The notes under the pieces: generated by a model | Databases searched by the model: none | The model's input: only the letters and a program-made list of their open reading frames with translations | Told to the model about the DNA's origin: nothing | Assembly (NCBI RefSeq): GCF_019343105.1 | Contig: NZ_CP073764.1 | Span: 3,212,001 to 3,276,000 of the forward strand | Length of the DNA: 64,000 nucleotides | Direction of reading: 5' to 3' | Origin: Methylovirgula sp. HY1 | GTDB lineage: Bacteria > Pseudomonadota > Alphaproteobacteria > Rhizobiales > Beijerinckiaceae | Shown here: positions 1 through 64,000 of the stretch, piece after piece | Layout: every line of letters begins with the position of its first letter | How positions within the stretch are numbered: position 1 is the first letter of the stretch | Made by a program: the position numbers and the translations under genes

Positions 1-1690
1 GTCGAGATCGTGCCGGAGTTGCTGATCCCGCCTGAAAAGGTGGGGACTAAGACGGCGATACCGGCGTTGCCTGCCAAGATCGTGCCGGAATTGCTGATCC
101 CGCCCGAAAAGCTGCCGTTGAGAGCGGAGACAAGGATGCCGGTATTTCCCGCCGAAATCGTGCCGGAATTGCTGATCCCGCCGCCAAAGCTGCTGACATC
201 GGGGACATAGATGCCGGTACGTCCCGCCAAGATCGTGCCGGAATTGCTGATCCCGCCGCCGAGGCTCGAAGAGCCGAATAGATCAACGCGAGAGACTTCG
301 ATGCCGATGGTCGCCGTCGAAATCGTGCCCGAATTGCCGATCCCGCCCGAAAAGCTGCTGACAGATTTGACATAGATGCCGGCGCTGGCCGCCGAGATCG
401 TGCCGGCATTGCTGACCCCACCGGAAAAGCTGACGTCGCCGCCGACGTCGATGCCGATGCCCGCCGAGATCGTGCCGGAATTGCTGATGCCGCCCGAAAA
501 GGCGCTGACAGAGTTGGCATAGATGCCGGCGCTGGCCGCCGAGATCGTGCCGGCATTGCTGATGCCGCCCGAAAAGCTGCCGTTGAGAGCGGAGACAAGG
601 ATGCCGGTATGTCCCGCTGAGATCGTGCCGGCATTGCTGATGCCGCCCGAAAAGCTGCCGTTGAGAGCGGAGACAAGGATGCCGGTATGTCCCGCTGAGA
701 TCGTGCCGGAATTGCTGATCCCGCCCCAAAAGCTGCTGACATCGAGGACGTAGATGCCGGTATGTCCCGCCGAGATCGTGCCGGAATTGCTGATCCCACC
801 GGAAAAGCTGCTGACGGCCACGACATCGATGCCGTATTGCCGCGCCGAGATCGTGCCGGAATCGTTGATCCCGCCTGAAAAGCTGCTGACACCGTCGACA
901 AAGATGCCGAGATTGGCCGAGATCGTGCCGGAATTGCTGATCCCACCGGAAAAGCTGCTGACGGTCGCGACATCGATGCCGGCGCCGGTGAGGCCCGCCG
1001 AGATCGTGCCGGAATTGCCGATCCCGCCCGAAAAGCTGCTGACAGATTTGACATAGATGCCGGCGCTGGCCGCCGAGATCGTGCCGGCATTGCTGATCCC
1101 ACCCGAAAAGCTACCGTCGCTAACGACGTCGATGCCGATGCCCGCGGAGATCGTGCCGGAATTGCTGACCCCGCCGGAAAAGCTGCTGACATCGAGGACG
1201 TAGATGCCGGTATGTCCCGCCGAGATCGTGCCGGAATTACTGACCCCGCCGGAAAAGCTGACGTCGCCGCCGACGTCGATGCCGATGGCCGCCGAGATCG
1301 TGCCGGAATTGCTGATGCCGCCCGAAAAGGCGCTGACAGAGTTGGCATAGATGCCGGCGCTGGCCGCCGAGATCGTGCCGGAATTGCTGATGCCGCCCGA
1401 AAAGCTGCCGTTGAGAGCGGAGACAAGGATGCCGATGCCCGCCGTGATCGTGCCGGAATTGCTGATCCCGCCCCCAAAGCTGCTGACATCGAGGACGTAG
1501 ATGCCGGTATGTCCCGCCGAGATCGTGCCGGAATTGCTGATCCCACCGGAAAAGCTGCTGACGGCGCCGACGTCGATGCCGTATTGCCGCGCCGAGATCG
1601 TGCCGGAATTGCTGATCCCGCCTGAAAAGCTGCTGACACCGTCGACAAAGATGCCGAGATCGGCCGAGATCGTGCCAGCATTGGAAATGC
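1..1690. repeat. Tandem in-frame coding repeat, about 23 units of 72-81 bp
   Basis: The recurring plus-strand motif atcgtgccgg (codons for NSGTI on the minus strand) appears about 23 times at roughly 75-bp spacing. Neighbouring units can be nearly identical: the 78-bp blocks at 571-648 and 649-726 differ at only a few positions. All units keep the reading frame, so copy number can change without breaking the protein. Confidence 0.85.
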
Positions 1691-2066
1691 CACCGGTGAA
1701 GGTCGGACCAGTGATCTCGACGGCGATCGCGGTGGAAGTGATCTTGCTGGCATTATCGATCACAATGCCATGGTACGGCGCCAGGATCGTGCCGCTGTCG
1801 AGGATCGCGCCGGTGATCGTGCTGCCGATGATGCTGATGCCGGTCGGCCCCGGCGAGATGGTGCCGGTGTTGTTGAGATTGCCGGTGAAAACGGTATTGT
1901 CGACGATGATGCAGGCTGTCGTGCCGCTGCCATGCGTGTAGCCGCCGGTAAACGGCCCCGTATAACAGGCAAGGGCCGGCGTGCCGGCGCCGATCAGCAG
2001 CGCGGCAATAGAACTCGACGCCAACAGGCCGAGCCCGCGACGTTTCCCGCCTCTCTGATCGAGCAT
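1..2066 (-). CDS. Repetitive autotransporter-like surface protein, N-terminal part (5' end present, 3' end outside window)
   Basis: The frame is open from ATG at 2066 to the window edge, about 688 codons. It starts with a basic segment, a hydrophobic stretch and a TPALA-C type signal-peptidase site near residues 33-34. From about residue 125 the protein is almost entirely tandem copies of a 24-28 residue unit resembling GGISNSGTISA...GI.V..VSSFS. Such SNSGTI repeats are typical of beta-helical passenger domains of autotransporters and related surface adhesins. A GAGG Shine-Dalgarno lies 4 nt before the ATG. The C-terminal anchor (beta-barrel or other) lies beyond the window, so the secretion route is inferred. 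Another frame of the same strand is also open here because of the GC-rich repeat, but it encodes Arg/Ala/Ser-rich sequence without a signal peptide. Confidence 0.8.
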   Translation of the reverse strand, partial: MLDQRGGKRRGLGLLASSSIAALLIGAGTPALACYTGPFTGGYTHGSGTTACIIVDNTVFTGNLNNTGTISPGPTGISIIGSTITGAILDSGTILAPYHGIVIDNASKITSTAIAVEITGPTFTGGISNAGTISADLGIFVDGVSSFSGGISNSGTISARQYGIDVGAVSSFSGGISNSGTISAGHTGIYVLDVSSFGGGISNSGTITAGIGILVSALNGSFSGGISNSGTISAASAGIYANSVSAFSGGISNSGTISAAIGIDVGGDVSFSGGVSNSGTISAGHTGIYVLDVSSFSGGVSNSGTISAGIGIDVVSDGSFSGGISNAGTISAASAGIYVKSVSSFSGGIGNSGTISAGLTGAGIDVATVSSFSGGISNSGTISANLGIFVDGVSSFSGGINDSGTISARQYGIDVVAVSSFSGGISNSGTISAGHTGIYVLDVSSFWGGISNSGTISAGHTGILVSALNGSFSGGISNAGTISAGHTGILVSALNGSFSGGISNAGTISAASAGIYANSVSAFSGGISNSGTISAGIGIDVGGDVSFSGGVSNAGTISAASAGIYVKSVSSFSGGIGNSGTISTATIGIEVSRVDLFGSSSLGGGISNSGTILAGRTGIYVPDVSSFGGGISNSGTISAGNTGILVSALNGSFSGGISNSGTILAGNAGIAVLVPTFSGGISNSGTIS

Positions 2067-2662
2067 GCCGCCTCAGTTTATCGAGTCGTGGACAATGGAT
2101 CTTGACGCCAATTTCCGTTCGAATGGCGTCAAAACATGCGCGCTGCAATGTATAGGGTAATGATACCGATCCTATTTGCTCCGCTCAAGTGTGTTAAGTA
2201 AACAAAATCCTAATGATACTAATTTGCCACATAACACCTCGACGCCGAGTCTCTCTCGACAGATCTCGCGCGGCGTAAAAGATAAAATCTTAATTAATAT
2301 TTAAGGTTGCGCTGTCCAAGCCAGGTTGGATATCGGCGTTTTACTTGCGCGGCCCGATCCGAGTCGAGGTCGCGAAACGGATCGGCCGATCCGAACCGCC
2401 CGTGCAAAGCAACTTCACCGACCGCTCTACAAAAGCGCCGTCGTTTGCACGGCCGGCGGCGCGAAATCGGCATGTGCCCATTTGAGCCGCAGGCCAATTC
2501 ATGTTTGCTTTGGGTTGCGGCCCAACGGTCTCGCGCGGGTGAGGCGCGATGCGCGCGGCGCATCCTCCCTTGATCTTGGCAAGTCGTGCCATCCGTGAGG
2601 AGAGATGGGTTCAGTAAACCAGATGGCGTTTTCAATCATATAAGTGTCGGATCAGCTCGCGA
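2067..2662. other. Intergenic region, probable promoter of the repetitive surface protein
   Basis: Relatively AT-rich stretches occur at about 2150-2310, including ttaattaatatttaagg near 2290, upstream of the minus-strand adhesin. No ORF here has convincing protein character. A 113-codon minus-strand ORF at 2294-2635 lacks recognisable features and was not called. Confidence 0.4.
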
Positions 2663-3169
2663 ATGGACAAGACAGTCACCGTCAACGACAAGATGCAACG
2701 CGATTATCGTTACGCGCTGAGCGCGCCGATCGGGCGCCGCTTCGATCACGACTTTCGGCCGGAGTTGACGCCTAAGCAGATGCTGGCACTCGGCGTGTTC
2801 TGCGGCAAATATCTCACCGACTGCCGCGACGAATTTCCGCCAGACTGGTTCACACGCGCCAAGCTTTCGCCGGAGGCCCGTGACTGTTCGTTGAACTATT
2901 TCGGGGTGGATGCCAGCCAGCCCTTGTCGGTTTGGCGGAACAAGGGCTGGATACATCCCGATGATCCGCGCGGCTGGTTCCAATGGTACTGCCGCTATTA
3001 CATGGGCCGTCGCATGCCCGACGAGGACGCCCGGCAGATCAAGCGATGGAAGGCGATGAAGCGGCACATCTCGCAAGTCAGGAAGCACTGCGAGCCAGGC
3101 AACCCCATGTGCCGTCCGCGCCAGCGTCAGGCGCTGTTGCATTGGGCCTATGACAGTCGGATCATATGA
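2663..3169 (+). CDS. Conserved uncharacterised protein with GWFQWYCRYY motif
   Basis: This encodes a 168-residue soluble protein with no signal peptide or membrane segment. It is rich in Trp, Arg and Tyr. A dense aromatic block, WIHPDDPRGWFQWYCRYYMG (about residues 107-126), is followed by RR-x-x-D-E-D-ARQIKRWKAMKRH. From memory, similar GWFQWYCR..GRR..DD.RQI.RW motifs occur in uncharacterised proteins of both bacteria and eukaryotes. No function is known to me. The start is the first ATG of the frame and has no strong Shine-Dalgarno. It stands alone between the adhesin and the T2SS genes. Confidence 0.75.
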   Translation: MDKTVTVNDKMQRDYRYALSAPIGRRFDHDFRPELTPKQMLALGVFCGKYLTDCRDEFPPDWFTRAKLSPEARDCSLNYFGVDASQPLSVWRNKGWIHPDDPRGWFQWYCRYYMGRRMPDEDARQIKRWKAMKRHISQVRKHCEPGNPMCRPRQRQALLHWAYDSRII

Positions 3170-3215
3170 GAAGAACGTCGATCCCGGCGCTTGAGATCCG
3201 GCGTGTTTGGGTTCG

Positions 3216-3328
3216 AGAGCATGTTCCGGAAAAGTTGCATGACTTTTCCGATAAGAACATGCTCCAGCTTATTGATTTGGAGCATGTTCCGGAAAAGTTG
3301 CACGACGTTTCCGACAAGAACAGGCTCA
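3216..3328. repeat. Dispersed palindromic mosaic repeat, copy A
   Basis: Two tandem half-elements of the form GAGCATGTTCCGGAAAAGTT...CTTTTCCG..AAGAACATGCTC, joined by CAGCTTATTGATTTG. The outer arms (agagcatgttccgg) recur at 19102, 21220, 53840 and 63247. The right end (..AACAGGCTCA) overlaps the stop codon of the prepilin peptidase gene. This resembles the intergenic palindromic mosaic elements common in Rhizobiales. Confidence 0.8.
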
Positions 3329-3925
3329 GCGTTGAGTCGAAAAGACGAAGAAGACGAGCCAAAGAGCCGGACACAGAAAAGCGCCGAGAGGCAGCTTCAT
3401 GCTGTCGGTGGATTCGTCGCGCAGCGCGACAGTGACCCATACGAGAGCCGCCGCTGACGCAAGGCCAAAGCAATAGGGGATTGCTTCGAGCGGCAGCCAG
3501 GCGCCGACTGCCGCGGCAAGCTTGACGTCGCCAAGGCCAAGCCCTTCGCGCCCGCGGAGCTTCATATAGCCAAAGCGCAACCCGGCCAGCACCGCCGCCG
3601 TTCCGCCCGCGCGCAAGCACGCCGCGCCGAGATTGAACCACGGATCTGATGTTACAAGCAGAGGCGCCGCCAAAATTCCGCAGGCTGTTGCGCCATAGGT
3701 GACGATATCGGGCAAAAGCAATGTGCGGGCATCGACATCGGTGCCAGCGATCATCAAGAGGCCGAGCACTGTCGAGGCGATCGCGAGTGGCCAGGGCAGG
3801 CTGACAAGCGACACGAGTGCAACGCTGCTCGTTCCGACAAGCAGCGTCGCTGGGTTGGGCCACAGACTCGGAAGCGACGGCGCCGCGACGTCAATCGGCG
3901 CGGCATTTCCGGTTTCGCCGGTCAT
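3326..3925 (-). CDS. gspO: Prepilin peptidase (A24 family, GspO/PilD type), short form
   Basis: This 199-residue polytopic membrane aspartyl protease would cleave type IV-like prepilins (GspG, H, I, J, K) before the conserved Phe. The GXGD motif appears as GLGLGDVKL near residue 131, and the first catalytic Asp lies in the D-x-D-ARTLLLPD region near residues 63-73. About six hydrophobic segments are visible. The N-terminal four-Cys domain and N-methyltransferase part of full-length PilD (about 270-290 aa) are absent, so it may cleave without methylating or rely on another enzyme. Its ATG overlaps the gspD stop by 4 nt (ATGA), which indicates translational coupling. Confidence 0.85.
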   Translation of the reverse strand: MTGETGNAAPIDVAAPSLPSLWPNPATLLVGTSSVALVSLVSLPWPLAIASTVLGLLMIAGTDVDARTLLLPDIVTYGATACGILAAPLLVTSDPWFNLGAACLRAGGTAAVLAGLRFGYMKLRGREGLGLGDVKLAAAVGAWLPLEAIPYCFGLASAAALVWVTVALRDESTDSMKLPLGAFLCPALWLVFFVFSTQR

Positions 3926-6297
3926 TTCACCACGAGCGCTCCGTGTTGGCCTGGAACGCCGAGACCGTTGATGATCGAGGGGCCGCTGTGCATCATGCTC
4001 AGGCCGGCGCGGAATTCTTCGGCGACATTCTGCGCGTCGATACTGTCGCGGATGATTCGCGGCTTCACGAAAATTATGATTTCCGTGCGCGTCTTGCTGC
4101 CGTTCGTGTTGCCGAACAAATCGCCGAGACCCTGAATCTGCCGCAGGATCGGAATGCCTGTCTGCGTCTTGTCGTCTTCTTCGCTCATGAGGCCGCCGAG
4201 GAGAACGGTCTCGCCGCTGGGCACTGCGACGGTCGTATGGATGCGGCGTTGTGAAATCGTCGGGTTCAAATTGGTCGATCCGGAATTGCCCCCGACGACG
4301 GCGGAGACCTCCTGCTCGATTTCGAGTTCAACTGTCCCATTCGCGTGAATATGCGGCCAGACCTTCAAGATAACGCCGGTATCCTGCATCGTGATCGTAT
4401 TGACGATCGTGTTTTGCGCAGACAGAACGGTTGCCGAGCCGGTCGAGATCGGCACCGAATCGCCGACCTGCAGAAACGCCGGTTGACTATCGGCCACCAC
4501 GAGCGAGGGCGCGGAAAGAACTTTCACGCTGGTCAAGGAGGACAAAGCGCTGAGAATAACTTTTGGCGATGCCTGCGAACCGAGAAGCACGTTCAGGCCG
4601 GGGAGGGCCTGCGAAATAAGGGCGGAGGTCGAGGACGCCGAAAGCGAGATCGAGCCATTGTTGGTGCCGGCTCCGACATCCGTACTGCCAAGATAATATT
4701 GCACGCCATATTGCAACGCATTGGTTAGCGTCACTTCTGCAATCGTGGCATGTATCGCGACTTGCAGTTGCGGCTGATCGAGCGCGCGCAGCGATCGTTC
4801 GATGACTCTATAATCATCCTGATTGGAATAGATGACGATCGAATTGTCGCTGGTATCCGCCGTGATGCGGACATTCTGGAATACGCCGCGCGGCAGGTTG
4901 CCGCTCGTCTGCACGCTGGCATTGCTGGTGTTCTTATCTGCAAAGCCGTCGAAGGATGAAGCATTCGAACTGCTGCCGCTGCCGCCGCTGCTGCCGCTGC
5001 TCGTGCCGGCGGCGCCGCCGCTCGCTGATGACTGGGTGTTCGCAGTGCCACCACTGGCGCTGCCCGAACCGTTCGAACCGCTGCCGAAGCTGCTTGTCGT
5101 GTTCAAGCTCGAAAGGGCGCTGTTCGTCCCAGGGGCGAGTTGCTTTGCCGCGGTGTCGGATGCTGTGCTGCCACCGCGTCCCACAAAAATAGCGTTCAAA
5201 ATCTTCGCAATTTTCGGGGCACTTCCATATTCCAGGCGATAGATGCGAACGGTCGTTCCGCTTGGATCTGGTCGATCGAGGCGGCTGATCCAGAGCGCCG
5301 TCTGATTGAGAAATTTGCGATTATGCGCGACCACCATCACCGCATTCATCCGCGTGATGGGCTGAAACTTGATCAGATCATGTCCCTGGCCGCCGTCTGC
5401 GGTCTCGAATACGTGTTGCAGCTCTTGGATCATCGTATCTGGCGCAGTCGATTTCAGCGGAAAAATTCCGACCGATTGATTGCGCATCCATTCGACGTCG
5501 AAACTCGAAACCACATTGAGAACATTTTGGCGTTCGGCTTCGGTTCCTTGAATCATGAGCAGATTGCGCGCGGTGTCGGCACGTATCGCGCCGGGCCGCG
5601 AAAGAAAATTTTCTGCGGTCTTGGCGACAGTTGTCGCCGATGTATAGCGTAAGGGTATGATCGTCACGCCATATCCGGCTTGGCTCGCTCCTATGTTGAC
5701 GGAGCCGGCCCCGGCGGCTTCCGGCAGTGGGACGATCTTCACCAATTCGCCGTCGCGAATTACCGCGGCGTTCGACATCCGCATAACATTTTCAAAGGCG
5801 GACATCAGATCTTTGCGCGGAATGGGTGCGGCGGAGACGAGCGTTACATTGCCTTGGACGCGCGGATCGATCACGACGTTCAGACCCAGCGTATCGCTGA
5901 GAACGGTCTTGGCCACGGTTTGAATGTCGGCATTTTCGAAATTGATTTCGACGCCGCTGCCTTGAACATTGACGCCAGAGATCGGCATCCCTGCCTTCAC
6001 CGCTTCAAATCCCGATCGCGGCGGAGAATTCGGACTCACGTCCGTGCCGGGAAAGAGCCAAGGACGTCCCGAAACATTTGGACGCGACCCTTGGCCCCCG
6101 ACGTTGGGTGGGAAGCGTGCCGAAAAATCCGCGTTGCGGGCTGGATCGACCGCGTCACCGGAGCCGATGCCGGCCATTTGTTTGGGAGATGAACAACCAG
6201 CTAAACAGACGACGAGGATCGCCGCGGCGCAATCTTTTACTATGCGCTGCGCCACACGCGGCCACCCGATCCGTTGCACCAGTCCTACTCCATCCAC
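3922..6297 (-). CDS. gspD: Type II secretion system secretin GspD (lipoprotein signal)
   Basis: This 791-residue outer-membrane secretin forms the T2SS exit channel. The N-terminus has a hydrophobic signal ending in the lipobox CLAGC, with Cys35 the likely lipidated residue. An N0 domain (about 108-185, beginning GVEINFENADIQTVAKTVL) and N1-N3 domains follow. The N3 region carries a Ser/Gly-rich loop (about 389-446). The C-terminal secretin domain contains the conserved VPSGETVLLGGL and a terminal IIIFVKPRII. It is divergent from gspE across a 585-bp region and coupled to the prepilin peptidase downstream. Confidence 0.95.
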   Translation of the reverse strand: MDGVGLVQRIGWPRVAQRIVKDCAAAILVVCLAGCSSPKQMAGIGSGDAVDPARNADFSARFPPNVGGQGSRPNVSGRPWLFPGTDVSPNSPPRSGFEAVKAGMPISGVNVQGSGVEINFENADIQTVAKTVLSDTLGLNVVIDPRVQGNVTLVSAAPIPRKDLMSAFENVMRMSNAAVIRDGELVKIVPLPEAAGAGSVNIGASQAGYGVTIIPLRYTSATTVAKTAENFLSRPGAIRADTARNLLMIQGTEAERQNVLNVVSSFDVEWMRNQSVGIFPLKSTAPDTMIQELQHVFETADGGQGHDLIKFQPITRMNAVMVVAHNRKFLNQTALWISRLDRPDPSGTTVRIYRLEYGSAPKIAKILNAIFVGRGGSTASDTAAKQLAPGTNSALSSLNTTSSFGSGSNGSGSASGGTANTQSSASGGAAGTSSGSSGGSGSSSNASSFDGFADKNTSNASVQTSGNLPRGVFQNVRITADTSDNSIVIYSNQDDYRVIERSLRALDQPQLQVAIHATIAEVTLTNALQYGVQYYLGSTDVGAGTNNGSISLSASSTSALISQALPGLNVLLGSQASPKVILSALSSLTSVKVLSAPSLVVADSQPAFLQVGDSVPISTGSATVLSAQNTIVNTITMQDTGVILKVWPHIHANGTVELEIEQEVSAVVGGNSGSTNLNPTISQRRIHTTVAVPSGETVLLGGLMSEEDDKTQTGIPILRQIQGLGDLFGNTNGSKTRTEIIIFVKPRIIRDSIDAQNVAEEFRAGLSMMHSGPSIINGLGVPGQHGALVVK

Positions 6298-6882
6298 GCA
6301 CTAACCCCGAAGCGCAATTGGGCGATCGAATGTCGCCGCGTCTCGAGAAATTTTTCGAACATTGGGCTTCGATGGGCGCCCGCCGCCTATGCCATGCATA
6401 CATGACAATTAGGCGACGCCGGGCTTGCCTCGGCTTTGTGGGCCGCTGCGCGAATAAGCGTTTCTGCCGCATAGAAAGTGTGCATGAAGCCAATGAATGC
6501 GGCTGCGAGATTGGTCTAGAGATCGTCGCGGCATGCGAAAGGCGGGAAACGTCCTGCGTTGCATAGAGTGCTCGATGCGGTGCAGAGACACGTCGCCATA
6601 TATGTCGCCATATATAAAGTGTGATGCTTTGAACACGATCGGCAGATTTTATAAGATAATGCGTTTTATCGCATTCATATGAATGTGTTCGACCGCGGCG
6701 GCGCCGAGGGTGCAGCGTGACGTGCTGTCGTCAAGCTGACATCTATCTTGAGTATGGAGCAAGTTCGTGAATGCCAGATGGTGCGTGTTTTGCGTCTCTT
6801 CGGATCGGATGCGATCGTCCGATCCGAAGAGGCGCGCATGTCGTCGAAAGGCGTCGCGGGAGAATAGTGCTTAGGTCGTGTC
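6298..6882. other. Divergent intergenic region between gspD and gspE
   Basis: A 585-bp region that must hold the promoters for gspD (minus) and gspEFGHIJKLM (plus). AT-rich runs (atatatgtcgccatatataaag) lie at about 6598-6620 and a large inverted repeat at 6791-6836. I see no convincing ORF. Confidence 0.5.
6791..6836 (+). promoter_or_regulatory. Long perfect inverted repeat upstream of gspE
   Basis: Arms CTCTTCGGATCGGA (6796-6809) and TCCGATCCGAAGAG (6818-6831) match perfectly around an 8-nt loop and can extend to about 19 pairs with G-U pairs. It lies 46 nt upstream of the gspE GTG with no T-tract after it. An operator or an RNA hairpin in the gspE leader fits better than a terminator. Confidence 0.55.
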
Positions 6883-8565
6883 GTGTTGCAAAGTGATTTC
6901 ATTGATCATCTCGCCCGCAAGGGCGTTTTGCGCGACCCTCAGGCGTTCGAAAGCAGCGCTGGGGCTAGACGACCGGATAGCAACGGCGACATAGATTGGG
7001 CTGCGCTCACAAAATTGGCGCCGCCTGCTTTCGCTGACGAACTGGCTGCGTTCTATTCGTGTCGCCGCGTCCTGCGCACGGAACTCGTGGGCGATCGGTT
7101 TGCCGGGAGCAATCTTTCGCCGCGCTTCTTGAAAGAAGGCCGGCTTTACCCTTATGCGGATGCGCAGGGGCAATTGACCCTCGCGATTGCGGCGCCCGTC
7201 GACGATGAAACCGTCCGTGCCGTCGAAATTGCGCTCGGACAAAAGATCATGCTCGCCGTCGCGACCGGTGACGATCTGGAAGCGGCATTGACCGTCACGC
7301 AGGAAGCTGCGTCGGCGGCCGCTTCCGTGGCCGCGCCTTCAGAAGCGTCGGCCACCGCACCGGATGATCTCGACGATCTGCGCGATCTGGCGCGGGGCGC
7401 ACCTGTGGTGCGTGCCTTGGACGATCTTTTGCGCCTGGCGGTTGAGCAGCGTGCCACGGATTTGCACATCGAGCCGTTTGCCGGCGCTTTGCAAGTGCGT
7501 CTGCGGGTCGACGGCCTTTTGAAGGCCGTGCCGGCCCCGCCGATGAGCATGGCGAAGGGTCTGTTATCGCGACTCAAGATCATGGCGGGATTGAACATTA
7601 CCGAACGGCGCGTGCCGCAGGATGGGCGCAGCCGGATCACGGTCGGCGGATCCGAAATCGATCTTCGTGTCGCCACCATGCCGACCTCGCATGGTGAAAG
7701 CGCCGTAATCCGCCTTTTGCGCAAAGGGTCAGGGATTGTCGCCCTCGATCACATTGGGCTGTTTCCACGCGACGACAAAATCTTGCGCGGCGCATTGCAG
7801 CTGCCGTTCGGAATGATCATCGTCACCGGACCGACGGGATCGGGCAAGACGACGACATTGGCCGCCTCGCTGGCCGAACTCAACGCCCCGACCCGCAAGA
7901 TTCTGACGATTGAAGATCCGGTAGAATATCAAATTCCGGGCGTGAACCAGACGCAGGTGCATCCGGCGATCGGTTTGACCTTCGCGGCTGCGCTACGCTC
8001 CTTTTTGCGCCAGGATCCAGATGTGATCATGGTCGGCGAGATGCGCGATGCCGAAACCGCGCATATGGGCGTGCATGCGGCGTTGACCGGCCATCTCGTT
8101 CTCACGACGCTTCATACCAACACGGCTGCGGGCGCGATCACGCGCCTGATCGATATGGGGATCGAGAGCTTTCTGCTCGCCTCTTGCGTCAAGGCCATTA
8201 TCGGGCAGCGTCTCGTGCGCATCCTTTGTCCAGACTGCAAAGAGCCGCACCAGCTCACCGCGGACGACCTCGTGCAGGATCAACGCTACAGCGCCTTGGG
8301 ATTTCGTGAGGGCGATGTCGTGCAAAATCCAAAAGGCTGCGAATGGTGCGGCTTTACCGGATTTCACGGCCGCAAAGGCGTTTTCGAAGTGCTGGAGATC
8401 TCCGCAGCGGTGCGCCATGCCATCGGGCCGAAAATCGATGCATCCGAACTCGAAGCAGTCGCCCGCAGCGAGGGCATGACGACAATGGCTGAAGACGGAA
8501 TCGCAAAATGCCGTGCGGGACATACCACGATCGATGAAATCTTTCGCGTGACCATGAGTCTGTAG
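6883..8565 (+). CDS. gspE: Type II secretion ATPase GspE
   Basis: This 560-residue cytoplasmic hexameric ATPase powers pseudopilus assembly. An N-terminal GspE-N domain (about 1-150) is followed by the ATPase core. Walker A GPTGSGKTT starts at Gly316. The Asp-box region and Walker B (DPDVIMVGEMRD) follow. The zinc-binding tetracysteine (CPDC ... CEWC) is near residues 450-490. The start is a GTG with a weak upstream TTAGG. It is the first gene of a tight run gspE-F-G-H-I-J-K-L-M, with gspF 7 nt downstream. Confidence 0.95.
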   Translation: MLQSDFIDHLARKGVLRDPQAFESSAGARRPDSNGDIDWAALTKLAPPAFADELAAFYSCRRVLRTELVGDRFAGSNLSPRFLKEGRLYPYADAQGQLTLAIAAPVDDETVRAVEIALGQKIMLAVATGDDLEAALTVTQEAASAAASVAAPSEASATAPDDLDDLRDLARGAPVVRALDDLLRLAVEQRATDLHIEPFAGALQVRLRVDGLLKAVPAPPMSMAKGLLSRLKIMAGLNITERRVPQDGRSRITVGGSEIDLRVATMPTSHGESAVIRLLRKGSGIVALDHIGLFPRDDKILRGALQLPFGMIIVTGPTGSGKTTTLAASLAELNAPTRKILTIEDPVEYQIPGVNQTQVHPAIGLTFAAALRSFLRQDPDVIMVGEMRDAETAHMGVHAALTGHLVLTTLHTNTAAGAITRLIDMGIESFLLASCVKAIIGQRLVRILCPDCKEPHQLTADDLVQDQRYSALGFREGDVVQNPKGCEWCGFTGFHGRKGVFEVLEISAAVRHAIGPKIDASELEAVARSEGMTTMAEDGIAKCRAGHTTIDEIFRVTMSL

Positions 8566-8572
8566 GTCGGAC

Positions 8573-9784
8573 ATGCCGCAGTTTCGTTACCGTGCAGTCA
8601 CACCAGCCGGCGAAATCGTCGCCGGTGAAGTCGAGGCGCCGTCTCGCGACGAAGTGGTGCGGCGGATCGAATATCTCGGACATTTGCTGATCGATGCCGA
8701 GCTTGCGACGAAAAGCAGGTTCGCCAGCAAAACGTCAGATGCCGCGCAAAAAAGCCCGCGTCCCCGCGACGTGACTCTGTTTCTACGGCAATTGGGCTTG
8801 CTCATCGCCGCTGGCCTGACGCTTGAATCCGCCTTGCAGACGCTCAGCGAAGATACGAGCAAAGCCTTGGCATGGTTTGCCAACAGTCTGCGTTCTTCGA
8901 TTTCCACCGGCGAGGGCTTCGCCGAGACGCTCGAACGTCATCCAAGCATCATTATCCCAGCCTATGTAGCGATGATTCGCGCGGGCGAAGCATCGGGAAA
9001 ACTCGAGGCGGTGCTGAATGCTATCGTAGAAGATCGTACGCGCCGCGAGTTGCTCGCGGACCGATTTAATTCGGCCATAGCCTACCCTCTGTTTCTCGTT
9101 TCCGCGGCGATACTTATTCTGTTCTTCTTCTTGCTGTTCGTGGTGCCGCAATTTGAGCCCGTCTTCAGAGATCTTGGCAATCGCCTGAACAGTGGCGCCG
9201 CTTTCGTGCTCGGCGCCTCTACCTGGCTATGCGCCAATCTCGAAGTTTTTCTTGGAACTTGCCTTGCGGTCGCGCTGGCCGGTTGGTTCCTGTTCCGGCG
9301 CCGTGAAGTGCGCGCCGGCGTGATCGGCGCCCTCGCTTCCATCCCAGGCATAGCCGGAACCATGCGCGACCAGCGCACCGCGCGAATAGTCGGCACGCTC
9401 GCGCTTCTCGTGGACAATGGCGTGCCCTTGCCCGCAACCTTGAAGATCTTGCGTGATATCATCACCGAGCCGCATTATGTCGCGGCCATCGATAAGGTGC
9501 ATGAACAGGTCCGCCATGGCCGGCGCTTCTCTGACGCCTTGGCGCAAACCGATCTGTTGCCGCCACTCGCCTTGCGTATGTTGCGCGTCGGCGACGAGAC
9601 AGGCGACTTGCCGTCGATCGCACGTCACGCGGCGCATTTCTATGAACACAGACTCAGCATAGGTCTCGATCGGCTCATGGGTCTGATCGGTCCGGCGACA
9701 ATCATCGTCGTAAGCCTTCTCATCGGTGCGCTGATCGTGTCGATCATGAGCGCCCTCCTCAGCATTACGGATCTAGCGACATGA
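8573..9784 (+). CDS. gspF: Type II secretion inner-membrane platform protein GspF
   Basis: A 403-residue polytopic protein with two T2SSF domains (about 65-190 and 265-390). It has membrane segments near residues 168-192, 215-242 and 375-397. The first domain shows FLRQLGLLIAAGLTLESAL and the second RIVGTLALLVDNGVPLPATL, the usual duplicated signature. GspF anchors the assembly platform and contacts GspE and GspL. It follows gspE by 7 nt and overlaps gspG by 4 nt (ATGA). Confidence 0.94.
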   Translation: MPQFRYRAVTPAGEIVAGEVEAPSRDEVVRRIEYLGHLLIDAELATKSRFASKTSDAAQKSPRPRDVTLFLRQLGLLIAAGLTLESALQTLSEDTSKALAWFANSLRSSISTGEGFAETLERHPSIIIPAYVAMIRAGEASGKLEAVLNAIVEDRTRRELLADRFNSAIAYPLFLVSAAILILFFFLLFVVPQFEPVFRDLGNRLNSGAAFVLGASTWLCANLEVFLGTCLAVALAGWFLFRRREVRAGVIGALASIPGIAGTMRDQRTARIVGTLALLVDNGVPLPATLKILRDIITEPHYVAAIDKVHEQVRHGRRFSDALAQTDLLPPLALRMLRVGDETGDLPSIARHAAHFYEHRLSIGLDRLMGLIGPATIIVVSLLIGALIVSIMSALLSITDLAT

Positions 9785-10251
9785 CCGATCATCAGCCTCA
9801 AAGCGTTCTCTCGTCGGGCCAGCGCATTTTTGCGCGCGCAAGCGCAGGCTTTACTCTGATCGAAATGCTCGTGGTCTTGACGATCATCAGCCTCATCATC
9901 GGGCTCGTTGGTCCAAAAGTGCTCGGCTATCTCTCCGAGTCCCGCGTGAAGACCGCCAAGCTGCAGATCGAAAGCTTCAATTCGGCGCTTGATCTATTTT
10001 ATATGGATGTCGGCCGTTATCCGGAAGATTCCGAGGGCCTCAAAGCACTCGTCGTGCGGCCCGCCGGGGTCGACATATGGAACGGCCCTTATGTCAAGGA
10101 CGGCCGGGTTCCGAAAGACCCATGGGGGCATCCCTATCAATATCACACGCTGAGCGATCATACGCCGCCCTATGAAATCACCTCGCTCGGTCCAGACGGG
10201 CACGGCGGCAAGGGCGCTGTATCGACCGATGTCGCGAATGCCGCGCGCTGA
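9781..10251 (+). CDS. gspG: Major pseudopilin GspG
   Basis: A 156-residue major pseudopilin that polymerises into the T2SS pseudopilus. The prepilin site is ASAG-FTLIEMLVVLTIISLI, with cleavage after Gly at about residue 22. The hydrophobic helix is followed by ESFNSALDLFYMDVGRYPEDSEGLKALV and the GspG C-terminal signature DPWGHPYQY. Its ATG overlaps the gspF stop. The C-terminal coding end overlaps the start of gspH. Confidence 0.95.
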   Translation: MTDHQPQSVLSSGQRIFARASAGFTLIEMLVVLTIISLIIGLVGPKVLGYLSESRVKTAKLQIESFNSALDLFYMDVGRYPEDSEGLKALVVRPAGVDIWNGPYVKDGRVPKDPWGHPYQYHTLSDHTPPYEITSLGPDGHGGKGAVSTDVANAAR

Positions 10252-10681
10252 CCCAAAAGCGGGATTCACGCTGATCGAAATGTTGGCGGTGATGTCGATC
10301 ATCGCCTTGGTCGCGTCGCTTGTGACCATGGTGGTGCCTGGAACCGGCCGTGCCGGGCTGGAGGCGGCCGCCATGAAGACCGCGGCTTTGATGCGGCGCG
10401 AGCGTTTGGCGGCGATTTTGACGCGAAGCGATCGCCACATCTCTCTCGATGGCGGTCGCCGCGAACTGATCGGAGACGACGGCGGCGTGGTCGTCATTCC
10501 GCGCGATGTCGTCGTCAATCTTCTCGGCGCGGACGCCACATGGTCGGGACGTCTCGCCGTCGTGGTGTTTCATCCAGATGGAGCGTCATCGGGCGTCGTC
10601 CTCAAATTATCCCGCGAAAGGGCCCAATATGAAATTCGGGTCAATTGGTATACGGGCGGCGTCTCCGTCGGTGCGCTATGA
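10229..10681 (+). CDS. gspH: Minor pseudopilin GspH
   Basis: About 150 residues with the prepilin motif KAG-FTLIEMLAVMSIIALV near residue 11, followed by a GspH-like beta domain. The frame is open from 10172, but ATG 10229 (or 10238) gives a normal short leader, so the upstream part is not used here. It overlaps the end of gspG by about 20 nt. In other T2SSs it forms the tip complex with GspI, J and K. Confidence 0.85.
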   Translation: MSRMPRADPKAGFTLIEMLAVMSIIALVASLVTMVVPGTGRAGLEAAAMKTAALMRRERLAAILTRSDRHISLDGGRRELIGDDGGVVVIPRDVVVNLLGADATWSGRLAVVVFHPDGASSGVVLKLSRERAQYEIRVNWYTGGVSVGAL

Positions 10682-11087
10682 CGATAGACGCTGGCAGGAG
10701 GGCTTCACGCTTATCGAGGCGCTTGTCGCCCTCTCGCTTTTGCTCAGCTTTGCCATGACGCTCGGCCCGCTTCTCTTCCAGGCCCGGCATATTTTCACGC
10801 AGGGTCATGGCGAAATCAGAGCCCAGATCCTTTTGCGCTCCCTGCTGCAAGCGCCTTTCGCGCACAGTCCCAACATTGGTTTGCGCGAAGGCAATAGCCA
10901 AGGCTTGCTTTGGCGTGTCGATGTCGAGCCCTTCATCGATGATAGCGGCGCGGTCGACGTGCCGCGAGTGACCACCAAAAATGCGCATCCGTATGATTGG
11001 ACCTTGTATCGCGTCAGCGCCAATGTCTCCTGGGGCGCGGGGCGCAGCGTCGCCGCCGAGACCCTCCGGCTTGGACAGGTCAAATAA
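10629..11087 (+). CDS. gspI: Minor pseudopilin GspI
   Basis: A 152-residue minor pseudopilin with prepilin motif QEG-FTLIEALVALSLLLSF. ATG 10629 has a good AAAGGG Shine-Dalgarno and gives a 25-residue leader. A GTG at 10671 would give an 11-residue leader and is the main alternative. The gene starts inside gspH and its TAA overlaps the ATG of gspJ by one base (TAATG), as expected for co-translated tip subunits. Confidence 0.82.
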   Translation: MKFGSIGIRAASPSVRYDDRRWQEGFTLIEALVALSLLLSFAMTLGPLLFQARHIFTQGHGEIRAQILLRSLLQAPFAHSPNIGLREGNSQGLLWRVDVEPFIDDSGAVDVPRVTTKNAHPYDWTLYRVSANVSWGAGRSVAAETLRLGQVK

Positions 11088-11836
11088 TGGCAGCCCCTCA
11101 CCGGCTTGCCGGCTTCAGTTTGATCGAAACGCTCGCCGCTCTGGCGGTTGCATCCGCCATCATCCTATCGACGAGCGCGCTCATCCATCAAAATGCGGTT
11201 TTCTTCAATCGAGGAACGCGCACCATCGATCAGGTGGAGCAGCTGACCCTCGCGATCGAATGTCTGAAGCGCGACTTCGCCGCTGCCCGTTTTGTCCTGG
11301 AGAAAACCGCAACTCAGCCTAAAGCAGCTTTCGTCGCGACCGCGGAAAGCGGAGAGGCGTCAGCCAAAATTCTCTTCGTGACCGCTGGCGGCAGGGCCGC
11401 GGGGCCGCAAGGAGAAGAGGTCGTGAGTCTCAGCGTCGAGACAAGCAAAGCGCAGACGCAACTCGTCAGACGGCGCGCGGCCTGGCACGGCCCGCGCACG
11501 CGCTTGGACGACGCGCGGCCACAAGACGCTGTCGTCCTACTCAAGGGCAAACTTGACATCTCCTTCGACTTTTCCGAACTCACGCCGAACGGGAGTCTCG
11601 TTTGGCATGATCATTGGACCGGCGAGACGGGTCTGCCGCATTCCGTGCGGCTCAATCTTCGCAATAATGATACCGGCGCCGATCTCATGCGGGCGCCCGT
11701 GTTCCCGATCTATGCCGATGCGCCGGCAAGCTGCGCCGAAGGAAAGGCGAAATGTCTTTCACTCGCGGCGCAGACGTCTTCGAGCTCGGAGCCCAAGCCC
11801 GGCGGGCTCTCGATACAGATGGGGCCAAGAGATTGA
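11087..11836 (+). CDS. gspJ: Minor pseudopilin GspJ
   Basis: A 249-residue minor pseudopilin beginning MAAPHRLAG-FSLIETLAAL, a textbook prepilin leader of nine residues. This decides the start at 11087 rather than the longer open frame from 10997. The large C-terminal beta domain contains TRTIDQVEQLTLAIECLKRDF, typical of GspJ. It is coupled to gspI by TAATG. The end overlaps the gspK reading frame. Confidence 0.88.
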   Translation: MAAPHRLAGFSLIETLAALAVASAIILSTSALIHQNAVFFNRGTRTIDQVEQLTLAIECLKRDFAAARFVLEKTATQPKAAFVATAESGEASAKILFVTAGGRAAGPQGEEVVSLSVETSKAQTQLVRRRAAWHGPRTRLDDARPQDAVVLLKGKLDISFDFSELTPNGSLVWHDHWTGETGLPHSVRLNLRNNDTGADLMRAPVFPIYADAPASCAEGKAKCLSLAAQTSSSSEPKPGGLSIQMGPRD

Positions 11837-12780
11837 AACGCCACGCGTCCCGCAACGGATTCATTCTCGTCACCGTCTTATGGACGATAGCTTTGCTGTC
11901 GGCGATGGCAATGGCGGTGTCGACGAGCTTTCGGGGCTTCGCCGGTATTGTCGCGATCGATCACGATCGGACCAAGGCCGATGCGCTGCTGAGCGCGGGG
12001 CTCGCAGCATCGGCCGACATCGTTGGCCAACTTGGCGATCGACCGCTGACCGAAAGAGAAACCATCATTGCGCTGCAGACTGGCTCCGTGCGCGTGCATC
12101 TCAGCGATGAAGGCGGGCGTATCGATATCAACAAGGCGCCAGCCGACATTTTGTCGGCCCTGGTGCGATCGATCGGCGCCGGCGACAAATCCGATGCCAT
12201 CGCGCGATCGATCGTGGCCTGGCGTATGCGCGATGGCGCCGAACCCACCAATCCCGACGCCAAGGCGCCCGGGAGCCCAACGCCCGATGCCACTGCCGCG
12301 GCTGCACCACAGGCGCCGGTCGGCGACAAGACCGCAAATGGCTTGCAATCCTTTACCGACGTTCGGCAATTGGCGCAGGTGCCCGGCATAAGCGCCGATG
12401 ATGTCACGGCTCTTCTGCCGCTCACGACAATATTCGGGGATGACAAGGTGAATGCGCTGACCGCGCCTTCAGAGGTGATCGCGGCGCTTCCGGGAATAAG
12501 CCCGGCGCAAGTCAACGAACTTCTCGCCGCGCGTGGTCAGCCAACGATTGCAGATGCGCGGCTGCAGCAAATCTTAGGCGCGGCGCAAAAATATTTTAAA
12601 ATAAAAGCGCGGCCGATCGCCTTGGCCGAGCTTTCCGCACAACTCCTCGATGGTTATACGGCGGTGGTGCGCGCCGTCATTGTCGTTTTACCAAACGACA
12701 CCCAGCCTTATCGCGTGCTCGCATGGACGCCGGTGCATCTCTCGGAGCGCCGCGTCGTCGCCCTCTCAGATGAACTCTAG
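11752..12780 (+). CDS. gspK: Minor pseudopilin GspK
   Basis: The large tip pseudopilin. The prepilin-type segment is RNG-FILVTVLWTIALLSAMAM; like most GspK it lacks the Glu at +5. It is followed by the GspK helix-hairpin-helix region (DEGGRIDINKAP and DVRQLAQVPGISADDV). As called, ATG 11752 overlaps gspJ by 85 nt and gives a leader of about 36 residues. A TTG at 11833 overlapping the gspJ stop would give a short leader (MKRHASRNG) and is quite possible. An Ala/Pro-rich insertion sits near residues 164-195. Confidence 0.85.
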   Translation: MSFTRGADVFELGAQARRALDTDGAKRLKRHASRNGFILVTVLWTIALLSAMAMAVSTSFRGFAGIVAIDHDRTKADALLSAGLAASADIVGQLGDRPLTERETIIALQTGSVRVHLSDEGGRIDINKAPADILSALVRSIGAGDKSDAIARSIVAWRMRDGAEPTNPDAKAPGSPTPDATAAAAPQAPVGDKTANGLQSFTDVRQLAQVPGISADDVTALLPLTTIFGDDKVNALTAPSEVIAALPGISPAQVNELLAARGQPTIADARLQQILGAAQKYFKIKARPIALAELSAQLLDGYTAVVRAVIVVLPNDTQPYRVLAWTPVHLSERRVVALSDEL

Positions 12781-12792
12781 GAGGAAAAAGCG

Positions 12793-13848
12793 ATGCAAAT
12801 CGGGACAATTTTCTTTCGCTGGGTCGAGGTTCTGGCATTGCTTCTCGCTGATGTGCGGACGCTATGGCAGGCTCGGAAATCCATCATCGTCACGAATGAA
12901 GACGCGCACTTTTTGGTCCGGCGTTCCGGAGCTATGCAGAATGTACTCGCCAATGTCGCCATAGGAACGCGCATACCGAGCGAAATTCTTCGCGGCTTGC
13001 GCAATTCCTTCATCGTCTTCGAATTGCCGACGCATAAAGTGGTGACGCGCCGCGTCGCGGTTCCGACGCAAGCCCGCGAATTCATGGCGGGCATTATCGC
13101 AAATCAAATCGAACGTCTGTCGCCATGGCCTCTGGCGCAGGCGGTTTATGGTTTTGATGCGCGGCCGAGCCAAACCGATGCCGGCACTCTCGATGTCTGC
13201 GTATTGATCGCATCGCGGGCCAATATCGAGACGATTCGCGACGAGCTGACGGCAAGCGGCCTTGCGCCAAACAAAATCCGCGTGCGCACTGATGCCGCCG
13301 TCGACGCGCCCTTCGTAAATTTGTGGACGCATATGACACCGACGTCGCAGCGGCGCTTCAACGATCTCCCGCGGATGGTTGGTGCCAGCCTCGCTGGCAT
13401 GGTCTTGCTGAGCACGGCTGTGAGCCTATGGGCGGTTTATTCGGCAAATTCGATTTGGGCGGAGAATGACGAGGTCACGGCACGCGCGGATACCTTGCGC
13501 CGGCATGATCGAATCTTGCGAAAGCCGACCAATCTCGCATTGCTGAAGCCAGACGAGCGGGCTTGGGTTTTGAAACAGAAATCGTTTGCCGATGTCTTGG
13601 CTCTCGATGCCTTGACGCGCGCGATTCCGGACAGCGCCTATTTGACGGAATTGCACCTTCATGACAAAAGCATCCGCATCAATGGTTTGGCAGCGGATGC
13701 GCCTTCTCTCATCGCCGCCTTGGAACGCACGCACTATTTTTCAACGGTCCATTTTTTTGCGCCGACGGTCAAAAGCCGGAACGGCGGACTTTATAGATTT
13801 TCAATTGCCGCGCGGATCGCGCCTCGCCACCGATTGCTCGGAGATTAG
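12793..13848 (+). CDS. gspL: Type II secretion protein GspL
   Basis: A 351-residue bitopic inner-membrane protein that links GspE to the platform. A cytoplasmic actin-like half (about 1-195) is followed by one transmembrane helix (about 197-220, MVGASLAGMVLLSTAVSLWAVY) and a periplasmic ferredoxin-like half resembling PilN. A strong AGGAGG Shine-Dalgarno lies 8 nt before the ATG. It sits between gspK and gspM as in standard T2SS operons. Confidence 0.85.
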   Translation: MQIGTIFFRWVEVLALLLADVRTLWQARKSIIVTNEDAHFLVRRSGAMQNVLANVAIGTRIPSEILRGLRNSFIVFELPTHKVVTRRVAVPTQAREFMAGIIANQIERLSPWPLAQAVYGFDARPSQTDAGTLDVCVLIASRANIETIRDELTASGLAPNKIRVRTDAAVDAPFVNLWTHMTPTSQRRFNDLPRMVGASLAGMVLLSTAVSLWAVYSANSIWAENDEVTARADTLRRHDRILRKPTNLALLKPDERAWVLKQKSFADVLALDALTRAIPDSAYLTELHLHDKSIRINGLAADAPSLIAALERTHYFSTVHFFAPTVKSRNGGLYRFSIAARIAPRHRLLGD

Positions 13849-13850
13849 CC

Positions 13851-14399
13851 GTGGTGAAATTAGACCGCGAGCAAGCAATCGCCGTTGCTGCGCTTTCTCT
13901 TGTGGTGCTTTGTTGTGCGGCTGCGCCGATCCTATCCTTGAAGGCGAGAGCCGATGCCGTGCGGGCCTTGGCGGACGAGCGCGATATGCTGGCCAGATTA
14001 CAACGCGCGCATCATAAAATTGGCGGCAGAGCCGAAGAGCGTGCGCGCATTCGCACGGCGCCGCCCATGGCATTTTTGAACGCGCAGACGTCTGGACTCG
14101 CAAGCGCTCAATTGGAAGCCTATCTGTCGCAAGTGGCGCTGGCGCAACAAGCGAGCCTTATATCGTCGGGCGTGCAGCAATCCAGTTCGTCCGATACGCG
14201 AGACATGGTTCGTATCCAAGCGATTTTGAACATAAATTATGCGGCGCTTCAGGGGCTCTTGTTCAAGCTCGAGACGGGAACGCCGTATATTTTCGTTGAT
14301 TCGATGACTTTGCAGACGTCAGAGACGGCCGGTGAATATGCGCCGGTCGTAAGGGTTACGCTCATCCTTCGCGCGATCTGGCGCAGAACCCATATGTGA
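13851..14399 (+). CDS. gspM: Type II secretion protein GspM
   Basis: A 182-residue protein with an N-terminal transmembrane helix (about 7-28), a coiled segment, and a C-terminal ferredoxin-like fold typical of GspM/PilO. It starts at GTG 13851, 2 nt after gspL. The family call rests on size, topology and position because GspM sequences are poorly conserved. It is the last gene before the terminator at 14527. Confidence 0.78.
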   Translation: MVKLDREQAIAVAALSLVVLCCAAAPILSLKARADAVRALADERDMLARLQRAHHKIGGRAEERARIRTAPPMAFLNAQTSGLASAQLEAYLSQVALAQQASLISSGVQQSSSSDTRDMVRIQAILNINYAALQGLLFKLETGTPYIFVDSMTLQTSETAGEYAPVVRVTLILRAIWRRTHM

Positions 14400-14526
14400 T
14401 CCGGCGCCAGTGGCCGAAAGGTGGCACAAATCGTGTCGCGAACGGTGCGCCTTCAACGATCGTCGGCTTGCGCGGCTTGCCGTTAATTCAAGGCAGCGAA
14501 GTCGCCTTCGGGTCCTAAACGTAAAG

Positions 14527-14564
14527 ACGCCGGGCGCGCTTTCGACGCGCCCGGCGTTTTATTT
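14527..14564 (+). terminator. Rho-independent terminator after gspM
   Basis: Perfect 12-bp arms ACGCCGGGCGCG and CGCGCCCGGCGT surround a 7-nt loop and are followed by TTTTATTT. It terminates the gspE-M run. On the minus strand the T-tract is weak, so it probably acts mainly in one direction. Confidence 0.9.
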
Positions 14565-14579
14565 CACCACTCTAATCGA

Positions 14580-16733
14580 CTATTGCCGATCGTTGTCAAA
14601 ATGGAACAGGTCCATCATATTGCCAATGGCCGGGCCGTTCTCCGGAACATAGGGGTTGTCGGGAGAAGAAATCGGGTTCGGCAGATTGTCGCGGCTGCGC
14701 GCGGTGACCGGCGGCAGGTTCCAGTTCGCCTCGATGAATTTCAAGATCGAGACGTGGTCATTGTAGGTATGCGAGATATGGCCGCCCATCGCATATTTGG
14801 AGACGACGATCATAGGAATGCGGGTGCCGTCGCCGAAGAAGTCGAGCGGCTGCACATAGCCCGAGTCCCAATAGCCGCCGCCTTCGTCAAAGGTCACGAA
14901 GATCGCGGTATTGTTCCAGAGCGTCGGATTGGCCTTCACGCCATCGACGATCTTTTTCACGAAGCCTTCAAACAGAACGAGCTTCGATGAGCCCGGGTGG
15001 CCGTCGACGAGACCGCTGGGCTTGACATAAGAGACGGCTGGCAACTGGCCGCTCTTGATGCCCGCATAGAGATCCGTCGTGTCCTTGAGGTGCGCGGTAC
15101 GCACCGCCGGATTGGTCATGATAGAGGTCGAGTAAGAGGCCCAGTTGCAGATATTGCAATATTCGTCTGTGCCGTTGCTAAAACCGAGCTGGTACTTGTC
15201 ATTGAGATAGGCGTCGAATTGGTCGCCGAAATAGGCCCAGGAGATGTTCTTCTGGTTCAGCGCATCGCCGATGTTGCGAACGCTCGATGGCGGAATGGTG
15301 AAGACGTAGTTGTGCGCGTTCGTGTCGGTAAAGGCGTTGGTGCCGTCACCGAAATAGCCGGGATTGTAGTTGTTCAGGAGATAATAATGCCCGGCTTGGC
15401 AGTTCGCCGCGACCGAATGCGGCTGCGCGGAAAGAGTGTGCAGGATAGAAGCGACACCCGGCTGTGACGGGTCGGCGCAATTCACATAGGAGCCGCCGCC
15501 GTAATTGGCGTTGGGCGCCGTAGCTGTCGGCGAGCCGGAGCCGCCGCCATAGCCGTCCTGGGTATAAAAATTATTAGTGCCAGGCTGCGGATTCGGATTT
15601 TCGACTTCCGAAAGCGCGCTTGTGCCGTTCAGTGGCGTACCTGGGTTTTTCGGATCGACCGTATTGTGCGGCGGCACGTCGGCATTGCCTCTGCCGTCGC
15701 TGAACCAGATCGCATCGCCCGTGCCGATGATGACATGGTTTGCACCCGTGCCACCGACAGCACCCTGATGGTAATTGTCGCTCATCGCATAGGTGTCGGC
15801 CAACTGCTTCAGATAAGGCGCGTCACCCTGCTGCATGTTGAAAAAGCCCATCGAGGTCGAGCCCTCGACAGTGTAGGGGCTTGCTGGCGGTGCTTTGCCG
15901 TTCGAGCCTGCGCCCTCGGTCGCTTCGACCCAAGGAAAAAGGTCGGATTTGCAACCGGCCTGCGCGATCTGTCCGCGCCCGCGATGGTTGTCGTCGCCCC
16001 AGCGATGGTTGTCGTCGCGCTCGGCGGTTTTCGTCATGCCGCCGCAGTCCATTTCCTGCCACATCTGGAAGAAGCGATGGACAGGGCTCGCAGCATAGGC
16101 GTCATAGGGGTAGGAGCCCGAGGTGAGCTGATAGGGCCCGGGCGCAAGATTGCTCGCATTGTGCCCGTCATAATTGATGCGGGCGTCCGGCACGTTGCTG
16201 GGCTGTCCGGTGCCACCGGTCAGGAGATATTTGTAATAGTCCGGGGCCAAGCCATTTTCATATTTTTGGGCAGCCGCCTCATTCGCGGACGTGTCACATG
16301 ATGTTCCAGAAGAAACACCGAGAAGCTGGCACACGTAGGGAGTCGCGGGACCACCCGAGAGAGCCGGCGGCAAAACGCTGTAGGGCGTCTTGTTGGCCGG
16401 GCTGTCCTGATAAGTGACAGTGTTGGTCGCCTGCATTTGTGGGAATTTTTTATATTCGGGTCCCGGCGTGCCGTCAGCGTTGACGATATGTTCGGAAAGC
16501 AGGTTCCAAATCTTTTGGCCGCGGACCGGCTGATAAGTTGCAAAAACATGATCGAAAGAGCGATTTTCGCCGATGATCACAATGACATGCTTGATCGGAG
16601 TGCGGGCGCCGGAGTCTTCGGCCATGGCACTGATAGGCGCCATGTTGACGGCTGTGATCACTGCCGCAGTCACACTGGAAACGAGCCGGTTTTTTAGCCC
16701 GTTACGATGCGGTTGCAGATGCATTTTCTGCAT
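14580..16733 (-). CDS. Secreted phosphoesterase, phospholipase C/acid phosphatase (AcpA) family
   Basis: A 717-residue exported enzyme with an N-terminal signal peptide (hydrophobic SSVTAAVITAVNMAPISAMA, cleavage near residue 38). The family motif IKHVIVIIGENRSFDHVFATY (about 47-67) carries the conserved ENRSFD metal/nucleophile region of the PF04185 phosphoesterase superfamily. Later conserved motifs include DNYHQ near 321 and VTFDEGGGYWD with the metal-binding DEGG. A strong AGGAGG lies 6 nt before the ATG. Location between gspM and the gspC-like gene makes it a likely T2SS cargo (inference). Substrate is unknown: phospholipid or phosphomonoester. Confidence 0.85.
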   Translation of the reverse strand: MQKMHLQPHRNGLKNRLVSSVTAAVITAVNMAPISAMAEDSGARTPIKHVIVIIGENRSFDHVFATYQPVRGQKIWNLLSEHIVNADGTPGPEYKKFPQMQATNTVTYQDSPANKTPYSVLPPALSGGPATPYVCQLLGVSSGTSCDTSANEAAAQKYENGLAPDYYKYLLTGGTGQPSNVPDARINYDGHNASNLAPGPYQLTSGSYPYDAYAASPVHRFFQMWQEMDCGGMTKTAERDDNHRWGDDNHRGRGQIAQAGCKSDLFPWVEATEGAGSNGKAPPASPYTVEGSTSMGFFNMQQGDAPYLKQLADTYAMSDNYHQGAVGGTGANHVIIGTGDAIWFSDGRGNADVPPHNTVDPKNPGTPLNGTSALSEVENPNPQPGTNNFYTQDGYGGGSGSPTATAPNANYGGGSYVNCADPSQPGVASILHTLSAQPHSVAANCQAGHYYLLNNYNPGYFGDGTNAFTDTNAHNYVFTIPPSSVRNIGDALNQKNISWAYFGDQFDAYLNDKYQLGFSNGTDEYCNICNWASYSTSIMTNPAVRTAHLKDTTDLYAGIKSGQLPAVSYVKPSGLVDGHPGSSKLVLFEGFVKKIVDGVKANPTLWNNTAIFVTFDEGGGYWDSGYVQPLDFFGDGTRIPMIVVSKYAMGGHISHTYNDHVSILKFIEANWNLPPVTARSRDNLPNPISSPDNPYVPENGPAIGNMMDLFHFDNDRQ

Positions 16734-17041
16734 GCTTGCCTCCTGGATGTGCGAAGGAAAGTCTTCGCGGCAGCTCCATTAGAGGCACAGAATGTAACAT
16801 TGATGAAATTTCGATGATGGTGCGATGACGTACCCAATGCCAATTGCCAAGCAGTCGATGCTTGCTTCGATTTCTGCATGCAGCAAAGTCTCACTTCGAC
16901 ACAGATCTAAGCTCTGTGTGGATGCGCCGGAAAAGCAATTGGCCGCGCCGATAGAGACTGCAGAGTCATGATACAGGCCGCGCATGCGTCGAAATGAGCG
17001 CCGCGGCGCGCCGCAAACTGGGCCATCCGAACTTCTTGTTA
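16734..17041. other. Intergenic region between phosphoesterase and gspC-like genes
   Basis: A 308-bp non-coding stretch with the leader and Shine-Dalgarno of the minus-strand phosphoesterase at its left end. No convincing ORF, terminator or repeat was seen. The phosphoesterase may have its own promoter here. Confidence 0.4.
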
Positions 17042-17611
17042 TCAATGTCCGCGATGCGGCTTTAGAGCATCGGCCGCATTGATCTTGCGTACATGATCCG
17101 ACAAATCTCTTTCAGCAACCTGCTTGTCGCCATGATCGCTCTTGAACATCTTGACGATTGCCGAGCGATCATCGAGAGATATCACCAGCCTTTGTCTTTT
17201 GATTTGAGTGACGCGCCATCCTCCGACCGCATCACCGAGACGAACATGCATGGGTTTGCCATTGGGATCGGTGCGGACGATTGCGATAGGCCCTTTTTTA
17301 TCGAAGACGACTCCCGACAGCGATAGTTTCGGGGGCTCCGGGGGCGGCGGCGGCGCGTGGCTGACGAGCACGGGCGCGCTCGGGCGCCGCCGCGCGGGCG
17401 CAAAAAGGGGACGCTCCTGCGTTGCGCGGAGCTGATCGAGCGAGATCGTGGCGAGCGGATTTTCGAGCGCGCGCGGCGGATGGGACGCGGTCGTGAGATC
17501 CTCGGCACGGGCGATCGGCGTGCCGACGAGGACGACGGCGATGAACGCATAGAGCGGCCGAACGTAGATCATACTTGGAGTCCTTGTCACGCCACGCATC
17601 GACTGTTTCAC
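17042..17611 (-). CDS. gspC: GspC-like type II secretion protein (HR-domain protein)
   Basis: A 189-residue protein with an N-terminal hydrophobic segment (YAFIAVVLVGTPIARA, about 20-36) acting as signal or anchor, then a Pro-rich linker (about 95-105). A beta-rich domain follows: LSLSGVVFDKKGPIAIVRTD ... VRLGDAVGGWRVTQI, the pattern of the GspC homology region that contacts secretin domain N0. GspC is otherwise missing from the locus, so context supports the call. The start is GTG 17611, and its GTGA overlaps the TGA of the IS-split ORF just upstream. No PDZ or coiled-coil follows the HR domain. Confidence 0.65.
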   Translation of the reverse strand: MKQSMRGVTRTPSMIYVRPLYAFIAVVLVGTPIARAEDLTTASHPPRALENPLATISLDQLRATQERPLFAPARRRPSAPVLVSHAPPPPPEPPKLSLSGVVFDKKGPIAIVRTDPNGKPMHVRLGDAVGGWRVTQIKRQRLVISLDDRSAIVKMFKSDHGDKQVAERDLSDHVRKINAADALKPHRGH

Positions 17612-17721
17612 CTTGGCGGCTCGTCCCGCGCGTTGCCCGGCTTGTCGCGCGTGATCCGCTGCTTCAGTCCGAATTTATCGTAGTTTGGTGGAAACCCGAA
17701 CAGCGTCTTGGCTGACGACCT

Positions 17722-17725
17722 GCTA
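17722..17725. repeat. Left target-site duplication GCTA
   Basis: GCTA directly precedes the left terminal repeat TGACC. The same four bases follow the right terminal repeat. Confidence 0.88.
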
Positions 17726-17743
17726 TGACCTTGCCCCCAAATT

Positions 17744-18673
17744 TTATCCATTTCTAAGTTCGCTCTGACGGTTGGATTTAGCCTCTTTGGCTGGGTGAGC
17801 GGCGGGAGCTGGCGCGGAGCCATTGGCGAAGCGCAGCGCCAGATCCCGGCGCGGATGGAAGGTTGCTGCAAAGGCAGTCGGCGTCTGCCAGCCGATTTTC
17901 GAGTGTGGGCGTAAGCCGTTGTAATCCTCTTTCCAGCGGGCCAGGCCAACCCGAGCCTGTGCCAGTGTCGAGAACAAAGTCTCGTTCAAGAACTCATCGC
18001 GCAAGCGGCCGTTGAAAGACTCGATGAAGCCGTTCTGCATCGGCTTGCCCGGCGCGATATAATGCCACTCGACCTTCGTCTGATCGGCCCACGCCAGGAT
18101 GGCATTGCTGGTGAATTCACTGCCATTGTCGCTGACAATCATTTTCGGCGTGCCGCGTCTGGCTATGAGACCGTCGAGTTCTCGAGCGACACGGCCCCCA
18201 GACAAGGACGTATCCGCCGCCAACGCCAAGCATTCCCGTGTGCAGTCGTCGACAATCGTCAGGACACGGAAGCGGCGGCCATCGGTGAGCTGGTCGGACA
18301 CAAAGTCAAGAGACCAGCGATCGTTCGGCAGCATTGGAATCGTCATGGGCGCGCGTGTCCCGATCGCCCGCTTGCGGCCGCCCCGACGGCGTACCGTGAG
18401 CCGTTCCTCTCGGTAAAGCCGGAACAGCCGCTTGTGATTAACCACGAAGCCCTCCCGCTTCAGCAATACCTGGATGCGTCTATAGCCGAACCGTCGACGC
18501 TCATGCGCGATCGCCTTCATGCGCTCGCGCAGGACAGCGTCATCCGCCCGGGTCGTCTTGTATCTCATTGTCATGCGGCAAGAGCCGATGGCTTTACACG
18601 CCCGCCGTTCGGTCATTCCATGCTTGCACATGAGATGTGCGACAGCCTTCCGCTGTGCAACGGGCGTTACCAC
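17744..18673 (-). CDS. IS3-family transposase OrfB (DDE integrase domain)
   Basis: A 309-residue catalytic subunit. An N-terminal HTH_21-like segment ([15 protein letters not shown]) precedes the rve integrase core. The DDE triad is visible as [10 protein letters not shown] (Asp), [11 protein letters not shown] (Asp) and [15 protein letters not shown] (Glu, about 35 residues after the second Asp). It starts at GTG 18673, 7 nt inside the end of orfA. In this family a frameshift can also make an OrfAB fusion, the usual active form. Confidence 0.92.
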
Positions 18674-18969
18674 TTCTTTCCCAGCAAATCCTTCAGCGCA
18701 ACATTGTCCAGCATAGCGTCGGCCAGCATGCGCTTGAGCTTGGTGTTCTCGTCCTCCAGCGCTTTCAGGCGTTTGGCTTCAGACACTTCCATCCCGCCGA
18801 ACTTCGCTTTCCATTTATAAATGCTCGCGTCACTCACCCCGTGCTTGCGGCACAAATCCCCGACCGAGATGCCGGCCTCGTGCTCCTTCAGTATCCCGAT
18901 GATCTGCTCTTCCGAAAAGCGGCTGCGCTTCATGCTCTGGTCCTCTACTTGGGCCAGAGCGAACTTCAA
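18667..18969 (-). CDS. IS3-family transposase OrfA (HTH, leucine zipper)
   Basis: A 100-residue DNA-binding subunit. The helix-turn-helix is [19 protein letters not shown] ... [17 protein letters not shown], followed by a leucine-zipper segment ([20 protein letters not shown]) for multimerisation. [10 protein letters not shown] near residue 13 is the alternative start often used in this group. It recognises the terminal repeats. Confidence 0.92.
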
Positions 18970-18997
18970 ACTGGATTAAGCCTAAGGGGCAAGGTCA

Positions 18998-19001
18998 GCT
19001 A
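18998..19001. repeat. Right target-site duplication GCTA
   Basis: GCTA directly follows the right terminal repeat ending GGTCA and matches 17722-17725. Confidence 0.88.
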
Positions 19002-19101
19002 GGATCGTTCATATATTGCGGCCGGTCCCACGCCGCTCGCTCCTTCGATGAGATGCGATCCAAGGTCAAGATTTTCGAAAGCCGTCGCGACGGTGATTCG
19101 T

Positions 19102-19280
19102 TAGAGCATGTTCCGGAAAATTGATCGACTTTTCTGATATTTTAGAACTCGGATATATCCGAGTTCTCATTTTTCAGACATCGGATATATCCGATGTCTC
19201 ATTGATGAGATGCTCCAGCTTATTGATTTGGAGCGTTTTCCTCTCGATCGGGTGAGTCTACCCGATCGGAAAATGCTCTA
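19102..19280. repeat. Dispersed palindromic mosaic repeat, copy B
   Basis: The outer arms TAGAGCATGTTCCGG ... GGAAAATGCTCTA enclose two perfect palindromes centred on GGATATATCC: a 24-bp one with AGAACTC arms (19144-19167) and a 24-bp one with AGACATC arms (19176-19199). A third hairpin follows (CTCGATCGGG ... CCCGATCGG). CAGCTTATTGATTTGGAGCG links the modules, as in copies A, C and F. Confidence 0.85.
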
Positions 19281-19687
19281 GGCGGACGGACGTGCGGTCG
19301 AGCATTTCGATCGCCGAATTTCGGCCTGGCTTGCGGCCGAGCGCCGCATCTCGCAAAATCATCATCGCTTTGGCCAGTTTTGAGGCGCAAATCCTCTCCG
19401 TCTTTCGCGCGATCCTCGAAATTGCGGCGCGCGGCATGGGTCCGGCCACATTTGCGAACCCTCATGTTACGTTCTAGCTTACGCCTCTGGAACTAAAATC
19501 ATTTGGAGGAATAGCAAAAGCCCGCGACGCTCGCGACAGTACTTCAGCAAATGACTCCAGCAATGCATAGTACGATGGCGCGCACAATCTCAGATCACCC
19601 TCCGGTTATCGCCTCTGCTCGCTCAGATGGGTGGCGGCGGCCGGGCTGGCGCACATTTCAGCATGAATAACGGAGGTATAGAGGACA
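19281..19687. other. Intergenic region upstream of the YajR-type exporter
   Basis: A 407-bp stretch between repeat B and the MFS gene. Short ORFs exist on both strands (for example 19258-19449 minus) but none has family features or a good start site. It probably contains the promoter of the plus-strand MFS gene. Nothing else is seen. Confidence 0.35.
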
Positions 19688-21040
19688 ATGAAGCAAAGTG
19701 AGTTGCTCGCGACCGGATCGCTGGCCGCAGTCTTCGCGATGCGCCTCCTCGGTCTGTTCATGATCTATCCGGTCTTTGCCGGATATGCGCGCCATCTTCA
19801 TGGCGCGACACCGATGCTGATTGGTTTGGCGCTCGGCGCTTACGGCCTGACCCAGGGGCTGTTGCAGATCCCCTTCGGCCTGCTCTCGGACCGGATCGGC
19901 CGCAAGCCCATGATCGCGATCGGGCTCGTGTTCTTCGGCATCGGCAGTGTCGTGGCGGCGCTTTCCACCTCCATTGGCGGCGTGTTGCTCGGGCGCGTAT
20001 TGCAAGGCACTGGCGCTATTGGCTCGGTCATTCTGGCGTTCGTTGCCGATTTGACGCGGGAAGAGGTCCGCACCAGGGCAATGGCCATCGTCGGCATGAC
20101 CATCGGCTTTTCCTTCGTCGCTGCCATCGTCATCGGGCCGCTGCTGGCCAGTATCATTGGCGTCTCCGGCATCTTCTGGCTCACGGCTGTTCTCGCGCTC
20201 GTCGGCATTGCCATCACCTTCGGCCTTGTCCCCACGCCGGCGCGGATCGCGCGACATCGCGATGCCGAAGCTGTGCCGGCACTCTTCAGGCGCGTCCTCA
20301 GCGATGGCGAATTGCTGCGGTTGGATTTCGCAATTTTTGCGCTTCACGTCATTCTCACCGCGAGCTTTCTTGCCGTTCCAGGGTTGCTCGCGACCTCGTT
20401 GCATCTCACGCAACGTACGGATTGGTTTGTCTATCTTCCCGTCCTTCTTGTTTCCGTCGCATTGATGGTGCCGGCAATCATCGTCGCTGAAAAGGGCGGC
20501 CGCATGAAAGAGGTTTTCATAGCGGCCATCGCGCTCTTGACGGTCAGCCTGCTTGCTCTGACGCTGGCCGGGGGCACTGGCGCAGTCGTCGTCGCAGCGC
20601 TTCTCGGTTTCTTCACCGCCTTCAATATCATGGAAGCGATGTTGCCTTCGCTCGTTACCAAGATCGCGCCGGCCGGGGCGAAAGGAACCGCCACGGGCAT
20701 TTATTCGAGCGCGCAGTTCATGGGTATTTTCGTCGGTGGCGCGGGTGGCGGATTGGCTTTCGTTATGGCCGGCACGCGGGGCGTATTCGGCTTGGCGGTG
20801 CTCTTCGCCTTGATCTGGCTTGCGATTGCCTCGACGATGCGTCGGCCCGGCCGTTACTCAAGCCATCTCGTTCATCTGACAAAGATCGATCGCCAAGAGG
20901 TCAGCGGTCTCGAAGCCCGTTTGCGAGCTGCGCCTGGCGTAATAGAAGCCGTCGTCGCCCCGGATGAGGCAGTGGCCTATCTTAAGATCGATAAGGCGAG
21001 ATTCGATGCCGATGCCGTCGCCGGGATCGTCGGCGGTTAG
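19688..21040 (+). CDS. MFS exporter, YajR family with C-terminal cytosolic domain
   Basis: A 450-residue transporter with twelve transmembrane helices (about 8-395). The MFS motif A is LLSDRIGRKPMIAIG between helices 2 and 3. After helix 12 an HLTKIDRQ linker leads to a domain of about 50 residues (SGLEARLRAAPGVIEAVVAP...AYLKIDKARFDADAVAGIVG) resembling the YAM ferredoxin-like domain of YajR. A GGAGGTATAGAGGACA leader provides a Shine-Dalgarno. The stop codon TAG is the first three bases of palindromic element C. YajR substrates are not well defined; drug or metabolite efflux is inferred. Confidence 0.85.
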   Translation: MKQSELLATGSLAAVFAMRLLGLFMIYPVFAGYARHLHGATPMLIGLALGAYGLTQGLLQIPFGLLSDRIGRKPMIAIGLVFFGIGSVVAALSTSIGGVLLGRVLQGTGAIGSVILAFVADLTREEVRTRAMAIVGMTIGFSFVAAIVIGPLLASIIGVSGIFWLTAVLALVGIAITFGLVPTPARIARHRDAEAVPALFRRVLSDGELLRLDFAIFALHVILTASFLAVPGLLATSLHLTQRTDWFVYLPVLLVSVALMVPAIIVAEKGGRMKEVFIAAIALLTVSLLALTLAGGTGAVVVAALLGFFTAFNIMEAMLPSLVTKIAPAGAKGTATGIYSSAQFMGIFVGGAGGGLAFVMAGTRGVFGLAVLFALIWLAIASTMRRPGRYSSHLVHLTKIDRQEVSGLEARLRAAPGVIEAVVAPDEAVAYLKIDKARFDADAVAGIVGG

Positions 21041-21220
21041 AGCGTTTTTCGATCGGGTGGCATCGCCCGATCGAAAGGAAAACGCTCCAAATCACTAAGC
21101 TGGAGCATGTTCTTATCAATGAGAACTCGGATATATCCGAGTTCTAAAAAGTGAGACATCGGATATATCCGATGTCTGAAAGAGCGGAAAAGTCATTCAA
21201 CTTTTCCGGAACATGCTCTA
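21038..21220. repeat. Dispersed palindromic mosaic repeat, copy C (inverse order to copy B)
   Basis: Begins TAGAGCGTTTTTCGATCGGG with a hairpin to CCCGATCGAAAGGAAAACGCTC, then AAGCTGGAGCATG, two TCGGATATATCCGA-type palindromes (GAACTCGG.. at about 21121-21142 and GACATCGG.. at about 21155-21177), and ends ACTTTTCCGGAACATGCTCTA. Module order is the reverse complement of copy B. It supplies the TAG stop of the upstream MFS gene. Confidence 0.85.
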
Positions 21221-21237
21221 GGCGCGGCCGACCTCTT

Positions 21238-21441
21238 TCAATTCTTGAGGCGCCAGCCTGCCACTTCCGCCTCGATAACCTCCCGCGTCGCCACATTGCG
21301 CCAGGTGTTGTCAATGCGGTGACATGGGAACGGAACGACATAGGTTCCGTTGTGATCGACGCATAGGATCTCGACGGGGGTACCATCGTTTGGAAACCGA
21401 TCGACGATGAATTCTGCGAGCCTGTTGTTTAACGAGGTCAA
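21238..21441 (-). CDS. Small uncharacterised protein
   Basis: A 67-residue acidic-to-neutral protein with a plausible globular composition (VEILCVDHNGTYVVPFPCHR, then WRNVATREVIEAEVAGW). The called start is TTG 21441. The frame is the same as that of the gene ending at 21472 and stays open up to that gene's TAA, so readthrough or a split gene is possible. No family is recognised. Real coding status is moderately supported by amino-acid composition. Confidence 0.5.
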   Translation of the reverse strand: MTSLNNRLAEFIVDRFPNDGTPVEILCVDHNGTYVVPFPCHRIDNTWRNVATREVIEAEVAGWRLKN

Positions 21442-21471
21442 ATTCTGCTGCCTATATGTGAGATTAGACAG

Positions 21472-22062
21472 TTATCGACGCGCCGCTTTGCACAAGCGCC
21501 GCTGCCATTTCTGTCCGGCTTTGAGCGCAGTCTTGAGAACCCAGCGCTTTTGAATTGCGCTGGGCTCTCGCCGCGGCGCGGAAACATTCGGGACTTCGGG
21601 TGAAGCCATTGCCGCGGGCTGTTCGGCGGCGGCTTGCACCAGTTCTCGTTTGGGCGCGCGGCTCGCTTTGCGGCGAAGCGGAAAAGAAGAGGCATCGGGT
21701 TTCTCGACCACCTTACGGCGCCGCCGCGTTTTTTCCTCGGCTGCTGCCAATCGAATAGAAAGAGCGCTATCTTCGTCGATGAGGCTTGGCAGCACGCGGC
21801 CCACGACGTCTTTGAACGACGAAGCTTCTTTTTCGACGCTGGTGGCTGAACTGCTTCTTCCAAATACGGCGTCTGCCGCTTTCAGCGCAGCTTCATATTC
21901 GTCATCATGATTGTTTTCGTAGGCTACAAATCCACCGAGATCCAAGAACGGCAATGGCTTTGCGCCATCGTTCTCGGTATCGTCGATCGGCGGATGCGGC
22001 ATCGTTGATTTGGACGAGCGCTTTTTGAATTCCTTGATAAAAGGACGGACAGTATGACGCAT
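21472..22062 (-). CDS. Uncharacterised basic protein
   Basis: A 196-residue protein without signal peptide or membrane segments. The N-terminus MRHTVRPFIKEFKKRSSKS is basic. A central acidic segment (DDTENDGAKPLPFLDLGGFV) precedes a low-complexity Lys/Arg/Ala-rich C-terminus (KTRRRRKVVEKPD ... QKWQRRLCKAARR). A weak GGGA lies about 6 nt before the ATG. Proteins with this N-terminus followed by a long basic tail are uncharacterised as far as I know. It is next to the polysaccharide locus but a role there is unproven. Confidence 0.65.
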   Translation of the reverse strand: MRHTVRPFIKEFKKRSSKSTMPHPPIDDTENDGAKPLPFLDLGGFVAYENNHDDEYEAALKAADAVFGRSSSATSVEKEASSFKDVVGRVLPSLIDEDSALSIRLAAAEEKTRRRRKVVEKPDASSFPLRRKASRAPKRELVQAAAEQPAAMASPEVPNVSAPRREPSAIQKRWVLKTALKAGQKWQRRLCKAARR

Positions 22063-22454
22063 TCGATTCCCAGTGGTAAAAGCTCACAGATGTGATGACA
22101 AATCGCAGTTTCAGCCGCCGCGACGGCTTCTTATATCGGGTCCCCTAAGGATCACCCTTGAGAGCGCTGTATGCAGTGGGAACTACGTCGCTTCATCCCA
22201 GACGGGGACGAACGAAAAAACTCCCTTACAAACGAATATGACAGGTATCTAGCGCTTTTGGAGCAAGTTTCGACCATCAGCATAGCGATAGCGTAACACA
22301 AAATACAATAAACTTACTTCGTCAACCTCTCAGATGTATGTCAAAAGAGTTTACGTGGGGATGTACGCACGACGCGCTTGGCGACCGGGCTTAAAATTCC
22401 GTTCATAGACTTCGAAGATGACATGCATGCTTGCATGCCGTTGCCGATCATGTC
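22063..22454. other. Intergenic region, probable promoter for the 21472-22062 gene
   Basis: A 392-bp stretch, AT-rich at about 22250-22350, lying downstream of rfbA and upstream of the minus-strand gene at 22062. No supported ORF, RNA or terminator is seen. Confidence 0.4.
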
Positions 22455-23348
22455 CTATATCACTGATCGCGTCGTCGAATCGGCGAGGATGGATTTCAGA
22501 TAGTCGCCATAGCCGCTTTTCATGAGGCTCGTGGCCAGCCGATCGAGTGCGGTCGCATCGATCCAGCCGTTGCGATAGGCGATTTCCTCGGGGCAGGCGA
22601 CGCGCTGGCCCTGGCGTTGCTCGATGGCGCGCACATATTCCGACGCTTCGACGAGCGAATTGGCGGTGCCGGTATCGAGCCAGGCAAAGCCGCGACCGAG
22701 CCGTTCCACCGTCAGCTCGGATTTTTCGAGATAGACTTTGTTCAGATCGGTGATTTCGAGCTCGCCGCGCGGCGACGGTTTCAGGGATGCGGCGATCTCG
22801 ACGGCTTGCGCGTCGTAGAAATAGAGACCGGTGACCGCCCAATTCGATTTCGGTGCTTTGGGCTTTTCTTCAAGCGAAGTCGCTCGCCCGGCAGCATCGA
22901 AGTTGACGACGCCATAGCGTTCCGGATCGCGAACATGATAGGCGAAGACCGTCGCGCCCTTGGGCCGCTCGGCGGCTGGTCGCAGCGCTTCGATGAGGCC
23001 GTGGCCGTAAAATATATTATCGCCGAGAACCAGGGCTGAGCACCGGCCGGCGACGAAATCGGCGCCGATAATATAGGCTTGCGCCAGCCCCTCGGGCTTG
23101 GGCTGTTCGGCATAGCAAAGCGACAGTCCCCATTGGCTGCCGTCGCCGAGTAATCGCTGAAACAGAGGCAGATCGAGCGGCGTCGAGATGATGAGAATTT
23201 CCCGAATACCGGCCAGCATCAGCGTGCTCAAGGGATAATAGATCATCGGCTTGTCATAGACCGGCAGCAGTTGTTTGGAGACCGCCAGGGTCATCGGATG
23301 CAGCCTGGTGCCGCTGCCGCCGGCGAGAATGATGCCGCGCAAATTCAT
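22455..23348 (-). CDS. rfbA: Glucose-1-phosphate thymidylyltransferase RfbA
   Basis: A 297-residue enzyme that forms dTDP-glucose from glucose-1-phosphate and dTTP, first step of dTDP-L-rhamnose synthesis. It starts [18 protein letters not shown], the nucleotide-binding signature. [29 protein letters not shown] and GFAWLDTGT are also conserved. The start at 23348 is preferred over the longer open frame because it matches the family N-terminus and has AGAGGA 7 nt upstream. It overlaps rfbD by 4 nt and is last in the run rfbB-C-D-A. Confidence 0.95.
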
Positions 23349-24289
23349 GGGCGTTCCTCTGAGAGCTGTGTTTTGGCAGGCTCTTCTTGCAAGGGTGCGA
23401 CTTGCAAGGGTGCGACGAGCCGGTCGAGGCAGATCGCGAGCGATGCACGCCAATCCGGGGTTTTCAGGCCATAGGTCGTCGCAAGCTTTTGCATGTCGAG
23501 ACGCGAATTTTTCGGCCGCTGTGCAGGTGTCGGATAATCTGCCGTCGTAATGCGATCGACTTGCACAGGGGGCCGTCCGCGTTGCGCGGCGCCGGCGAAG
23601 ATCGCATCGGCCAAATCGGCCCAGTTTGCCTCACCTTGCCCGGTCGCATGAAAAATGCCGCGCAATTGTCGCGCGTCAGGCTTGGCGACGAGCTGAGTGG
23701 CGACAGCGCAAATCACATCGGCAAGATCCGGCGCATAGGTGGGGGCGCCATATTGGTCGGCGACGACCCCGATCGAGCTGCGCGTCTCCCCCAGCCGCAG
23801 CATGGTGCGGACGAAATTCTGCCCCGTCGCGCTATAGACCCAGGCGGTGCGCAAAATGACGTGGTTGGTGCATGCCTCAGCGACAGCAAGCTCGCCGGCG
23901 CGTTTCGTGCGCCCATAGGCGCCGAGCGGCGCTGGCGCATCGTCTTCGCGGTAAGGGCGCTCGGCACGGCCGTCGAAGACATAATCCGTCGAGATCTGAA
24001 TGACGGGAACGCCCTTGGCCTTCGCCGCCAACGCGACTTGGCGGGCTCCCTCGGCATTGATCGCCATGGCAAGATCGGGTTCCGTTTCGGCCCGATCGAC
24101 CGCCGTATAGGCCGCGGCATTGACGATAATATCGCAGGTGGCGGCTTCGACAGCACGCGCGATGCTGGCGGCGTCGAGAAGATCGCAATCCGGCCGCGCC
24201 AGCGTGATGACATCGCATGCCTGCAGCGGGGCGCGCTCGATGAGTGCCTGCGCCACTTGTCCTGTCCGTCCGGTGACGCCAATCCGCAT
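23345..24289 (-). CDS. rfbD: dTDP-4-dehydrorhamnose reductase RfbD
   Basis: A 314-residue SDR enzyme that reduces dTDP-4-keto-L-rhamnose to dTDP-L-rhamnose with NAD(P)H. The N-terminal Rossmann motif is [34 protein letters not shown] and the catalytic Y-x3-K (YGRTK) are present. The C-terminus carries a short in-frame duplication, [10 protein letters not shown], from a 15-bp tandem repeat near 23389-23418. Coupled to rfbA by ATGA. Confidence 0.95.
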
Positions 24290-24295
24290 GATCGC

Positions 24296-24850
24296 TTACT
24301 CGAAGGGGGAAACGAGGTCGGCGAGGCGCGGATGGTGATGGTCTTTATCCGACAGAACCGCGGCATCTGCCGTCACCGGCCATGGAATGCCGAGCGCGGG
24401 ATCATCCCAAGCAAGCCCATGGTCGTGCGTGGGCGCATAAGGGTTCGAGACCTTATAGAAGATCTCCGTATCCGGCTCGAGCGTGCAGAAACCATGCGCG
24501 AAGCCGACCGGCACGAACATCTGCTTGAAATTTTCGGCCGATAGTTCGGTCGCGAAATATTGCCCATAGGTTGGTGAGGATCGCCGCAGATCGACCGCGA
24601 CATCGAGAATGCTGCCCTCGAGGACGCGAATGAGCTTGTCTTGCGCAAAGGGCGGCGATTGAAAATGCAAGCCCCGAATCGTCCCGACGGTTGCGGAGCG
24701 GGATTGATTGTCCTGGACGAAATCGACCGCTATGCCGGCCTGCAAGAAAATCTCGCGATTATAGGTCTCGGAAAAATAGCCGCGCGCGTCCGCGAATTTC
24801 TTAGGAACAATCAGTTTGACGCCCGCGAGCGGCGTGGTCTCGATCATCAA
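24296..24850 (-). CDS. rfbC: dTDP-4-dehydrorhamnose 3,5-epimerase RfbC
   Basis: A 184-residue cupin-fold epimerase acting on dTDP-4-keto-6-deoxyglucose. Visible family motifs are DARGYFSETY, FVQDNQSRS, GTIRGLHFQ with the catalytic His, SILDVAVDLR with the conserved Asp, and PVGFAHGF. Length matches the family. It sits 6 nt upstream of rfbD. Confidence 0.95.
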   Translation of the reverse strand: MMIETTPLAGVKLIVPKKFADARGYFSETYNREIFLQAGIAVDFVQDNQSRSATVGTIRGLHFQSPPFAQDKLIRVLEGSILDVAVDLRRSSPTYGQYFATELSAENFKQMFVPVGFAHGFCTLEPDTEIFYKVSNPYAPTHDHGLAWDDPALGIPWPVTADAAVLSDKDHHHPRLADLVSPFE

Positions 24851-24890
24851 GGCCCGGTCCTTCGATCATCAATTTGAGGAAGCTGCCGGA

Positions 24891-25946
24891 TCACGCGCAA
24901 AGGCCGAGGCGTTCGCCGCCATAGGTCCCCGAACGGATAGCCGTCCACCAAGCTGTATTGGCGAGATACCAGGCGACGGTCTTGCGCAGGCCCGATTCGA
25001 AATCTTCCCGCGCACGCCAGCCCAACTCGCGCTCGACCTTGCCGCAATCAATGGCATAGCGCAGATCATGGCCGGGGCGGTCCGTCACAAAAGTGATGAG
25101 ATCGCGCCGCTTGCCGCCATTTGGAGCAATCTCGTCCATGATGTCGCAAATCGCGTGCACGACATCAATGTTGCGCCGCTCGCTGCGGCCGCCGATATTG
25201 TAATTCTGGCCGGGTAAGCCGCGCTCCGCGACGCTGAGCAGCGCCTCGGCATGATCCTCGACGAACAGCCAGTCTCTGACATTCTCGCCGCGCCCATAGA
25301 CCGGCAATGGCTTGCCTTCGAGCGCATTGAGAATGGTCAAGGGAATGAGCTTTTCGGGAAATTGGCAGGGGCCATAATTGTTCGAGCAATTGGTTATGAT
25401 GGTCGGCAGACCAAATGTGTGGTGCCAGGCGCGCACGAGATGATCGGAGCCGGCCTTGCTCGCCGAATAAGGCGAGTTCGGCGCATAGGCCGTCTCTTCG
25501 CTAAAGGCGCCGTCAGGACCGAGCGTTCCATAGACCTCATCCGTCGAAATATGAATGAAGCGAAATTTCTCGCGGGCCGTACCCTTGAGTTCGTTCCAAT
25601 AGGCGCGCGCGGCATCGAGCAAAGTGAAGGTGCCGACGACATTGGTCTGGATGAAATCCGCCGGACCATCGATCGACCGGTCGACATGGCTTTCCGCGGC
25701 GAGATGAAGAATGCAGTCCGGCTGAATTTCGGCCAGAAGTGCGGCAACCGCCGGCCCGTCGCAAATATCGCCGCGCCGGAAGGTCAGGCGTGGATGAGCA
25801 ATTACCTCGGCGAGCGAGTCCAGATTGCCCGCATAGGTCAGCTTGTCCAGGACGCAGACACTGTGCTCCGTCGCCGCAATGATTTTCCGGACGACCGCTG
25901 ACCCGATAAAGCCGGCGCCCCCAGTCACAAGATAGCGAAACTGCAC
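24891..25946 (-). CDS. rfbB: dTDP-glucose 4,6-dehydratase RfbB
   Basis: An SDR enzyme that converts dTDP-glucose to dTDP-4-keto-6-deoxyglucose. The motif [16 protein letters not shown] opens the Rossmann fold. [22 protein letters not shown] (TDE catalytic site) and the [14 protein letters not shown] tyrosine-lysine pair follow. The start GTG 25946 gives [10 protein letters not shown], the standard family start. The frame is open to ATG 26009, which would add 21 residues without homology. First in the rhamnose run. Confidence 0.93.
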
Positions 25947-26075
25947 CGCGTCACCATGTTCGATAAGGTTGTTGGCCGCGAACCTATACTCCGAGCGATG
26001 GGCGAGCAAGCGGCCGAGGCCTGTTCGCCAGAGGCGCAGCCCTTTCTACAGGCCCATCCGTTGGATGAGCGCACA

Positions 26076-27575
26076 TCATGTCTTGCGACGGAAAAAGCCG
26101 CGAAGGGCGAGAGCGGAGCCATCAATGAATTCCAGCCCTCCGGCGCTGTTCAGAGTGTGCAATCGGCGCCCCGGCCAAGCCGGGCCAGGACCTATAATGC
26201 TTTCGATTTTTTGTTCGAATCCTTCCGCGTCGAGACGGGTGACGCGGGCGATACCCAGCGCCGCGCCATAGCCGCGTCGGCAGTCTTGTACAGGGCGCCA
26301 AAGTACCCCGTTGCGCTGGACCATGCACCCGGCCGGACGCGCCGAAGCGATGTCGATCAACACAGGGTTGCCCTTATGTGGTGTCCAGGGGCCGCGGAAA
26401 TTCGGTGCCGACCACAGATGAAGGGCGTCGGAGAAAGAGCCGCCGTCATCCTTCACTGTCGCGAACAGCCACCAAGTCCCCTCATATTCGATGATCGTGG
26501 CGTCGCTGGCCGTGATGTCGGAGAGCAGCGTCGCTTCCTTCACCCAGCCACCCGGAAAGTCCGTGGCCCGGAACAGATCGATCGTCCGCGCCGAATAGCT
26601 TTCCGGGATCATCCACATCTGCCCTTCGCTTTCGAAGACAAAGGGATAAGAAAGATGACCTGGCTGCTCCAGAACGCGGCGCGGGCGGCCCGTCGGCCCA
26701 TTTGCATCGAAGGTGACAGCGGAAATGACGCCCTTGCCGAGCCGATGTTCATAGTCTTCAACGAAAAGCGTGACGACGCCCCGATACAGCACCGGAAAAG
26801 GGTCCGCGTAGAACCGTTCGCCATCATCGGGCAGGAAATGCCATGCCGCGGCAGGGTGGTGGCCCAGAGCGATGAGATCGGGGCCGTCAAGGCGGCGCCA
26901 TCCAACCCGCCAATGCGGCGCGTTATAGCAAAGCTGGTAGGCTTGGCGGACGATCCGTCTCGCGACGCTTTTAGCCGCGGTTCGCGCCAGCATCGGCGTG
27001 GTCGGAATATGCAGCGCTGGAAAGCCGTCTTTCTCGTCGGGAAGGCGAGGGAGCTTTCCGCTGGCGCAACCCTTGACCGCGGCGATGATCAGCGTGGACG
27101 CGCGTGCCACCGCGTCCTCAAACGAGGCCAGGGCGATACCGCCATATTCTGTGCCGAGGCGCGCCGCGGCGACCGCGGAAGTGCCTTCCTGGATCTCGGC
27201 GCGGGGGACGCGGCCTTCGAGCAAAATGCTGAAAAGCGCCGTTTCTCCAGCGCGGCCGTCGAAAAGCAGGCGCCACACACGCCCTTTCTCCTTTGGTGCG
27301 TCACCGCAAAGGTCGAGCGTCAGTTCCGCCGGTTCGCTGCCGCCGACAAAGGGCGCGAGCGCCGATTCTGGAACACGGCTAGCCAGCCCCCCACGCGGCA
27401 GGCCGTAAAGCAGTGCTTCGAGCTGGAACAGAGACTCAGCGCCGCGCGGCAGCGCGCATGCTTTCGATGTCGGATCGACGGTAATTGTCACCTTTGGCAA
27501 ATGCGCCAAGCGCTGCAGCAGGGCGATATGCCACTTGCGCAAATTAGTGCCATCTAAGCATAGCTGAAGGTGCAT
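26076..27575 (-). CDS. Glucosamine inositolphosphorylceramide transferase-like protein (formyltransferase-like N-terminus plus beta-propeller)
   Basis: About 499 residues starting MHLQLCLDGTNLRKWHIALLQ. The C-terminal half (about 230-480) has repeated propeller motifs: FYADPFPVLYRGVVTLFVED, HLSYPFVFESEGQMWMIPES, DATIIEYEGTWWLFATVKDD. This is the five-bladed GH43-like propeller found in proteins annotated as GIPC-transferase N-terminal or formyltransferase-like. In bacteria the family lies in polysaccharide clusters. Here it precedes rfbB on the same strand. The exact reaction is unknown to me. ATG 27575 is preferred to a TTG at 27647 that adds 24 unrelated residues. Confidence 0.75.
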   Translation of the reverse strand: MHLQLCLDGTNLRKWHIALLQRLAHLPKVTITVDPTSKACALPRGAESLFQLEALLYGLPRGGLASRVPESALAPFVGGSEPAELTLDLCGDAPKEKGRVWRLLFDGRAGETALFSILLEGRVPRAEIQEGTSAVAAARLGTEYGGIALASFEDAVARASTLIIAAVKGCASGKLPRLPDEKDGFPALHIPTTPMLARTAAKSVARRIVRQAYQLCYNAPHWRVGWRRLDGPDLIALGHHPAAAWHFLPDDGERFYADPFPVLYRGVVTLFVEDYEHRLGKGVISAVTFDANGPTGRPRRVLEQPGHLSYPFVFESEGQMWMIPESYSARTIDLFRATDFPGGWVKEATLLSDITASDATIIEYEGTWWLFATVKDDGGSFSDALHLWSAPNFRGPWTPHKGNPVLIDIASARPAGCMVQRNGVLWRPVQDCRRGYGAALGIARVTRLDAEGFEQKIESIIGPGPAWPGRRLHTLNSAGGLEFIDGSALALRGFFRRKT

Positions 27576-27763
27576 GCGATTGTCTTTAGCGATCGAAATG
27601 GTGTGCCTGCCGGAAATCAAATGCGGGAGAGCGGGGCCGGGAGCCAATTTTTCATTTTTCCCTATTCCATTCTAGTAATCTTAACAAAATCGTAGCATGA
27701 CGCTAAGCAACATCGAGCGGCACCTCGAGAATCGCCGTGAGGTCGCATGCTTGAGTTGACAGA

Positions 27764-29941
27764 ATGCCCACCTTGGTACCGATCAACCGCCAGCCAGTGT
27801 CCCAAGACCTCAGGTTTGCGGCGCCTAATGAGTTGGACGACGGCACGGCGGATGTCGCCGATGTTTGGCGTATTCTATGGAACAGGCGGATATGGCTTGT
27901 CACTATAGCCGCAATCCTGGTTAGCGTCACGCTGCTATACTGTTTGCTTACACCTCCGATTTATTTCGCAAAGGCGCAGCTCCTCGTCGATCCGCGCGAT
28001 CAGCAAATCGTGAGCAATGACACCAATCCGGGCACGGTCGCCGCCGACAGCGGCGTAACGCAGGCGGAAAGCCAAGTCAGTATCGTCCAATCCACGGATG
28101 TGCTGATGCGCGCGATCGTGGCAACGCATCTCGCGAGTGATCCGGAATTCAATCGAGTGGGATTGCTCGGGCGCTTGACAGGCTTGCTGCGGGAGATGCT
28201 CGGCAAATCGCCGATGAAGCCCGGCGAGGCGGAAGAGCGTATTCTATCTGCTCTGCGGCGCCATCTCACGGTGAGCCGAGCGGACAAGGTGCTGGTCGTC
28301 GACATCGGGGTCAAGGCTGAGGATCCCAATAAGGCGGCACAGCTCGCGAATGCGATCGCTGACGCTTATCTCGCCGAGCAGGCCAGTGCCAGGGCCCATG
28401 CCGTGCGCAAATTGTCCGATGAACTGACGGCCAATCTTGCCGCGCAGCGCCAGCGCGTGCAAACCGCCGCCGATGCCGTCGAGCGTTACAGGGCCGAGCA
28501 CAACATGGTCATGGCGAGGGGGCAACTCGTCAGCGAGCAGCAGCTCGCCGACGTCAATCGTCAACTGATGGACGCGCAAAATCGCACCGCTCTGCTGAAA
28601 GCGCGTCTCGATCAGATCAACCGCCAGCGCGCCGCCGGGATGCCAGCCGATGCCATTCCCGAGGTCATGCAATCGACCGTGATTACCCAATTGCGGACGC
28701 AAGAAGGAATCCTGGTTCAGCGCGAAGCCAATTTGGAATCCCAGCTCGGCCCGCTTCATCCCGCGCTGACTGCGGTGCGCAGCCAGTTGCGCGACATAAG
28801 GCGGCTGATCGATGTCCAGCTCAATCGTATCTCGAAATCGGCGCAGGCGGATTACAACGCCGCCGCCGCAAATCAGCAGGTCCTCGCTCTCAAACTTCAG
28901 AATCTGAAAAAAGAGACTCTGTCGACCGATAAGGCTTCCATTCGCCTGAAAGAATTGCAGCGTGACTTGGCGGCGGTGCGGACGGTTTATTCCAGCTATC
29001 TCGTGCGCGCGCAGGAGGCACGCCAACAAGCGAATATCGACAGCACGAACGCGCGTGTCATCACCCGCGCCTTCCCGCCTCTGCAAAAAAGTTGGCCGCC
29101 CACGGTGCTCTTGCTTTTCGGCGCGCTCATCGCCGGATCCGGGCTTGGAGCCGGCATTGCTCTGCTGGCGGAATCCTTGGCGCCGACCGTGCTTTCGATC
29201 GGGCAGGCCGAGGCTTTGACCGATGCTCCTCTCGTCGGCATTTTGCCTCCCGCCGGCGGCCGGCCGCGCCATCCCCTTCTCGCATGGCTGCCAGGAAAAG
29301 CGCGGCGGGCAAGCGCTGACGGCGCGTCCGGTTTCGCCGGTGCATCGCATATCGAGGCGGTCATTGATCTGACGCTGCGGCGCATTTTCAGCGCCAATCC
29401 ACCACCGCAGGACCGCGCTTACGTGCGCAGCGTTTTGGTGACATCCGGCGCCGGCGACGCGGAGGAGCGCGAAAGGGTGGCGCAGCTATTGGTCCATGTA
29501 GCCGCCGGGCGCGGCGAGCGTGTGCTCATGGTGGATGCCGATCTGGCCGACGATCAAGAGAGCCAGACGGCAGGATTGTTGGACGTGCTTCGCGGCGAGC
29601 GCGCATTCGATACCGTGCTCCATTTTGAACCGGGGACCAACGCGGCCCTTGTCGCGAAAGGACGGCGGCAAGCAATGCTGTCGGAGCGCGACAGCTACGT
29701 TTTCGCGCGTCGCATGTTGGTCGAAGCGCGGCACCAGTTCGATCTCGTTGTGGTCGATGGCGGCGCGGCCGTCGGAAACCTCAAAGTCGCGCCGCTGGCG
29801 GCGGCGGCTGATGAGGTGCTCATGGTCGTTCGTCGGAATGTCACGCCGCAACGCGAGGTCGAGGCGGCAACGGAAGCGCTTTCGGTCATGGGATGTAACG
29901 TGACAGCCGTCCTGCTCGTCGATTCGATGGCGGAGGCCTGA
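27764..29941 (+). CDS. Wzz/GumC-type polysaccharide co-polymerase with degenerate tyrosine-kinase domain
   Basis: A 725-residue inner-membrane protein controlling polymer length and export. TM1 is near residues 40-63, followed by a Wzz domain, long coiled coils (about 205-420) and TM2 (about 445-470). A C-terminal P-loop domain (about 550-720) resembles BY-kinases: the Walker A' motif VLMVDADL is kept, but the Walker A position reads TSGAGDAEERERV without the Gly-Lys-Ser/Thr. There is no C-terminal Tyr cluster, so kinase activity is doubtful. It is the first gene of a plus-strand pair with the polymerase 2 nt downstream. Confidence 0.88.
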   Translation: MPTLVPINRQPVSQDLRFAAPNELDDGTADVADVWRILWNRRIWLVTIAAILVSVTLLYCLLTPPIYFAKAQLLVDPRDQQIVSNDTNPGTVAADSGVTQAESQVSIVQSTDVLMRAIVATHLASDPEFNRVGLLGRLTGLLREMLGKSPMKPGEAEERILSALRRHLTVSRADKVLVVDIGVKAEDPNKAAQLANAIADAYLAEQASARAHAVRKLSDELTANLAAQRQRVQTAADAVERYRAEHNMVMARGQLVSEQQLADVNRQLMDAQNRTALLKARLDQINRQRAAGMPADAIPEVMQSTVITQLRTQEGILVQREANLESQLGPLHPALTAVRSQLRDIRRLIDVQLNRISKSAQADYNAAAANQQVLALKLQNLKKETLSTDKASIRLKELQRDLAAVRTVYSSYLVRAQEARQQANIDSTNARVITRAFPPLQKSWPPTVLLLFGALIAGSGLGAGIALLAESLAPTVLSIGQAEALTDAPLVGILPPAGGRPRHPLLAWLPGKARRASADGASGFAGASHIEAVIDLTLRRIFSANPPPQDRAYVRSVLVTSGAGDAEERERVAQLLVHVAAGRGERVLMVDADLADDQESQTAGLLDVLRGERAFDTVLHFEPGTNAALVAKGRRQAMLSERDSYVFARRMLVEARHQFDLVVVDGGAAVGNLKVAPLAAAADEVLMVVRRNVTPQREVEAATEALSVMGCNVTAVLLVDSMAEA

Positions 29942-29942
29942 G

Positions 29943-31268
29943 ATGCGCAGTGCGGGCTTTGCTGGCAGCAGCATCGCCGCGGTGCCCTGGTGGCGTCTCG
30001 TACAGACCGACCGTGTGACCTCCCTCGGCCTTGCACTGGCCGTTGCGCTGCTGTTCGGCGTGTCGGGCGGCATGCTCTGGATGCTTGGTTACAATTATGA
30101 TGGGATTACCGGCAGCGCTTTAACGAAAATCCACCCATATAGCTATTTGGTCGTGGCATTGTTCGCCCGCGCCGCGATCCTGTCGGGCAGTCCCTTTGGC
30201 TATTGCCTGGATGCCGCAAATCGCCGCCCGGCGAGCATGGTGATGACATTTGTCAGCCTGTTGCTGTTCGCGACCGTCGTGGCGCGCAAAGAGCCGGGCA
30301 TGGCTGGCGTGATCGACACTTTCTTCATCCCGCCGCTTCTGGTCATGCTGATGGCCGAAGCGGATGAGCCGACAGTCGCGCGCATGGCGCTTGTCCTGCA
30401 TGCGTTGATGACGGTCAATGCCCTGCTCGCACTTGAAGAATTCGCCACGAAAACGCTGCTGTTTCCATATCGATTCGACGGCGTTGCGCTCGTCAACGAC
30501 ATGCGCTCCACGGCCTTGCAAGGTCATCCTCTCGAAAACGCTTTTGTCACCTCCTGCTATCTGATGGCGCTTTTGTCGGGAGCGCGCTCGTTGCCGACGA
30601 GCTTGCGGCTATCGCTCATCTGCCTGCAAGGCGCTGCGTTGGTAACTTTCGGCGGCCGGTCGGCTTTCGTGGTGACGCTGTTTCTCGGCGGGATTTACGG
30701 TCTACGAGTCTTGTTCCGCACGATGTTGTCGGGCCGAGTGTCTCTGCGTGGCACCGCGATCGTACTTCTCTCTCTCGCATTGGCCCCAGTGGCGATCATT
30801 TGGCTCGTGCAGATGGGCTTCTTCAATAGTTTGATCGGGCGCTTCGTGTCGGATAGCGGGAGTGCCCAAGCCCGCGTCGAGATGTTGGCGTTTTTCCAGG
30901 CGATTCCACTGCAGGATCTTATTGTCGGTCCCAGCGTTGCGCTGATCGACAGCTTGCGGCGGATCTATGGCTTGCAGGCGGGAATCGAGAATCCGATCCT
31001 CTCCATGACGCTCTACCACGGCGCCTTCATGACCCTGCTGACGTTGCTCGCGCTCGGCTGGATGCTTTACGAAGTGACGCGGAATTGCGCCCGCGGTGTC
31101 TGGTTGCCGATGCTGGCTTTCGTCATACTCGTCAACACATTCGAAAGTGTCGCGACGAAAACGACGCTGATCGGAAAATTCGTTGTTATCGTCCTGTGCC
31201 TGTATCAGCGCGGCCTGGCGGCGCCCAAGCTCAGTTACGCGGCAAAGTCAGGCCCAGCGCGCGAATGA
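29943..31268 (+). CDS. VpsF-family polysaccharide polymerase-like membrane protein
   Basis: A 441-residue protein with about ten hydrophobic helices and a large loop between late helices, as in O-antigen/EPS polymerases (Wzy type). It resembles VpsF of Vibrio polysaccharide synthesis, with a central FGGRSAFVVTLFLGGIYGLR and RFVSDSGSAQARVEMLAFF. It starts 2 nt after the co-polymerase gene and its last 38 bp overlap the end of the convergent GH5 gene. Confidence 0.8.
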   Translation: MRSAGFAGSSIAAVPWWRLVQTDRVTSLGLALAVALLFGVSGGMLWMLGYNYDGITGSALTKIHPYSYLVVALFARAAILSGSPFGYCLDAANRRPASMVMTFVSLLLFATVVARKEPGMAGVIDTFFIPPLLVMLMAEADEPTVARMALVLHALMTVNALLALEEFATKTLLFPYRFDGVALVNDMRSTALQGHPLENAFVTSCYLMALLSGARSLPTSLRLSLICLQGAALVTFGGRSAFVVTLFLGGIYGLRVLFRTMLSGRVSLRGTAIVLLSLALAPVAIIWLVQMGFFNSLIGRFVSDSGSAQARVEMLAFFQAIPLQDLIVGPSVALIDSLRRIYGLQAGIENPILSMTLYHGAFMTLLTLLALGWMLYEVTRNCARGVWLPMLAFVILVNTFESVATKTTLIGKFVVIVLCLYQRGLAAPKLSYAAKSGPARE

Positions 31269-32484
31269 TGGCCGGATCGAAAGCATGGGTGATATCGTCC
31301 ATCATGCCCATGCCGCTGAATAAATCCCACAGGGCCCAGGGAAAGCCAAAGCTTTCGGCGCTCTCGCGTACGTCGCGAATATAGCGTGCCTGATCCGCCG
31401 GTGCCGCGGCCACATAGCCGCCTCCGCTTCGTAAAGCGCCGAATTCGCCCAAGAGGATTCGGGCCGGTGCAATGCCGTGCCGTTTGCCCCAGGCTTGGGC
31501 TTTCGCCAGATATCGGTCGATGAAGGGACGTGCCGGCTCCGCGTCGAAATAAATTTTCAACGCCTTTTCCGTTTCCAAATAGGCCGCATGCTTGGCTGCC
31601 GTGGACGTTTGCACATCCTTCGCCATTTGCGCTCTGACGGCGGCAAGGGTGTTTTGCAAGGATCCGGCAGAGGCCGGCCAAGGCACGGAATTGAGCGCCC
31701 GATAAATCGGCTCGGTCATCCAGGGTGCGCCCTGATGGGTAAAGAGGTAGGGCTCGTAAAAATGAAATGTGAACAGCAAAGGCTCCAAAGCGGACAAGGG
31801 TACTGGATCGAGATCCACGAGGCCGGCGATCATGCTGCCGCAGCTGCCGGTCGCGACCAAAGTCAGTCCAGGTGCCGCGGCGCGTAGCCCGCTCAAAAGG
31901 TCGATTTGCTCCTTGCTCCAAGCCGCGGAATTGCAAGCTTGCGGCGGCTCATTGACAGGTTCCAGCGCGACGCGCGCCAGATCGAAATGGGCCAAGCGGG
32001 CAGCGATTGCGATCGCCAGATCCTTATATTCCGAATAGAGCGGCGCAGACATATCCGCCATCATGCGCGTGGGCGTGTAATAATGCGTCGCGGAATTGGC
32101 TTGAATGTTGACGACGACCGAGAGATCCGCGTTCAGCGCTTCTCGCACGGCTGCAAACAATTGCTCCAGCAACAATATTCTGTCGTGGTGTTGCGCGGCG
32201 AGAAACGGACCCGGATCGACGGGAATGCGGATGAAGTCCAAGCCGGACTGACGCAGCCGAGCGAGGTCGCGACGCGTCGGCACCGGGCGGTCGGGTTCGA
32301 AAGGCGGCCACGCGTAATCGGTCCGTGGCGCCGGATATTCCCGCGTCAATGCAAACCAGGGCCATGTATTGACCCCGCGGCGCAGGGAAAGCGGTGCGGA
32401 TTTGGCAAATGCAGGCAGGGCTGCGAGGCTGGCCAGCGCCGCGGCGCCATGGAGTGTTTGACGGCGCGAGAGCAGCTTCACCAT
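31231..32484 (-). CDS. Exported glycoside hydrolase family 5 (cellulase-like)
   Basis: A 417-residue enzyme with a twin-arginine-like signal (SRRQTLHGAAALASLAALPAFA). It has a TIM-barrel GH5 pattern: RRGVNTWPWF at the start, the acid/base Glu in LEPVNEPP (about residue 180), HFYEPYLFTHQG, and the nucleophile Glu in ILLGEFGAL (about residue 346). Such hydrolases in EPS clusters usually trim or release the nascent polymer in the periplasm (inference). Its start overlaps the upstream glycosyltransferase by 7 nt. Confidence 0.85.
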   Translation of the reverse strand: MVKLLSRRQTLHGAAALASLAALPAFAKSAPLSLRRGVNTWPWFALTREYPAPRTDYAWPPFEPDRPVPTRRDLARLRQSGLDFIRIPVDPGPFLAAQHHDRILLLEQLFAAVREALNADLSVVVNIQANSATHYYTPTRMMADMSAPLYSEYKDLAIAIAARLAHFDLARVALEPVNEPPQACNSAAWSKEQIDLLSGLRAAAPGLTLVATGSCGSMIAGLVDLDPVPLSALEPLLFTFHFYEPYLFTHQGAPWMTEPIYRALNSVPWPASAGSLQNTLAAVRAQMAKDVQTSTAAKHAAYLETEKALKIYFDAEPARPFIDRYLAKAQAWGKRHGIAPARILLGEFGALRSGGGYVAAAPADQARYIRDVRESAESFGFPWALWDLFSGMGMMDDITHAFDPAIIRALGLTLPRN

Positions 32485-33668
32485 GGATTGTCCGCTGTCG
32501 CGGGAGCCGGGCGGGCGCCTACCGGAGCTGCCGGCGACGGGCCCAAAGCCTGAAATTCTTTTTCATAGGCTCTGAGAATATCGGGCCATTGAAAAACTGT
32601 CTGCGCGCGCGACCGTGCCGCAGATCGGCAGCGGTTTACCAGAGCATCATCGATCAGCATCGCTTCCATCGCCTTGTCGCAACTCTCCGCATCCGCGAAG
32701 AAGACGGCGGCTTCGCCGGCGGTCCAGCGGTTATAGGGATTGTCATGCGCAATAACGGCATTGCCCGCCCACAGCGCTTCGACGAGCGAAGGATTGGTGC
32801 CGCCGACCGTATGGCCGTGGAGATAGGCACGCGCATGAAACCGCAGGGCTTGGACGATGGCAGGATCGTAGATCGCCCCGGCGAACAGGACATCCCCGCT
32901 TGCCGCATCGCGGATCTGACGATGATAATCCAAGCTGTCGTCGAGCTTGCCGAGGACGACAAGCTTGGCGCGGCGGGTTTTCCGGGAAAACGCTTTGACG
33001 ATCGGAAGAATGCTGTTGTCTGGCTCGATCCGGGCGATCGACACGAAATAGCGGTCAGGCTCCAGGCCAAGCGCACGCACGGGCGCTTCGGGAGCCTGAT
33101 AAGTCGGGATTCCCCCATAGGGTATGGTCACGGTCGCATTGCGCGGCCGCCGCGTCGCGAGATGGTCGGCGATCCGGGGATGGTCGGCGACGAGACGATC
33201 GGACGTCCAGGCCGCGATCCATTCATTGATCCAGAACCAGGCCTTGGTCGGCAGGTTCCATTTCGGTCGCCGCCATTCGATGCCGTCCATATTGGTGATG
33301 ATCTTGCGTCCCTTCATGCGCAGATAGGGCAAGAACACCGCGCCGTTATAGCCCAGAACGAGACAGGCGCTGCTGGAGCGCGTGGCTGCATCGCGCACGC
33401 AATGCCAGTCGAAGTCTAAAGATGCCAGCGGGCCATGCGAGGCGACCTGCACGCAAATGCGTTCGATGCCGCGCCAGTCTTCGCTGCGTATGCGCTGGCG
33501 TACGACCGGAACTTCTTCCTGACAGTAGACCCCGACATGCCAGCCGCGCGCGACCAGAAACAGGGCCAGATGTTCGGCGAAGGTTTCAAAGCCTCCATGT
33601 GCCGCAGGCACGCCGCGCGTTCCCAAAATGAGAATTGATGGCCGTGGACAGGTTATCGGTGTGCTCAT
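32478..33668 (-). CDS. Glycosyltransferase with DUF1972 domain (rhamnosyltransferase-like)
   Basis: A 396-residue GT-B enzyme. The N-terminal DUF1972 motif is ILGTRGVPAAHGGFETFAEHLA and the C-terminal part is a Glycos_transf_1 domain (SIARIEPDNSILPIVKAFS ... GGTNPSLVEALWAGNAVIAHD). Proteins with DUF1972 are often rhamnosyltransferases, which would use the dTDP-rhamnose made by rfbBCDA (inference). Start 33668 (MSTPITCPRPSILILGTRG) fits the family better than the open frame from 33818. Confidence 0.87.
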   Translation of the reverse strand: MSTPITCPRPSILILGTRGVPAAHGGFETFAEHLALFLVARGWHVGVYCQEEVPVVRQRIRSEDWRGIERICVQVASHGPLASLDFDWHCVRDAATRSSSACLVLGYNGAVFLPYLRMKGRKIITNMDGIEWRRPKWNLPTKAWFWINEWIAAWTSDRLVADHPRIADHLATRRPRNATVTIPYGGIPTYQAPEAPVRALGLEPDRYFVSIARIEPDNSILPIVKAFSRKTRRAKLVVLGKLDDSLDYHRQIRDAASGDVLFAGAIYDPAIVQALRFHARAYLHGHTVGGTNPSLVEALWAGNAVIAHDNPYNRWTAGEAAVFFADAESCDKAMEAMLIDDALVNRCRSAARSRAQTVFQWPDILRAYEKEFQALGPSPAAPVGARPAPATADNPW

Positions 33669-33834
33669 TTCGACCCGTATATGACCGGAAAAGGGACATA
33701 AGGACTGGCTCGATATTGAAGCAGCAACCGACATACCGGCGGGCGCGGATCTTCCGGCGAATTGGCTGGCGTCAGAGCTTGCCTGGGTAGAACTGGCCGG
33801 GAGCGGACTTGCCGGCACGGATAAGGACTTGGTC

Positions 33835-35004
33835 TTGCGAATTGCATGCGTACATCAAGGATATGAACTGTACGGGTCGGACCGAAGCTTTGTCGAAAGC
33901 GTGGCGGCTCTGCGGGCCGCATATCCAGATGCGGAGATCGACGTCGTCCTGCCGCGCGGGGGGCCGATCGTATCCCTCATCGAACGATCGGAGACCCGCA
34001 TTTCTTTCGAGCCCATTTGGGTATTGCGGCGGCAGGCCATTTGGCGGCTGGCGACGGCGGGGCTCGCCAGTTTGCCGGCCGCGCTTTGGCGCGCGGCGCA
34101 GCGGCTGAGGGCAAGCGATCTCGTCTATATCAACACGTCGGTCGTTGCAGATCATATACTCGCCGCCCGTTTCTTTCGCGACAAAGCGTTGCTGCATATT
34201 CACGAAATCCCGGAAGCTTCGGCGCTCAAAATCTTGCGGGCGATGGTGCTGTGGAGCGATGCTGAAGTCGTCTTCAACTCGCAGGCCACGCGTGCGGCTT
34301 TCGCGCTGCCTGAAAATCGGCGAACCCATATCGTCTATAATGGCATCGCTGGGCCGCCCGCTTTCGAGCCCGTGACTTACGACGGCGCGCGGCCTCTGCG
34401 CATCTTGATGCTCGGGCGCATCAGCCGGATCAAAGGACAGGAAGTGCTGCTCGATGCAATCGCGGCGCTGCCGCCGCACATAAGGCGGAGATTACAGCTT
34501 CGTATTGTCGGCAGCGCCTTCGAAAATGCCGAACGCGAGCGCGCCTTGGCGGCACGGATAAAGGACATGCAGCTCGACGAACGCGTGAGCCTCGAGCCCT
34601 TCGCGGCCGACGCGTCGCCGCTCTATCGCTGGGCCGATGTGGTGGTTGTCCCCTCATGCCGACCTGAATCGTTAGGCCGGGTCGCGATCGAGGCGATGGC
34701 ATTCGGCCGGCCGCCGATTGTTTCCGCAATAGGTGGGCTCACTGAAGTGGTGGAGGATGGACGCAGCGGATGGTTTGTGCCGCCGGGCGATGCAGCCGCA
34801 TTGGCCGATCGGTTGCAGATGCTGATCGAAAATCCCTCGGCGTGGCGCGATTTCGCGGCCGCGGGGCGGGCGCGCTACCAAGAACGCTTCAGCAGCGAAG
34901 CTGCCGCGGCGGCGCTCTTTGCGATCGTCGACGCCAAGCTGCGCCGAAGCAGCGGGCGAGGTTCGGCGGGAAAGCCGCCTCCAACGACAGTCGACGCGCC
35001 ATGA
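33835..35004 (+). CDS. Glycosyltransferase family 4
   Basis: A 389-residue GT-B enzyme starting RIACVHQGYELYGSDRSFVES, where the GSDRS loop is the acceptor-side signature. The C-terminal nucleotide-sugar domain shows ILMLGRISRIKGQEVLLDAI and the E-x7-E element PESLGRVAIEAMAFGRPPIVS. The start is placed at TTG 33835, 7 nt after AAGGA; TTG 33829 is an alternative. It overlaps the flippase gene by 4 nt (ATGA). Confidence 0.88.
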   Translation: MRIACVHQGYELYGSDRSFVESVAALRAAYPDAEIDVVLPRGGPIVSLIERSETRISFEPIWVLRRQAIWRLATAGLASLPAALWRAAQRLRASDLVYINTSVVADHILAARFFRDKALLHIHEIPEASALKILRAMVLWSDAEVVFNSQATRAAFALPENRRTHIVYNGIAGPPAFEPVTYDGARPLRILMLGRISRIKGQEVLLDAIAALPPHIRRRLQLRIVGSAFENAERERALAARIKDMQLDERVSLEPFAADASPLYRWADVVVVPSCRPESLGRVAIEAMAFGRPPIVSAIGGLTEVVEDGRSGWFVPPGDAAALADRLQMLIENPSAWRDFAAAGRARYQERFSSEAAAAALFAIVDAKLRRSSGRGSAGKPPPTTVDAP

Positions 35005-36275
35005 AGCGGATGAACCTTGCCGGCCTTGCACGCCGCCTCACGCTCATGGTCGGCGCCGAGGCCCTGCAGAGCGGTTTCCATTTCGCGCTCAACCTTGCTT
35101 TGGTCCCCATGCTGAGTGCGCGGGACTTTGGCGTCTTCTCCATCGTCATGGTGATCGGCGGTCTGAGCCTCACTTATATCCGTGCGTTCGCGGGAATGCC
35201 GGCGAGTATCTGGATCGGGCGCAGCCGCACGCGCCCTGCGGCAGGGGCCTATGACGTGACCTTTGGGTCGGGCGCGGTTCTGCTCTCAGCATTTGCTGCG
35301 TTCGGTGTCTATTTGCTCTTGCAGGTCTGGTTGGACAGAGGCGCACTCGCCGGAGGCAGCTTCGTCGGCCTTTGGTCAATGCGCAGCTATTTGCGCACGG
35401 CCTATTTCGCCCGCGGCCGGAGGAAGTCGGTGATCTTGGCCGATCTCACCTTTGTGGTAAGCGGCGCACTCTTGGCTTCTCTGCTTTGGCTGGGCCGCGC
35501 AGATGTGTTGCAGAGCGCGTTTATTCTGCTTGCCGTCGCCAATGCCACCGGCATTGCCGCGCTGCTGTTCCTCGGTGGCTGGCCCTTCCGCATCAGCTAT
35601 CGGTATCAGGTGCGACAGCGGTACGCGCGGATGTGGCGGCAGCTCGGATGGGCGGGTTTAAGCGTTACTTTGACGAACCTGCAGGGCCAGGCCGTCGCTC
35701 TGCTGGTCACCGCTTTCGGCGGTCCCGCCGCCTATGCGCCGATTGCCGCGACGCTCTTGCTGTTCGTGCCGTTGCGTATCGCGGCCACTGCGCTCACCAA
35801 CATGCTGCAGCCGGAAATATCGGCCGAGCTTGCGCGTGGCGAAGCGCGGCATGTGTGGGGGCAGGTCAAGCTTTGGTTCGGCGTCACCGGGAGCATCGGG
35901 CTCATCTATGGGGCAATGATGCTGGTCGTCTTGCCGCGAATCCATCTGCACATTCTGGAAGGCGTTCCCATTTTGGTGACGGGCTTCCTGGCCTGGTCGA
36001 TCTATACGATGACCGTGCTCAATGTGACGCCGCGTATCGTGTTGGAAGTGATGTCAGCCTTTGGCACGGTCGCGCTGATCACCGGGACGGCGGCAGCAAT
36101 CGGCGCATCCTTCATCATCTTCTTGTTGTTCGTTGCCCCACCGGTGTGGGCGCTCGCAGGTGGCGCCACGTCGGAACTATTGGTGCTGACAGCCACCGCG
36201 ACCATCGCCTATCGCAAGCTCCAAACTGCGATGGCCGCAAGCGAGAAAGCGGCGAAGAATCCGGCGCGCAGATAG
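35001..36275 (+). CDS. Polysaccharide flippase (Wzx-like MOP exporter)
   Basis: A 424-residue membrane protein with about twelve helices. The N-terminal segment (GFHFALNLALVPMLSARDFGVFSIVM) is typical of Wzx/MATE-like flippases that move lipid-linked repeat units across the inner membrane. ATG 35001 overlaps the glycosyltransferase stop; the open frame from 34770 is an out-of-context extension that reads through the GT4 gene in another frame. Together with the Wzz-like and VpsF-like proteins it completes a Wzx/Wzy-type pathway. Confidence 0.82.
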   Translation: MKRMNLAGLARRLTLMVGAEALQSGFHFALNLALVPMLSARDFGVFSIVMVIGGLSLTYIRAFAGMPASIWIGRSRTRPAAGAYDVTFGSGAVLLSAFAAFGVYLLLQVWLDRGALAGGSFVGLWSMRSYLRTAYFARGRRKSVILADLTFVVSGALLASLLWLGRADVLQSAFILLAVANATGIAALLFLGGWPFRISYRYQVRQRYARMWRQLGWAGLSVTLTNLQGQAVALLVTAFGGPAAYAPIAATLLLFVPLRIAATALTNMLQPEISAELARGEARHVWGQVKLWFGVTGSIGLIYGAMMLVVLPRIHLHILEGVPILVTGFLAWSIYTMTVLNVTPRIVLEVMSAFGTVALITGTAAAIGASFIIFLLFVAPPVWALAGGATSELLVLTATATIAYRKLQTAMAASEKAAKNPARR

Positions 36276-36325
36276 AGCGTCTCTGCGATGCCGCTATGCA
36301 CGCGGCGCGATGCTGTGTGTGCGAC

Positions 36326-37561
36326 CTATCGGTCCACCGCGGCGACGTGGACAGGCCGCGTCATGCTGGACGGGCTTGCCTCGGCAAATCGCTGAGCGAG
36401 AGCCGGAGCGGCATGTTTTGCACCGAACATGAAACGCATGACCGGACCAAATGTCGGCGCCGCGAGCATGCCGACGAAAAACAATCCGGATAGCGAAGAC
36501 TCGCTGAAGCGGTCAAGCTCAGGCACGCCATCGAAGGCCTTGATGCGCGCGATCAATGTCGGATCTAAAAAGGGTAGCCGCCGCAGGTCGGGCTTGAAAC
36601 CGGTCGCGGCTATCAGATGATCTACCTCCATGACAGCCGTTCCAGCTCCGGAATTCATGAAAAGCTGGACCTTGCCATTGGATTGGCTGGTGCGCACGAT
36701 CTCATGCGAGGTGAGAACCGGTATTCTTCCAGACACGCGATCTCTCAGCCACCAAGCGCCAGATGGACCCCATGTGCGTTTGACGAGATAGAATCGTAGC
36801 GGTCTTGGCAACATGGAAAAGATGTGCGGAAATTCGGACGCTGCGACGCTGCGCCAGCCGAAGCCGAGCCCCGCCTCGGGAGAGATTATTCTTTGAAGAA
36901 GAGAGCGTCCCTCGCCAAGATTGTCCGGGTTCCAGCTCACATGGTCGCTTCGCGCGATAATGCGCACATTGGTCCCTTGTTCGTGCAGAAGCGCTGCGGT
37001 CTCGAGGCTGCTTTGTCCCGCACCGAGGACGGCGACATCCTTGCCGATGAAGCGCGTAAGATCGCGATGCTCGCTGCTATGGGAGCAGAGGTCCGGCGGA
37101 AGGTCGGCGAGCACAGGCGGCATATTGCGAAAGAATCTATGGCCGGTCGCGACAACCACATTGTTTGCTTGCACCATCTCCGCATCCGAAAATTCCAGCT
37201 GAAATTTGCCGTCTCTTTGCGACAGTTTCGTTAGCTGCAGGTCTTGCACATTGGGCACCGCATGCGTCTGGAACCATTCCGCATAGTCGAGAAATAGGCC
37301 CAAGGGCAGCGGCTGGCCGCTGACGACATAGGGCCGTCCCTTTTCAGCGCAAAAACTTTCGAACGTGTAGCGACGCTCCGGATCCCATAAATTCGACGCG
37401 TGCGGTTCCGATCGCAAGATCATGTTCGTCGGCATGGCGTCGCGCCAACTGCTCATCGGCTGGCCAAAGATCTCGTGAGAGAGGTCTTTGCCGGACAAAT
37501 GAGCGGAAATAGAAAGCCCATAGGGACCGGCGCCGATAATCGCAATGTCAGTTGTTCTCAT
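36326..37561 (-). CDS. FAD/NAD(P)-binding oxidoreductase (flavin monooxygenase-like)
   Basis: A 411-residue protein. The N-terminal FAD site is IAIIGAGPYGLSISAHL and a second Rossmann site is VAVLGAGQSSLETAALL. LIAATGFKPDLRRLPFL is the ATG-like motif of flavin monooxygenases (SidA/lysine N-hydroxylase and related). The substrate is unknown. Start 37561 (MRTTDIAIIGAG) has AGGAAG about 9 nt upstream; the frame is open to 37621. It lies downstream of an ATP-grasp gene on the same strand and may work with it. Confidence 0.8.
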   Translation of the reverse strand: MRTTDIAIIGAGPYGLSISAHLSGKDLSHEIFGQPMSSWRDAMPTNMILRSEPHASNLWDPERRYTFESFCAEKGRPYVVSGQPLPLGLFLDYAEWFQTHAVPNVQDLQLTKLSQRDGKFQLEFSDAEMVQANNVVVATGHRFFRNMPPVLADLPPDLCSHSSEHRDLTRFIGKDVAVLGAGQSSLETAALLHEQGTNVRIIARSDHVSWNPDNLGEGRSLLQRIISPEAGLGFGWRSVAASEFPHIFSMLPRPLRFYLVKRTWGPSGAWWLRDRVSGRIPVLTSHEIVRTSQSNGKVQLFMNSGAGTAVMEVDHLIAATGFKPDLRRLPFLDPTLIARIKAFDGVPELDRFSESSLSGLFFVGMLAAPTFGPVMRFMFGAKHAAPALAQRFAEASPSSMTRPVHVAAVDR

Positions 37562-37786
37562 AGCGACGGCTTCCTGTTCTTTCGCATTAAACTGGTTGGC
37601 TGCCCGCGTTTGCCGCTGCATTCATTGCACGGGAGGCCTGATGACGACTTTGCTCGATCGGCGCAAATGATATCGCTGCCGCCTTCGAACCGGCGCGATC
37701 AGCTTTGCTAGCCAAACGGCAGCGCTTTGGCGCATCGGCCAGCTTCCATATCGATGGGCGCGGCCGAGGATCATTTCCAGGGAAAA

Positions 37787-38965
37787 TCATCGGGTAGGGT
37801 TAATATGTCGTCTCAACCGGCGCATAGAAGCCGCGAGCGTGCCGTGAGAATAATGCAGGAGTGCGGGCATCACGTCGTTGCGCCGCCAATATCCGTCGTA
37901 GACGCGCGCCCCCGCCGATAGGGTTGGCCGCTGCGTCTTCAGAGGTTCCAAGAGAGATGCTCGCCAAACAATGTCGGATGCCGGCGATGGCCGAGCTGGT
38001 GGGGTAAGCTCGAGCTCGTGACAATAGGCTTCGAGCGGAATGTTGACGCCGCAGAGCGTTGCGACCTCTTCCTGCCAATCACTGCGTCCCACGGTCGGTT
38101 CTATGATGAGAAAGCGGCGGCTGGCCGCGCACCATTTATATTCGACGCTGCCAATGCCGGCATAGTCGATCCTTTCGAGGAAGGCCGCGGTCATCGGTTC
38201 CAGGCTCTCGCGCGCTTCGGGTGCCGCCGTGCAATAAGCCGTAAGGCCGATGCCCGGTGGACTGCTGGCGAGCTTGCGGCCGGTGAACATGCTGACGATC
38301 TTGCCCTGGCGGCCGCGATAGAACAGGCAAAAATAAATTTTGTCGCTAGCCCCATCTATCCACTCTTGCACAATGGCTTCGCCAGCGCATTGGAGCATTG
38401 CCTCACAGCCTGAAAGCGCCTCTTCGAGCCGTTCGAATATGACGACGCCGGGCGCTTTTCCCGAATGGACTTGGCCTTTGTCGGCGGGTTTGACGACGAT
38501 CGGAAAATGCAGGGAGTTGAGCAGTTTGGAAATGTCCGAGTTCGCCCGGAGAACTTCGCCGCGCGGCACCGGGAGATCATTCGCGATCGCGAGTTGATGG
38601 AATTTGCTCTTGTCCTGCAGCGTCAAAACCATCTCATGTTTCGGCATGCGAAACCGAAACAGGGACTCGAGTTCGCTGCGGTGTTCGGAAATCGTGAGGA
38701 CAGCCATTTCATGTGTGTTGAAAAGCATAGGCCGCTCGCCAAGTCCGGCCTGCAGTTTCAACAATGACTCGATGAGTTCCCGGCCCTCGACGCCTTGCGA
38801 ATGCACGGGTCGTGCGTATCGCGACCACATGCCCGGATGGAGCCGATTATTGTCGACGACATATGTCGTGATGTCGCCGCATCCGAGGCTGCGGGTAATG
38901 CCAAGTCCGTTGAGGCCGCCGAGAACGACGACGGCAGGGACGCCGGATCGAAGGGTGACGTTCAT
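37787..38965 (-). CDS. ATP-grasp family protein (carboxylate-amine ligase-like)
   Basis: A 392-residue protein. The N-terminal domain begins VVVLGGLNGLGITRSL. The ATP-grasp core includes LQDKSKFHQLAIANDLPVP, the ATP-binding Lys in FPIVVKPADKGQ, and the metal-binding GSVEYKW ... FLIIEPTVGRSDW. Enzymes of this fold ligate an acid to an amine through an acyl-phosphate. A role in modifying the polysaccharide or making a linked small molecule is inferred from position; the substrate is unknown. The gene is separated from the FAD gene by 225 bp. Confidence 0.8.
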   Translation of the reverse strand: MNVTLRSGVPAVVVLGGLNGLGITRSLGCGDITTYVVDNNRLHPGMWSRYARPVHSQGVEGRELIESLLKLQAGLGERPMLFNTHEMAVLTISEHRSELESLFRFRMPKHEMVLTLQDKSKFHQLAIANDLPVPRGEVLRANSDISKLLNSLHFPIVVKPADKGQVHSGKAPGVVIFERLEEALSGCEAMLQCAGEAIVQEWIDGASDKIYFCLFYRGRQGKIVSMFTGRKLASSPPGIGLTAYCTAAPEARESLEPMTAAFLERIDYAGIGSVEYKWCAASRRFLIIEPTVGRSDWQEEVATLCGVNIPLEAYCHELELTPPARPSPASDIVWRASLLEPLKTQRPTLSAGARVYDGYWRRNDVMPALLHYSHGTLAASMRRLRRHINPTR

Positions 38966-39268
38966 GCCAGTCTGTCGTTGGGTTTAGAGCAAGCTAGGAT
39001 CCGGGACATTGTCACAGCCGCGGAAGCGAAGTGCGATGCGATGTGCTCATTGTTGGTTAACAGCATCCGGCATTCCGCGCATTCGAAGAGGAGACGTTTC
39101 ACCGGCCCAAAAAAACCAATCTCGGCCATGCGGGTTGCAATGGCGAGGTACAAGGACTTAAAGGCGGCGCGCGTGATTTCGTCAACTGATCCCTCGTTTT
39201 GGACGAGCAGAAAGCTGCCGAAAGATTGCCGTCGCGGTTAACCGGCTCGCTGAGCTGATAGTCTCCGG
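38966..39268. other. Intergenic region between ATP-grasp gene and LysR gene
   Basis: A 303-bp stretch. Short ORFs on both strands lack start signals and family character. It probably holds the promoter of the minus-strand ATP-grasp gene. Confidence 0.35.
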
Positions 39269-40192
39269 TCAGCCGAGCACACGTGTCCAAGCCGCCGATC
39301 CCGCAGTGAAACGGCGGCTGAGAAAATCGATCAAAGCGCTGATGCGTGGCGGACGCGGTCCGCCGCCCGGCGTGACGAGATTGAGCGCCAGGGGCGGGGC
39401 CGACCAGTCCTCGAGAGCGACGACGAGTCGCTTGGTTTCGAGGGCTTCCCAAATCAAGAAGTCCGGCTGAAGCGCGATGCCGAGACCGGCTTCGAGGGCA
39501 GCGCTGAGCGCGTCCGCATTGGTGGCGCAAAGTGGCCCTTTTACAGTTATGGATTCGTCATTTCCGGTATGATCGGTAAAGCGCCAGGTGGTGCCTGTCG
39601 CAAGGTAACTATAGGTGAGGCAGGCGTGATCCTTGAGGTCGCGGGGGGATTGCGGCGTTCCATGCCTCGCGAAATAGGCGGGGGCACCGACGACAAAGCG
39701 GCGGACCGGACAGAGCTTGCGCGCGATCAAGCTCGAATCCGGCAGTTCGGCGATGCGCAGCGCGATATCGATCCCGCCGGTCACAAGATCGACGATCCTG
39801 TCGTCGAGCTGGAGGTCGATCGAAATTTCCGGATAAGCGGCGAAAAACTCCGGCAGAGCCGGCGCGATATGCCGAAGACCGAAGGACATGGGCGCAGCGA
39901 GCCGGATTTTTCCGCGCGGCAGCGTGCCCTTGGCCTGAGCCTCGGCTTCGACGGCTTCGCCCTCCGCAAGGATTTGGGCGGCCCGCACGGCCAGGACCCG
40001 CCCGGTTTCCGTGAGCGAAAAGCGGCGCGAGGTCCGATGGATCAGTCTTTCGCCCAGTCGCGCTTCGAGCCGCTTCAAAGCCTTTGAAACGGTCGCGTCG
40101 GACAGGCCCAGTTCAGCGGCGGCTCTTGCGAAAGAGCCGGTTTCGGCGATTTTTGCGAATATTGCCCAGGCTTCGAGGTCGGGAAGGGGCAT
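39269..40192 (-). CDS. LysR-family transcriptional regulator
   Basis: A 307-residue regulator. The N-terminal winged HTH is GSFARAAAELGLSDATVSKALKRLEARLGERL, with the wing RRFSLTETG. The effector-binding domain (about 90-300) begins KIRLAAPMSFGLRHIAP. It is divergent from the pirin gene with a 122-bp shared region, which suggests it controls that gene (inference from the usual LysR arrangement). Confidence 0.92.
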   Translation of the reverse strand: MPLPDLEAWAIFAKIAETGSFARAAAELGLSDATVSKALKRLEARLGERLIHRTSRRFSLTETGRVLAVRAAQILAEGEAVEAEAQAKGTLPRGKIRLAAPMSFGLRHIAPALPEFFAAYPEISIDLQLDDRIVDLVTGGIDIALRIAELPDSSLIARKLCPVRRFVVGAPAYFARHGTPQSPRDLKDHACLTYSYLATGTTWRFTDHTGNDESITVKGPLCATNADALSAALEAGLGIALQPDFLIWEALETKRLVVALEDWSAPPLALNLVTPGGGPRPPRISALIDFLSRRFTAGSAAWTRVLG

Positions 40193-40314
40193 GCCGATAC
40201 CTTAAAAATAGAAACGAAGATCTTCCATTCTTTCTGTTTTCATCAGATGCGTCGAGCGCCATCTTACTGAAAGACGCGGTGCGGCAAACCCGCGCCAAGC
40301 AGGAGTTTTTCGCA

Positions 40315-41013
40315 ATGATCGAACGTAGGCCATTCGAGAATTTGGGTGGAGCCGACCACGGCTGGCTCAAGGCCAAGCATCATTTTTCTTTCGCGTCTTA
40401 TTACGATCCGGCGCGGATGCATTGGGGCAATTTGCGCGTCTGGAACGATGACGAGATCGCGCCGAAGGCGGGTTTTCCGCCGCATCCGCATGCCGATATG
40501 GAAATCATCACTTATGTTCGCGAAGGCGCGATCACCCATAAGGATTCGATGGGCAATGAGGGTCGCACCGAGGCTGGTGACGTCCAGGTGATGTCCGCCG
40601 GCTCGGGCGTCCGCCATTCGGAATATAATCTCGGCGACGCGACGACCCGGATTTTCCAGATCTGGATCGAGCCGACGGCGCGCGGCGGCGCGCCGTCCTG
40701 GGGCAGCAAGCCTTTTCCAAAGGCCGCGCGCTCCGGCCGTTTCGTCACCCTCGCGAGCGGTTTCGCCGATGATCATGAGGCTCTGCCAATTCGTGCCGAT
40801 GCGAGAGTCCTCGGTGCTACGATCAATGCTGGTGAGCACCTTATGCTGTCGCTCGATCCTAAGCGGCATGCCTATCTGGTGCCCGCCAAAGGCGCGATCG
40901 AAGTCGGTGGCATTCGCATCGATCCGCGCGACGGCGCTGCCATCACCGGAGTCGAAAGCATCGAAATCGTCGGGCTCGAAGAGGCGGAGATCGTCGTCGT
41001 CGATGCAGCGTGA
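40315..41013 (+). CDS. Pirin family protein (cupin, quercetinase-like)
   Basis: A 232-residue bicupin. The metal ligands of pirins are present: two His in FPPHPHADMEIIT and the His plus Glu in GSGVRHSEYN. The start at 40315 has AGGAG 9 nt upstream and matches the family N-terminus; the open frame from 40084 is not needed. It is divergent from a LysR gene. Bacterial pirins act as quercetin 2,3-dioxygenases or redox-linked regulators; the substrate here is unknown. Confidence 0.9.
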   Translation: MIERRPFENLGGADHGWLKAKHHFSFASYYDPARMHWGNLRVWNDDEIAPKAGFPPHPHADMEIITYVREGAITHKDSMGNEGRTEAGDVQVMSAGSGVRHSEYNLGDATTRIFQIWIEPTARGGAPSWGSKPFPKAARSGRFVTLASGFADDHEALPIRADARVLGATINAGEHLMLSLDPKRHAYLVPAKGAIEVGGIRIDPRDGAAITGVESIEIVGLEEAEIVVVDAA

Positions 41014-41444
41014 CGGGAGAGGCGGCGGCGGCCAATGAGCTCGCGGCTTTGGAGAAGATGGATTATTGTCTGAGAAAGTGACAGGTGCCCCTTATTCATG
41101 CACAGCGAGAGGTGCGACAGGCGAGGTGGCATCTGTTGCGAGGATGCCATTTTCGTTAATGGCATCGCTCGGCGATGGAACTCTTCTGTCTCGGCCCCGT
41201 TAAGCTTCGTGCTTGATGGGGGCGTTTGGCTCCCATTCCGCATATTGCGTGATGGAAAAACCCGGCGGAGGGCCGTTAAGGTCGTCCGCGCGCACGAAAG
41301 CTGTCGGTGAAGCATGTCGGGCGTTCTTCTGAGCTTTGGCGTGGGATTTGACAGAAGTTCTGTTTCGCCGCCATTTTATTCCATGGATTTGAACCAAGGG
41401 TCACCCGCAGCTCCTTTCACCCCGGGACCGAGGTCACGGCCAGC
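41014..41444. other. Intergenic region between pirin and HWE-kinase genes
   Basis: A 431-bp stretch. Short ORFs (for example 41098-41310 plus and 41200-41397 minus) have no convincing starts or family features. No repeat or terminator is seen. Confidence 0.35.
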
Positions 41445-43328
41445 GTGTGTTTTACAGCGGCGGCGGCGATGAAGGTTTTTGCCGAAAATAGTCCGGTGCG
41501 CTTCCCTGCCTCATGCGGCGACGACGCGCTCATGCTTCCGGAACATTTGTTCGATCTATTGCCGGCCGGCGTCTGCGTTTGCGACCGGATCGGCCGCATT
41601 ATCCGGTATAATGAGGCGGCGGTAAAATTATGGGGCCGCACGCCGCGGCTCGGCGAATTGGCTGAGCGCTTTTGTGGCTCATATCGGCTCCACACGACCG
41701 GCGGCGAGGCAATTGCCCATGTGGAATGTCCGATGGCGCATGTCCTTGCGACCGAACATGGGGTGAACGATCAGCATATCGTCATCGAACGGCCGGATGG
41801 AACCCGCATCATTGCACATATGACGATCGAAGTGCTCAAGAACGGCGCTGGCGAAGTCATTGGCGCCGTGAATGTCTTTGGCGCCCTGAACAGCTCTGGC
41901 GCGCATGTCGCGAGCGGCTCGGCGCATGTGGACACGAAGTCCCCCGAAGTTCTGCCAAATTCCGAAGCACGGGATTGCGATGCCGCGTTGCGGGCTTTGC
42001 CGGTGGCGGTTTACATGACGGATGCCGCCGGGCGGATCACATTTTTCAATGACGCGGCGGCGCAGCTATGGGGACAGCTGCCAGAACTCGGCAAGGATGA
42101 ATTCTGTGGCTCCTGGAGGCTCTATTGGCCCGATGGGACCCGCATGGAGCATGCGGCCTGCCCCATGGCGATGGCGCTGCGGGAAAAGCAGGCCATCAGG
42201 GACGTCACAATCATCGCTGAGCGGCCGGATGGCACCAGGGTGCCGGTGCTTCCTTATCCGACGCCGCTTTTCGATGCTTCGGGCGTCCTGACCGGTGCGG
42301 TCAACATATTGATTGATCTGACCGGGCGTCAGATGGCGGAGGAGGCGGCGCAACGGCTCGCGGCAATCGTCGAATCGTCCGATGATGCCATTTTGGCGAA
42401 GAATCTAGACGGCGTCATCATGAGCTGGAACGGGGGCGCCGAGCGACTTTTCGGCTATTCACCCGAGGAGGCGATCGGTCAGCCCGTTACACTTCTGATT
42501 CCGCCGGAACGACATGATGAGGAGCCGGACATCCTCGGCCGTCTTCGCCGTGGCGAAAGGATCGAGCATTACGATACGATTCGCCGACGCAAGGATGGCA
42601 GGCTCATTGAAATATCGCTGACGGTTTCACCGATCCTGAATGCGGCGGGTAAGATCATCGGCGCCTCTAAGATCGCGCGCGACATTACCGAACGGCGGCG
42701 CGCGGAAGAGCAGCAGAATTTGCTCGTCCGAGAAATGGACCATCGCGTCAAAAATCTCTTTGCTTTGGCGAGCAGCGTCGTCACTTTGAGCGCGCGTTCG
42801 CCGAAGACGGTTGAAGATCTCATCGCCGCGGTGCGCGCCCGCTTGGGGGCCTTGTCACGGGCGCATACGCTGACGCTCGCGCAAATCACCGAAGGCGCCG
42901 GTCCGACTGAACAATCGACGACAATGCATGCGCTCATCGAGACGATCGTCGCGCCTTTCGATACGTCCTCGGAGAGCGCCAGCAGCCGTGTCGTGATCAC
43001 CGGCCCGGATATTTCAATCGCCGGCCCTGCCGTGACGAGTCTGGCCATGCTGCTGCATGAGTTTGCCACGAATGCCGCCAAATATGGCGCTCTCTCCGTC
43101 CACGATGGCTATGTGACGATCGAATGTTTCGAGGAGAGCGGGCAATTTGGTCTGATTTGGAGTGAGCATGGCGGCCCGCCTGTCGACCATACAGGCGTCG
43201 AGGGTTTCGGGACCATGCTGGGTCGCGCAACGGTAAAGGCTCAGCTCGAGGGTGAGATCACACGTCTCTGGAATCCCGAGGGCCTGACGATCAGGCTCTC
43301 CGTCGCTCGCGACCGACTGATCCCGTGA
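41445..43328 (+). CDS. PAS-domain sensor histidine kinase, HWE family
   Basis: A 627-residue cytoplasmic sensor kinase. There are three PAS domains (about 30-150, 180-300 and 308-430), the third ending with the PAC motif KIIGASKIARDITERRRAEE. The HWE kinase core follows: H-box REMDHRVKNLFALASSVV, N-box LHEFATNAAKYGALS and the W-x-E motif LIWSEHGGPPV. There is no membrane segment. No response regulator is adjacent. HWE kinases commonly feed the general stress PhyR-NepR pathway in alphaproteobacteria. Start GTG 41445; ATG 41469 is the alternative. Confidence 0.9.
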   Translation: MCFTAAAAMKVFAENSPVRFPASCGDDALMLPEHLFDLLPAGVCVCDRIGRIIRYNEAAVKLWGRTPRLGELAERFCGSYRLHTTGGEAIAHVECPMAHVLATEHGVNDQHIVIERPDGTRIIAHMTIEVLKNGAGEVIGAVNVFGALNSSGAHVASGSAHVDTKSPEVLPNSEARDCDAALRALPVAVYMTDAAGRITFFNDAAAQLWGQLPELGKDEFCGSWRLYWPDGTRMEHAACPMAMALREKQAIRDVTIIAERPDGTRVPVLPYPTPLFDASGVLTGAVNILIDLTGRQMAEEAAQRLAAIVESSDDAILAKNLDGVIMSWNGGAERLFGYSPEEAIGQPVTLLIPPERHDEEPDILGRLRRGERIEHYDTIRRRKDGRLIEISLTVSPILNAAGKIIGASKIARDITERRRAEEQQNLLVREMDHRVKNLFALASSVVTLSARSPKTVEDLIAAVRARLGALSRAHTLTLAQITEGAGPTEQSTTMHALIETIVAPFDTSSESASSRVVITGPDISIAGPAVTSLAMLLHEFATNAAKYGALSVHDGYVTIECFEESGQFGLIWSEHGGPPVDHTGVEGFGTMLGRATVKAQLEGEITRLWNPEGLTIRLSVARDRLIP

Positions 43329-43382
43329 CGAAAACAGGATGATTTTAGCGGAGGCGCACCTCGCGCATCCGAGTCAATGGGA

Positions 43383-44000
43383 TCAGCTTTCGGCCAGCGG
43401 AGCTATCAGCGCACGGTCGAGCAAGGCGGAGGCCGCCGTGGCGGCGACATCGGCCATCGCCAGATCCCGCGTCACCATCACCGCGACGATTGCGCCATCC
43501 ATCAAGAGCCCGAGTTGATGCGCGACGACCTCTGGTGCGCTCGCGCCTGCTTCCATGGCGAGACCGGCGAACCGTTCTAAGACTTCTTTCTTGTGCTGCA
43601 TCGTCAGACTGCGAAGCCGATCATCCTTCTTATCATGCTCGCCGACAGCATTGATGAATGGGCAGCCATAAAATTCGTCTTCGGCGAACCATTTGCGCAG
43701 CAGCGGAAAGATCCTGTCGAGCTTGCTGCGCGGAGGATCGTTTCCGGCCTCGAGTGCGGTCAAAAACCAGTCGCGCCATTTGCGGCCCTCCTCTTCGAGA
43801 ACCGCCTCGACGAGACGCTCCTTTGAGCCGAAAAGCTTATAAAGCGTCATTTTGGCCGCGCCGGCTTCCTTCAACACGGCGTCTATGCCTGTCGCATTGA
43901 TGCCTTGCCGACAAAAAAGCCGTGACGCCGCGTCGAGCAGGCGGATTTTCGGCGTCCTGTCCATACCCAGGTCGATGACCTTCTCTGCGTCGGCCTTCAT
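43383..44000 (-). CDS. TetR-family transcriptional repressor
   Basis: A 205-residue regulator. The HTH near residues 25-55 reads GIDAVLKEAGAAKMTLYKLFGSKERLV, a clear TetR signature. The ligand-binding C-terminus contains a CPFINAVGE segment. Start ATG 44000 (MKADAEK) has AAGGG upstream; the frame is open to TTG 44045. It is divergent from the osmC/cyanase cluster, and an inverted repeat at 44250-44263 fits a TetR operator. Confidence 0.9.
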   Translation of the reverse strand: MKADAEKVIDLGMDRTPKIRLLDAASRLFCRQGINATGIDAVLKEAGAAKMTLYKLFGSKERLVEAVLEEEGRKWRDWFLTALEAGNDPPRSKLDRIFPLLRKWFAEDEFYGCPFINAVGEHDKKDDRLRSLTMQHKKEVLERFAGLAMEAGASAPEVVAHQLGLLMDGAIVAVMVTRDLAMADVAATAASALLDRALIAPLAES

Positions 44001-44309
44001 GACAGCAGCCCTTTCGGCGATGGCCGGACCTGGCGATAGACGCAACGGTCGGCTTAACAGTGTGGTTTAGCATAAGCTTTACTGGTGGCGCTTCGTTGGA
44101 AGCATGCTGACAAAATGCGAGCAGAATGCCCTTCCAATGAGCAGTGGCTGCCTGCCGCAACTTTCACGGACCGCCCGCCCAGCCTTCCGCTCCCCTGTAT
44201 TTCATCGACGTTCCCCTTCGACGCCGGATTGGCATGACGCCTGCTATAAACAGACCGTTCTGTATCCTGCGCGAAGCAGGATCCTATTGCAACTCGCTCG
44301 GAGGACTTT
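44001..44309. other. Divergent regulatory region between tetR and osmC
   Basis: A 309-bp region with no supported ORF. It contains the probable promoter and operator of the cyanate cluster at 44241-44263 and the GGAGG Shine-Dalgarno of osmC 5 nt before its ATG. Confidence 0.5.
44241..44263 (+). promoter_or_regulatory. Extended -10 promoter overlapping a TetR-type operator
   Basis: The inverted repeat ACAGA-CCGT-TCTGT occupies 44250-44263. It abuts an extended -10 element, TGC-TATAAA (44242-44250). The site is 47 nt before the osmC ATG. Binding here would block the promoter, as expected for TetR repressors. No good -35 hexamer is visible, consistent with an extended -10 promoter. Confidence 0.55.
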
Positions 44310-44888
44310 ATGTCGGCAGCGCAAGAAACCATCGTTCTCACCGGATGTCTGACCCCTGATACCGAAACTGCCAGCGGCGGTCTGGCGCCCATTGACAAGC
44401 AGGGACTGGAAGCCCTGATCGCTTCGGGCAAGGCCAATCCCGCCGCGATAAAAACACTGAAGTGCAAGACGGTTGCCGAAGGCAAATTCCGGCACGCCAA
44501 TTATATCCGCAACCTGCCGGCCTATATCGTCGATGAGCCGCCGGGGCTGCTCGGCGACGACACTGCGCCGAACCCTTCCGAGGCGTCGCTCGCAGCGCTC
44601 GGCTCCTGTATCGCCGTCGGCCTGCATGCCAATGCGGTCCATCGTGGATGGACGATCTCCAAACTCGAACTCAATCTCGAGGGTGATCTCAACATCACAG
44701 CCGTATGGGGCACTGGCGATGTGAGCGAGAAGCCGGTCGGGTTCACCGATGTCCGCATCGGCGTCGATATGGAATGTCCCGGTGTCGCGAAAGAAGAGAT
44801 CGCGAAGCTCGTCGCGCATGTGACCAAATGGTCGCCGGTAGCCAACACCTTTTCGCGCCCCGTCAATCTCGCCGTCACTGCCAACTGA
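44310..44888 (+). CDS. OsmC family protein
   Basis: A 192-residue protein with the OsmC/Ohr fold. The two conserved Cys are present: one in LGSCIAVGLHANA (about residue 99) and one in DMECPGVAKEEI (about 156). This is a thiol-peroxidase-like active site. It is the first gene after the TetR operator, and the flavoprotein gene lies about 48 nt downstream. The co-located cyanase suggests a role in handling a reactive nitrogen or sulfur compound, but the family is broad and the substrate is unknown. Confidence 0.88.
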   Translation: MSAAQETIVLTGCLTPDTETASGGLAPIDKQGLEALIASGKANPAAIKTLKCKTVAEGKFRHANYIRNLPAYIVDEPPGLLGDDTAPNPSEASLAALGSCIAVGLHANAVHRGWTISKLELNLEGDLNITAVWGTGDVSEKPVGFTDVRIGVDMECPGVAKEEIAKLVAHVTKWSPVANTFSRPVNLAVTAN

Positions 44889-44936
44889 AGAGTGGCCGCT
44901 GCCTCAAAGGGTGGCGCCATGCCGGAGGTCTTGACC

Positions 44937-46046
44937 ATGGACACATTAGCAATGGAAGCGCCGATGTTCTCCGCTGCGCAGGATGCTGTTACCGACCGCA
45001 TACGCGGTGTCGCCGCGGAACTATCGACCATTGTCGAGGCCATCGATAAGGGGCAGATCTATCCCGCTGCCCTCATGCGTCGGCTGGGCGAAGCCGGTGC
45101 CTGGGGATCGCATTTGCCGCGTGACGGCGGAGCAGACCTCGCGGCCGCCATCGAGGGCATGGCCGTGGTCGCCGAGCACTGCGGCGCGACGGCCTTTCTC
45201 GGCTGGTGTCAAAATGCTCTCGTCTGGTATCTCGCCAATTCCGGCAATGAAGACCTGCGCAACGCGCATCTCGAGGCGCTTGCCAGCGGTAAACGTCTCG
45301 GGGGCTCGGGCCTTTCCAATCCGGTGAAGAGCCTTTCAGGCATCGAAGGCATCAAGCTCAAAGGACGCAAAATCGACGGAGGCTACATCGTTCGCGGCAA
45401 TCTGCTTTGGGTCTCTAATCTCGGCGAGGATCATCTCTTCGCCGCGATTTGCGAAGACACGACGGGCGCCCCGGTGATGTTCGTCGCCGATTGCGCGGCG
45501 CCCGATATTCGCTTGACCGATTGCGCCCCCTTCCTTGCGATGGATGGGACCGCCACCTATTCGGTTCAATTCAGAGATGCCTTCATTCCGGATGCGATGG
45601 TGCTTGCGCATTCGGCCGTGCCGTTTGTCGCGAAGATTCGCGCCGGCTTCATCCTGTTGCAGATGGGCATGGCGATCGGTCTGATCCGCGATTGCATTAA
45701 TATAATGCATGAAATGCGTGGCACGCTGGGCCACGTCAATAAATTTCTCGAAGATCAGCCCGAAGATTTCGAGGAGCTGCTTGCCGCCATGGAAAAAGAG
45801 ACGCGGATCCTCGCGGCAACGCCTTACGACACCAGCGAGGCTTATTGGCGTCGCGTGCTCGCCTTGCGTCTGCGGGGCGGCGAAGCGAGCATCGCGGCGG
45901 CACATGCGGCGATGCTCCATTGTGGTGCGCGCGGCTATGTGATGGCGCATCGCGCGCAGCGGCGGCTCCGCGAGGCTTATTTCGTTGCGATCGTCACCCC
46001 GGCGACGAAGCAGTTGCGTAAGATGCTCGCCGAACTGCCGAATTGA
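44937..46046 (+). CDS. Acyl-CoA dehydrogenase-like flavoprotein
   Basis: A 369-residue protein with the acyl-CoA dehydrogenase fold: helical N-terminal domain with EHCGATAFLGWCQN, central beta domain (GSGLSNPVKSLSGIEGIKLKG ... GGYIVRGNLLWVSN), and helical C-terminus. It resembles the ACAD-fold flavin monooxygenase/SfnB-like branch rather than a fatty-acid enzyme; no adjacent thiolase, hydratase or ETF genes are present. Start ATG 44937 has GGAGG upstream; ATG 44919 and GTG 44892 are in frame. Its reaction in the cyanate cluster is unknown. Confidence 0.8.
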   Translation: MDTLAMEAPMFSAAQDAVTDRIRGVAAELSTIVEAIDKGQIYPAALMRRLGEAGAWGSHLPRDGGADLAAAIEGMAVVAEHCGATAFLGWCQNALVWYLANSGNEDLRNAHLEALASGKRLGGSGLSNPVKSLSGIEGIKLKGRKIDGGYIVRGNLLWVSNLGEDHLFAAICEDTTGAPVMFVADCAAPDIRLTDCAPFLAMDGTATYSVQFRDAFIPDAMVLAHSAVPFVAKIRAGFILLQMGMAIGLIRDCINIMHEMRGTLGHVNKFLEDQPEDFEELLAAMEKETRILAATPYDTSEAYWRRVLALRLRGGEASIAAAHAAMLHCGARGYVMAHRAQRRLREAYFVAIVTPATKQLRKMLAELPN

Positions 46047-46102
46047 ACGATCCATTTCATCCGCTCACCCATTTGCGTGTCCCGATCGAGGAGACCTTTT
46101 AA

Positions 46103-47485
46103 ATGTCGATTTTCTCCGATCCTTTCGAAGCGCGCCAGCGTCTCCGCAAGAGATGCTCTTGCGGTAAACACGCGAATGAGGCCGAGCATGCACAGGCTTT
46201 CGAGGCCGAGGCCGTTGGCATAGCGGAAGGCGGCTCGGAAGGAAGACTGCGGCGTGTCGTCGAAGCGGCGATCATGCGGGCGATGTTTCCCGAGGATGGG
46301 ATGCGTCGCGCTTTCTTGCGTGCCATTGGCGGCGCCACGGCTTCTGCGGCGCTGGCGAGCCTGTTTCCGATCGCCGCGGCGACCGAAGTTTTTGCGGGAA
46401 CCGGCCCTCTGGAAAAGAAATCGCTCAAGGTTGGCTTTCTGCCGATTACCTGTGCGACGCCGATCATCATGGGCGAGCCGATGGGCTTTTATGCCAAGCA
46501 AGGGCTCGATGTCCATTTGATCAAGACGGCCGGATGGGCCGTGGTCCGCGACAAGACGCTCGACAAGGAATATGATGCCGCCCATATGCTCGCGCCGATG
46601 CCGCTGGCCATTTCGCTCGGCCTCGGCTCGACCGCCAGTCCCTTCGTCGTCCCCGCGATCGAAAATCTCAATGGACAGGCGATTTGCCTCGCCATGAAGC
46701 ATAAAAATCGGCGCAATCCGAAGGATTGGAAGGGATTCAAATTTGCGATCCCGTTCGATTATTCGAACCACAATTATCTGCTGCGCTACTATCTCGCCGA
46801 GCATGGGATCGATCCGGATACGGATGTGCAATTGCGCGTGCTGCCGCCGCCCGACATGGTGGCCAATCTGCGGGCCAATAATATCGACGGCTTTCTCGCC
46901 CCCGATAATCTGGTGCAGCGCGCCGTCTATGACGGGATCGGCTTCATCCATATTCTTTCGAAGGAGATCTGGGACGGCCACCCGTGTTGCGCCTTTGCGG
47001 TCAGTCGCGCCTTCATGACGGAGATGCCGAACACTTATGCGGCGCTCTTGCGCGCCATTGTCGATGCCTCCGCCTATGCGTCGAAGCCGGAGAAACGCAA
47101 GGAGATCGCCGCCGCCATTGCACCCGCCAATTACATCAATATGCCGGTGACGGTGATCGAGCAGTGTTTGACCGGAACTTATGCGGATGGTCTCGGTGGC
47201 GTGAAACACGATCCCAATCGTGTCACCTTCGATCCGTTTCCCTGGCAGAGCTTCGCCGTTTGGATTCTCACTCAGATGAAGCGCTGGGGACAGATCAAGG
47301 GCGACGTCGATTATCATGGGATCGCCCGCGAAGTCTTTCTCACGACGGATGCTGCGAAGGCGATGCGCGACGAGGGGCTCACGCCGCCATCGGCGACGAC
47401 CAAGAGCTTTTCGATCATGGGCAAGGTCTTCGATCCGGCAAAGCCCGAGGACTATGTGGCGAGTTTCGCGATCAAACGGAGCTGA
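46103..47485 (+). CDS. ABC transporter substrate-binding protein, CmpA/NrtA family, with N-terminal CxCGxH extension
   Basis: A 460-residue solute-binding protein for a small anion, probably cyanate given the linked cyanase. A twin-arginine-like/hydrophobic signal (MRRAFLRAIGGATASAALAS) begins only near residue 67. Before it is a cytoplasmic extension with CSCGKHANEAEH (Cys18, Cys20, His23) that could bind metal. The mature domain shows KVGFLPITCATPIIMGEPMGFYAKQGLDV, the NrtA/CynA pattern. The long pre-signal extension is unusual for a binding protein. The permease starts 2 nt after the stop. Confidence 0.87.
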   Translation: MSIFSDPFEARQRLRKRCSCGKHANEAEHAQAFEAEAVGIAEGGSEGRLRRVVEAAIMRAMFPEDGMRRAFLRAIGGATASAALASLFPIAAATEVFAGTGPLEKKSLKVGFLPITCATPIIMGEPMGFYAKQGLDVHLIKTAGWAVVRDKTLDKEYDAAHMLAPMPLAISLGLGSTASPFVVPAIENLNGQAICLAMKHKNRRNPKDWKGFKFAIPFDYSNHNYLLRYYLAEHGIDPDTDVQLRVLPPPDMVANLRANNIDGFLAPDNLVQRAVYDGIGFIHILSKEIWDGHPCCAFAVSRAFMTEMPNTYAALLRAIVDASAYASKPEKRKEIAAAIAPANYINMPVTVIEQCLTGTYADGLGGVKHDPNRVTFDPFPWQSFAVWILTQMKRWGQIKGDVDYHGIAREVFLTTDAAKAMRDEGLTPPSATTKSFSIMGKVFDPAKPEDYVASFAIKRS

Positions 47486-47487
47486 CG

Positions 47488-48327
47488 ATGCGTCTTTCGC
47501 TTAAGTTCAGAGCGGCTGTGCTTTCTTTCATGCTTCTTGTCGGGCTGCTTCTCGTCTGGCAGCTTGCGACGTCGGCGAGCGCGCCCAAGCAGAAGCTCGA
47601 TCCCGAATATGCGAAGTTGATGGGGCTCTCCGCGACACAAGGCAAATCGGCGATCCCGAGCCCGCTCGATGTCGGCGCCTCGCTCGTCGCAGAATTGCGC
47701 AATCCCTTCTATGACAACGGCCCCAATGACAAAGGCCTCGGCATCCAGATCGGTTATTCGATTTGGCGGGTGGCTCTCGGTTATCTGGCGGCCGTGGCGG
47801 TCGCGATCCCGATTGGCTTCCTCATCGGAATGTCGCCGCTCGCCAGTCGGACCTTGCAGCCCTTCATTCAAATTTTGAAGCCGATCTCGCCGCTCGCCTG
47901 GATGCCGCTCGCGCTCTATACGATCAAGGATTCCGGTGCTTCGGCCATTTTCGTCATCTTCATCTGTTCGATCTGGCCGATGTTGATCAACACAGCTTTT
48001 GGCGTCGCCAATGTGCGCCAGGAATGGCTCAATGTGGCGCGCACGCTCGAAGTCGGTCCGATCCGGCGCGCTTTCACCATCATCCTGCCCGCGGCGGCGC
48101 CAACGATCGTGACGGGTATGCGCATCTCCGTCGGCATCGCCTGGCTCGTGATCGTCGCCGCCGAAATGCTCGTCGGCGGCACGGGCATCGGTTACTTCGT
48201 CTGGAACGAATGGAACAACCTGTCGATCACTCACGTCATCGATGCAATCCTCTTGATTGGAACCGTCGGCATGCTGCTCGATCTTCTGCTCGCGCAGGCC
48301 GCCCGTGCCGTCAGCTATCCGGAGTGA
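47488..48327 (+). CDS. ABC transporter permease (NrtB/CynB type)
   Basis: A 279-residue inner-membrane permease. TM1 is at about residues 10-30, then five more helices. The BPD_transp_1 EAA-like loop is [24 protein letters not shown], where it contacts the ATPase. The start at 47488 follows the binding-protein stop by 2 nt; the open frame from 46984 runs through that gene in another frame. It works with the flanking SBP and ATPase as an anion importer. Confidence 0.9.
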
Positions 48328-48331
48328 GCTC

Positions 48332-49219
48332 GTGAAGGACAAATTCATCTCCTTCGAATCCGTCGGTCGGCGCTTTGCGAGTGCGGACGGTTCGACGACG
48401 ACGGTCTTCGACGATCTGTGGTTTTCGATGGGGCGCGGCGAGTTCACTTGCGTGATCGGCCATTCCGGCTGCGGCAAGACGAGCCTCTTGAATATTCTCG
48501 CCGGCGTCGATCGGCCCGATGATGGCGTCGTGATCGTCGATGGTGGGGCGATCGATGGTCCGTCGCTGGATCGCGCGGTGATTTTTCAGAGTCATGCGCT
48601 GCTGCCTTGGCGCACCGTGCTCGGCAATGTCGCTTATGCCGTCGCCTCGCGCTGGCCGAATTGGTCGCGGACGAAAATTCGCACTCATGCGGAAGAATTC
48701 ATAGCTTTGGTTGGTCTCGCCGGCAGCGGCGGCAAGCGGCCGGCCGAACTTTCCGGTGGCATGAAGCAGAGAGTCGGCATTGCCCGGGCGCTGTCGATCG
48801 AGCCGAAGATCCTTCTCATGGATGAGCCTTTTTCGGCGCTTGATGCGCTCACCCGCGGAACGCTGCAGGACGAAGTCCGCCGGATTTGTCTGGAAACCGG
48901 CCAGACGGTCTTCATGATCACCCATGATGTCGATGAAGCGATTTTTCTTGCCGACAAGATCGTGCTGATGACGAATGGACCGAATGCGATGATCGCGGAG
49001 GTGGTGCAAAACAGCCTGCCGCGCGACCGCAGCCGGCTCGATATTCATAAGCAGCCGGAATTCTATGCTCTGCGCAATCATTTGATCGACTTTCTTGTCG
49101 ATCGCTCGCGCAGTTTCGAAAAGGCTTTACCGCAGGATTATAATCGCCGGCAGCCGCCAATCGTCAATCCTGCCGGGCCACCGCGGCCCGACCATGACGG
49201 GCCGCGCCGCGCTGCCTGA
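48332..49219 (+). CDS. ABC transporter ATP-binding protein (NrtD/CynD type)
   Basis: A 295-residue ATPase. Walker [14 protein letters not shown]-loop (FQSHALLPW), ABC signature [15 protein letters not shown], Walker [13 protein letters not shown] and H-switch [10 protein letters not shown] are all intact. Start GTG 48332 has GGAG upstream; the frame is open from 48257. It ends 48 nt before cynS. The C-terminal tail is basic and Pro-rich. Confidence 0.92.
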
Positions 49220-49267
49220 GCGCCAAATTCGATCGATCCGCAACCGCAAAAACTGGTGGAGATGAAG

Positions 49268-49750
49268 ATGATCCGCGAAGAGCTCACTGAAAAGATTCTC
49301 GACATCAAGCGCGAGAAGGGATGGACCTGGAAACATATCACCACTGAGATCGGCGGCATGTCGGAAGTGCTTGTCGTAGGTGCCTTGCTCGGCCAGATGA
49401 AACTGGTCAAGCCCTTGGCGGCGAAGGCGGCGGAGCTCTTCGGCCTTTCCGAAGTGGAAGCGCGGATGCTGAACGAGGTGCCCTATCGCGGCATGCCGAT
49501 GCCGCCGACCGATCCATTGCTCTATCGCTTCTATGAGCTGGTGATGGTCAATGGGCCGGCCTGGAAGGCTTTGATCGAGGAGGAGTTCGGCGACGGCATC
49601 ATGTCGGCGATCGATTTCGACATGCAAATGGAGCGTCTGCCCAACGTCAAGGGCGATCGTGTGAAGCTCACGATGAGCGGAAAATTCCTCCCCTACAAAT
49701 ATTATGGGAACGAGCAGGGGATTCCCGAGGTTGGCTTCAAGGAAGATTGA
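49268..49750 (+). CDS. cynS: Cyanate hydratase (cyanase)
   Basis: A 160-residue enzyme that converts cyanate plus bicarbonate to ammonia and two CO2 (via carbamate). The helical N-terminal domain (REELTEKILDIKREKGWTW) is followed by the catalytic C-terminus: LLYRFYEL supplies the Arg and Glu (about residues 87 and 90) and DGIMSAIDF the Ser (about 113), matching the known catalytic triad of E. coli CynS. ATG 49268 is preferred because GGAG lies 6 nt upstream; ATG 49262 and GTG 49256 are in frame. Last gene of the TetR-controlled cluster. Confidence 0.95.
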   Translation: MIREELTEKILDIKREKGWTWKHITTEIGGMSEVLVVGALLGQMKLVKPLAAKAAELFGLSEVEARMLNEVPYRGMPMPPTDPLLYRFYELVMVNGPAWKALIEEEFGDGIMSAIDFDMQMERLPNVKGDRVKLTMSGKFLPYKYYGNEQGIPEVGFKED

Positions 49751-50117
49751 GCTTGGGTCGCCCTCCCTGCGGACCTTATGACGTGGCAAGCCGTGTCGAG
49801 CGCTCCGGCGCTCCACGCGGCCGTGAGCGCGGGTCGAAATTCAGCATGCGCATAGGTTAACCAGCGATTCATCTGGATTAGTCATGCTGCGCGCATAATG
49901 CTTGACAAATCGCCAGCGGGGATACACATCCAACTTGTCGGCGCAGGCTTCGCCTCGTCGGCGATTCACAACCCTCGAAAGATCCATGGGCAGTAGCAGC
50001 TTTGGTGTTTCGACCGTGGCGTCGGCCGCGCAAGAAATACCTCTCGACATTGAAACCATCCGCGGTCGCAAGGATCGTGTGAGAGGCGTCGCGCGAGCCT
50101 GAAGCTCCTGCCTACCC
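49751..50117. other. Intergenic region after cynS
   Basis: A 367-bp stretch without a supported gene. A short ORF at 49902-50102 (plus) has no good start or family features. No canonical terminator hairpin with T-tract follows cynS. The promoter of the Nramp leader transcript probably lies here. Confidence 0.35.
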
Positions 50118-50161
50118 CTCACCTTCCGGCCGCGACTCAGTGGCAAAAAAGGAGGTGAGCG

Positions 50162-50425
50162 ATGAAAATGCTCACGAATATTCATGCGGCCTTTGCGCCG
50201 CCGCGCGGCAGCCGGATGTTGGCGGCTGCCCCCTGTCATGCGACCTCTGCGCGCAGCGTGCCTGTCAAGGCTTCGGTGTCTCGCCCCAGGCTCCAGCGCC
50301 GCTGGGCAAGCGATGCCGCAGGGCATCTCGTGTGTGCCTGGTCCGAAGCTTCGCCGCCTCAGGATCAAAGTACTATCCGGCGCGGCAGAAGCCGCGCCGG
50401 CGCAGCCATTTTCATGGCTGCTTGA
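50162..50425 (+). CDS. Putative small ORF in the Nramp leader
   Basis: An 87-codon ORF starting MKMLTNIHAAFAPPRGSRML, with a perfect GGAGGTGAGC Shine-Dalgarno. The sequence contains two Pro-Pro pairs (APPRG, SPPQD) and RRWASDAAGHLVCAWSEA. There is no signal peptide or membrane helix. Its stop is at the base of the 50402-50421 hairpin, 177 nt before the transporter start. It could be a regulatory leader peptide, a real small protein, or chance; the strong initiation site favours translation. Confidence 0.4.
   Translation: MKMLTNIHAAFAPPRGSRMLAAAPCHATSARSVPVKASVSRPRLQRRWASDAAGHLVCAWSEASPPQDQSTIRRGRSRAGAAIFMAA
50377..50421 (+). promoter_or_regulatory. Tandem GC-rich hairpins in the Nramp leader
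   Basis: Arms CCGGCGCGGC and GCCGCGCCGG (50377-50400, loop AGAA) are followed after one base by GCAGCCAT and ATGGCTGC (50402-50421, loop TTTC). Both are perfect. No T-tract follows, so they are not a standard terminator. They lie in the last codons of the small ORF. Confidence 0.6.
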
Positions 50426-50571
50426 CGGAGTTCATCCATGCAAGACGGCCCGAGTAGGCCTGTCGGCGCCTTTGGGGGGCCGCCGATAGGCCGAATTCGA
50501 AACCTGTTTCCGAGATCATTAAGAAACCAGGCCATGCAGGGCCGAGCGGAATAGAGGACCTCCCTCTCATC

Positions 50572-50601
50572 GCTCGCCTCCTTGCGTGGAGGAGGTGAGC
50601 C
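50572..50601 (+). promoter_or_regulatory. Hairpin sequestering the transporter Shine-Dalgarno
   Basis: GCTCGCCTCC pairs with GGAGGTGAGC, which contains the whole Shine-Dalgarno and sits 1 nt before the ATG at 50602. The pairing is 10 bp with one G-U. In the folded state ribosome access would be low, so opening the hairpin would switch translation on. Confidence 0.6.
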
Positions 50602-52257
50602 ATGACCCAACATCTCAACCCGCCCAACGTGGCGCAAAGCGCTGTCCTCGACGATGCGCATGTCGGCCATATCCATGGTGCGTTCGGCACCATTCTTAAG
50701 GGTGACCAAGGACCCCGTACGAGCTGGAAGCACCGAGTCACGACGCTTCTCGCCATCATCGGACCTGGCCTCATCGTGATGGTCGGTGACAACGACGCCG
50801 GTGCTTTCGCGACCTATGGCCAAGCCGGCCAGAACTACGGCACGGCGCTGCTGTGGACGCTGACGCTTCTGATCCCGGTTCTTTACGTCAATCAAGAAAT
50901 GGTGCTGCGCCTGGGTGCCGTGACCGGCGTCGGCCATGCCCGACTGATCTTCGAGCGGTTCGGCAAATTCTGGGGCGCCTTCAGCGTCATCGATCTGTTT
51001 TTGCTGAACGGCTTGACCATTGTGACCGAATTCATCGGCATCGCCCTGGCGCTCGGCTATCTCGGCATCGACAAGACGACGGGCGTCGTCATCTCCGCGG
51101 CGCTCGTCATGATCGCCGTCAGCACCGGCGATTTCCGACGTTTCGAGCGATTCGCAATGGCTCTCGTCTTCGCCAGCTTGCTGCTCGTGCCGCTCTATTT
51201 CATGGTTCATCCGCCGCTCGCTCAGGTCGCGCGCGATTTCGTCGTTCCGCAATTGCCGAAGGGCGGCAAGCTGAGCGACGTGATGCTGCTCATCATCGGC
51301 ATCGTTGGGACGACTGTGGCGCCCTGGCAGCTTTTCTTTCAGCAAAGCTACGTCATCGACAAGCGCATCACGCCGCGTTTCATTCGCTATGAGCGGCTCG
51401 ATTTGTGGATCGGCATAGCCCTGGTCATCATCGGCGGTGGCGCGATCATGGCCTTCACCGCAGCGACTTTCGCAGGTCATCCCGAGTTCGGCAATTTCAC
51501 CGACGCGGGCGGTATTGCCGCAGGCCTCGGCAAATATGTCGGCAGAACCGCAGGCGTGATGTTCGCTATCGCGCTGATCGATGCCGCGCTGATCGGCGCT
51601 TCCGCGGTGTCCCTCTCCACGGCATATGCGATCGGCGACGTATTTTCGGCGCGTCATTCATTGCACCGCAAAATCACCGACGCGAAGGGCTTCTACGCGG
51701 TCTACTTCGGATTGATCGTGATCGCCGCGGTCATCGTCCTGACTCCCGGTTCACCGCTCGGGCTTTTGACCTTGGCCGTGCAGACTTTGGCCGGGGTTCT
51801 GCTGCCGAGCGCGACGGTGTTCCTGTTGCTGCTCTGTAATGACAAGGCAGTTCTGGGGCCGTGGGCGAATACACGTTGGCTCAACTATTTCACCGGCGCC
51901 ACAATCGCCGTGCTGGTGGTCTTGTCGGTCATCCTCACCGCCTCGGTGCTGTTCCCCGATGCCACCAACGGACAGGTCATTCTCGGCATTCTCGTGGGAG
52001 GCGGTGTCGTTTCCCTGATCCTTGCGCTGGTGATCACGGCTTTGAGCCAAAACGGTTCGATCAAACCGCAAGCCGAGTTGGCGGCGGCGCCGCGGATAGC
52101 GCGCGATCTCTGGCGCATGCCGCCGCTGGACCAATTGCCGCCGGCGGACCTGTCGCTCGCCGCCAAGACCTGGATGGGTGTCCTGCGCCTCTATCTCGTC
52201 GTCGCCGGGGGAATGGTTCTGTACCGGATCGTCATGCTGGCGATCAAGCAAGCGTAA
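50602..52257 (+). CDS. Nramp-related divalent cation transporter (probable Mg2+, NRMT-like)
   Basis: A 551-residue transporter with about eleven helices of the SLC11/Nramp fold. The TM1 metal motif DPGN reads D-A-G-A here (GDNDAGAFATYG), and the TM6 motif MPH reads A-P-W (GTTVAPWQLFF). Canonical Mn2+/Fe2+ transporters need the Asn and Met for soft metals. Loss of both is the pattern reported for Nramp-related magnesium transporters (NRMTs). Adjacent mgtC supports a Mg2+ role. A structured leader precedes the gene. Confidence 0.85.
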   Translation: MTQHLNPPNVAQSAVLDDAHVGHIHGAFGTILKGDQGPRTSWKHRVTTLLAIIGPGLIVMVGDNDAGAFATYGQAGQNYGTALLWTLTLLIPVLYVNQEMVLRLGAVTGVGHARLIFERFGKFWGAFSVIDLFLLNGLTIVTEFIGIALALGYLGIDKTTGVVISAALVMIAVSTGDFRRFERFAMALVFASLLLVPLYFMVHPPLAQVARDFVVPQLPKGGKLSDVMLLIIGIVGTTVAPWQLFFQQSYVIDKRITPRFIRYERLDLWIGIALVIIGGGAIMAFTAATFAGHPEFGNFTDAGGIAAGLGKYVGRTAGVMFAIALIDAALIGASAVSLSTAYAIGDVFSARHSLHRKITDAKGFYAVYFGLIVIAAVIVLTPGSPLGLLTLAVQTLAGVLLPSATVFLLLLCNDKAVLGPWANTRWLNYFTGATIAVLVVLSVILTASVLFPDATNGQVILGILVGGGVVSLILALVITALSQNGSIKPQAELAAAPRIARDLWRMPPLDQLPPADLSLAAKTWMGVLRLYLVVAGGMVLYRIVMLAIKQA

Positions 52258-52344
52258 CCTGACATCGTCAGCCTCGGGGCATGCCGTGCGGCTGGGAGTT
52301 TTTATTTCCCGGCCGCCAGCCGGCTCGGATCAGCGGGAAGATCC

Positions 52345-53061
52345 ATGGCTATTTGGACGAATGTTCGCGTCGGCGGCTTGATCGACATTTCCGCCACCCT
52401 GGCTGTCGCGCTCGCGCTCGGGACTTTGATCGGCGCCGAACGGCAATATCGCCAGCGCACGGCCGGATTGCGCACCAATGCGCTTGTCGCGGTCGGCGCC
52501 GCTGGTTTCGTCGGTCTCGGCATGTCGCTCAATGCGAATGTCGGCGCGACACAGGTGCTGGCCTATGTCATTTCCGGCATCGGCTTTCTGGGCGCCGGCG
52601 TCATCATGAAGGAGGGGACCAATGTCCGCGGGCTCAACACGGCTGCGACGCTCTGGTGTTCAGCGGCTGTCGGCGCCTTCTCCGGTGCCGGTTATGGTGC
52701 CGAGGCGGCGCTGCTGACATTGTTCGTGCTTGCCGGCAATACATTTCTGCGGCCGCTTGCCAATCTCATCAATCGCATCCCAATCAACGAGCGCACGACC
52801 GAGGCGACCTATCAGGTACATGTGACGGTCGATACCGAAAACCGCGACCTGATCCGCGATCTCCTCGGCGAAAAGCTGGAAGCCGCCCATTATCCCTTGC
52901 GTGATGTGGAGGTGCTCGATCGCGGCGAAGAAGATGTCGAATTCGTCGCCACGCTTGCCGCCACGAGCATCGACCCGGTCGAGCTCGACGCCGTCACGCA
53001 CGAGTTGGAAAAGGCCGATGGTGTTTCTTATGCGACTTGGACGTCGAGTGCCGTCGGCTGA
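52345..53061 (+). CDS. mgtC: MgtC/SapB family protein
   Basis: A 238-residue membrane protein. The N-terminal domain has about four helices with the MgtC signature GTLIGAERQYRQRTAGLRTNALVAVGAAGF and GVIMKEGTNVRGLNTAATLW. The C-terminal cytoplasmic domain (about 150-235) is ACT-like. MgtC proteins are linked to growth at low Mg2+ and to F-ATP synthase control. Lies 87 bp after the Nramp-related gene on the same strand, so probably co-transcribed. Confidence 0.9.
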   Translation: MAIWTNVRVGGLIDISATLAVALALGTLIGAERQYRQRTAGLRTNALVAVGAAGFVGLGMSLNANVGATQVLAYVISGIGFLGAGVIMKEGTNVRGLNTAATLWCSAAVGAFSGAGYGAEAALLTLFVLAGNTFLRPLANLINRIPINERTTEATYQVHVTVDTENRDLIRDLLGEKLEAAHYPLRDVEVLDRGEEDVEFVATLAATSIDPVELDAVTHELEKADGVSYATWTSSAVG

Positions 53062-53081
53062 GGCGCCGATCGGATCAGGAG

Positions 53082-53666
53082 ATGAGTGACCTGGATTTTG
53101 CGCCGCCGGGGTCGCTTCCGGATCTTCTGCGGCAGGATCTGGACGTCATATTCATCGGCATCAATCCGTCGCTCTATTCGGTCCAGCAAGGGCATTATTT
53201 CGCGCGCCGTACCAATCGCTTCTGGCCGGCATTTTCGCGCTCGACTTTGAGTCTCGCGGCGCGTCGGGCGCTCGGTGTCGAAACGCTTCTGCCGGAGCAT
53301 GATCAGCTTTTGCCGGCGCTTGGCTTTGGATTCACCGATGCGGTGAAGCGCGCCAGCGCGCGGGCGACCGAGGTGACCCCGGCCGAATTTGTCGCCGGCG
53401 TAGAAGACCTCGTCGCCAAGCTCGAAACATTTGCGCCGCGCATCGCCTGCTTCCACGGCATCATGGCCTATCGCCCGTTTTTCCGGGCGCTGACCGGGAC
53501 AAAAAACGAGCCGTCTCTCGGCCTTCAGACCTTGCGGATCGGCCGGTCGCAGCTTTTCCTCGCGCCCAATCCGAGCCCGGCCAATGCGCATTTCACCCCG
53601 GCCGATCAGACGCGCTTTTATGATGATCTCGCCGTCTGTCTAAAGGGGAATATGCCGGACATCTAA
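53082..53666 (+). CDS. mug: Mismatch-specific uracil/thymine-DNA glycosylase (Mug family)
   Basis: A 194-residue enzyme that removes uracil or thymine from G mismatches. The catalytic-site motif is FIGINPSLYSVQQGHYFARRTNRFWP (GINPS), and the second motif is NPSPANAHF near the C-terminus. Start ATG 53082 is preferred over 53037, which lies in the mgtC coding end. It ends just before palindromic element D. Confidence 0.9.
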   Translation: MSDLDFAPPGSLPDLLRQDLDVIFIGINPSLYSVQQGHYFARRTNRFWPAFSRSTLSLAARRALGVETLLPEHDQLLPALGFGFTDAVKRASARATEVTPAEFVAGVEDLVAKLETFAPRIACFHGIMAYRPFFRALTGTKNEPSLGLQTLRIGRSQLFLAPNPSPANAHFTPADQTRFYDDLAVCLKGNMPDI

Positions 53667-53720
53667 TCTGATGTTTGCCGCGCGGCCATTCTCCCGCTTG
53701 CGGGAGAATGGCGCCGGATC

Positions 53721-53840
53721 TGGAGCATGGTCTCATCAGTGAGACATCGGATATATCCGATGTCTGAAAAATGAGACATCGGATATATCCGATGTCTGAA
53801 ATATCGGAAAAGTCATTCAACTTTTCCGGAACATGCTCTA
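53721..53840. repeat. Dispersed palindromic mosaic repeat, copy D
   Basis: TGGAGCATGGTCTCATCAGTGAG is followed by two tandem TCGGATATATCCGA palindromes with GACA/TGTC arms (about 53744-53765 and 53774-53796), then the hairpin CGGAAAAGT..ACTTTTCCG and ACATGCTCTA. The final CTA is the complement of the TAG stop of ettA. Confidence 0.85.
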
Positions 53841-55490
53841 GCGCGAAAATTTCTTATATTTCATTCGATGCGGCGTGAGGCTGTCGACGCCGAGCCGGCG
53901 TTTTTTGTCCTCTTCGTAGTCGGCGAAATTGCCCTCGAACCATTCGACATGGCTGTCGCCTTCGAAGGCGAGTATGTGGGTCGCGATGCGATCGAGGAAG
54001 AAGCGGTCATGCGAGATCACGACGGCGCAGCCGGCGAAATCCGTCAGCGCATCTTCGAGTGCGCGCAAAGTGTCGACATCGAGATCATTGGTCGGCTCGT
54101 CGAGCAGCAGAAGATTGGCGCCGGATTTGAGCATTTTGGCGAGATGCACGCGGTTGCGTTCACCGCCGGATAATTGCCCGACTTTCTTTTGCTGATCGGA
54201 GCCTTTGAAATTGAAAGCGCCGGTGTAAGCGCGCGAATTGATCTCGCGCTTGCCGAGATAAATGATCTCATTTCCGCCGGAGATTTCTTCCCAGACGTTC
54301 TTTTTGCCGTCGAGCGCGTCGCGCGATTGGTCAACATAGCCGAGCTGCACGGATTCGCCGATTTCGATCGTGCCGCTATCGGGCTTTTCCTGGCCGGCGA
54401 TCATCTTGAACAACGTGGTCTTGCCGGCGCCGTTCGGACCGATGACGCCGACGATCCCGCCCGGCGGCAGCTTGAACGACAGATCGTCGATCAGGAGCTT
54501 GTCGCCGAAAGCCTTGCCGAGATGATCGAAATTGATGACGTTGTTGCCGAGCCGTTCGGCGACAGGAATGACGATCTGCGCCGTCGTCGGGGCCTTATCG
54601 TTTTGCTTTGCGACGAGATCTTCATAACGCTGGATGCGGGCCTTGGATTTCGCCTGCCGTGCCTTGGGGCTGGCGGCGATCCATTCGGCCTCCTCGGCGA
54701 GTTGGCGCATCCGCGCTTCTTCCTCGCGGCCTTCCTGCGCCAGGCGTTTCTGCTTCTGGCCGAGCCAGCGCGTATAATTGCCTTCATAGGGGATGCCGCG
54801 GCCGCGATCGAGCTCGAGAATCCAGCCCGTCACATTGTCGAGGAAGTAGCGATCGTGGGTAACGATGAGAATGGCGCCCGGATAGGTTCGTAGATGGCCT
54901 TCGAGCCAATTCACCGTCTCGGCGTCGAGATGGTTCGTCGGTTCGTCGAGCAGCAAAAGCTCCGGCTGTTCGAGGAGGAGACGGCAGAGTGCCACGCGGC
55001 GTTTTTCGCCGCCCGACAGCTTGGTCACTGGCCAATCGTCGGGGGGGCAACCGAGCGCGTCCATCGCCTGGTCGACCTGCGGATCGAGATCCCAGAGGCC
55101 TTGCGCCTCTATCTCGTCCTGCAGCCGAGTCATTTCATCCGCTGTCTCGTCGGAATAATTCATCGCGAGCTCATTATAGCGGTCGAGGATCGCTTTCTTC
55201 CTGGCGACGCCCAGCATGACATTGCCGCGCACGTCGAGGGTTTCATCGAGCGGCGGCTCCTGCGGCAGATAGCCGACCTTGGCACCCTCGGCGATGAAGC
55301 CGTCGCCGGTATATTCCTTGTCGATCCCGGCCATGATTCGCAAAAGCGTCGATTTGCCGGCGCCGTTGACGCCCAGCACGCCGATCTTGGCGTCGGGATA
55401 GAAAGAAAGATTGACGTTATCCAAGACCTTCTTGCCGCCTGGATAGGTCTTGGTCAGACCTTGCATATGATAGATGAATTGCCGCGCCAT
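53838..55490 (-). CDS. ettA: Energy-dependent translational throttle protein EttA (ABC-F)
   Basis: A 550-residue cytoplasmic ABC-F protein that binds the ribosomal E site and gates translation elongation by ATP level. There are two ABC domains: Walker [10 protein letters not shown] and GPNGAGKTT, signatures [12 protein letters not shown] and [12 protein letters not shown], and Walker [13 protein letters not shown] and [12 protein letters not shown]. The linker with charged helices (about 240-290) and arm segment matches EttA, which is near 555 aa. The stop TAG lies inside palindromic element D. Confidence 0.95.
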
Positions 55491-55621
55491 GGAGGCTTTG
55501 TCTCGCTCGTAAAAGAATGAAGTGGCAGGCTTTCTAAGCGTCCCTCGTGCCCCGGTCCAGGTTCATGCCGGGCCGCCTCGCCTGGCATGAGCTGGTCTTG
55601 TCCCAGTCACAATCGAATGAT

Positions 55622-55740
55622 TAGAGCATGGGCTTGGGAAATGTGCCGGACTTTGCCGAGAGTCCAGACATCGGATATATCCGATGCCGTATCATTTTAG
55701 CCATCGGGCAAACCTGATGCCGCATAAAGGACATGCTCTA
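55622..55740. repeat. Dispersed palindromic mosaic repeat, copy E (diverged)
   Basis: Outer arms TAGAGCATG ... CATGCTCTA enclose one intact TCGGATATATCCGA palindrome (about 55670-55684). The inner arms are more diverged than in other copies. It lies in the 323-bp gap between ettA and the KAP NTPase gene, which otherwise shows no gene. Confidence 0.75.
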
Positions 55741-55813
55741 ACTCCTCCGATATGCCGCCGCTTTTCCCGCTTGCACGAATGCCGCAATCGGGATTGGCTC
55801 CAAGCAGCCATAC

Positions 55814-58027
55814 ATGGCCAAAGCCACGATTGATTTGAGCGCGACGCGCGAAATCAAGGCCGCTCGAGATCCGAAGACGAACAAGCTCGGGAAGCTTGCT
55901 CCGTGCGCGCCAAGCGAACTCGAAAGGGCGAAAGGTTCCCCTCATATGGATGGTCTCGAAACGAAGGGCAATGTGGGCGAGGGCGGAATGCGCGATTTTG
56001 CCGGCGGTCGGAGGCCGGAACCGATCGCTCCGAGCCTTTCCCCGGGCGGTGCCGGAAACGGAAATCGGAACGAGAGCGGGACCGCGCGGCCGGCAAAAAA
56101 GAGCAAGATCTTTGCCGCCGATCTGCCGCATGGCGACGATGTCCTGGGGCTTACGGCCGCGCTTCAGCCTTTGGCGGAATTGGCCGTTCATTGCGACACA
56201 GAGGCTCCCTTGACGATCGGTCTCCTGGGTGGACCGGGGTCCGGCAAGAGCTTCGCGCTGGCTAAGCTCGTGGCCCAAATTGAGGCTCTGAGCACCATCG
56301 AGCCGGGATCTGCCGAAGCAACCTTCCTGAACCCGATCGCGAGTTTGAAGATCGACGCGCTCGAATTGTCGGGCGAACTGCCCGCTGTGGCTCTGGCGGG
56401 CGCCCTTTATGACGAACTCGCGGGCGCTTTTCCGGACTTGGCACGCGAGGCGGCGCATGCGGTCCGCGATCCGCTGGTCGTGGCGCGCGAGGCGGCCGAA
56501 CAACTCGACATCGGCCGTCGCCGGCTCGATACGGAGCGGCAAAATCTGGCTGAAATCGAATCGCGCCGGGCCCGCTTGACCGAGACGATCCTGTTCGAAC
56601 AGCCCGGCTCGCAGATCGACGCCTATGCCCGTGCGAACCGTGCCAAGATCGAGAGCCGGCTCGAAGGCTTCGGCATTACCGGCGATGCCATTCAAAACTA
56701 TAAATCCATGCTCCGCGACATCGCCGAATCGGGTGGCGCCTCGGCGCGGGCAGGCGCCGCGCTGCGGAGTTTTTGGGCCTTCAAGGGCCAGACTCGGCTT
56801 CTCGTCACCGCAGTCATCCTTATTTTGGTCGGGCTCGGATGCGATGCCGCCAGTACGCACCAGACGGCTTGGCTCGCCTGGTTACGCGGTGCCAACCAGG
56901 CTTTCGCGCCGAGCGCGGCTTGGCTTGCGGCCAATGTCGCTTGGCTCGAAGTCGTCAAGCAGTTCGCTTTCGTCGGGGCGGGGCTCGCCATCGCCGCCAA
57001 TCTCTGGCGCGGCGGGCGATTCATGCGGCCATTTTTTCGGGGCATCAGATTGCTCGAGGCGGAAGTCGCGGCAAGGCGGCGGGATCTCGATGGGCTTTAT
57101 GCGCATCAGATGCGCCGCGTCGATGCGCTTGCCGCCGACGTGGAACTCATTGGCCGGCGTGCCGCCGAGGCTGATCGGCGCGCCGCGAGCGCGGGCACGT
57201 TGGGTGCGGATCATCATGTCGAGCCTTCGCCTTTCGCGAATTTGACTCCAAAATCTCAAGCGGAACGCTTTTTCGGGGCGATCAGTGGCGCGATCCAGCG
57301 CGGCTGGCGTGGCGGCACACCGGTCACCGCTACAGCGCTGCCGCGCCGCATTCTCGTCGCGCTCGACAATGTCGATTGTCTGCCGCAGCCGAAGGCATCC
57401 GAGCTTCTCGGCGCCGCACGGCGGGCTTTTGACCATGCCGGCTTTGTCACTTTGATCGCCGCCGACCCGGCTCGGCTCACGGCTGCGATGCCGGCTGATT
57501 CAAGCCAGGACCGTAGGGCGGCGCTTGAAAAATGGGTTCAAGTTCCGTTTCGGATCGGGGCTGGACTCGACGATGGGCGCTACGCCGCGCTGGTCGATCA
57601 CGCGCTCGGCCGTTCGGAGACGATACAAACCGAGGCCGTGCGCCCGCGCTCACAGCTTGGCACTTTGGACTGGTCCATCTCGGCGGAAGAGTCGAACCTG
57701 CTGACGGCGCTGGCGCCGCTCGCCGGCCAATCGCCCCGTGCCGTCAAACGTTTCGTCAATCTCTACCGCATCGCCCGTGCGCAGGCGCCGGCGGATAAAG
57801 CCATTCTCGGATTCATGCTGGCACTCGATCAAGGCGGTAGCTCAGCCGAGATCGCGACGGTCGAGAAGGCGCTGGCGACGGGCGAGCCGGATTCGGCATT
57901 CGTGATCGAACAGGGCAACCCACGGCTCGACTTGGCTCTGGCCCGGGTTTGGGCGAACCAGCATGTCACGGCCGGTGCGGCACGGCGGGCCGCCGCCATT
58001 GCGCAAGGCTTTTCGTTGCGGGGCTGA
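55814..58027 (+). CDS. KAP-family P-loop NTPase with membrane insertion
   Basis: A 737-residue protein. A low-complexity N-terminus (1-95) precedes Walker A (LLGGPGSGKSFA, near residues 139-145). Two transmembrane helices (about 328-345 and 382-400) interrupt the NTPase domain, as in KAP NTPases. Walker B is ILVALDNVDCL near 511. A C-terminal RAVKRFVNLYRI segment matches the KAP arginine/sensor region. KAP proteins (Kidins220/ARMS and PifA) are membrane-attached; some act in phage exclusion. The true start may be ATG 55946. Its function is unknown. Confidence 0.78.
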   Translation: MAKATIDLSATREIKAARDPKTNKLGKLAPCAPSELERAKGSPHMDGLETKGNVGEGGMRDFAGGRRPEPIAPSLSPGGAGNGNRNESGTARPAKKSKIFAADLPHGDDVLGLTAALQPLAELAVHCDTEAPLTIGLLGGPGSGKSFALAKLVAQIEALSTIEPGSAEATFLNPIASLKIDALELSGELPAVALAGALYDELAGAFPDLAREAAHAVRDPLVVAREAAEQLDIGRRRLDTERQNLAEIESRRARLTETILFEQPGSQIDAYARANRAKIESRLEGFGITGDAIQNYKSMLRDIAESGGASARAGAALRSFWAFKGQTRLLVTAVILILVGLGCDAASTHQTAWLAWLRGANQAFAPSAAWLAANVAWLEVVKQFAFVGAGLAIAANLWRGGRFMRPFFRGIRLLEAEVAARRRDLDGLYAHQMRRVDALAADVELIGRRAAEADRRAASAGTLGADHHVEPSPFANLTPKSQAERFFGAISGAIQRGWRGGTPVTATALPRRILVALDNVDCLPQPKASELLGAARRAFDHAGFVTLIAADPARLTAAMPADSSQDRRAALEKWVQVPFRIGAGLDDGRYAALVDHALGRSETIQTEAVRPRSQLGTLDWSISAEESNLLTALAPLAGQSPRAVKRFVNLYRIARAQAPADKAILGFMLALDQGGSSAEIATVEKALATGEPDSAFVIEQGNPRLDLALARVWANQHVTAGAARRAAAIAQGFSLRG

Positions 58028-58284
58028 GGCAAGGCGCGCCTTCTGCGATGCCGCGGGTTCTGGGCCAGGTCGGGGGATTTTCCACCGGGTCCGTTCCATC
58101 GAGTTCTGTCTTTCGCCGAATCTGGCATGTCAGTGCGGCGCAGCACGGATTCTGCCTTGCTTGGTCGGCTCCAAATGTGCAGTCTCAACTTTATGCCTAC
58201 GGACATCACAAAGATGCCGGGTTAAAATCAACGTATGCGCCGCGCTAGTGGCGCAGTCGTAAAGAAACATTTGGGGGAGGCGAC

Positions 58285-59925
58285 ATGAGCACATACGAAT
58301 CTACGGCCGGGCTTGCTGTACCTGGAGGTGGGCTTCTTGCGCGCGAACGCACGGTAGCTGGGCCCCGGTTCAACCGCTGGCTGGTGCCGCCAGCCGCGCT
58401 GGCGATTCACCTCAGCATCGGTATGGCTTACGGCATGTCGGTGTTCTGGAAACCGATGGGGCGTCTGATCGCGCATGCGCCTGCGAGCTGCGCCGGGCAG
58501 GACTTTTTTGGTCAACTGGTTACGGCAAGTTGTAACTGGACGATCCCCTCCGTCACGCCCGTTTTTGAAATTTTCATTGCGGTGCTCGGTATCTCTGCCG
58601 CCATCTGGGGCGGCTGGCTCGAGCATGCTGGGCCGCGCAAGGCGGGCTTCATCGCGGCGCTGTGCTGGGGCGGCGGTCTCGCGTTGTGTGGTGTCGGGGT
58701 CTCGATCCACCAACTTTGGCTGCTTTACATCGCAGCGGTCATCGCCGGCGTCGGCCAGGGTCTCGGCTACATCACGCCGGTTTCGACCTTGATCAAATGG
58801 TTCCCGGACCGGCGCGGCCTGGCGACCGGTTTTGCCATCATGGGCTATGGCGGCGGCGCGATGATCGGCGCGCCTCTAGCGGTCTGGCTGATGCATCATT
58901 TGGGCAGTGGCGCCAGTTTGGACGTGGCGCATACGATGATGATCATGGGAGGCATCTATTTCGTCGCGATGACGCTGGGTGCATTCGGCTTCCGAGTCGC
59001 CCCCTCCGGTTGGAAGCCGGTCGGATTCATGGGGAACGCGGTTTCCGCGAATGCCATGATCACCAGCGGCAATGTCCATCTGGATCGGGCCTGGAAGACC
59101 CCGCAGTTCTGGCTCATCTGGGGCGTGCTCTGTCTGAATGTTACGGCCGGCATCGGCGTGATTTCAATGGCAAGCCCGATGTTGACCGAAATATTCGGAG
59201 CCAAGTTGGTCGGTGCCGCCTCCGCGACATCCTTGAGCACCGCACAGACAGCCGCAATTGCCGCAGCCGCGGCCGGCCTCGTCGGCTTGATCAGCCTGTT
59301 CAACTCGCTGGGACGTCTGTTCTGGGCCGCACTCTCGGACAAGATCGGCCGCAAGAACATGTATTACACGATCTTCGTGATCGGGATCGTGGTCTATAGC
59401 CTGCTGCCGACATGGGGCCATCTCGGTATGCCGGCGGTCTTCGTCGTGTCGATCTGCATCATCCTCAGCATGTATGGCGGGGGGTTCTCCACCGTGCCGG
59501 CCTATCTCGCGGATATTTTCGGGCCGCAGATGGTGGGCGCCATTCATGGGCGGCTCATCACCGCCTGGTCTGTTGCCGGTGTGGCGGGGCCGTTCTTGAT
59601 TGCCAATATCCGGCAGTTCCAGATCAGCCACGGCGTTCCACACGCCCGTGTCTACGACATTACGCTCTATATCATGGCGTTTCTCTTGTTCTGCGGCTTG
59701 ATCTGCAATGCTTTCGTCAAGCCGGTCCATGACAAGCATCTGATGACGGATGAGGAAGTCGCGCGGGAGCGTGCGCTATTGCACGAAGACCGCGTCTCGG
59801 CCGATGCCGACAAAGCGGCGCGCGGATCCTTTGGGATCGGCGGCGTGGTGGCGTGGGCCGCGGTCGGTATTCCATTTTCCATCGGCCTCTATATCGCCCT
59901 CGCGAAGGCAGCAAAGCTCTTCTGA
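58285..59925 (+). CDS. MFS transporter, oxalate/formate antiporter (OFA) family
   Basis: A 546-residue carrier with twelve helices. OFA-type features include AIHLSIGMAYGMSVFWKPMG in TM1, GVGQGLGYITPVSTLIKWFPDRRGLATGFAIMGYG (helices 4-5) and LGRLFWAALSDKIGRKNMYYT. The insertion between TM1 and TM2 contains two Cys. GGGGGAGG lies 6 nt before the ATG. It may exchange oxalate or another dicarboxylate, but no oxalate-degrading genes are adjacent. A strong terminator follows. Confidence 0.85.
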   Translation: MSTYESTAGLAVPGGGLLARERTVAGPRFNRWLVPPAALAIHLSIGMAYGMSVFWKPMGRLIAHAPASCAGQDFFGQLVTASCNWTIPSVTPVFEIFIAVLGISAAIWGGWLEHAGPRKAGFIAALCWGGGLALCGVGVSIHQLWLLYIAAVIAGVGQGLGYITPVSTLIKWFPDRRGLATGFAIMGYGGGAMIGAPLAVWLMHHLGSGASLDVAHTMMIMGGIYFVAMTLGAFGFRVAPSGWKPVGFMGNAVSANAMITSGNVHLDRAWKTPQFWLIWGVLCLNVTAGIGVISMASPMLTEIFGAKLVGAASATSLSTAQTAAIAAAAAGLVGLISLFNSLGRLFWAALSDKIGRKNMYYTIFVIGIVVYSLLPTWGHLGMPAVFVVSICIILSMYGGGFSTVPAYLADIFGPQMVGAIHGRLITAWSVAGVAGPFLIANIRQFQISHGVPHARVYDITLYIMAFLLFCGLICNAFVKPVHDKHLMTDEEVARERALLHEDRVSADADKAARGSFGIGGVVAWAAVGIPFSIGLYIALAKAAKLF

Positions 59926-60004
59926 GGGTGGCCTGATCAGTTATCCGGCGGCAAAAGCGCCGGATCACACGCCCCTCGACGGGTACGACGAGCCTTTGCC
60001 TTTG

Positions 60005-60039
60005 ACGCCGCCGCAGCTTAGCTGACGGCGGCGTTTTTT
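60005..60039 (+). terminator. Rho-independent terminator after the OFA-family carrier
   Basis: Arms ACGCCGCCG and CGGCGGCGT, with inner complementary CAGCT/AGCTG, form a 14-bp interrupted stem. It is followed by TTTTTT at 60034-60039. Confidence 0.9.
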
Positions 60040-60103
60040 GTGGCCGGATCGCCCTCTGCCCGATCTATGCATAGGCAAGCCCGAAGTATTGCAGAGGATT
60101 TCG

Positions 60104-60757
60104 ATGTTGAAGTTTTACATGACGCCCGGTTCCTGCTCGACCGGCATCCACATCATTCTCGAGGAACTCGATGAGATCTTCGAGGTCTATGTCGTCAATC
60201 TGCCGGCGGGCGACCATTTCAAGCCGGATTATGTCGCCATCAATCCCAAATCGACGATCCCGACGCTGGTCCGCAAGGATGGCTCGAGCCTGACCGAAGT
60301 TCAGGCGATCGCCTATTGGTTGGGGCAGACCCACCCGCGCGCAAAGTTTTTCCCGGCCGATGTCGAAGAAGCGACCCGCGTGATCGAGACTTTGGCTTTC
60401 GTCGTCGGCACCATCCACGGGCAGGGCTTCGCCAGGATTTTTGCTACGACCACTTTCACCCGCAACGAGGCCGACCATCCGGCAGTGCAGGCCTTCGGCC
60501 GCGAGCTTGTCGAGAAATGCTTCCGCATCCTCGATGCGCAGATTGCTGGCAAGGACTATGTCGCAGGCCAGTTTTCGATCGCCGATCCGGTCTTGTTCTA
60601 TGTGGAATTCTGGGCCGATAAACTGAAAATCCCTCTGCCCAGCCATCTCTTCGCACATTACAAGCGCATGCTGGCACGTCCCGCCGTGCAGCGGGTGCTG
60701 CGCGAGGAGGGCTATAATCTGGCGAGCCTCGGCCAGGACGCTACCGCCGCGGTATAA
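60104..60757 (+). CDS. Glutathione S-transferase family protein
   Basis: A 217-residue GST. It starts MLKFYMTPGSCSTGIHIILEE, a thioredoxin-like N-terminal domain, with the glutathione-contacting AINPKSTIPTLV and SLTEVQAIAYWL. The C-terminal all-helical domain has KDYVAGQFSIADPVLF. Start 60104 has GAGG 6 nt upstream and fits the family; the open frame from 60038 is not needed. Substrate is unknown. Confidence 0.9.
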   Translation: MLKFYMTPGSCSTGIHIILEELDEIFEVYVVNLPAGDHFKPDYVAINPKSTIPTLVRKDGSSLTEVQAIAYWLGQTHPRAKFFPADVEEATRVIETLAFVVGTIHGQGFARIFATTTFTRNEADHPAVQAFGRELVEKCFRILDAQIAGKDYVAGQFSIADPVLFYVEFWADKLKIPLPSHLFAHYKRMLARPAVQRVLREEGYNLASLGQDATAAV

Positions 60758-60802
60758 GTTTTAATGTACCTTTTCAAATAGATAGCTCGCGCCGCGTGCG
60801 CC

Positions 60803-61516
60803 TCACAGAATGGAGCGTGCGACGGTTCGTTCGGCCTCGTCGATCGCTTGCGGCGTGCCGACATGGAACCAGAGTCCATCGAGCCGCACGCCAAAGAGTT
60901 TTCCGGCAGCAGCGGCGCGGTGGAAGAACGGCGCGAGGCGGAAGACCTCCTCCGTCGCGTCTTTGAAGAGTTCCGGCTTGATAATGCCGACACCCGTATA
61001 GACAAAGGGCGCGACCCGGCGTTCCTCGCGACCCGTCAGTCGCCCGAACGCATCCATGGTGAAATCGCCCGGCCAATCGACGCCGACGCTCGCCGATGTT
61101 GCGGCGACAAGCAGGAGGATATCCATTTTCTCCGGGTCCCAGGCGGCGCTGAGGCGGGACAGATTGGCCTGCGGGCCTTCAACCCAGAAGGCATCCGTGT
61201 TGCAGAGAAAGAAAGGCGCCGCGCCGAGTATGGGCAGAGCCTTGCGAATGCCGCCACCTTGATCGAGCAGTTTCGTCCGTTCGTCGGAAATGACGATCTT
61301 GGGCGTTTGCCGGGTGGCGAGATGCGCTTCCAGCCGATCGGCGTGGTGATGCACATTGACGACCGCCGTTTCGAGCCCAGTTTCGGCGAAACGGTCGAGC
61401 ATATGATCGATCAGTGGTTTGCCGGCGACTTCGACGAGGGGCTTCGGAATCGTGTCCGTGATCGGGCGCATGCGCGTCCCGAGCCCCGCGGCAAATACCA
61501 TGGCTTTATCAGGCAT
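60803..61516 (-). CDS. murU: MurU-like nucleotidyltransferase
   Basis: A 237-residue sugar-1-phosphate nucleotidyltransferase. The signature AMVFAAGLGTRMRPITDTIPKPLVEV binds the nucleotide. Next-gene context with an AmgK-like kinase domain is the arrangement seen for MurU (N-acetylmuramate-1-phosphate uridylyltransferase) in peptidoglycan recycling. Mannose-1-phosphate guanylyltransferase-like activity cannot be excluded. It lies 24 nt downstream of the TsaE/AmgK-like gene on the same strand. Confidence 0.8.
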   Translation of the reverse strand: MPDKAMVFAAGLGTRMRPITDTIPKPLVEVAGKPLIDHMLDRFAETGLETAVVNVHHHADRLEAHLATRQTPKIVISDERTKLLDQGGGIRKALPILGAAPFFLCNTDAFWVEGPQANLSRLSAAWDPEKMDILLLVAATSASVGVDWPGDFTMDAFGRLTGREERRVAPFVYTGVGIIKPELFKDATEEVFRLAPFFHRAAAAGKLFGVRLDGLWFHVGTPQAIDEAERTVARSIL

Positions 61517-61540
61517 GAAGAAACTCAGGCTTGAAGGAGG

Positions 61541-63112
61541 TCATGGCGACGCAACTTTTACCGTGTCTTGGGACAGAAGCGACGGCAGATGCGTCTCATA
61601 CCAGCCGCGCAGCTCCGACAACAAGGGATGCGCGAGGTCCTTCGCCAAATATTTTGCGATCCGTGGCAGATGCGCAAGATAGTCCGGCTTGTGATCGCGC
61701 TTGTCGAGGCGCGCGAATATGCCAAGAATTTTGGTTGCTCTTTGCGCGCCGAGAATCGCATAGGCGCTGGTGAAGCTCGCGATGTCGAAATGCTCACCTC
61801 CAGCCTGACGCAATTGTGCATAAAGGCCGAGCAGCCGCAGTTCTATATCGTTCGGCACATCCACGCGGGCGTCTTGCAACAGTGATACGACGTCATAGGC
61901 AGGATGGCCGCGCACGCAATCCTGAAAATCGATAATGCCGATGCGCGAGAAGCTGGTTTTCTGCGGCAACCAAAGAAGATTTGGCGAATGATAATCGCGC
62001 AGCGTCCAGGTCGCAGCGGCGTTGACGACGTCGCGCAGCGCGTGCCGCCAGAGATTGACGAATGTGGCTTTCGCGCCCGAAGGCAAGGTGGCATGCGCCA
62101 CATGCGGTGCATACCAGTCGAGCAGCAATTCCACCTCGATGGCGAGAGCATCCAGGTCATAGGGTGGAATGCTGTAGATCATCTCGTCGTCGAGAGACAC
62201 CGCATCGGGCAATGATGAATGATGCAGATGCGCGAGCGCGGCGACAGCCTCGGCATAGCGTTCGAGGATGACCCCTTGGCTGTCGACGACGCCCTCATTG
62301 CCGAAATCTTCGAGAAGCGCGACGCCGGTCGTGCGATCGAGCGCCAGAATTTCTGGCGCCGAAAGGCCGGCATCGCGCAGGCCCTTATCGATTGCGACAA
62401 AGGCCGATATGTCTTCGGCGAGATGCGCCAATTCGCCATAGGATTTGCCGGCGCGCAACGCTGGCCCATCCTGGCGCGGCGGTGAGATCATGAGGATCGC
62501 GGTTTGGCCGTCAGGCTTGCGCAGCCTCTCATAGGCGCGTGTCGACGCGTCGCCCTGCATGGGCATGCGCTCGGCCGCGGCCCAGTCCGTTCCAGCGAGA
62601 AGATCGCCGATCGCATGCGCGAGAGCGAGCCTCGGCGCCATCGGGCCTATGCCGGTCAGCGTCGCGGCGCGATAATCGGCGCCGCGTGCCGCATCCATGC
62701 TGAAGGCGATGTCGAGCCGATCTCCGGTCAAATAGATTCCGGCATGTTCCGGCCATTCGACGATGACGAGCGCGCCCTCCGCGGCTTCTTCCCAGCCGAG
62801 TTCGGCGAGCTCGTCGGGCCGGGCAATTCGATAAAGATCGGCGTGCACGATCGGATAGCCGCCTTCATAGATCTGCATCAAAGTGAAGGTCGGACTCGGC
62901 ACTTCGAGATCCTGGTCGCGCATGAGTGAGCGGATGAGTGCCCGTGCGAATGTGGTTTTGCCAGCTCCGAGGTCGCCGGCAAGAGTCACGAGATCGCCGG
63001 GTCTGATCCAGCACGCGACATCGGCGGCGAGCCCGATCGTGGCTGCCTCGTCGGGAAGATCCAGCCGCCATTTGGCTTGCCGATCCATCGTTTGCGGCGT
63101 TGGAGCCGCCAT
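61541..63112 (-). CDS. tsaE: TsaE ATPase fused to AmgK-like phosphotransferase
   Basis: A 523-residue two-domain protein. The N-terminal TsaE part (about 12-150) has Walker A AGDLGAGKTTFARAL and the PSPTF switch; TsaE helps make the t6A37 modification of tRNA. The C-terminal APH-type kinase (about 170-515) carries LRDYHSPNLLWLP, where D and N are catalytic and metal ligands, and IGIIDFQDCVRGHPAYDV. AmgK phosphorylates MurNAc/GlcNAc at C1, feeding MurU next door. From memory, this fusion recurs in Rhizobiales. Coupling of the two roles is unproven. Confidence 0.9.
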   Translation of the reverse strand: MAAPTPQTMDRQAKWRLDLPDEAATIGLAADVACWIRPGDLVTLAGDLGAGKTTFARALIRSLMRDQDLEVPSPTFTLMQIYEGGYPIVHADLYRIARPDELAELGWEEAAEGALVIVEWPEHAGIYLTGDRLDIAFSMDAARGADYRAATLTGIGPMAPRLALAHAIGDLLAGTDWAAAERMPMQGDASTRAYERLRKPDGQTAILMISPPRQDGPALRAGKSYGELAHLAEDISAFVAIDKGLRDAGLSAPEILALDRTTGVALLEDFGNEGVVDSQGVILERYAEAVAALAHLHHSSLPDAVSLDDEMIYSIPPYDLDALAIEVELLLDWYAPHVAHATLPSGAKATFVNLWRHALRDVVNAAATWTLRDYHSPNLLWLPQKTSFSRIGIIDFQDCVRGHPAYDVVSLLQDARVDVPNDIELRLLGLYAQLRQAGGEHFDIASFTSAYAILGAQRATKILGIFARLDKRDHKPDYLAHLPRIAKYLAKDLAHPLLSELRGWYETHLPSLLSQDTVKVASP

Positions 63113-63132
63113 TCCTGACTTCCTTATTCCAG

Positions 63133-63247
63133 TGAGCGAAAACGCTGCAAATCAAAAAGCTGGAGCATGCTCTCATCAATGAGACATCGGATATATCCGA
63201 TGTCTCAATATCGGAAAAGGCATTCAACTTTTCCGGAACATGCTCTA
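63133..63247. repeat. Dispersed palindromic mosaic repeat, copy F
   Basis: GAGCGAAAACGCT, then AAATCAAAAAGCTGGAGCATG, one GACATCGGATATATCCGATG palindrome (about 63182-63206), a CGGAAAAG..CTTTTCCG hairpin and ACATGCTCTA. Layout matches copy C without its second palindrome. It lies between the tsaE fusion and the DivL-like kinase. Confidence 0.85.
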
Positions 63248-63313
63248 GGGCTCTAGCCGAAACAAGCTCGGATTCAAAGGCATAGATGAGCGACGGACTC
63301 GTTGCGCGGTTGT

Positions 63314-64000
63314 TCAGGCTGTTTTGGTTCTGGTGGCTTGCACGCCTTGCGCCGGGAAAATGCAGGTGACGGTCGTGCCTTCGCCGGGCACGGAGTCGAT
63401 GAGAACGCGGCCGCCATGCAGTTCGACCAGGGATCTGACGATCGAGAGGCCAAGGCCGACGCCGCGGTGGCGCGATCCACTCGTGTGGCTGCGGAAGCGC
63501 CCGAAGACATGGTCGAGCACTTCTGGCGGAATGCCGCGGCCCTGATCGGTCACTTTGAAAATGATTTCATCCTCGCGCCGCATCGCGGCGAGCGTGACGG
63601 TCTGCCCCGGCGCCGAGAAGCCGACGGCATTGGACAGGAGGTTGAAAAGAATCTGCCTTATGCGTTTGGCATCGGCGACGAATGCGCCGACCCCGTCAAG
63701 CGCCACCAGCTGCAAATGAATCGATGATTCGGCGACGCGATCCTGCACGCCTTCGGCCGCCTCGTACATCATCGTCCTTATATCGACGTCGCCGGGGGAA
63801 AGTTCGAGCGCATCGGCGTCGATCGACGCGAGGTCGAGAATATTATTGATGATGGCGAGCAAAGCCGTCGAGCTTTGCGTCACATAGCCGGCATATTCGC
63901 GCTGGCGCTCGTTGAGCGCGCCGACCGTGCCATCGCTCAACAGACCGATGAAGCCGATGATATTGGTCAGTGGCGAGCGCAATTCATAGGAAACGTGATG
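63314..64000 (-). CDS. DivL-like sensor kinase with Tyr at the phospho-acceptor position (3' part; 5' end outside window)
   Basis: A reading frame open to the right edge; 228 C-terminal codons are visible. The DHp helix reads HHVSYELRSPLTNIIGF: where ordinary kinases have SHELR(T/S)P, the phospho-acceptor His is Tyr, as in DivL of alphaproteobacterial cell-cycle control. The HATPase domain is intact: N-box QILFNLLSNAVGFS, G1 VTDQGRGIP and G2 GVGLGLSIVRSLVELHGG. DivL acts with DivK and CckA at the cell pole. Any PAS domains lie outside the window. The first Leu of LRSPL is a TTG and is not the true start. Confidence 0.75.
   Translation of the reverse strand, partial: HHVSYELRSPLTNIIGFIGLLSDGTVGALNERQREYAGYVTQSSTALLAIINNILDLASIDADALELSPGDVDIRTMMYEAAEGVQDRVAESSIHLQLVALDGVGAFVADAKRIRQILFNLLSNAVGFSAPGQTVTLAAMRREDEIIFKVTDQGRGIPPEVLDHVFGRFRSHTSGSRHRGVGLGLSIVRSLVELHGGRVLIDSVPGEGTTVTCIFPAQGVQATRTKTA

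Follow-up and report, generated by a model that had tools for sequence, protein, structure and literature searches.

The window analysed here, a stretch of 64,000 nucleotides from the 3.7 Mb genome of Methylovirgula sp. HY1 (with Methylocapsa- and Rhodoblastus-like Hyphomicrobiales among its close relatives), contains a region of 850 nt without a full-size gene, which separates cynS from the gene of an NRAMP-type transporter. In this region we found three small ORFs and a set of hairpins, listed below together with the neighbouring genes; uORF1, its anti-anti-SD strand (50079-50083; SD, Shine-Dalgarno sequence) and uORF3 with its hairpin were absent from the first-pass annotation of this DNA.

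49256-49750: cynS (cyanase), the neighbour bounding the leader region on its upstream side
49902-49907, + strand: TTGACA, putative -35 element, recurring in orthologous leaders (alignment of 17 leaders; weak)
49986-50102, + strand: uORF1, 38 codons, MGSSSFGV...RVRGVARA, with a start (ATG GGC AGT) nearly invariant in 33 leaders
50079-50083, + strand: anti-anti-SD GTGAG, within uORF1 (3' part), forming the 5' strand of hairpin P1 (with 50118-50122; conserved pairing)
50118-50127, + strand: anti-SD CTCACCTTCC, common to P1 and P2 (fold and comparison)
50151-50159, + strand: SD of uORF2, forming the 3' strand of hairpin P2 (pairing 50154-50159/50118-50123; compensatory changes)
50162-50425, + strand: uORF2, 87 codons, core [LP]xCxWxxD...GRLxCxW and C-terminal [LFM]AA in the alignment
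50377-50421, + strand: two perfect hairpins at the 3' end of uORF2 (fold), in its poorly conserved 3' part
50438-50554, + strand: uORF3, 38 codons, MQDGPSRPV... (alignment; 57.7 bits with covariance model R1)
50458-50491, + strand: hairpin H3 in uORF3, from the Arg-Pro codons on (50458-50467 with 50482-50491; covariation)
50572-50600, + strand: hairpin P3 over the transporter SD (50572-50583 with 50589-50600; fold; modest support)
50602-52257, + strand: NRMT-type NRAMP (SLC11) transporter (Pfam PF01566; best solved relative EleNRMT, 7qia)
52345-53061, + strand: MgtC-family protein (mgtC), 3' of the transporter gene (Pfam PF02308 and PF21770)

No full sigma-70 promoter was matched in the promoter scan, and the -35 element is therefore weak; the terminator scan found no intrinsic terminator. 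The sequence GGAGGTGAGCNATG, described in the first-pass annotation as duplicated, indeed has exactly two matches in the 64 kb (50151-50164 and 50591-50604), compared with none in 100 shuffles. As described there, the copies lie 440 nt apart (start to start) and precede the 87-codon ORF (50162-50425) and the transporter gene (50602-52257), and each is faced by a complementary strand, i.e. 50118-50127 for the first SD and 50572-50583, pairing with 50589-50600, for the second, where the stem comprises 12 bp (fold -30.9 kcal/mol, z -3.8). The second anti-SD is also able to pair with the first SD, as had been pointed out, but this is only a consequence of the identity of both SDs. Moreover, this identity is not general: the first SD hardly varies among orthologs (GGAG[GA][TC]GAG), but the transporter SD does. 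Two perfect hairpins had been noted between the copies, and both are present in the fold (50377-50386/50391-50400 and 50402-50409/50414-50421). The leader had further not been recognised as a known riboswitch, in keeping with the lack of any Rfam match in the window; searches at the gathering threshold and at E 1 gave nothing relevant in the alphaproteobacterial leaders either.

For comparison, orthologous leaders were drawn from 80 loci, 38 genomes of the same family and plasmids, using a pattern for ATGGGCNG[TC], i.e. the start sequence of uORF1. The resulting 33 distinct alphaproteobacterial leaders share one order of elements, namely uORF1, anti-SD, SD and uORF2, usually with uORF3 next. 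The anti-SD reads CTC[AG]CC or CTCAT in orthologs and lies 10-16 nt behind the uORF1 stop in most leaders (28-34 nt where uORF1 is shorter); uORF3 starts 10-20 nt after the uORF2 stop and ends about 50 nt before the transporter gene. At its expected place uORF3 is missing in four loci (L036, L060, L064 and L086), and uORF1 was not found by the search used in some NRMT leaders of the family. The elements are specific to this gene context. Searching 397 genomes of the order with the combined uORF1 and P1 pattern gave matches only in NRMT leaders (reversed control: 0), the uORF2 profile matched only NRMT leaders in 60 relatives, and among the readable matches of R1, the uORF3 model, in 248 family genomes (E <1e-5) we found only NRMT leaders.

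In orthologs uORF1 encodes MGSSxxG and spans 30-39 codons. Its early codons are nearly constant, with GGC as codon 2 in 33/33, AGT as codon 3 in 32/33 and GGC as codon 7 in 30/33 distinct leaders; the leaders gathered by the start-sequence pattern included none that used different Gly/Ser codons. For uORF2, the conservation called for earlier is found: 30 of the 33 leaders keep the [LP]xCxW..D..GxLxCxW core, although length varies from 43 to 112 codons. It is under purifying selection (pN/pS about 0.5-0.6), and an AlphaFold2 model predicts a confident beta-hairpin at about residues 44-62, i.e. the core, with low confidence for the remainder. A known protein family was looked for and not found: uORF2 has no Pfam family, and no relatives turned up outside NRMT leaders. 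In one locus (L062:2534) uORF2 is frameshifted near its start relative to its relatives, leaving 15 codons. The consensus of uORF3 is M[NKDQ]DGPSRP with Ser coded by AGT, an ATG or TTG start and 34-42 codons in most leaders.

The covariation that had been named as a check of the SD1/anti-SD stem is present as well, in the form of compensatory changes in the orthologous leaders. P2 is kept in 33/33 leaders at two variable pairs, of which one occurs as A-U, G-U or G-C and the adjacent one as C-G or U-A; well-supported branches of a maximum-likelihood transporter tree force no fewer than three independent changes for the G-C state and one for U-A. The same anti-SD (CUCACC) pairs with GTGAG of uORF1 in P1, so that P1 and P2 are mutually exclusive. 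The inner helix of P1 shows two-sided changes in three pairs, and the upstream pairing probability of the anti-SD averages 0.83, compared with 0.50 when the upstream sequence is shuffled (combined p 5e-15, a value that is overstated since the sequences are related). P1 is weak in a Bradyrhizobium subgroup, and four Bradyrhizobium leaders show no P1 effect above shuffles. On average P2 is lower in energy than P1 by 3 kcal/mol, and P1 is made before P2 during transcription; such near-equal energies and this order are what one would expect of an attenuator. In the window P2 is favoured by about 10 kcal/mol, so that P1 could matter here only kinetically. Thus a leader ORF overlaps a strand of two exclusive, conserved structures, one of which covers the downstream ribosome-binding site. 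Translational switching, as proposed in the first-pass annotation, retains its sequence basis, albeit in a changed form in which one anti-SD serves two exclusive hairpins.

The strongest covariation of all is that of H3, with two-sided changes in 9 of its 10 pairs and a score of 0.575, as against 0.241 for shuffled and at most 0.18 for slid controls; RNAalifold found this hairpin unaided. P3 is clear in the window and in a congeneric leader (L006) but modest over all leaders, where the transporter SD is unpaired at 0.32 versus 0.41 for other genes (p 0.03). A second anti-anti-SD acting on P3 was considered and rejected, as its support was slight (p 0.03). At the level of sequence, the comparison establishes the ORFs, P1, P2, H3 and their link to NRMT genes, and the leader is a conserved, attenuator-like one that is richer than first noted.

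Among solved chains, the Mg2+ transporter EleNRMT (7qia) is closest to the transporter (E 8e-51), followed by the next chain at 7.5e-25 and by the manganese-type MntH at 3e-18 or weaker. Its metal-site stretches NDAG and TVAPWQ align with NDAG and TIAPWM of EleNRMT. NRMTs are marked by changed DPGN and Met ligands and by a Trp replacing the helix-6 His (PMC10115441); in our transporter these ligands are likewise changed and the Trp is present, which places it on the NRMT branch. Because of the E-value with EleNRMT, the NDAG and APW stretches and the Trp typical of NRMTs, it is probably a Mg2+ importer. In addition, an M-box Mg2+ riboswitch (RF00380) precedes the NRMT gene in seven orthologous loci (E 1e-24 to 1e-33) from Streptomyces, Streptantibioticus, Leifsonia, Arthrobacter, Pseudarthrobacter and Alicyclobacillus (Actinomycetota, Bacillota), followed in most of the seven by a short ORF, e.g. 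MDCSCSSPGHSRP, MNDGHSPST or MDSGPSH. The RF00380 covariance model had no match in the window or in the proteobacterial leaders scanned. The link to Mg2+ suggested earlier would thus stand by way of the NRMT-type transporter and the M-boxes preceding its orthologs, and the position of mgtC behind the transporter gene fits it too. In six Actinomycetota loci (L183, L185, L186, L188, L189, L192) the NRMT gene adjoins one for a CBS-domain protein, sometimes with MgtC too.

Short ORFs similar to those of the leader also precede NRMT genes in Beta- and Gammaproteobacteria, such as MPDSDSYPLC and MPDPEPCSC in Burkholderiaceae, MDSPSRPY in Ralstonia and MDPSSSRPV in Pseudomonas. Early acidic residues together with Pro are clear in the betaproteobacterial MPDPEP and MPDSDS and in MDDDPS and MKDDPS; most alphaproteobacterial uORF3 peptides have a single Asp, and uORF1 has no acidic residue. 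Burkholderiaceae leaders (L072, L093, L098 and further loci from Burkholderia) also contain, downstream of the short acidic ORF and some 270 nt ahead of NRMT, another conserved ORF that is mostly unannotated (MNFGLLLSQLPHVxESRxHYDAML).

A common feature of these ORFs is the codon used for serine. Selection of the motif ORFs used a peptide pattern that includes a serine and took no account of codons; the early codons of 231 long ORFs from the same loci served as control. AGT encodes the early Ser in 51-64% of the motif ORFs, compared with only 4.1% (9/221) in the control and 3.6% in NRMT genes. Also enriched are CCT (31% versus 7%), CGA (29% versus 8%) and TTA (21% of Leu versus 0.9%). The AGT stands in frame in 99/101 cases, a count that is partly circular as selection had required an in-frame serine; the signature is therefore judged by AGT relative to other Ser codons. 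A general U-ending or AT bias is ruled out as its source, since Asp, Asn and Gly codons stay C-ending in the motif ORFs and control genes have 4% AGT. Slow decoding, drop-off or tRNA modification are candidate causes. We tentatively consider, without putting great weight on it, that M[DN]xxPS(AGU)RP and its variants could form one broad leader-peptide family located ahead of NRMT genes across Alpha-, Beta- and Gammaproteobacteria and also in Streptomyces and Alicyclobacillus. It would sense Mg2+ by codon-specific slow decoding or drop-off at the AGU Ser, on its own in Proteobacteria and behind an M-box in the Gram-positives.

For the leader itself we lean towards a translation-dependent attenuator that governs the NRMT-mgtC operon and is probably Mg2+-responsive, resembling mgtL and mgtQ yet separately built. 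When uORF1 is read to its stop, the ribosome would open P1 and free the anti-SD, P2 would form and uORF2 would be switched off; if uORF1 translation fails early, P1 would hold the anti-SD and leave the uORF2 start open. Ribosomes ending uORF2 10-20 nt before uORF3 might then feed uORF3, whose translation, or abortion at the early Asp-Gly-Pro-Ser codons before H3, would set access to the transporter, as the uORF3 stop lies some 50 nt ahead of the transporter start and immediately 5' of P3. This relay from uORF2, uORF3 and H3 to the transporter we infer from spacing. The likely signal is low Mg2+, which would slow or abort elongation at acidic, Pro and AGU codons near the ORF starts. A mechanism of this kind has been proposed for mgtL and mgtQ, where ribosomes are reported to abort at acidic and proline codons at low Mg2+ (PMC8092293, PMC11282234): in MgtL they drop off at EPDP (PMC11282234), and in MgtQ Asp2 and Glu5 release a covered ribosome-binding site (PMC8092293). 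An acidic motif of the MgtL type does not fit uORF1, because MGSS contains no acidic residue. The first-pass proposal that translation of a small ORF might work the switch would then hold with another ORF: uORF1, whose 3' end supplies the competing strand, is most likely the controlling element, and the 87-codon uORF2 would be the first cistron under its control and not the sensor.

Several other explanations were weighed against this attenuator. What is sensed may be the decoding of AGU Ser (together with CCU Pro and CGA Arg) by particular tRNAs or their modifications instead of an acidic peptide, which would leave the RNA switch unchanged, with Mg2+ still able to exert its effect via a tRNA-modifying enzyme, e.g. 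TrmD. The high share of AGT among early Ser, the accompanying CCT, CGA and TTA next to C-ending Asp, Asn and Gly, and the near-constant AGT of uORF1 codon 3 all fit, as does the proposal that m1G37-dependent Pro codons of mgtL, through slowed decoding, sense Mg2+ (PMC6335274). However, a few members have AGC instead of AGT, the serine in the selection pattern favoured such ORFs (if not the codon), and no AGU-specific sensor was found in the literature searched; we regard this explanation as rather unlikely. We hold much the same opinion of uORF2 as a functional small protein co-produced with the transporter (e.g. a transporter or protease adaptor) at a level set by the leader. Its confidently predicted beta-hairpin core, its pN/pS and its conserved LAA-like C-terminus speak for such a protein, whereas its variable length, the low-confidence remainder and the lack of relatives outside leaders speak against it; the idea is compatible with the attenuator and does not exclude it.

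By comparison, it is very unlikely that a metal-binding riboswitch aptamer drives the change with the ORFs being incidental. The M-boxes before orthologs in other phyla would suit an aptamer, but neither the window nor the alphaproteobacterial leaders match Rfam, the leader alignments show no large conserved junction, and what stays constant in them is confined to ORF starts, SD/anti-SD and short hairpins with freely varying helices. Hardly any credence can be given to a complete lack of regulation, in which GC-rich leaders fold regardless and the repeated SD is a coincidence: although the transporter SD differs from the first SD in most orthologs, the repeat is absent in shuffles, and covariation of P2, P1 and H3 exceeds the shuffled and slid controls.

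Among known systems, the attenuator favoured here shares with the MgtL leader of mgtA (E. coli, Salmonella) a short leader ORF before a Mg2+ transporter whose translation selects an RNA structure, and the early acidic and proline codons of MgtL are matched by the betaproteobacterial MPDPEP and MPDSDS. Unlike MgtL, it precedes a different transporter family, with serial ORFs, an AGU Ser signature and a uORF1 devoid of acidic residues, and the switch appears, as far as can be judged from the letters, to be a translational anti-SD switch rather than one of a Rho site. In mgtQ, between mgtC and mgtB of Salmonella, abortion in a small ORF with Asp and Glu is similarly reported to free a covered ribosome-binding site via alternative stem-loops (PMC8092293); mgtQ, however, is an intergenic ORF of 8 codons, whereas here a uORF1 of 38 codons would control another small ORF and uORF3 precedes the transporter. 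The M-box leader (RF00380) of M. tuberculosis pe20 with its translational platform is likewise a Mg2+ leader with an anti-SD/anti-anti-SD switch on a conserved small ORF, and its uORF1 has rare codons (PMC12810186), but there the aptamer is the sensor, and we found none in proteobacterial leaders, though it is present in orthologs of other phyla. The amino-acid attenuators trpL and hisL also have a codon signature and a leader ORF that extends into one strand of two mutually exclusive hairpins; they precede biosynthesis genes, whereas here there is no such gene and no intrinsic terminator was found. No published description of this leader was found in the literature searched, which covered few subscription papers. 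Mg2+ sensing by leader ORFs has been worked out in detail mostly in enteric bacteria. The leader described here would represent an independently built counterpart in Alphaproteobacteria that combines a visible three-strand switch and three ORFs in series with an NRMT as target and a codon signature that crosses phyla, and it would allow a concrete test of ribosome performance as a general Mg2+ sensor and of the role of a rare serine codon.

The surroundings of the leader vary among relatives. In Bradyrhizobium an ORF for a HisE-like phosphoribosyl-ATP diphosphatase separates the leader from NRMT, and on a Methylobacterium plasmid such an ORF immediately precedes NRMT (L056, L073, L092, L191); in another locus (L130:963 onward) an ORF between uORF3 and NRMT resembles, by eye, a heavy-metal-associated domain protein. 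In L182 (G506:C4) the NRMT frame is interrupted shortly after its start by an apparent insertion element and the leader is intact. An (S/A)EPPSR ORF, again with AGT, replaces uORF1 in Magnetospirillum, Telmatospirillum and Methylobacterium (L048, L049, L061, L068, L118), and in five loci (L043, L046, L059, L080, L107) a further ORF that starts with TTG (MDSCSSRPSKSFSA and similar) and contains several AGT codons lies farther out, about 800 nt upstream of NRMT. Finally, one weaker R1 match in the fetched loci, the only case found before another gene, lies in Bradyrhizobium BTAi1 (L036:4680-4782), where a uORF3-like ORF, MDEHPSRPAV..., precedes an OprB-like porin gene directly downstream of NRMT; this type of leader may therefore also control an outer-membrane partner of NRMT.
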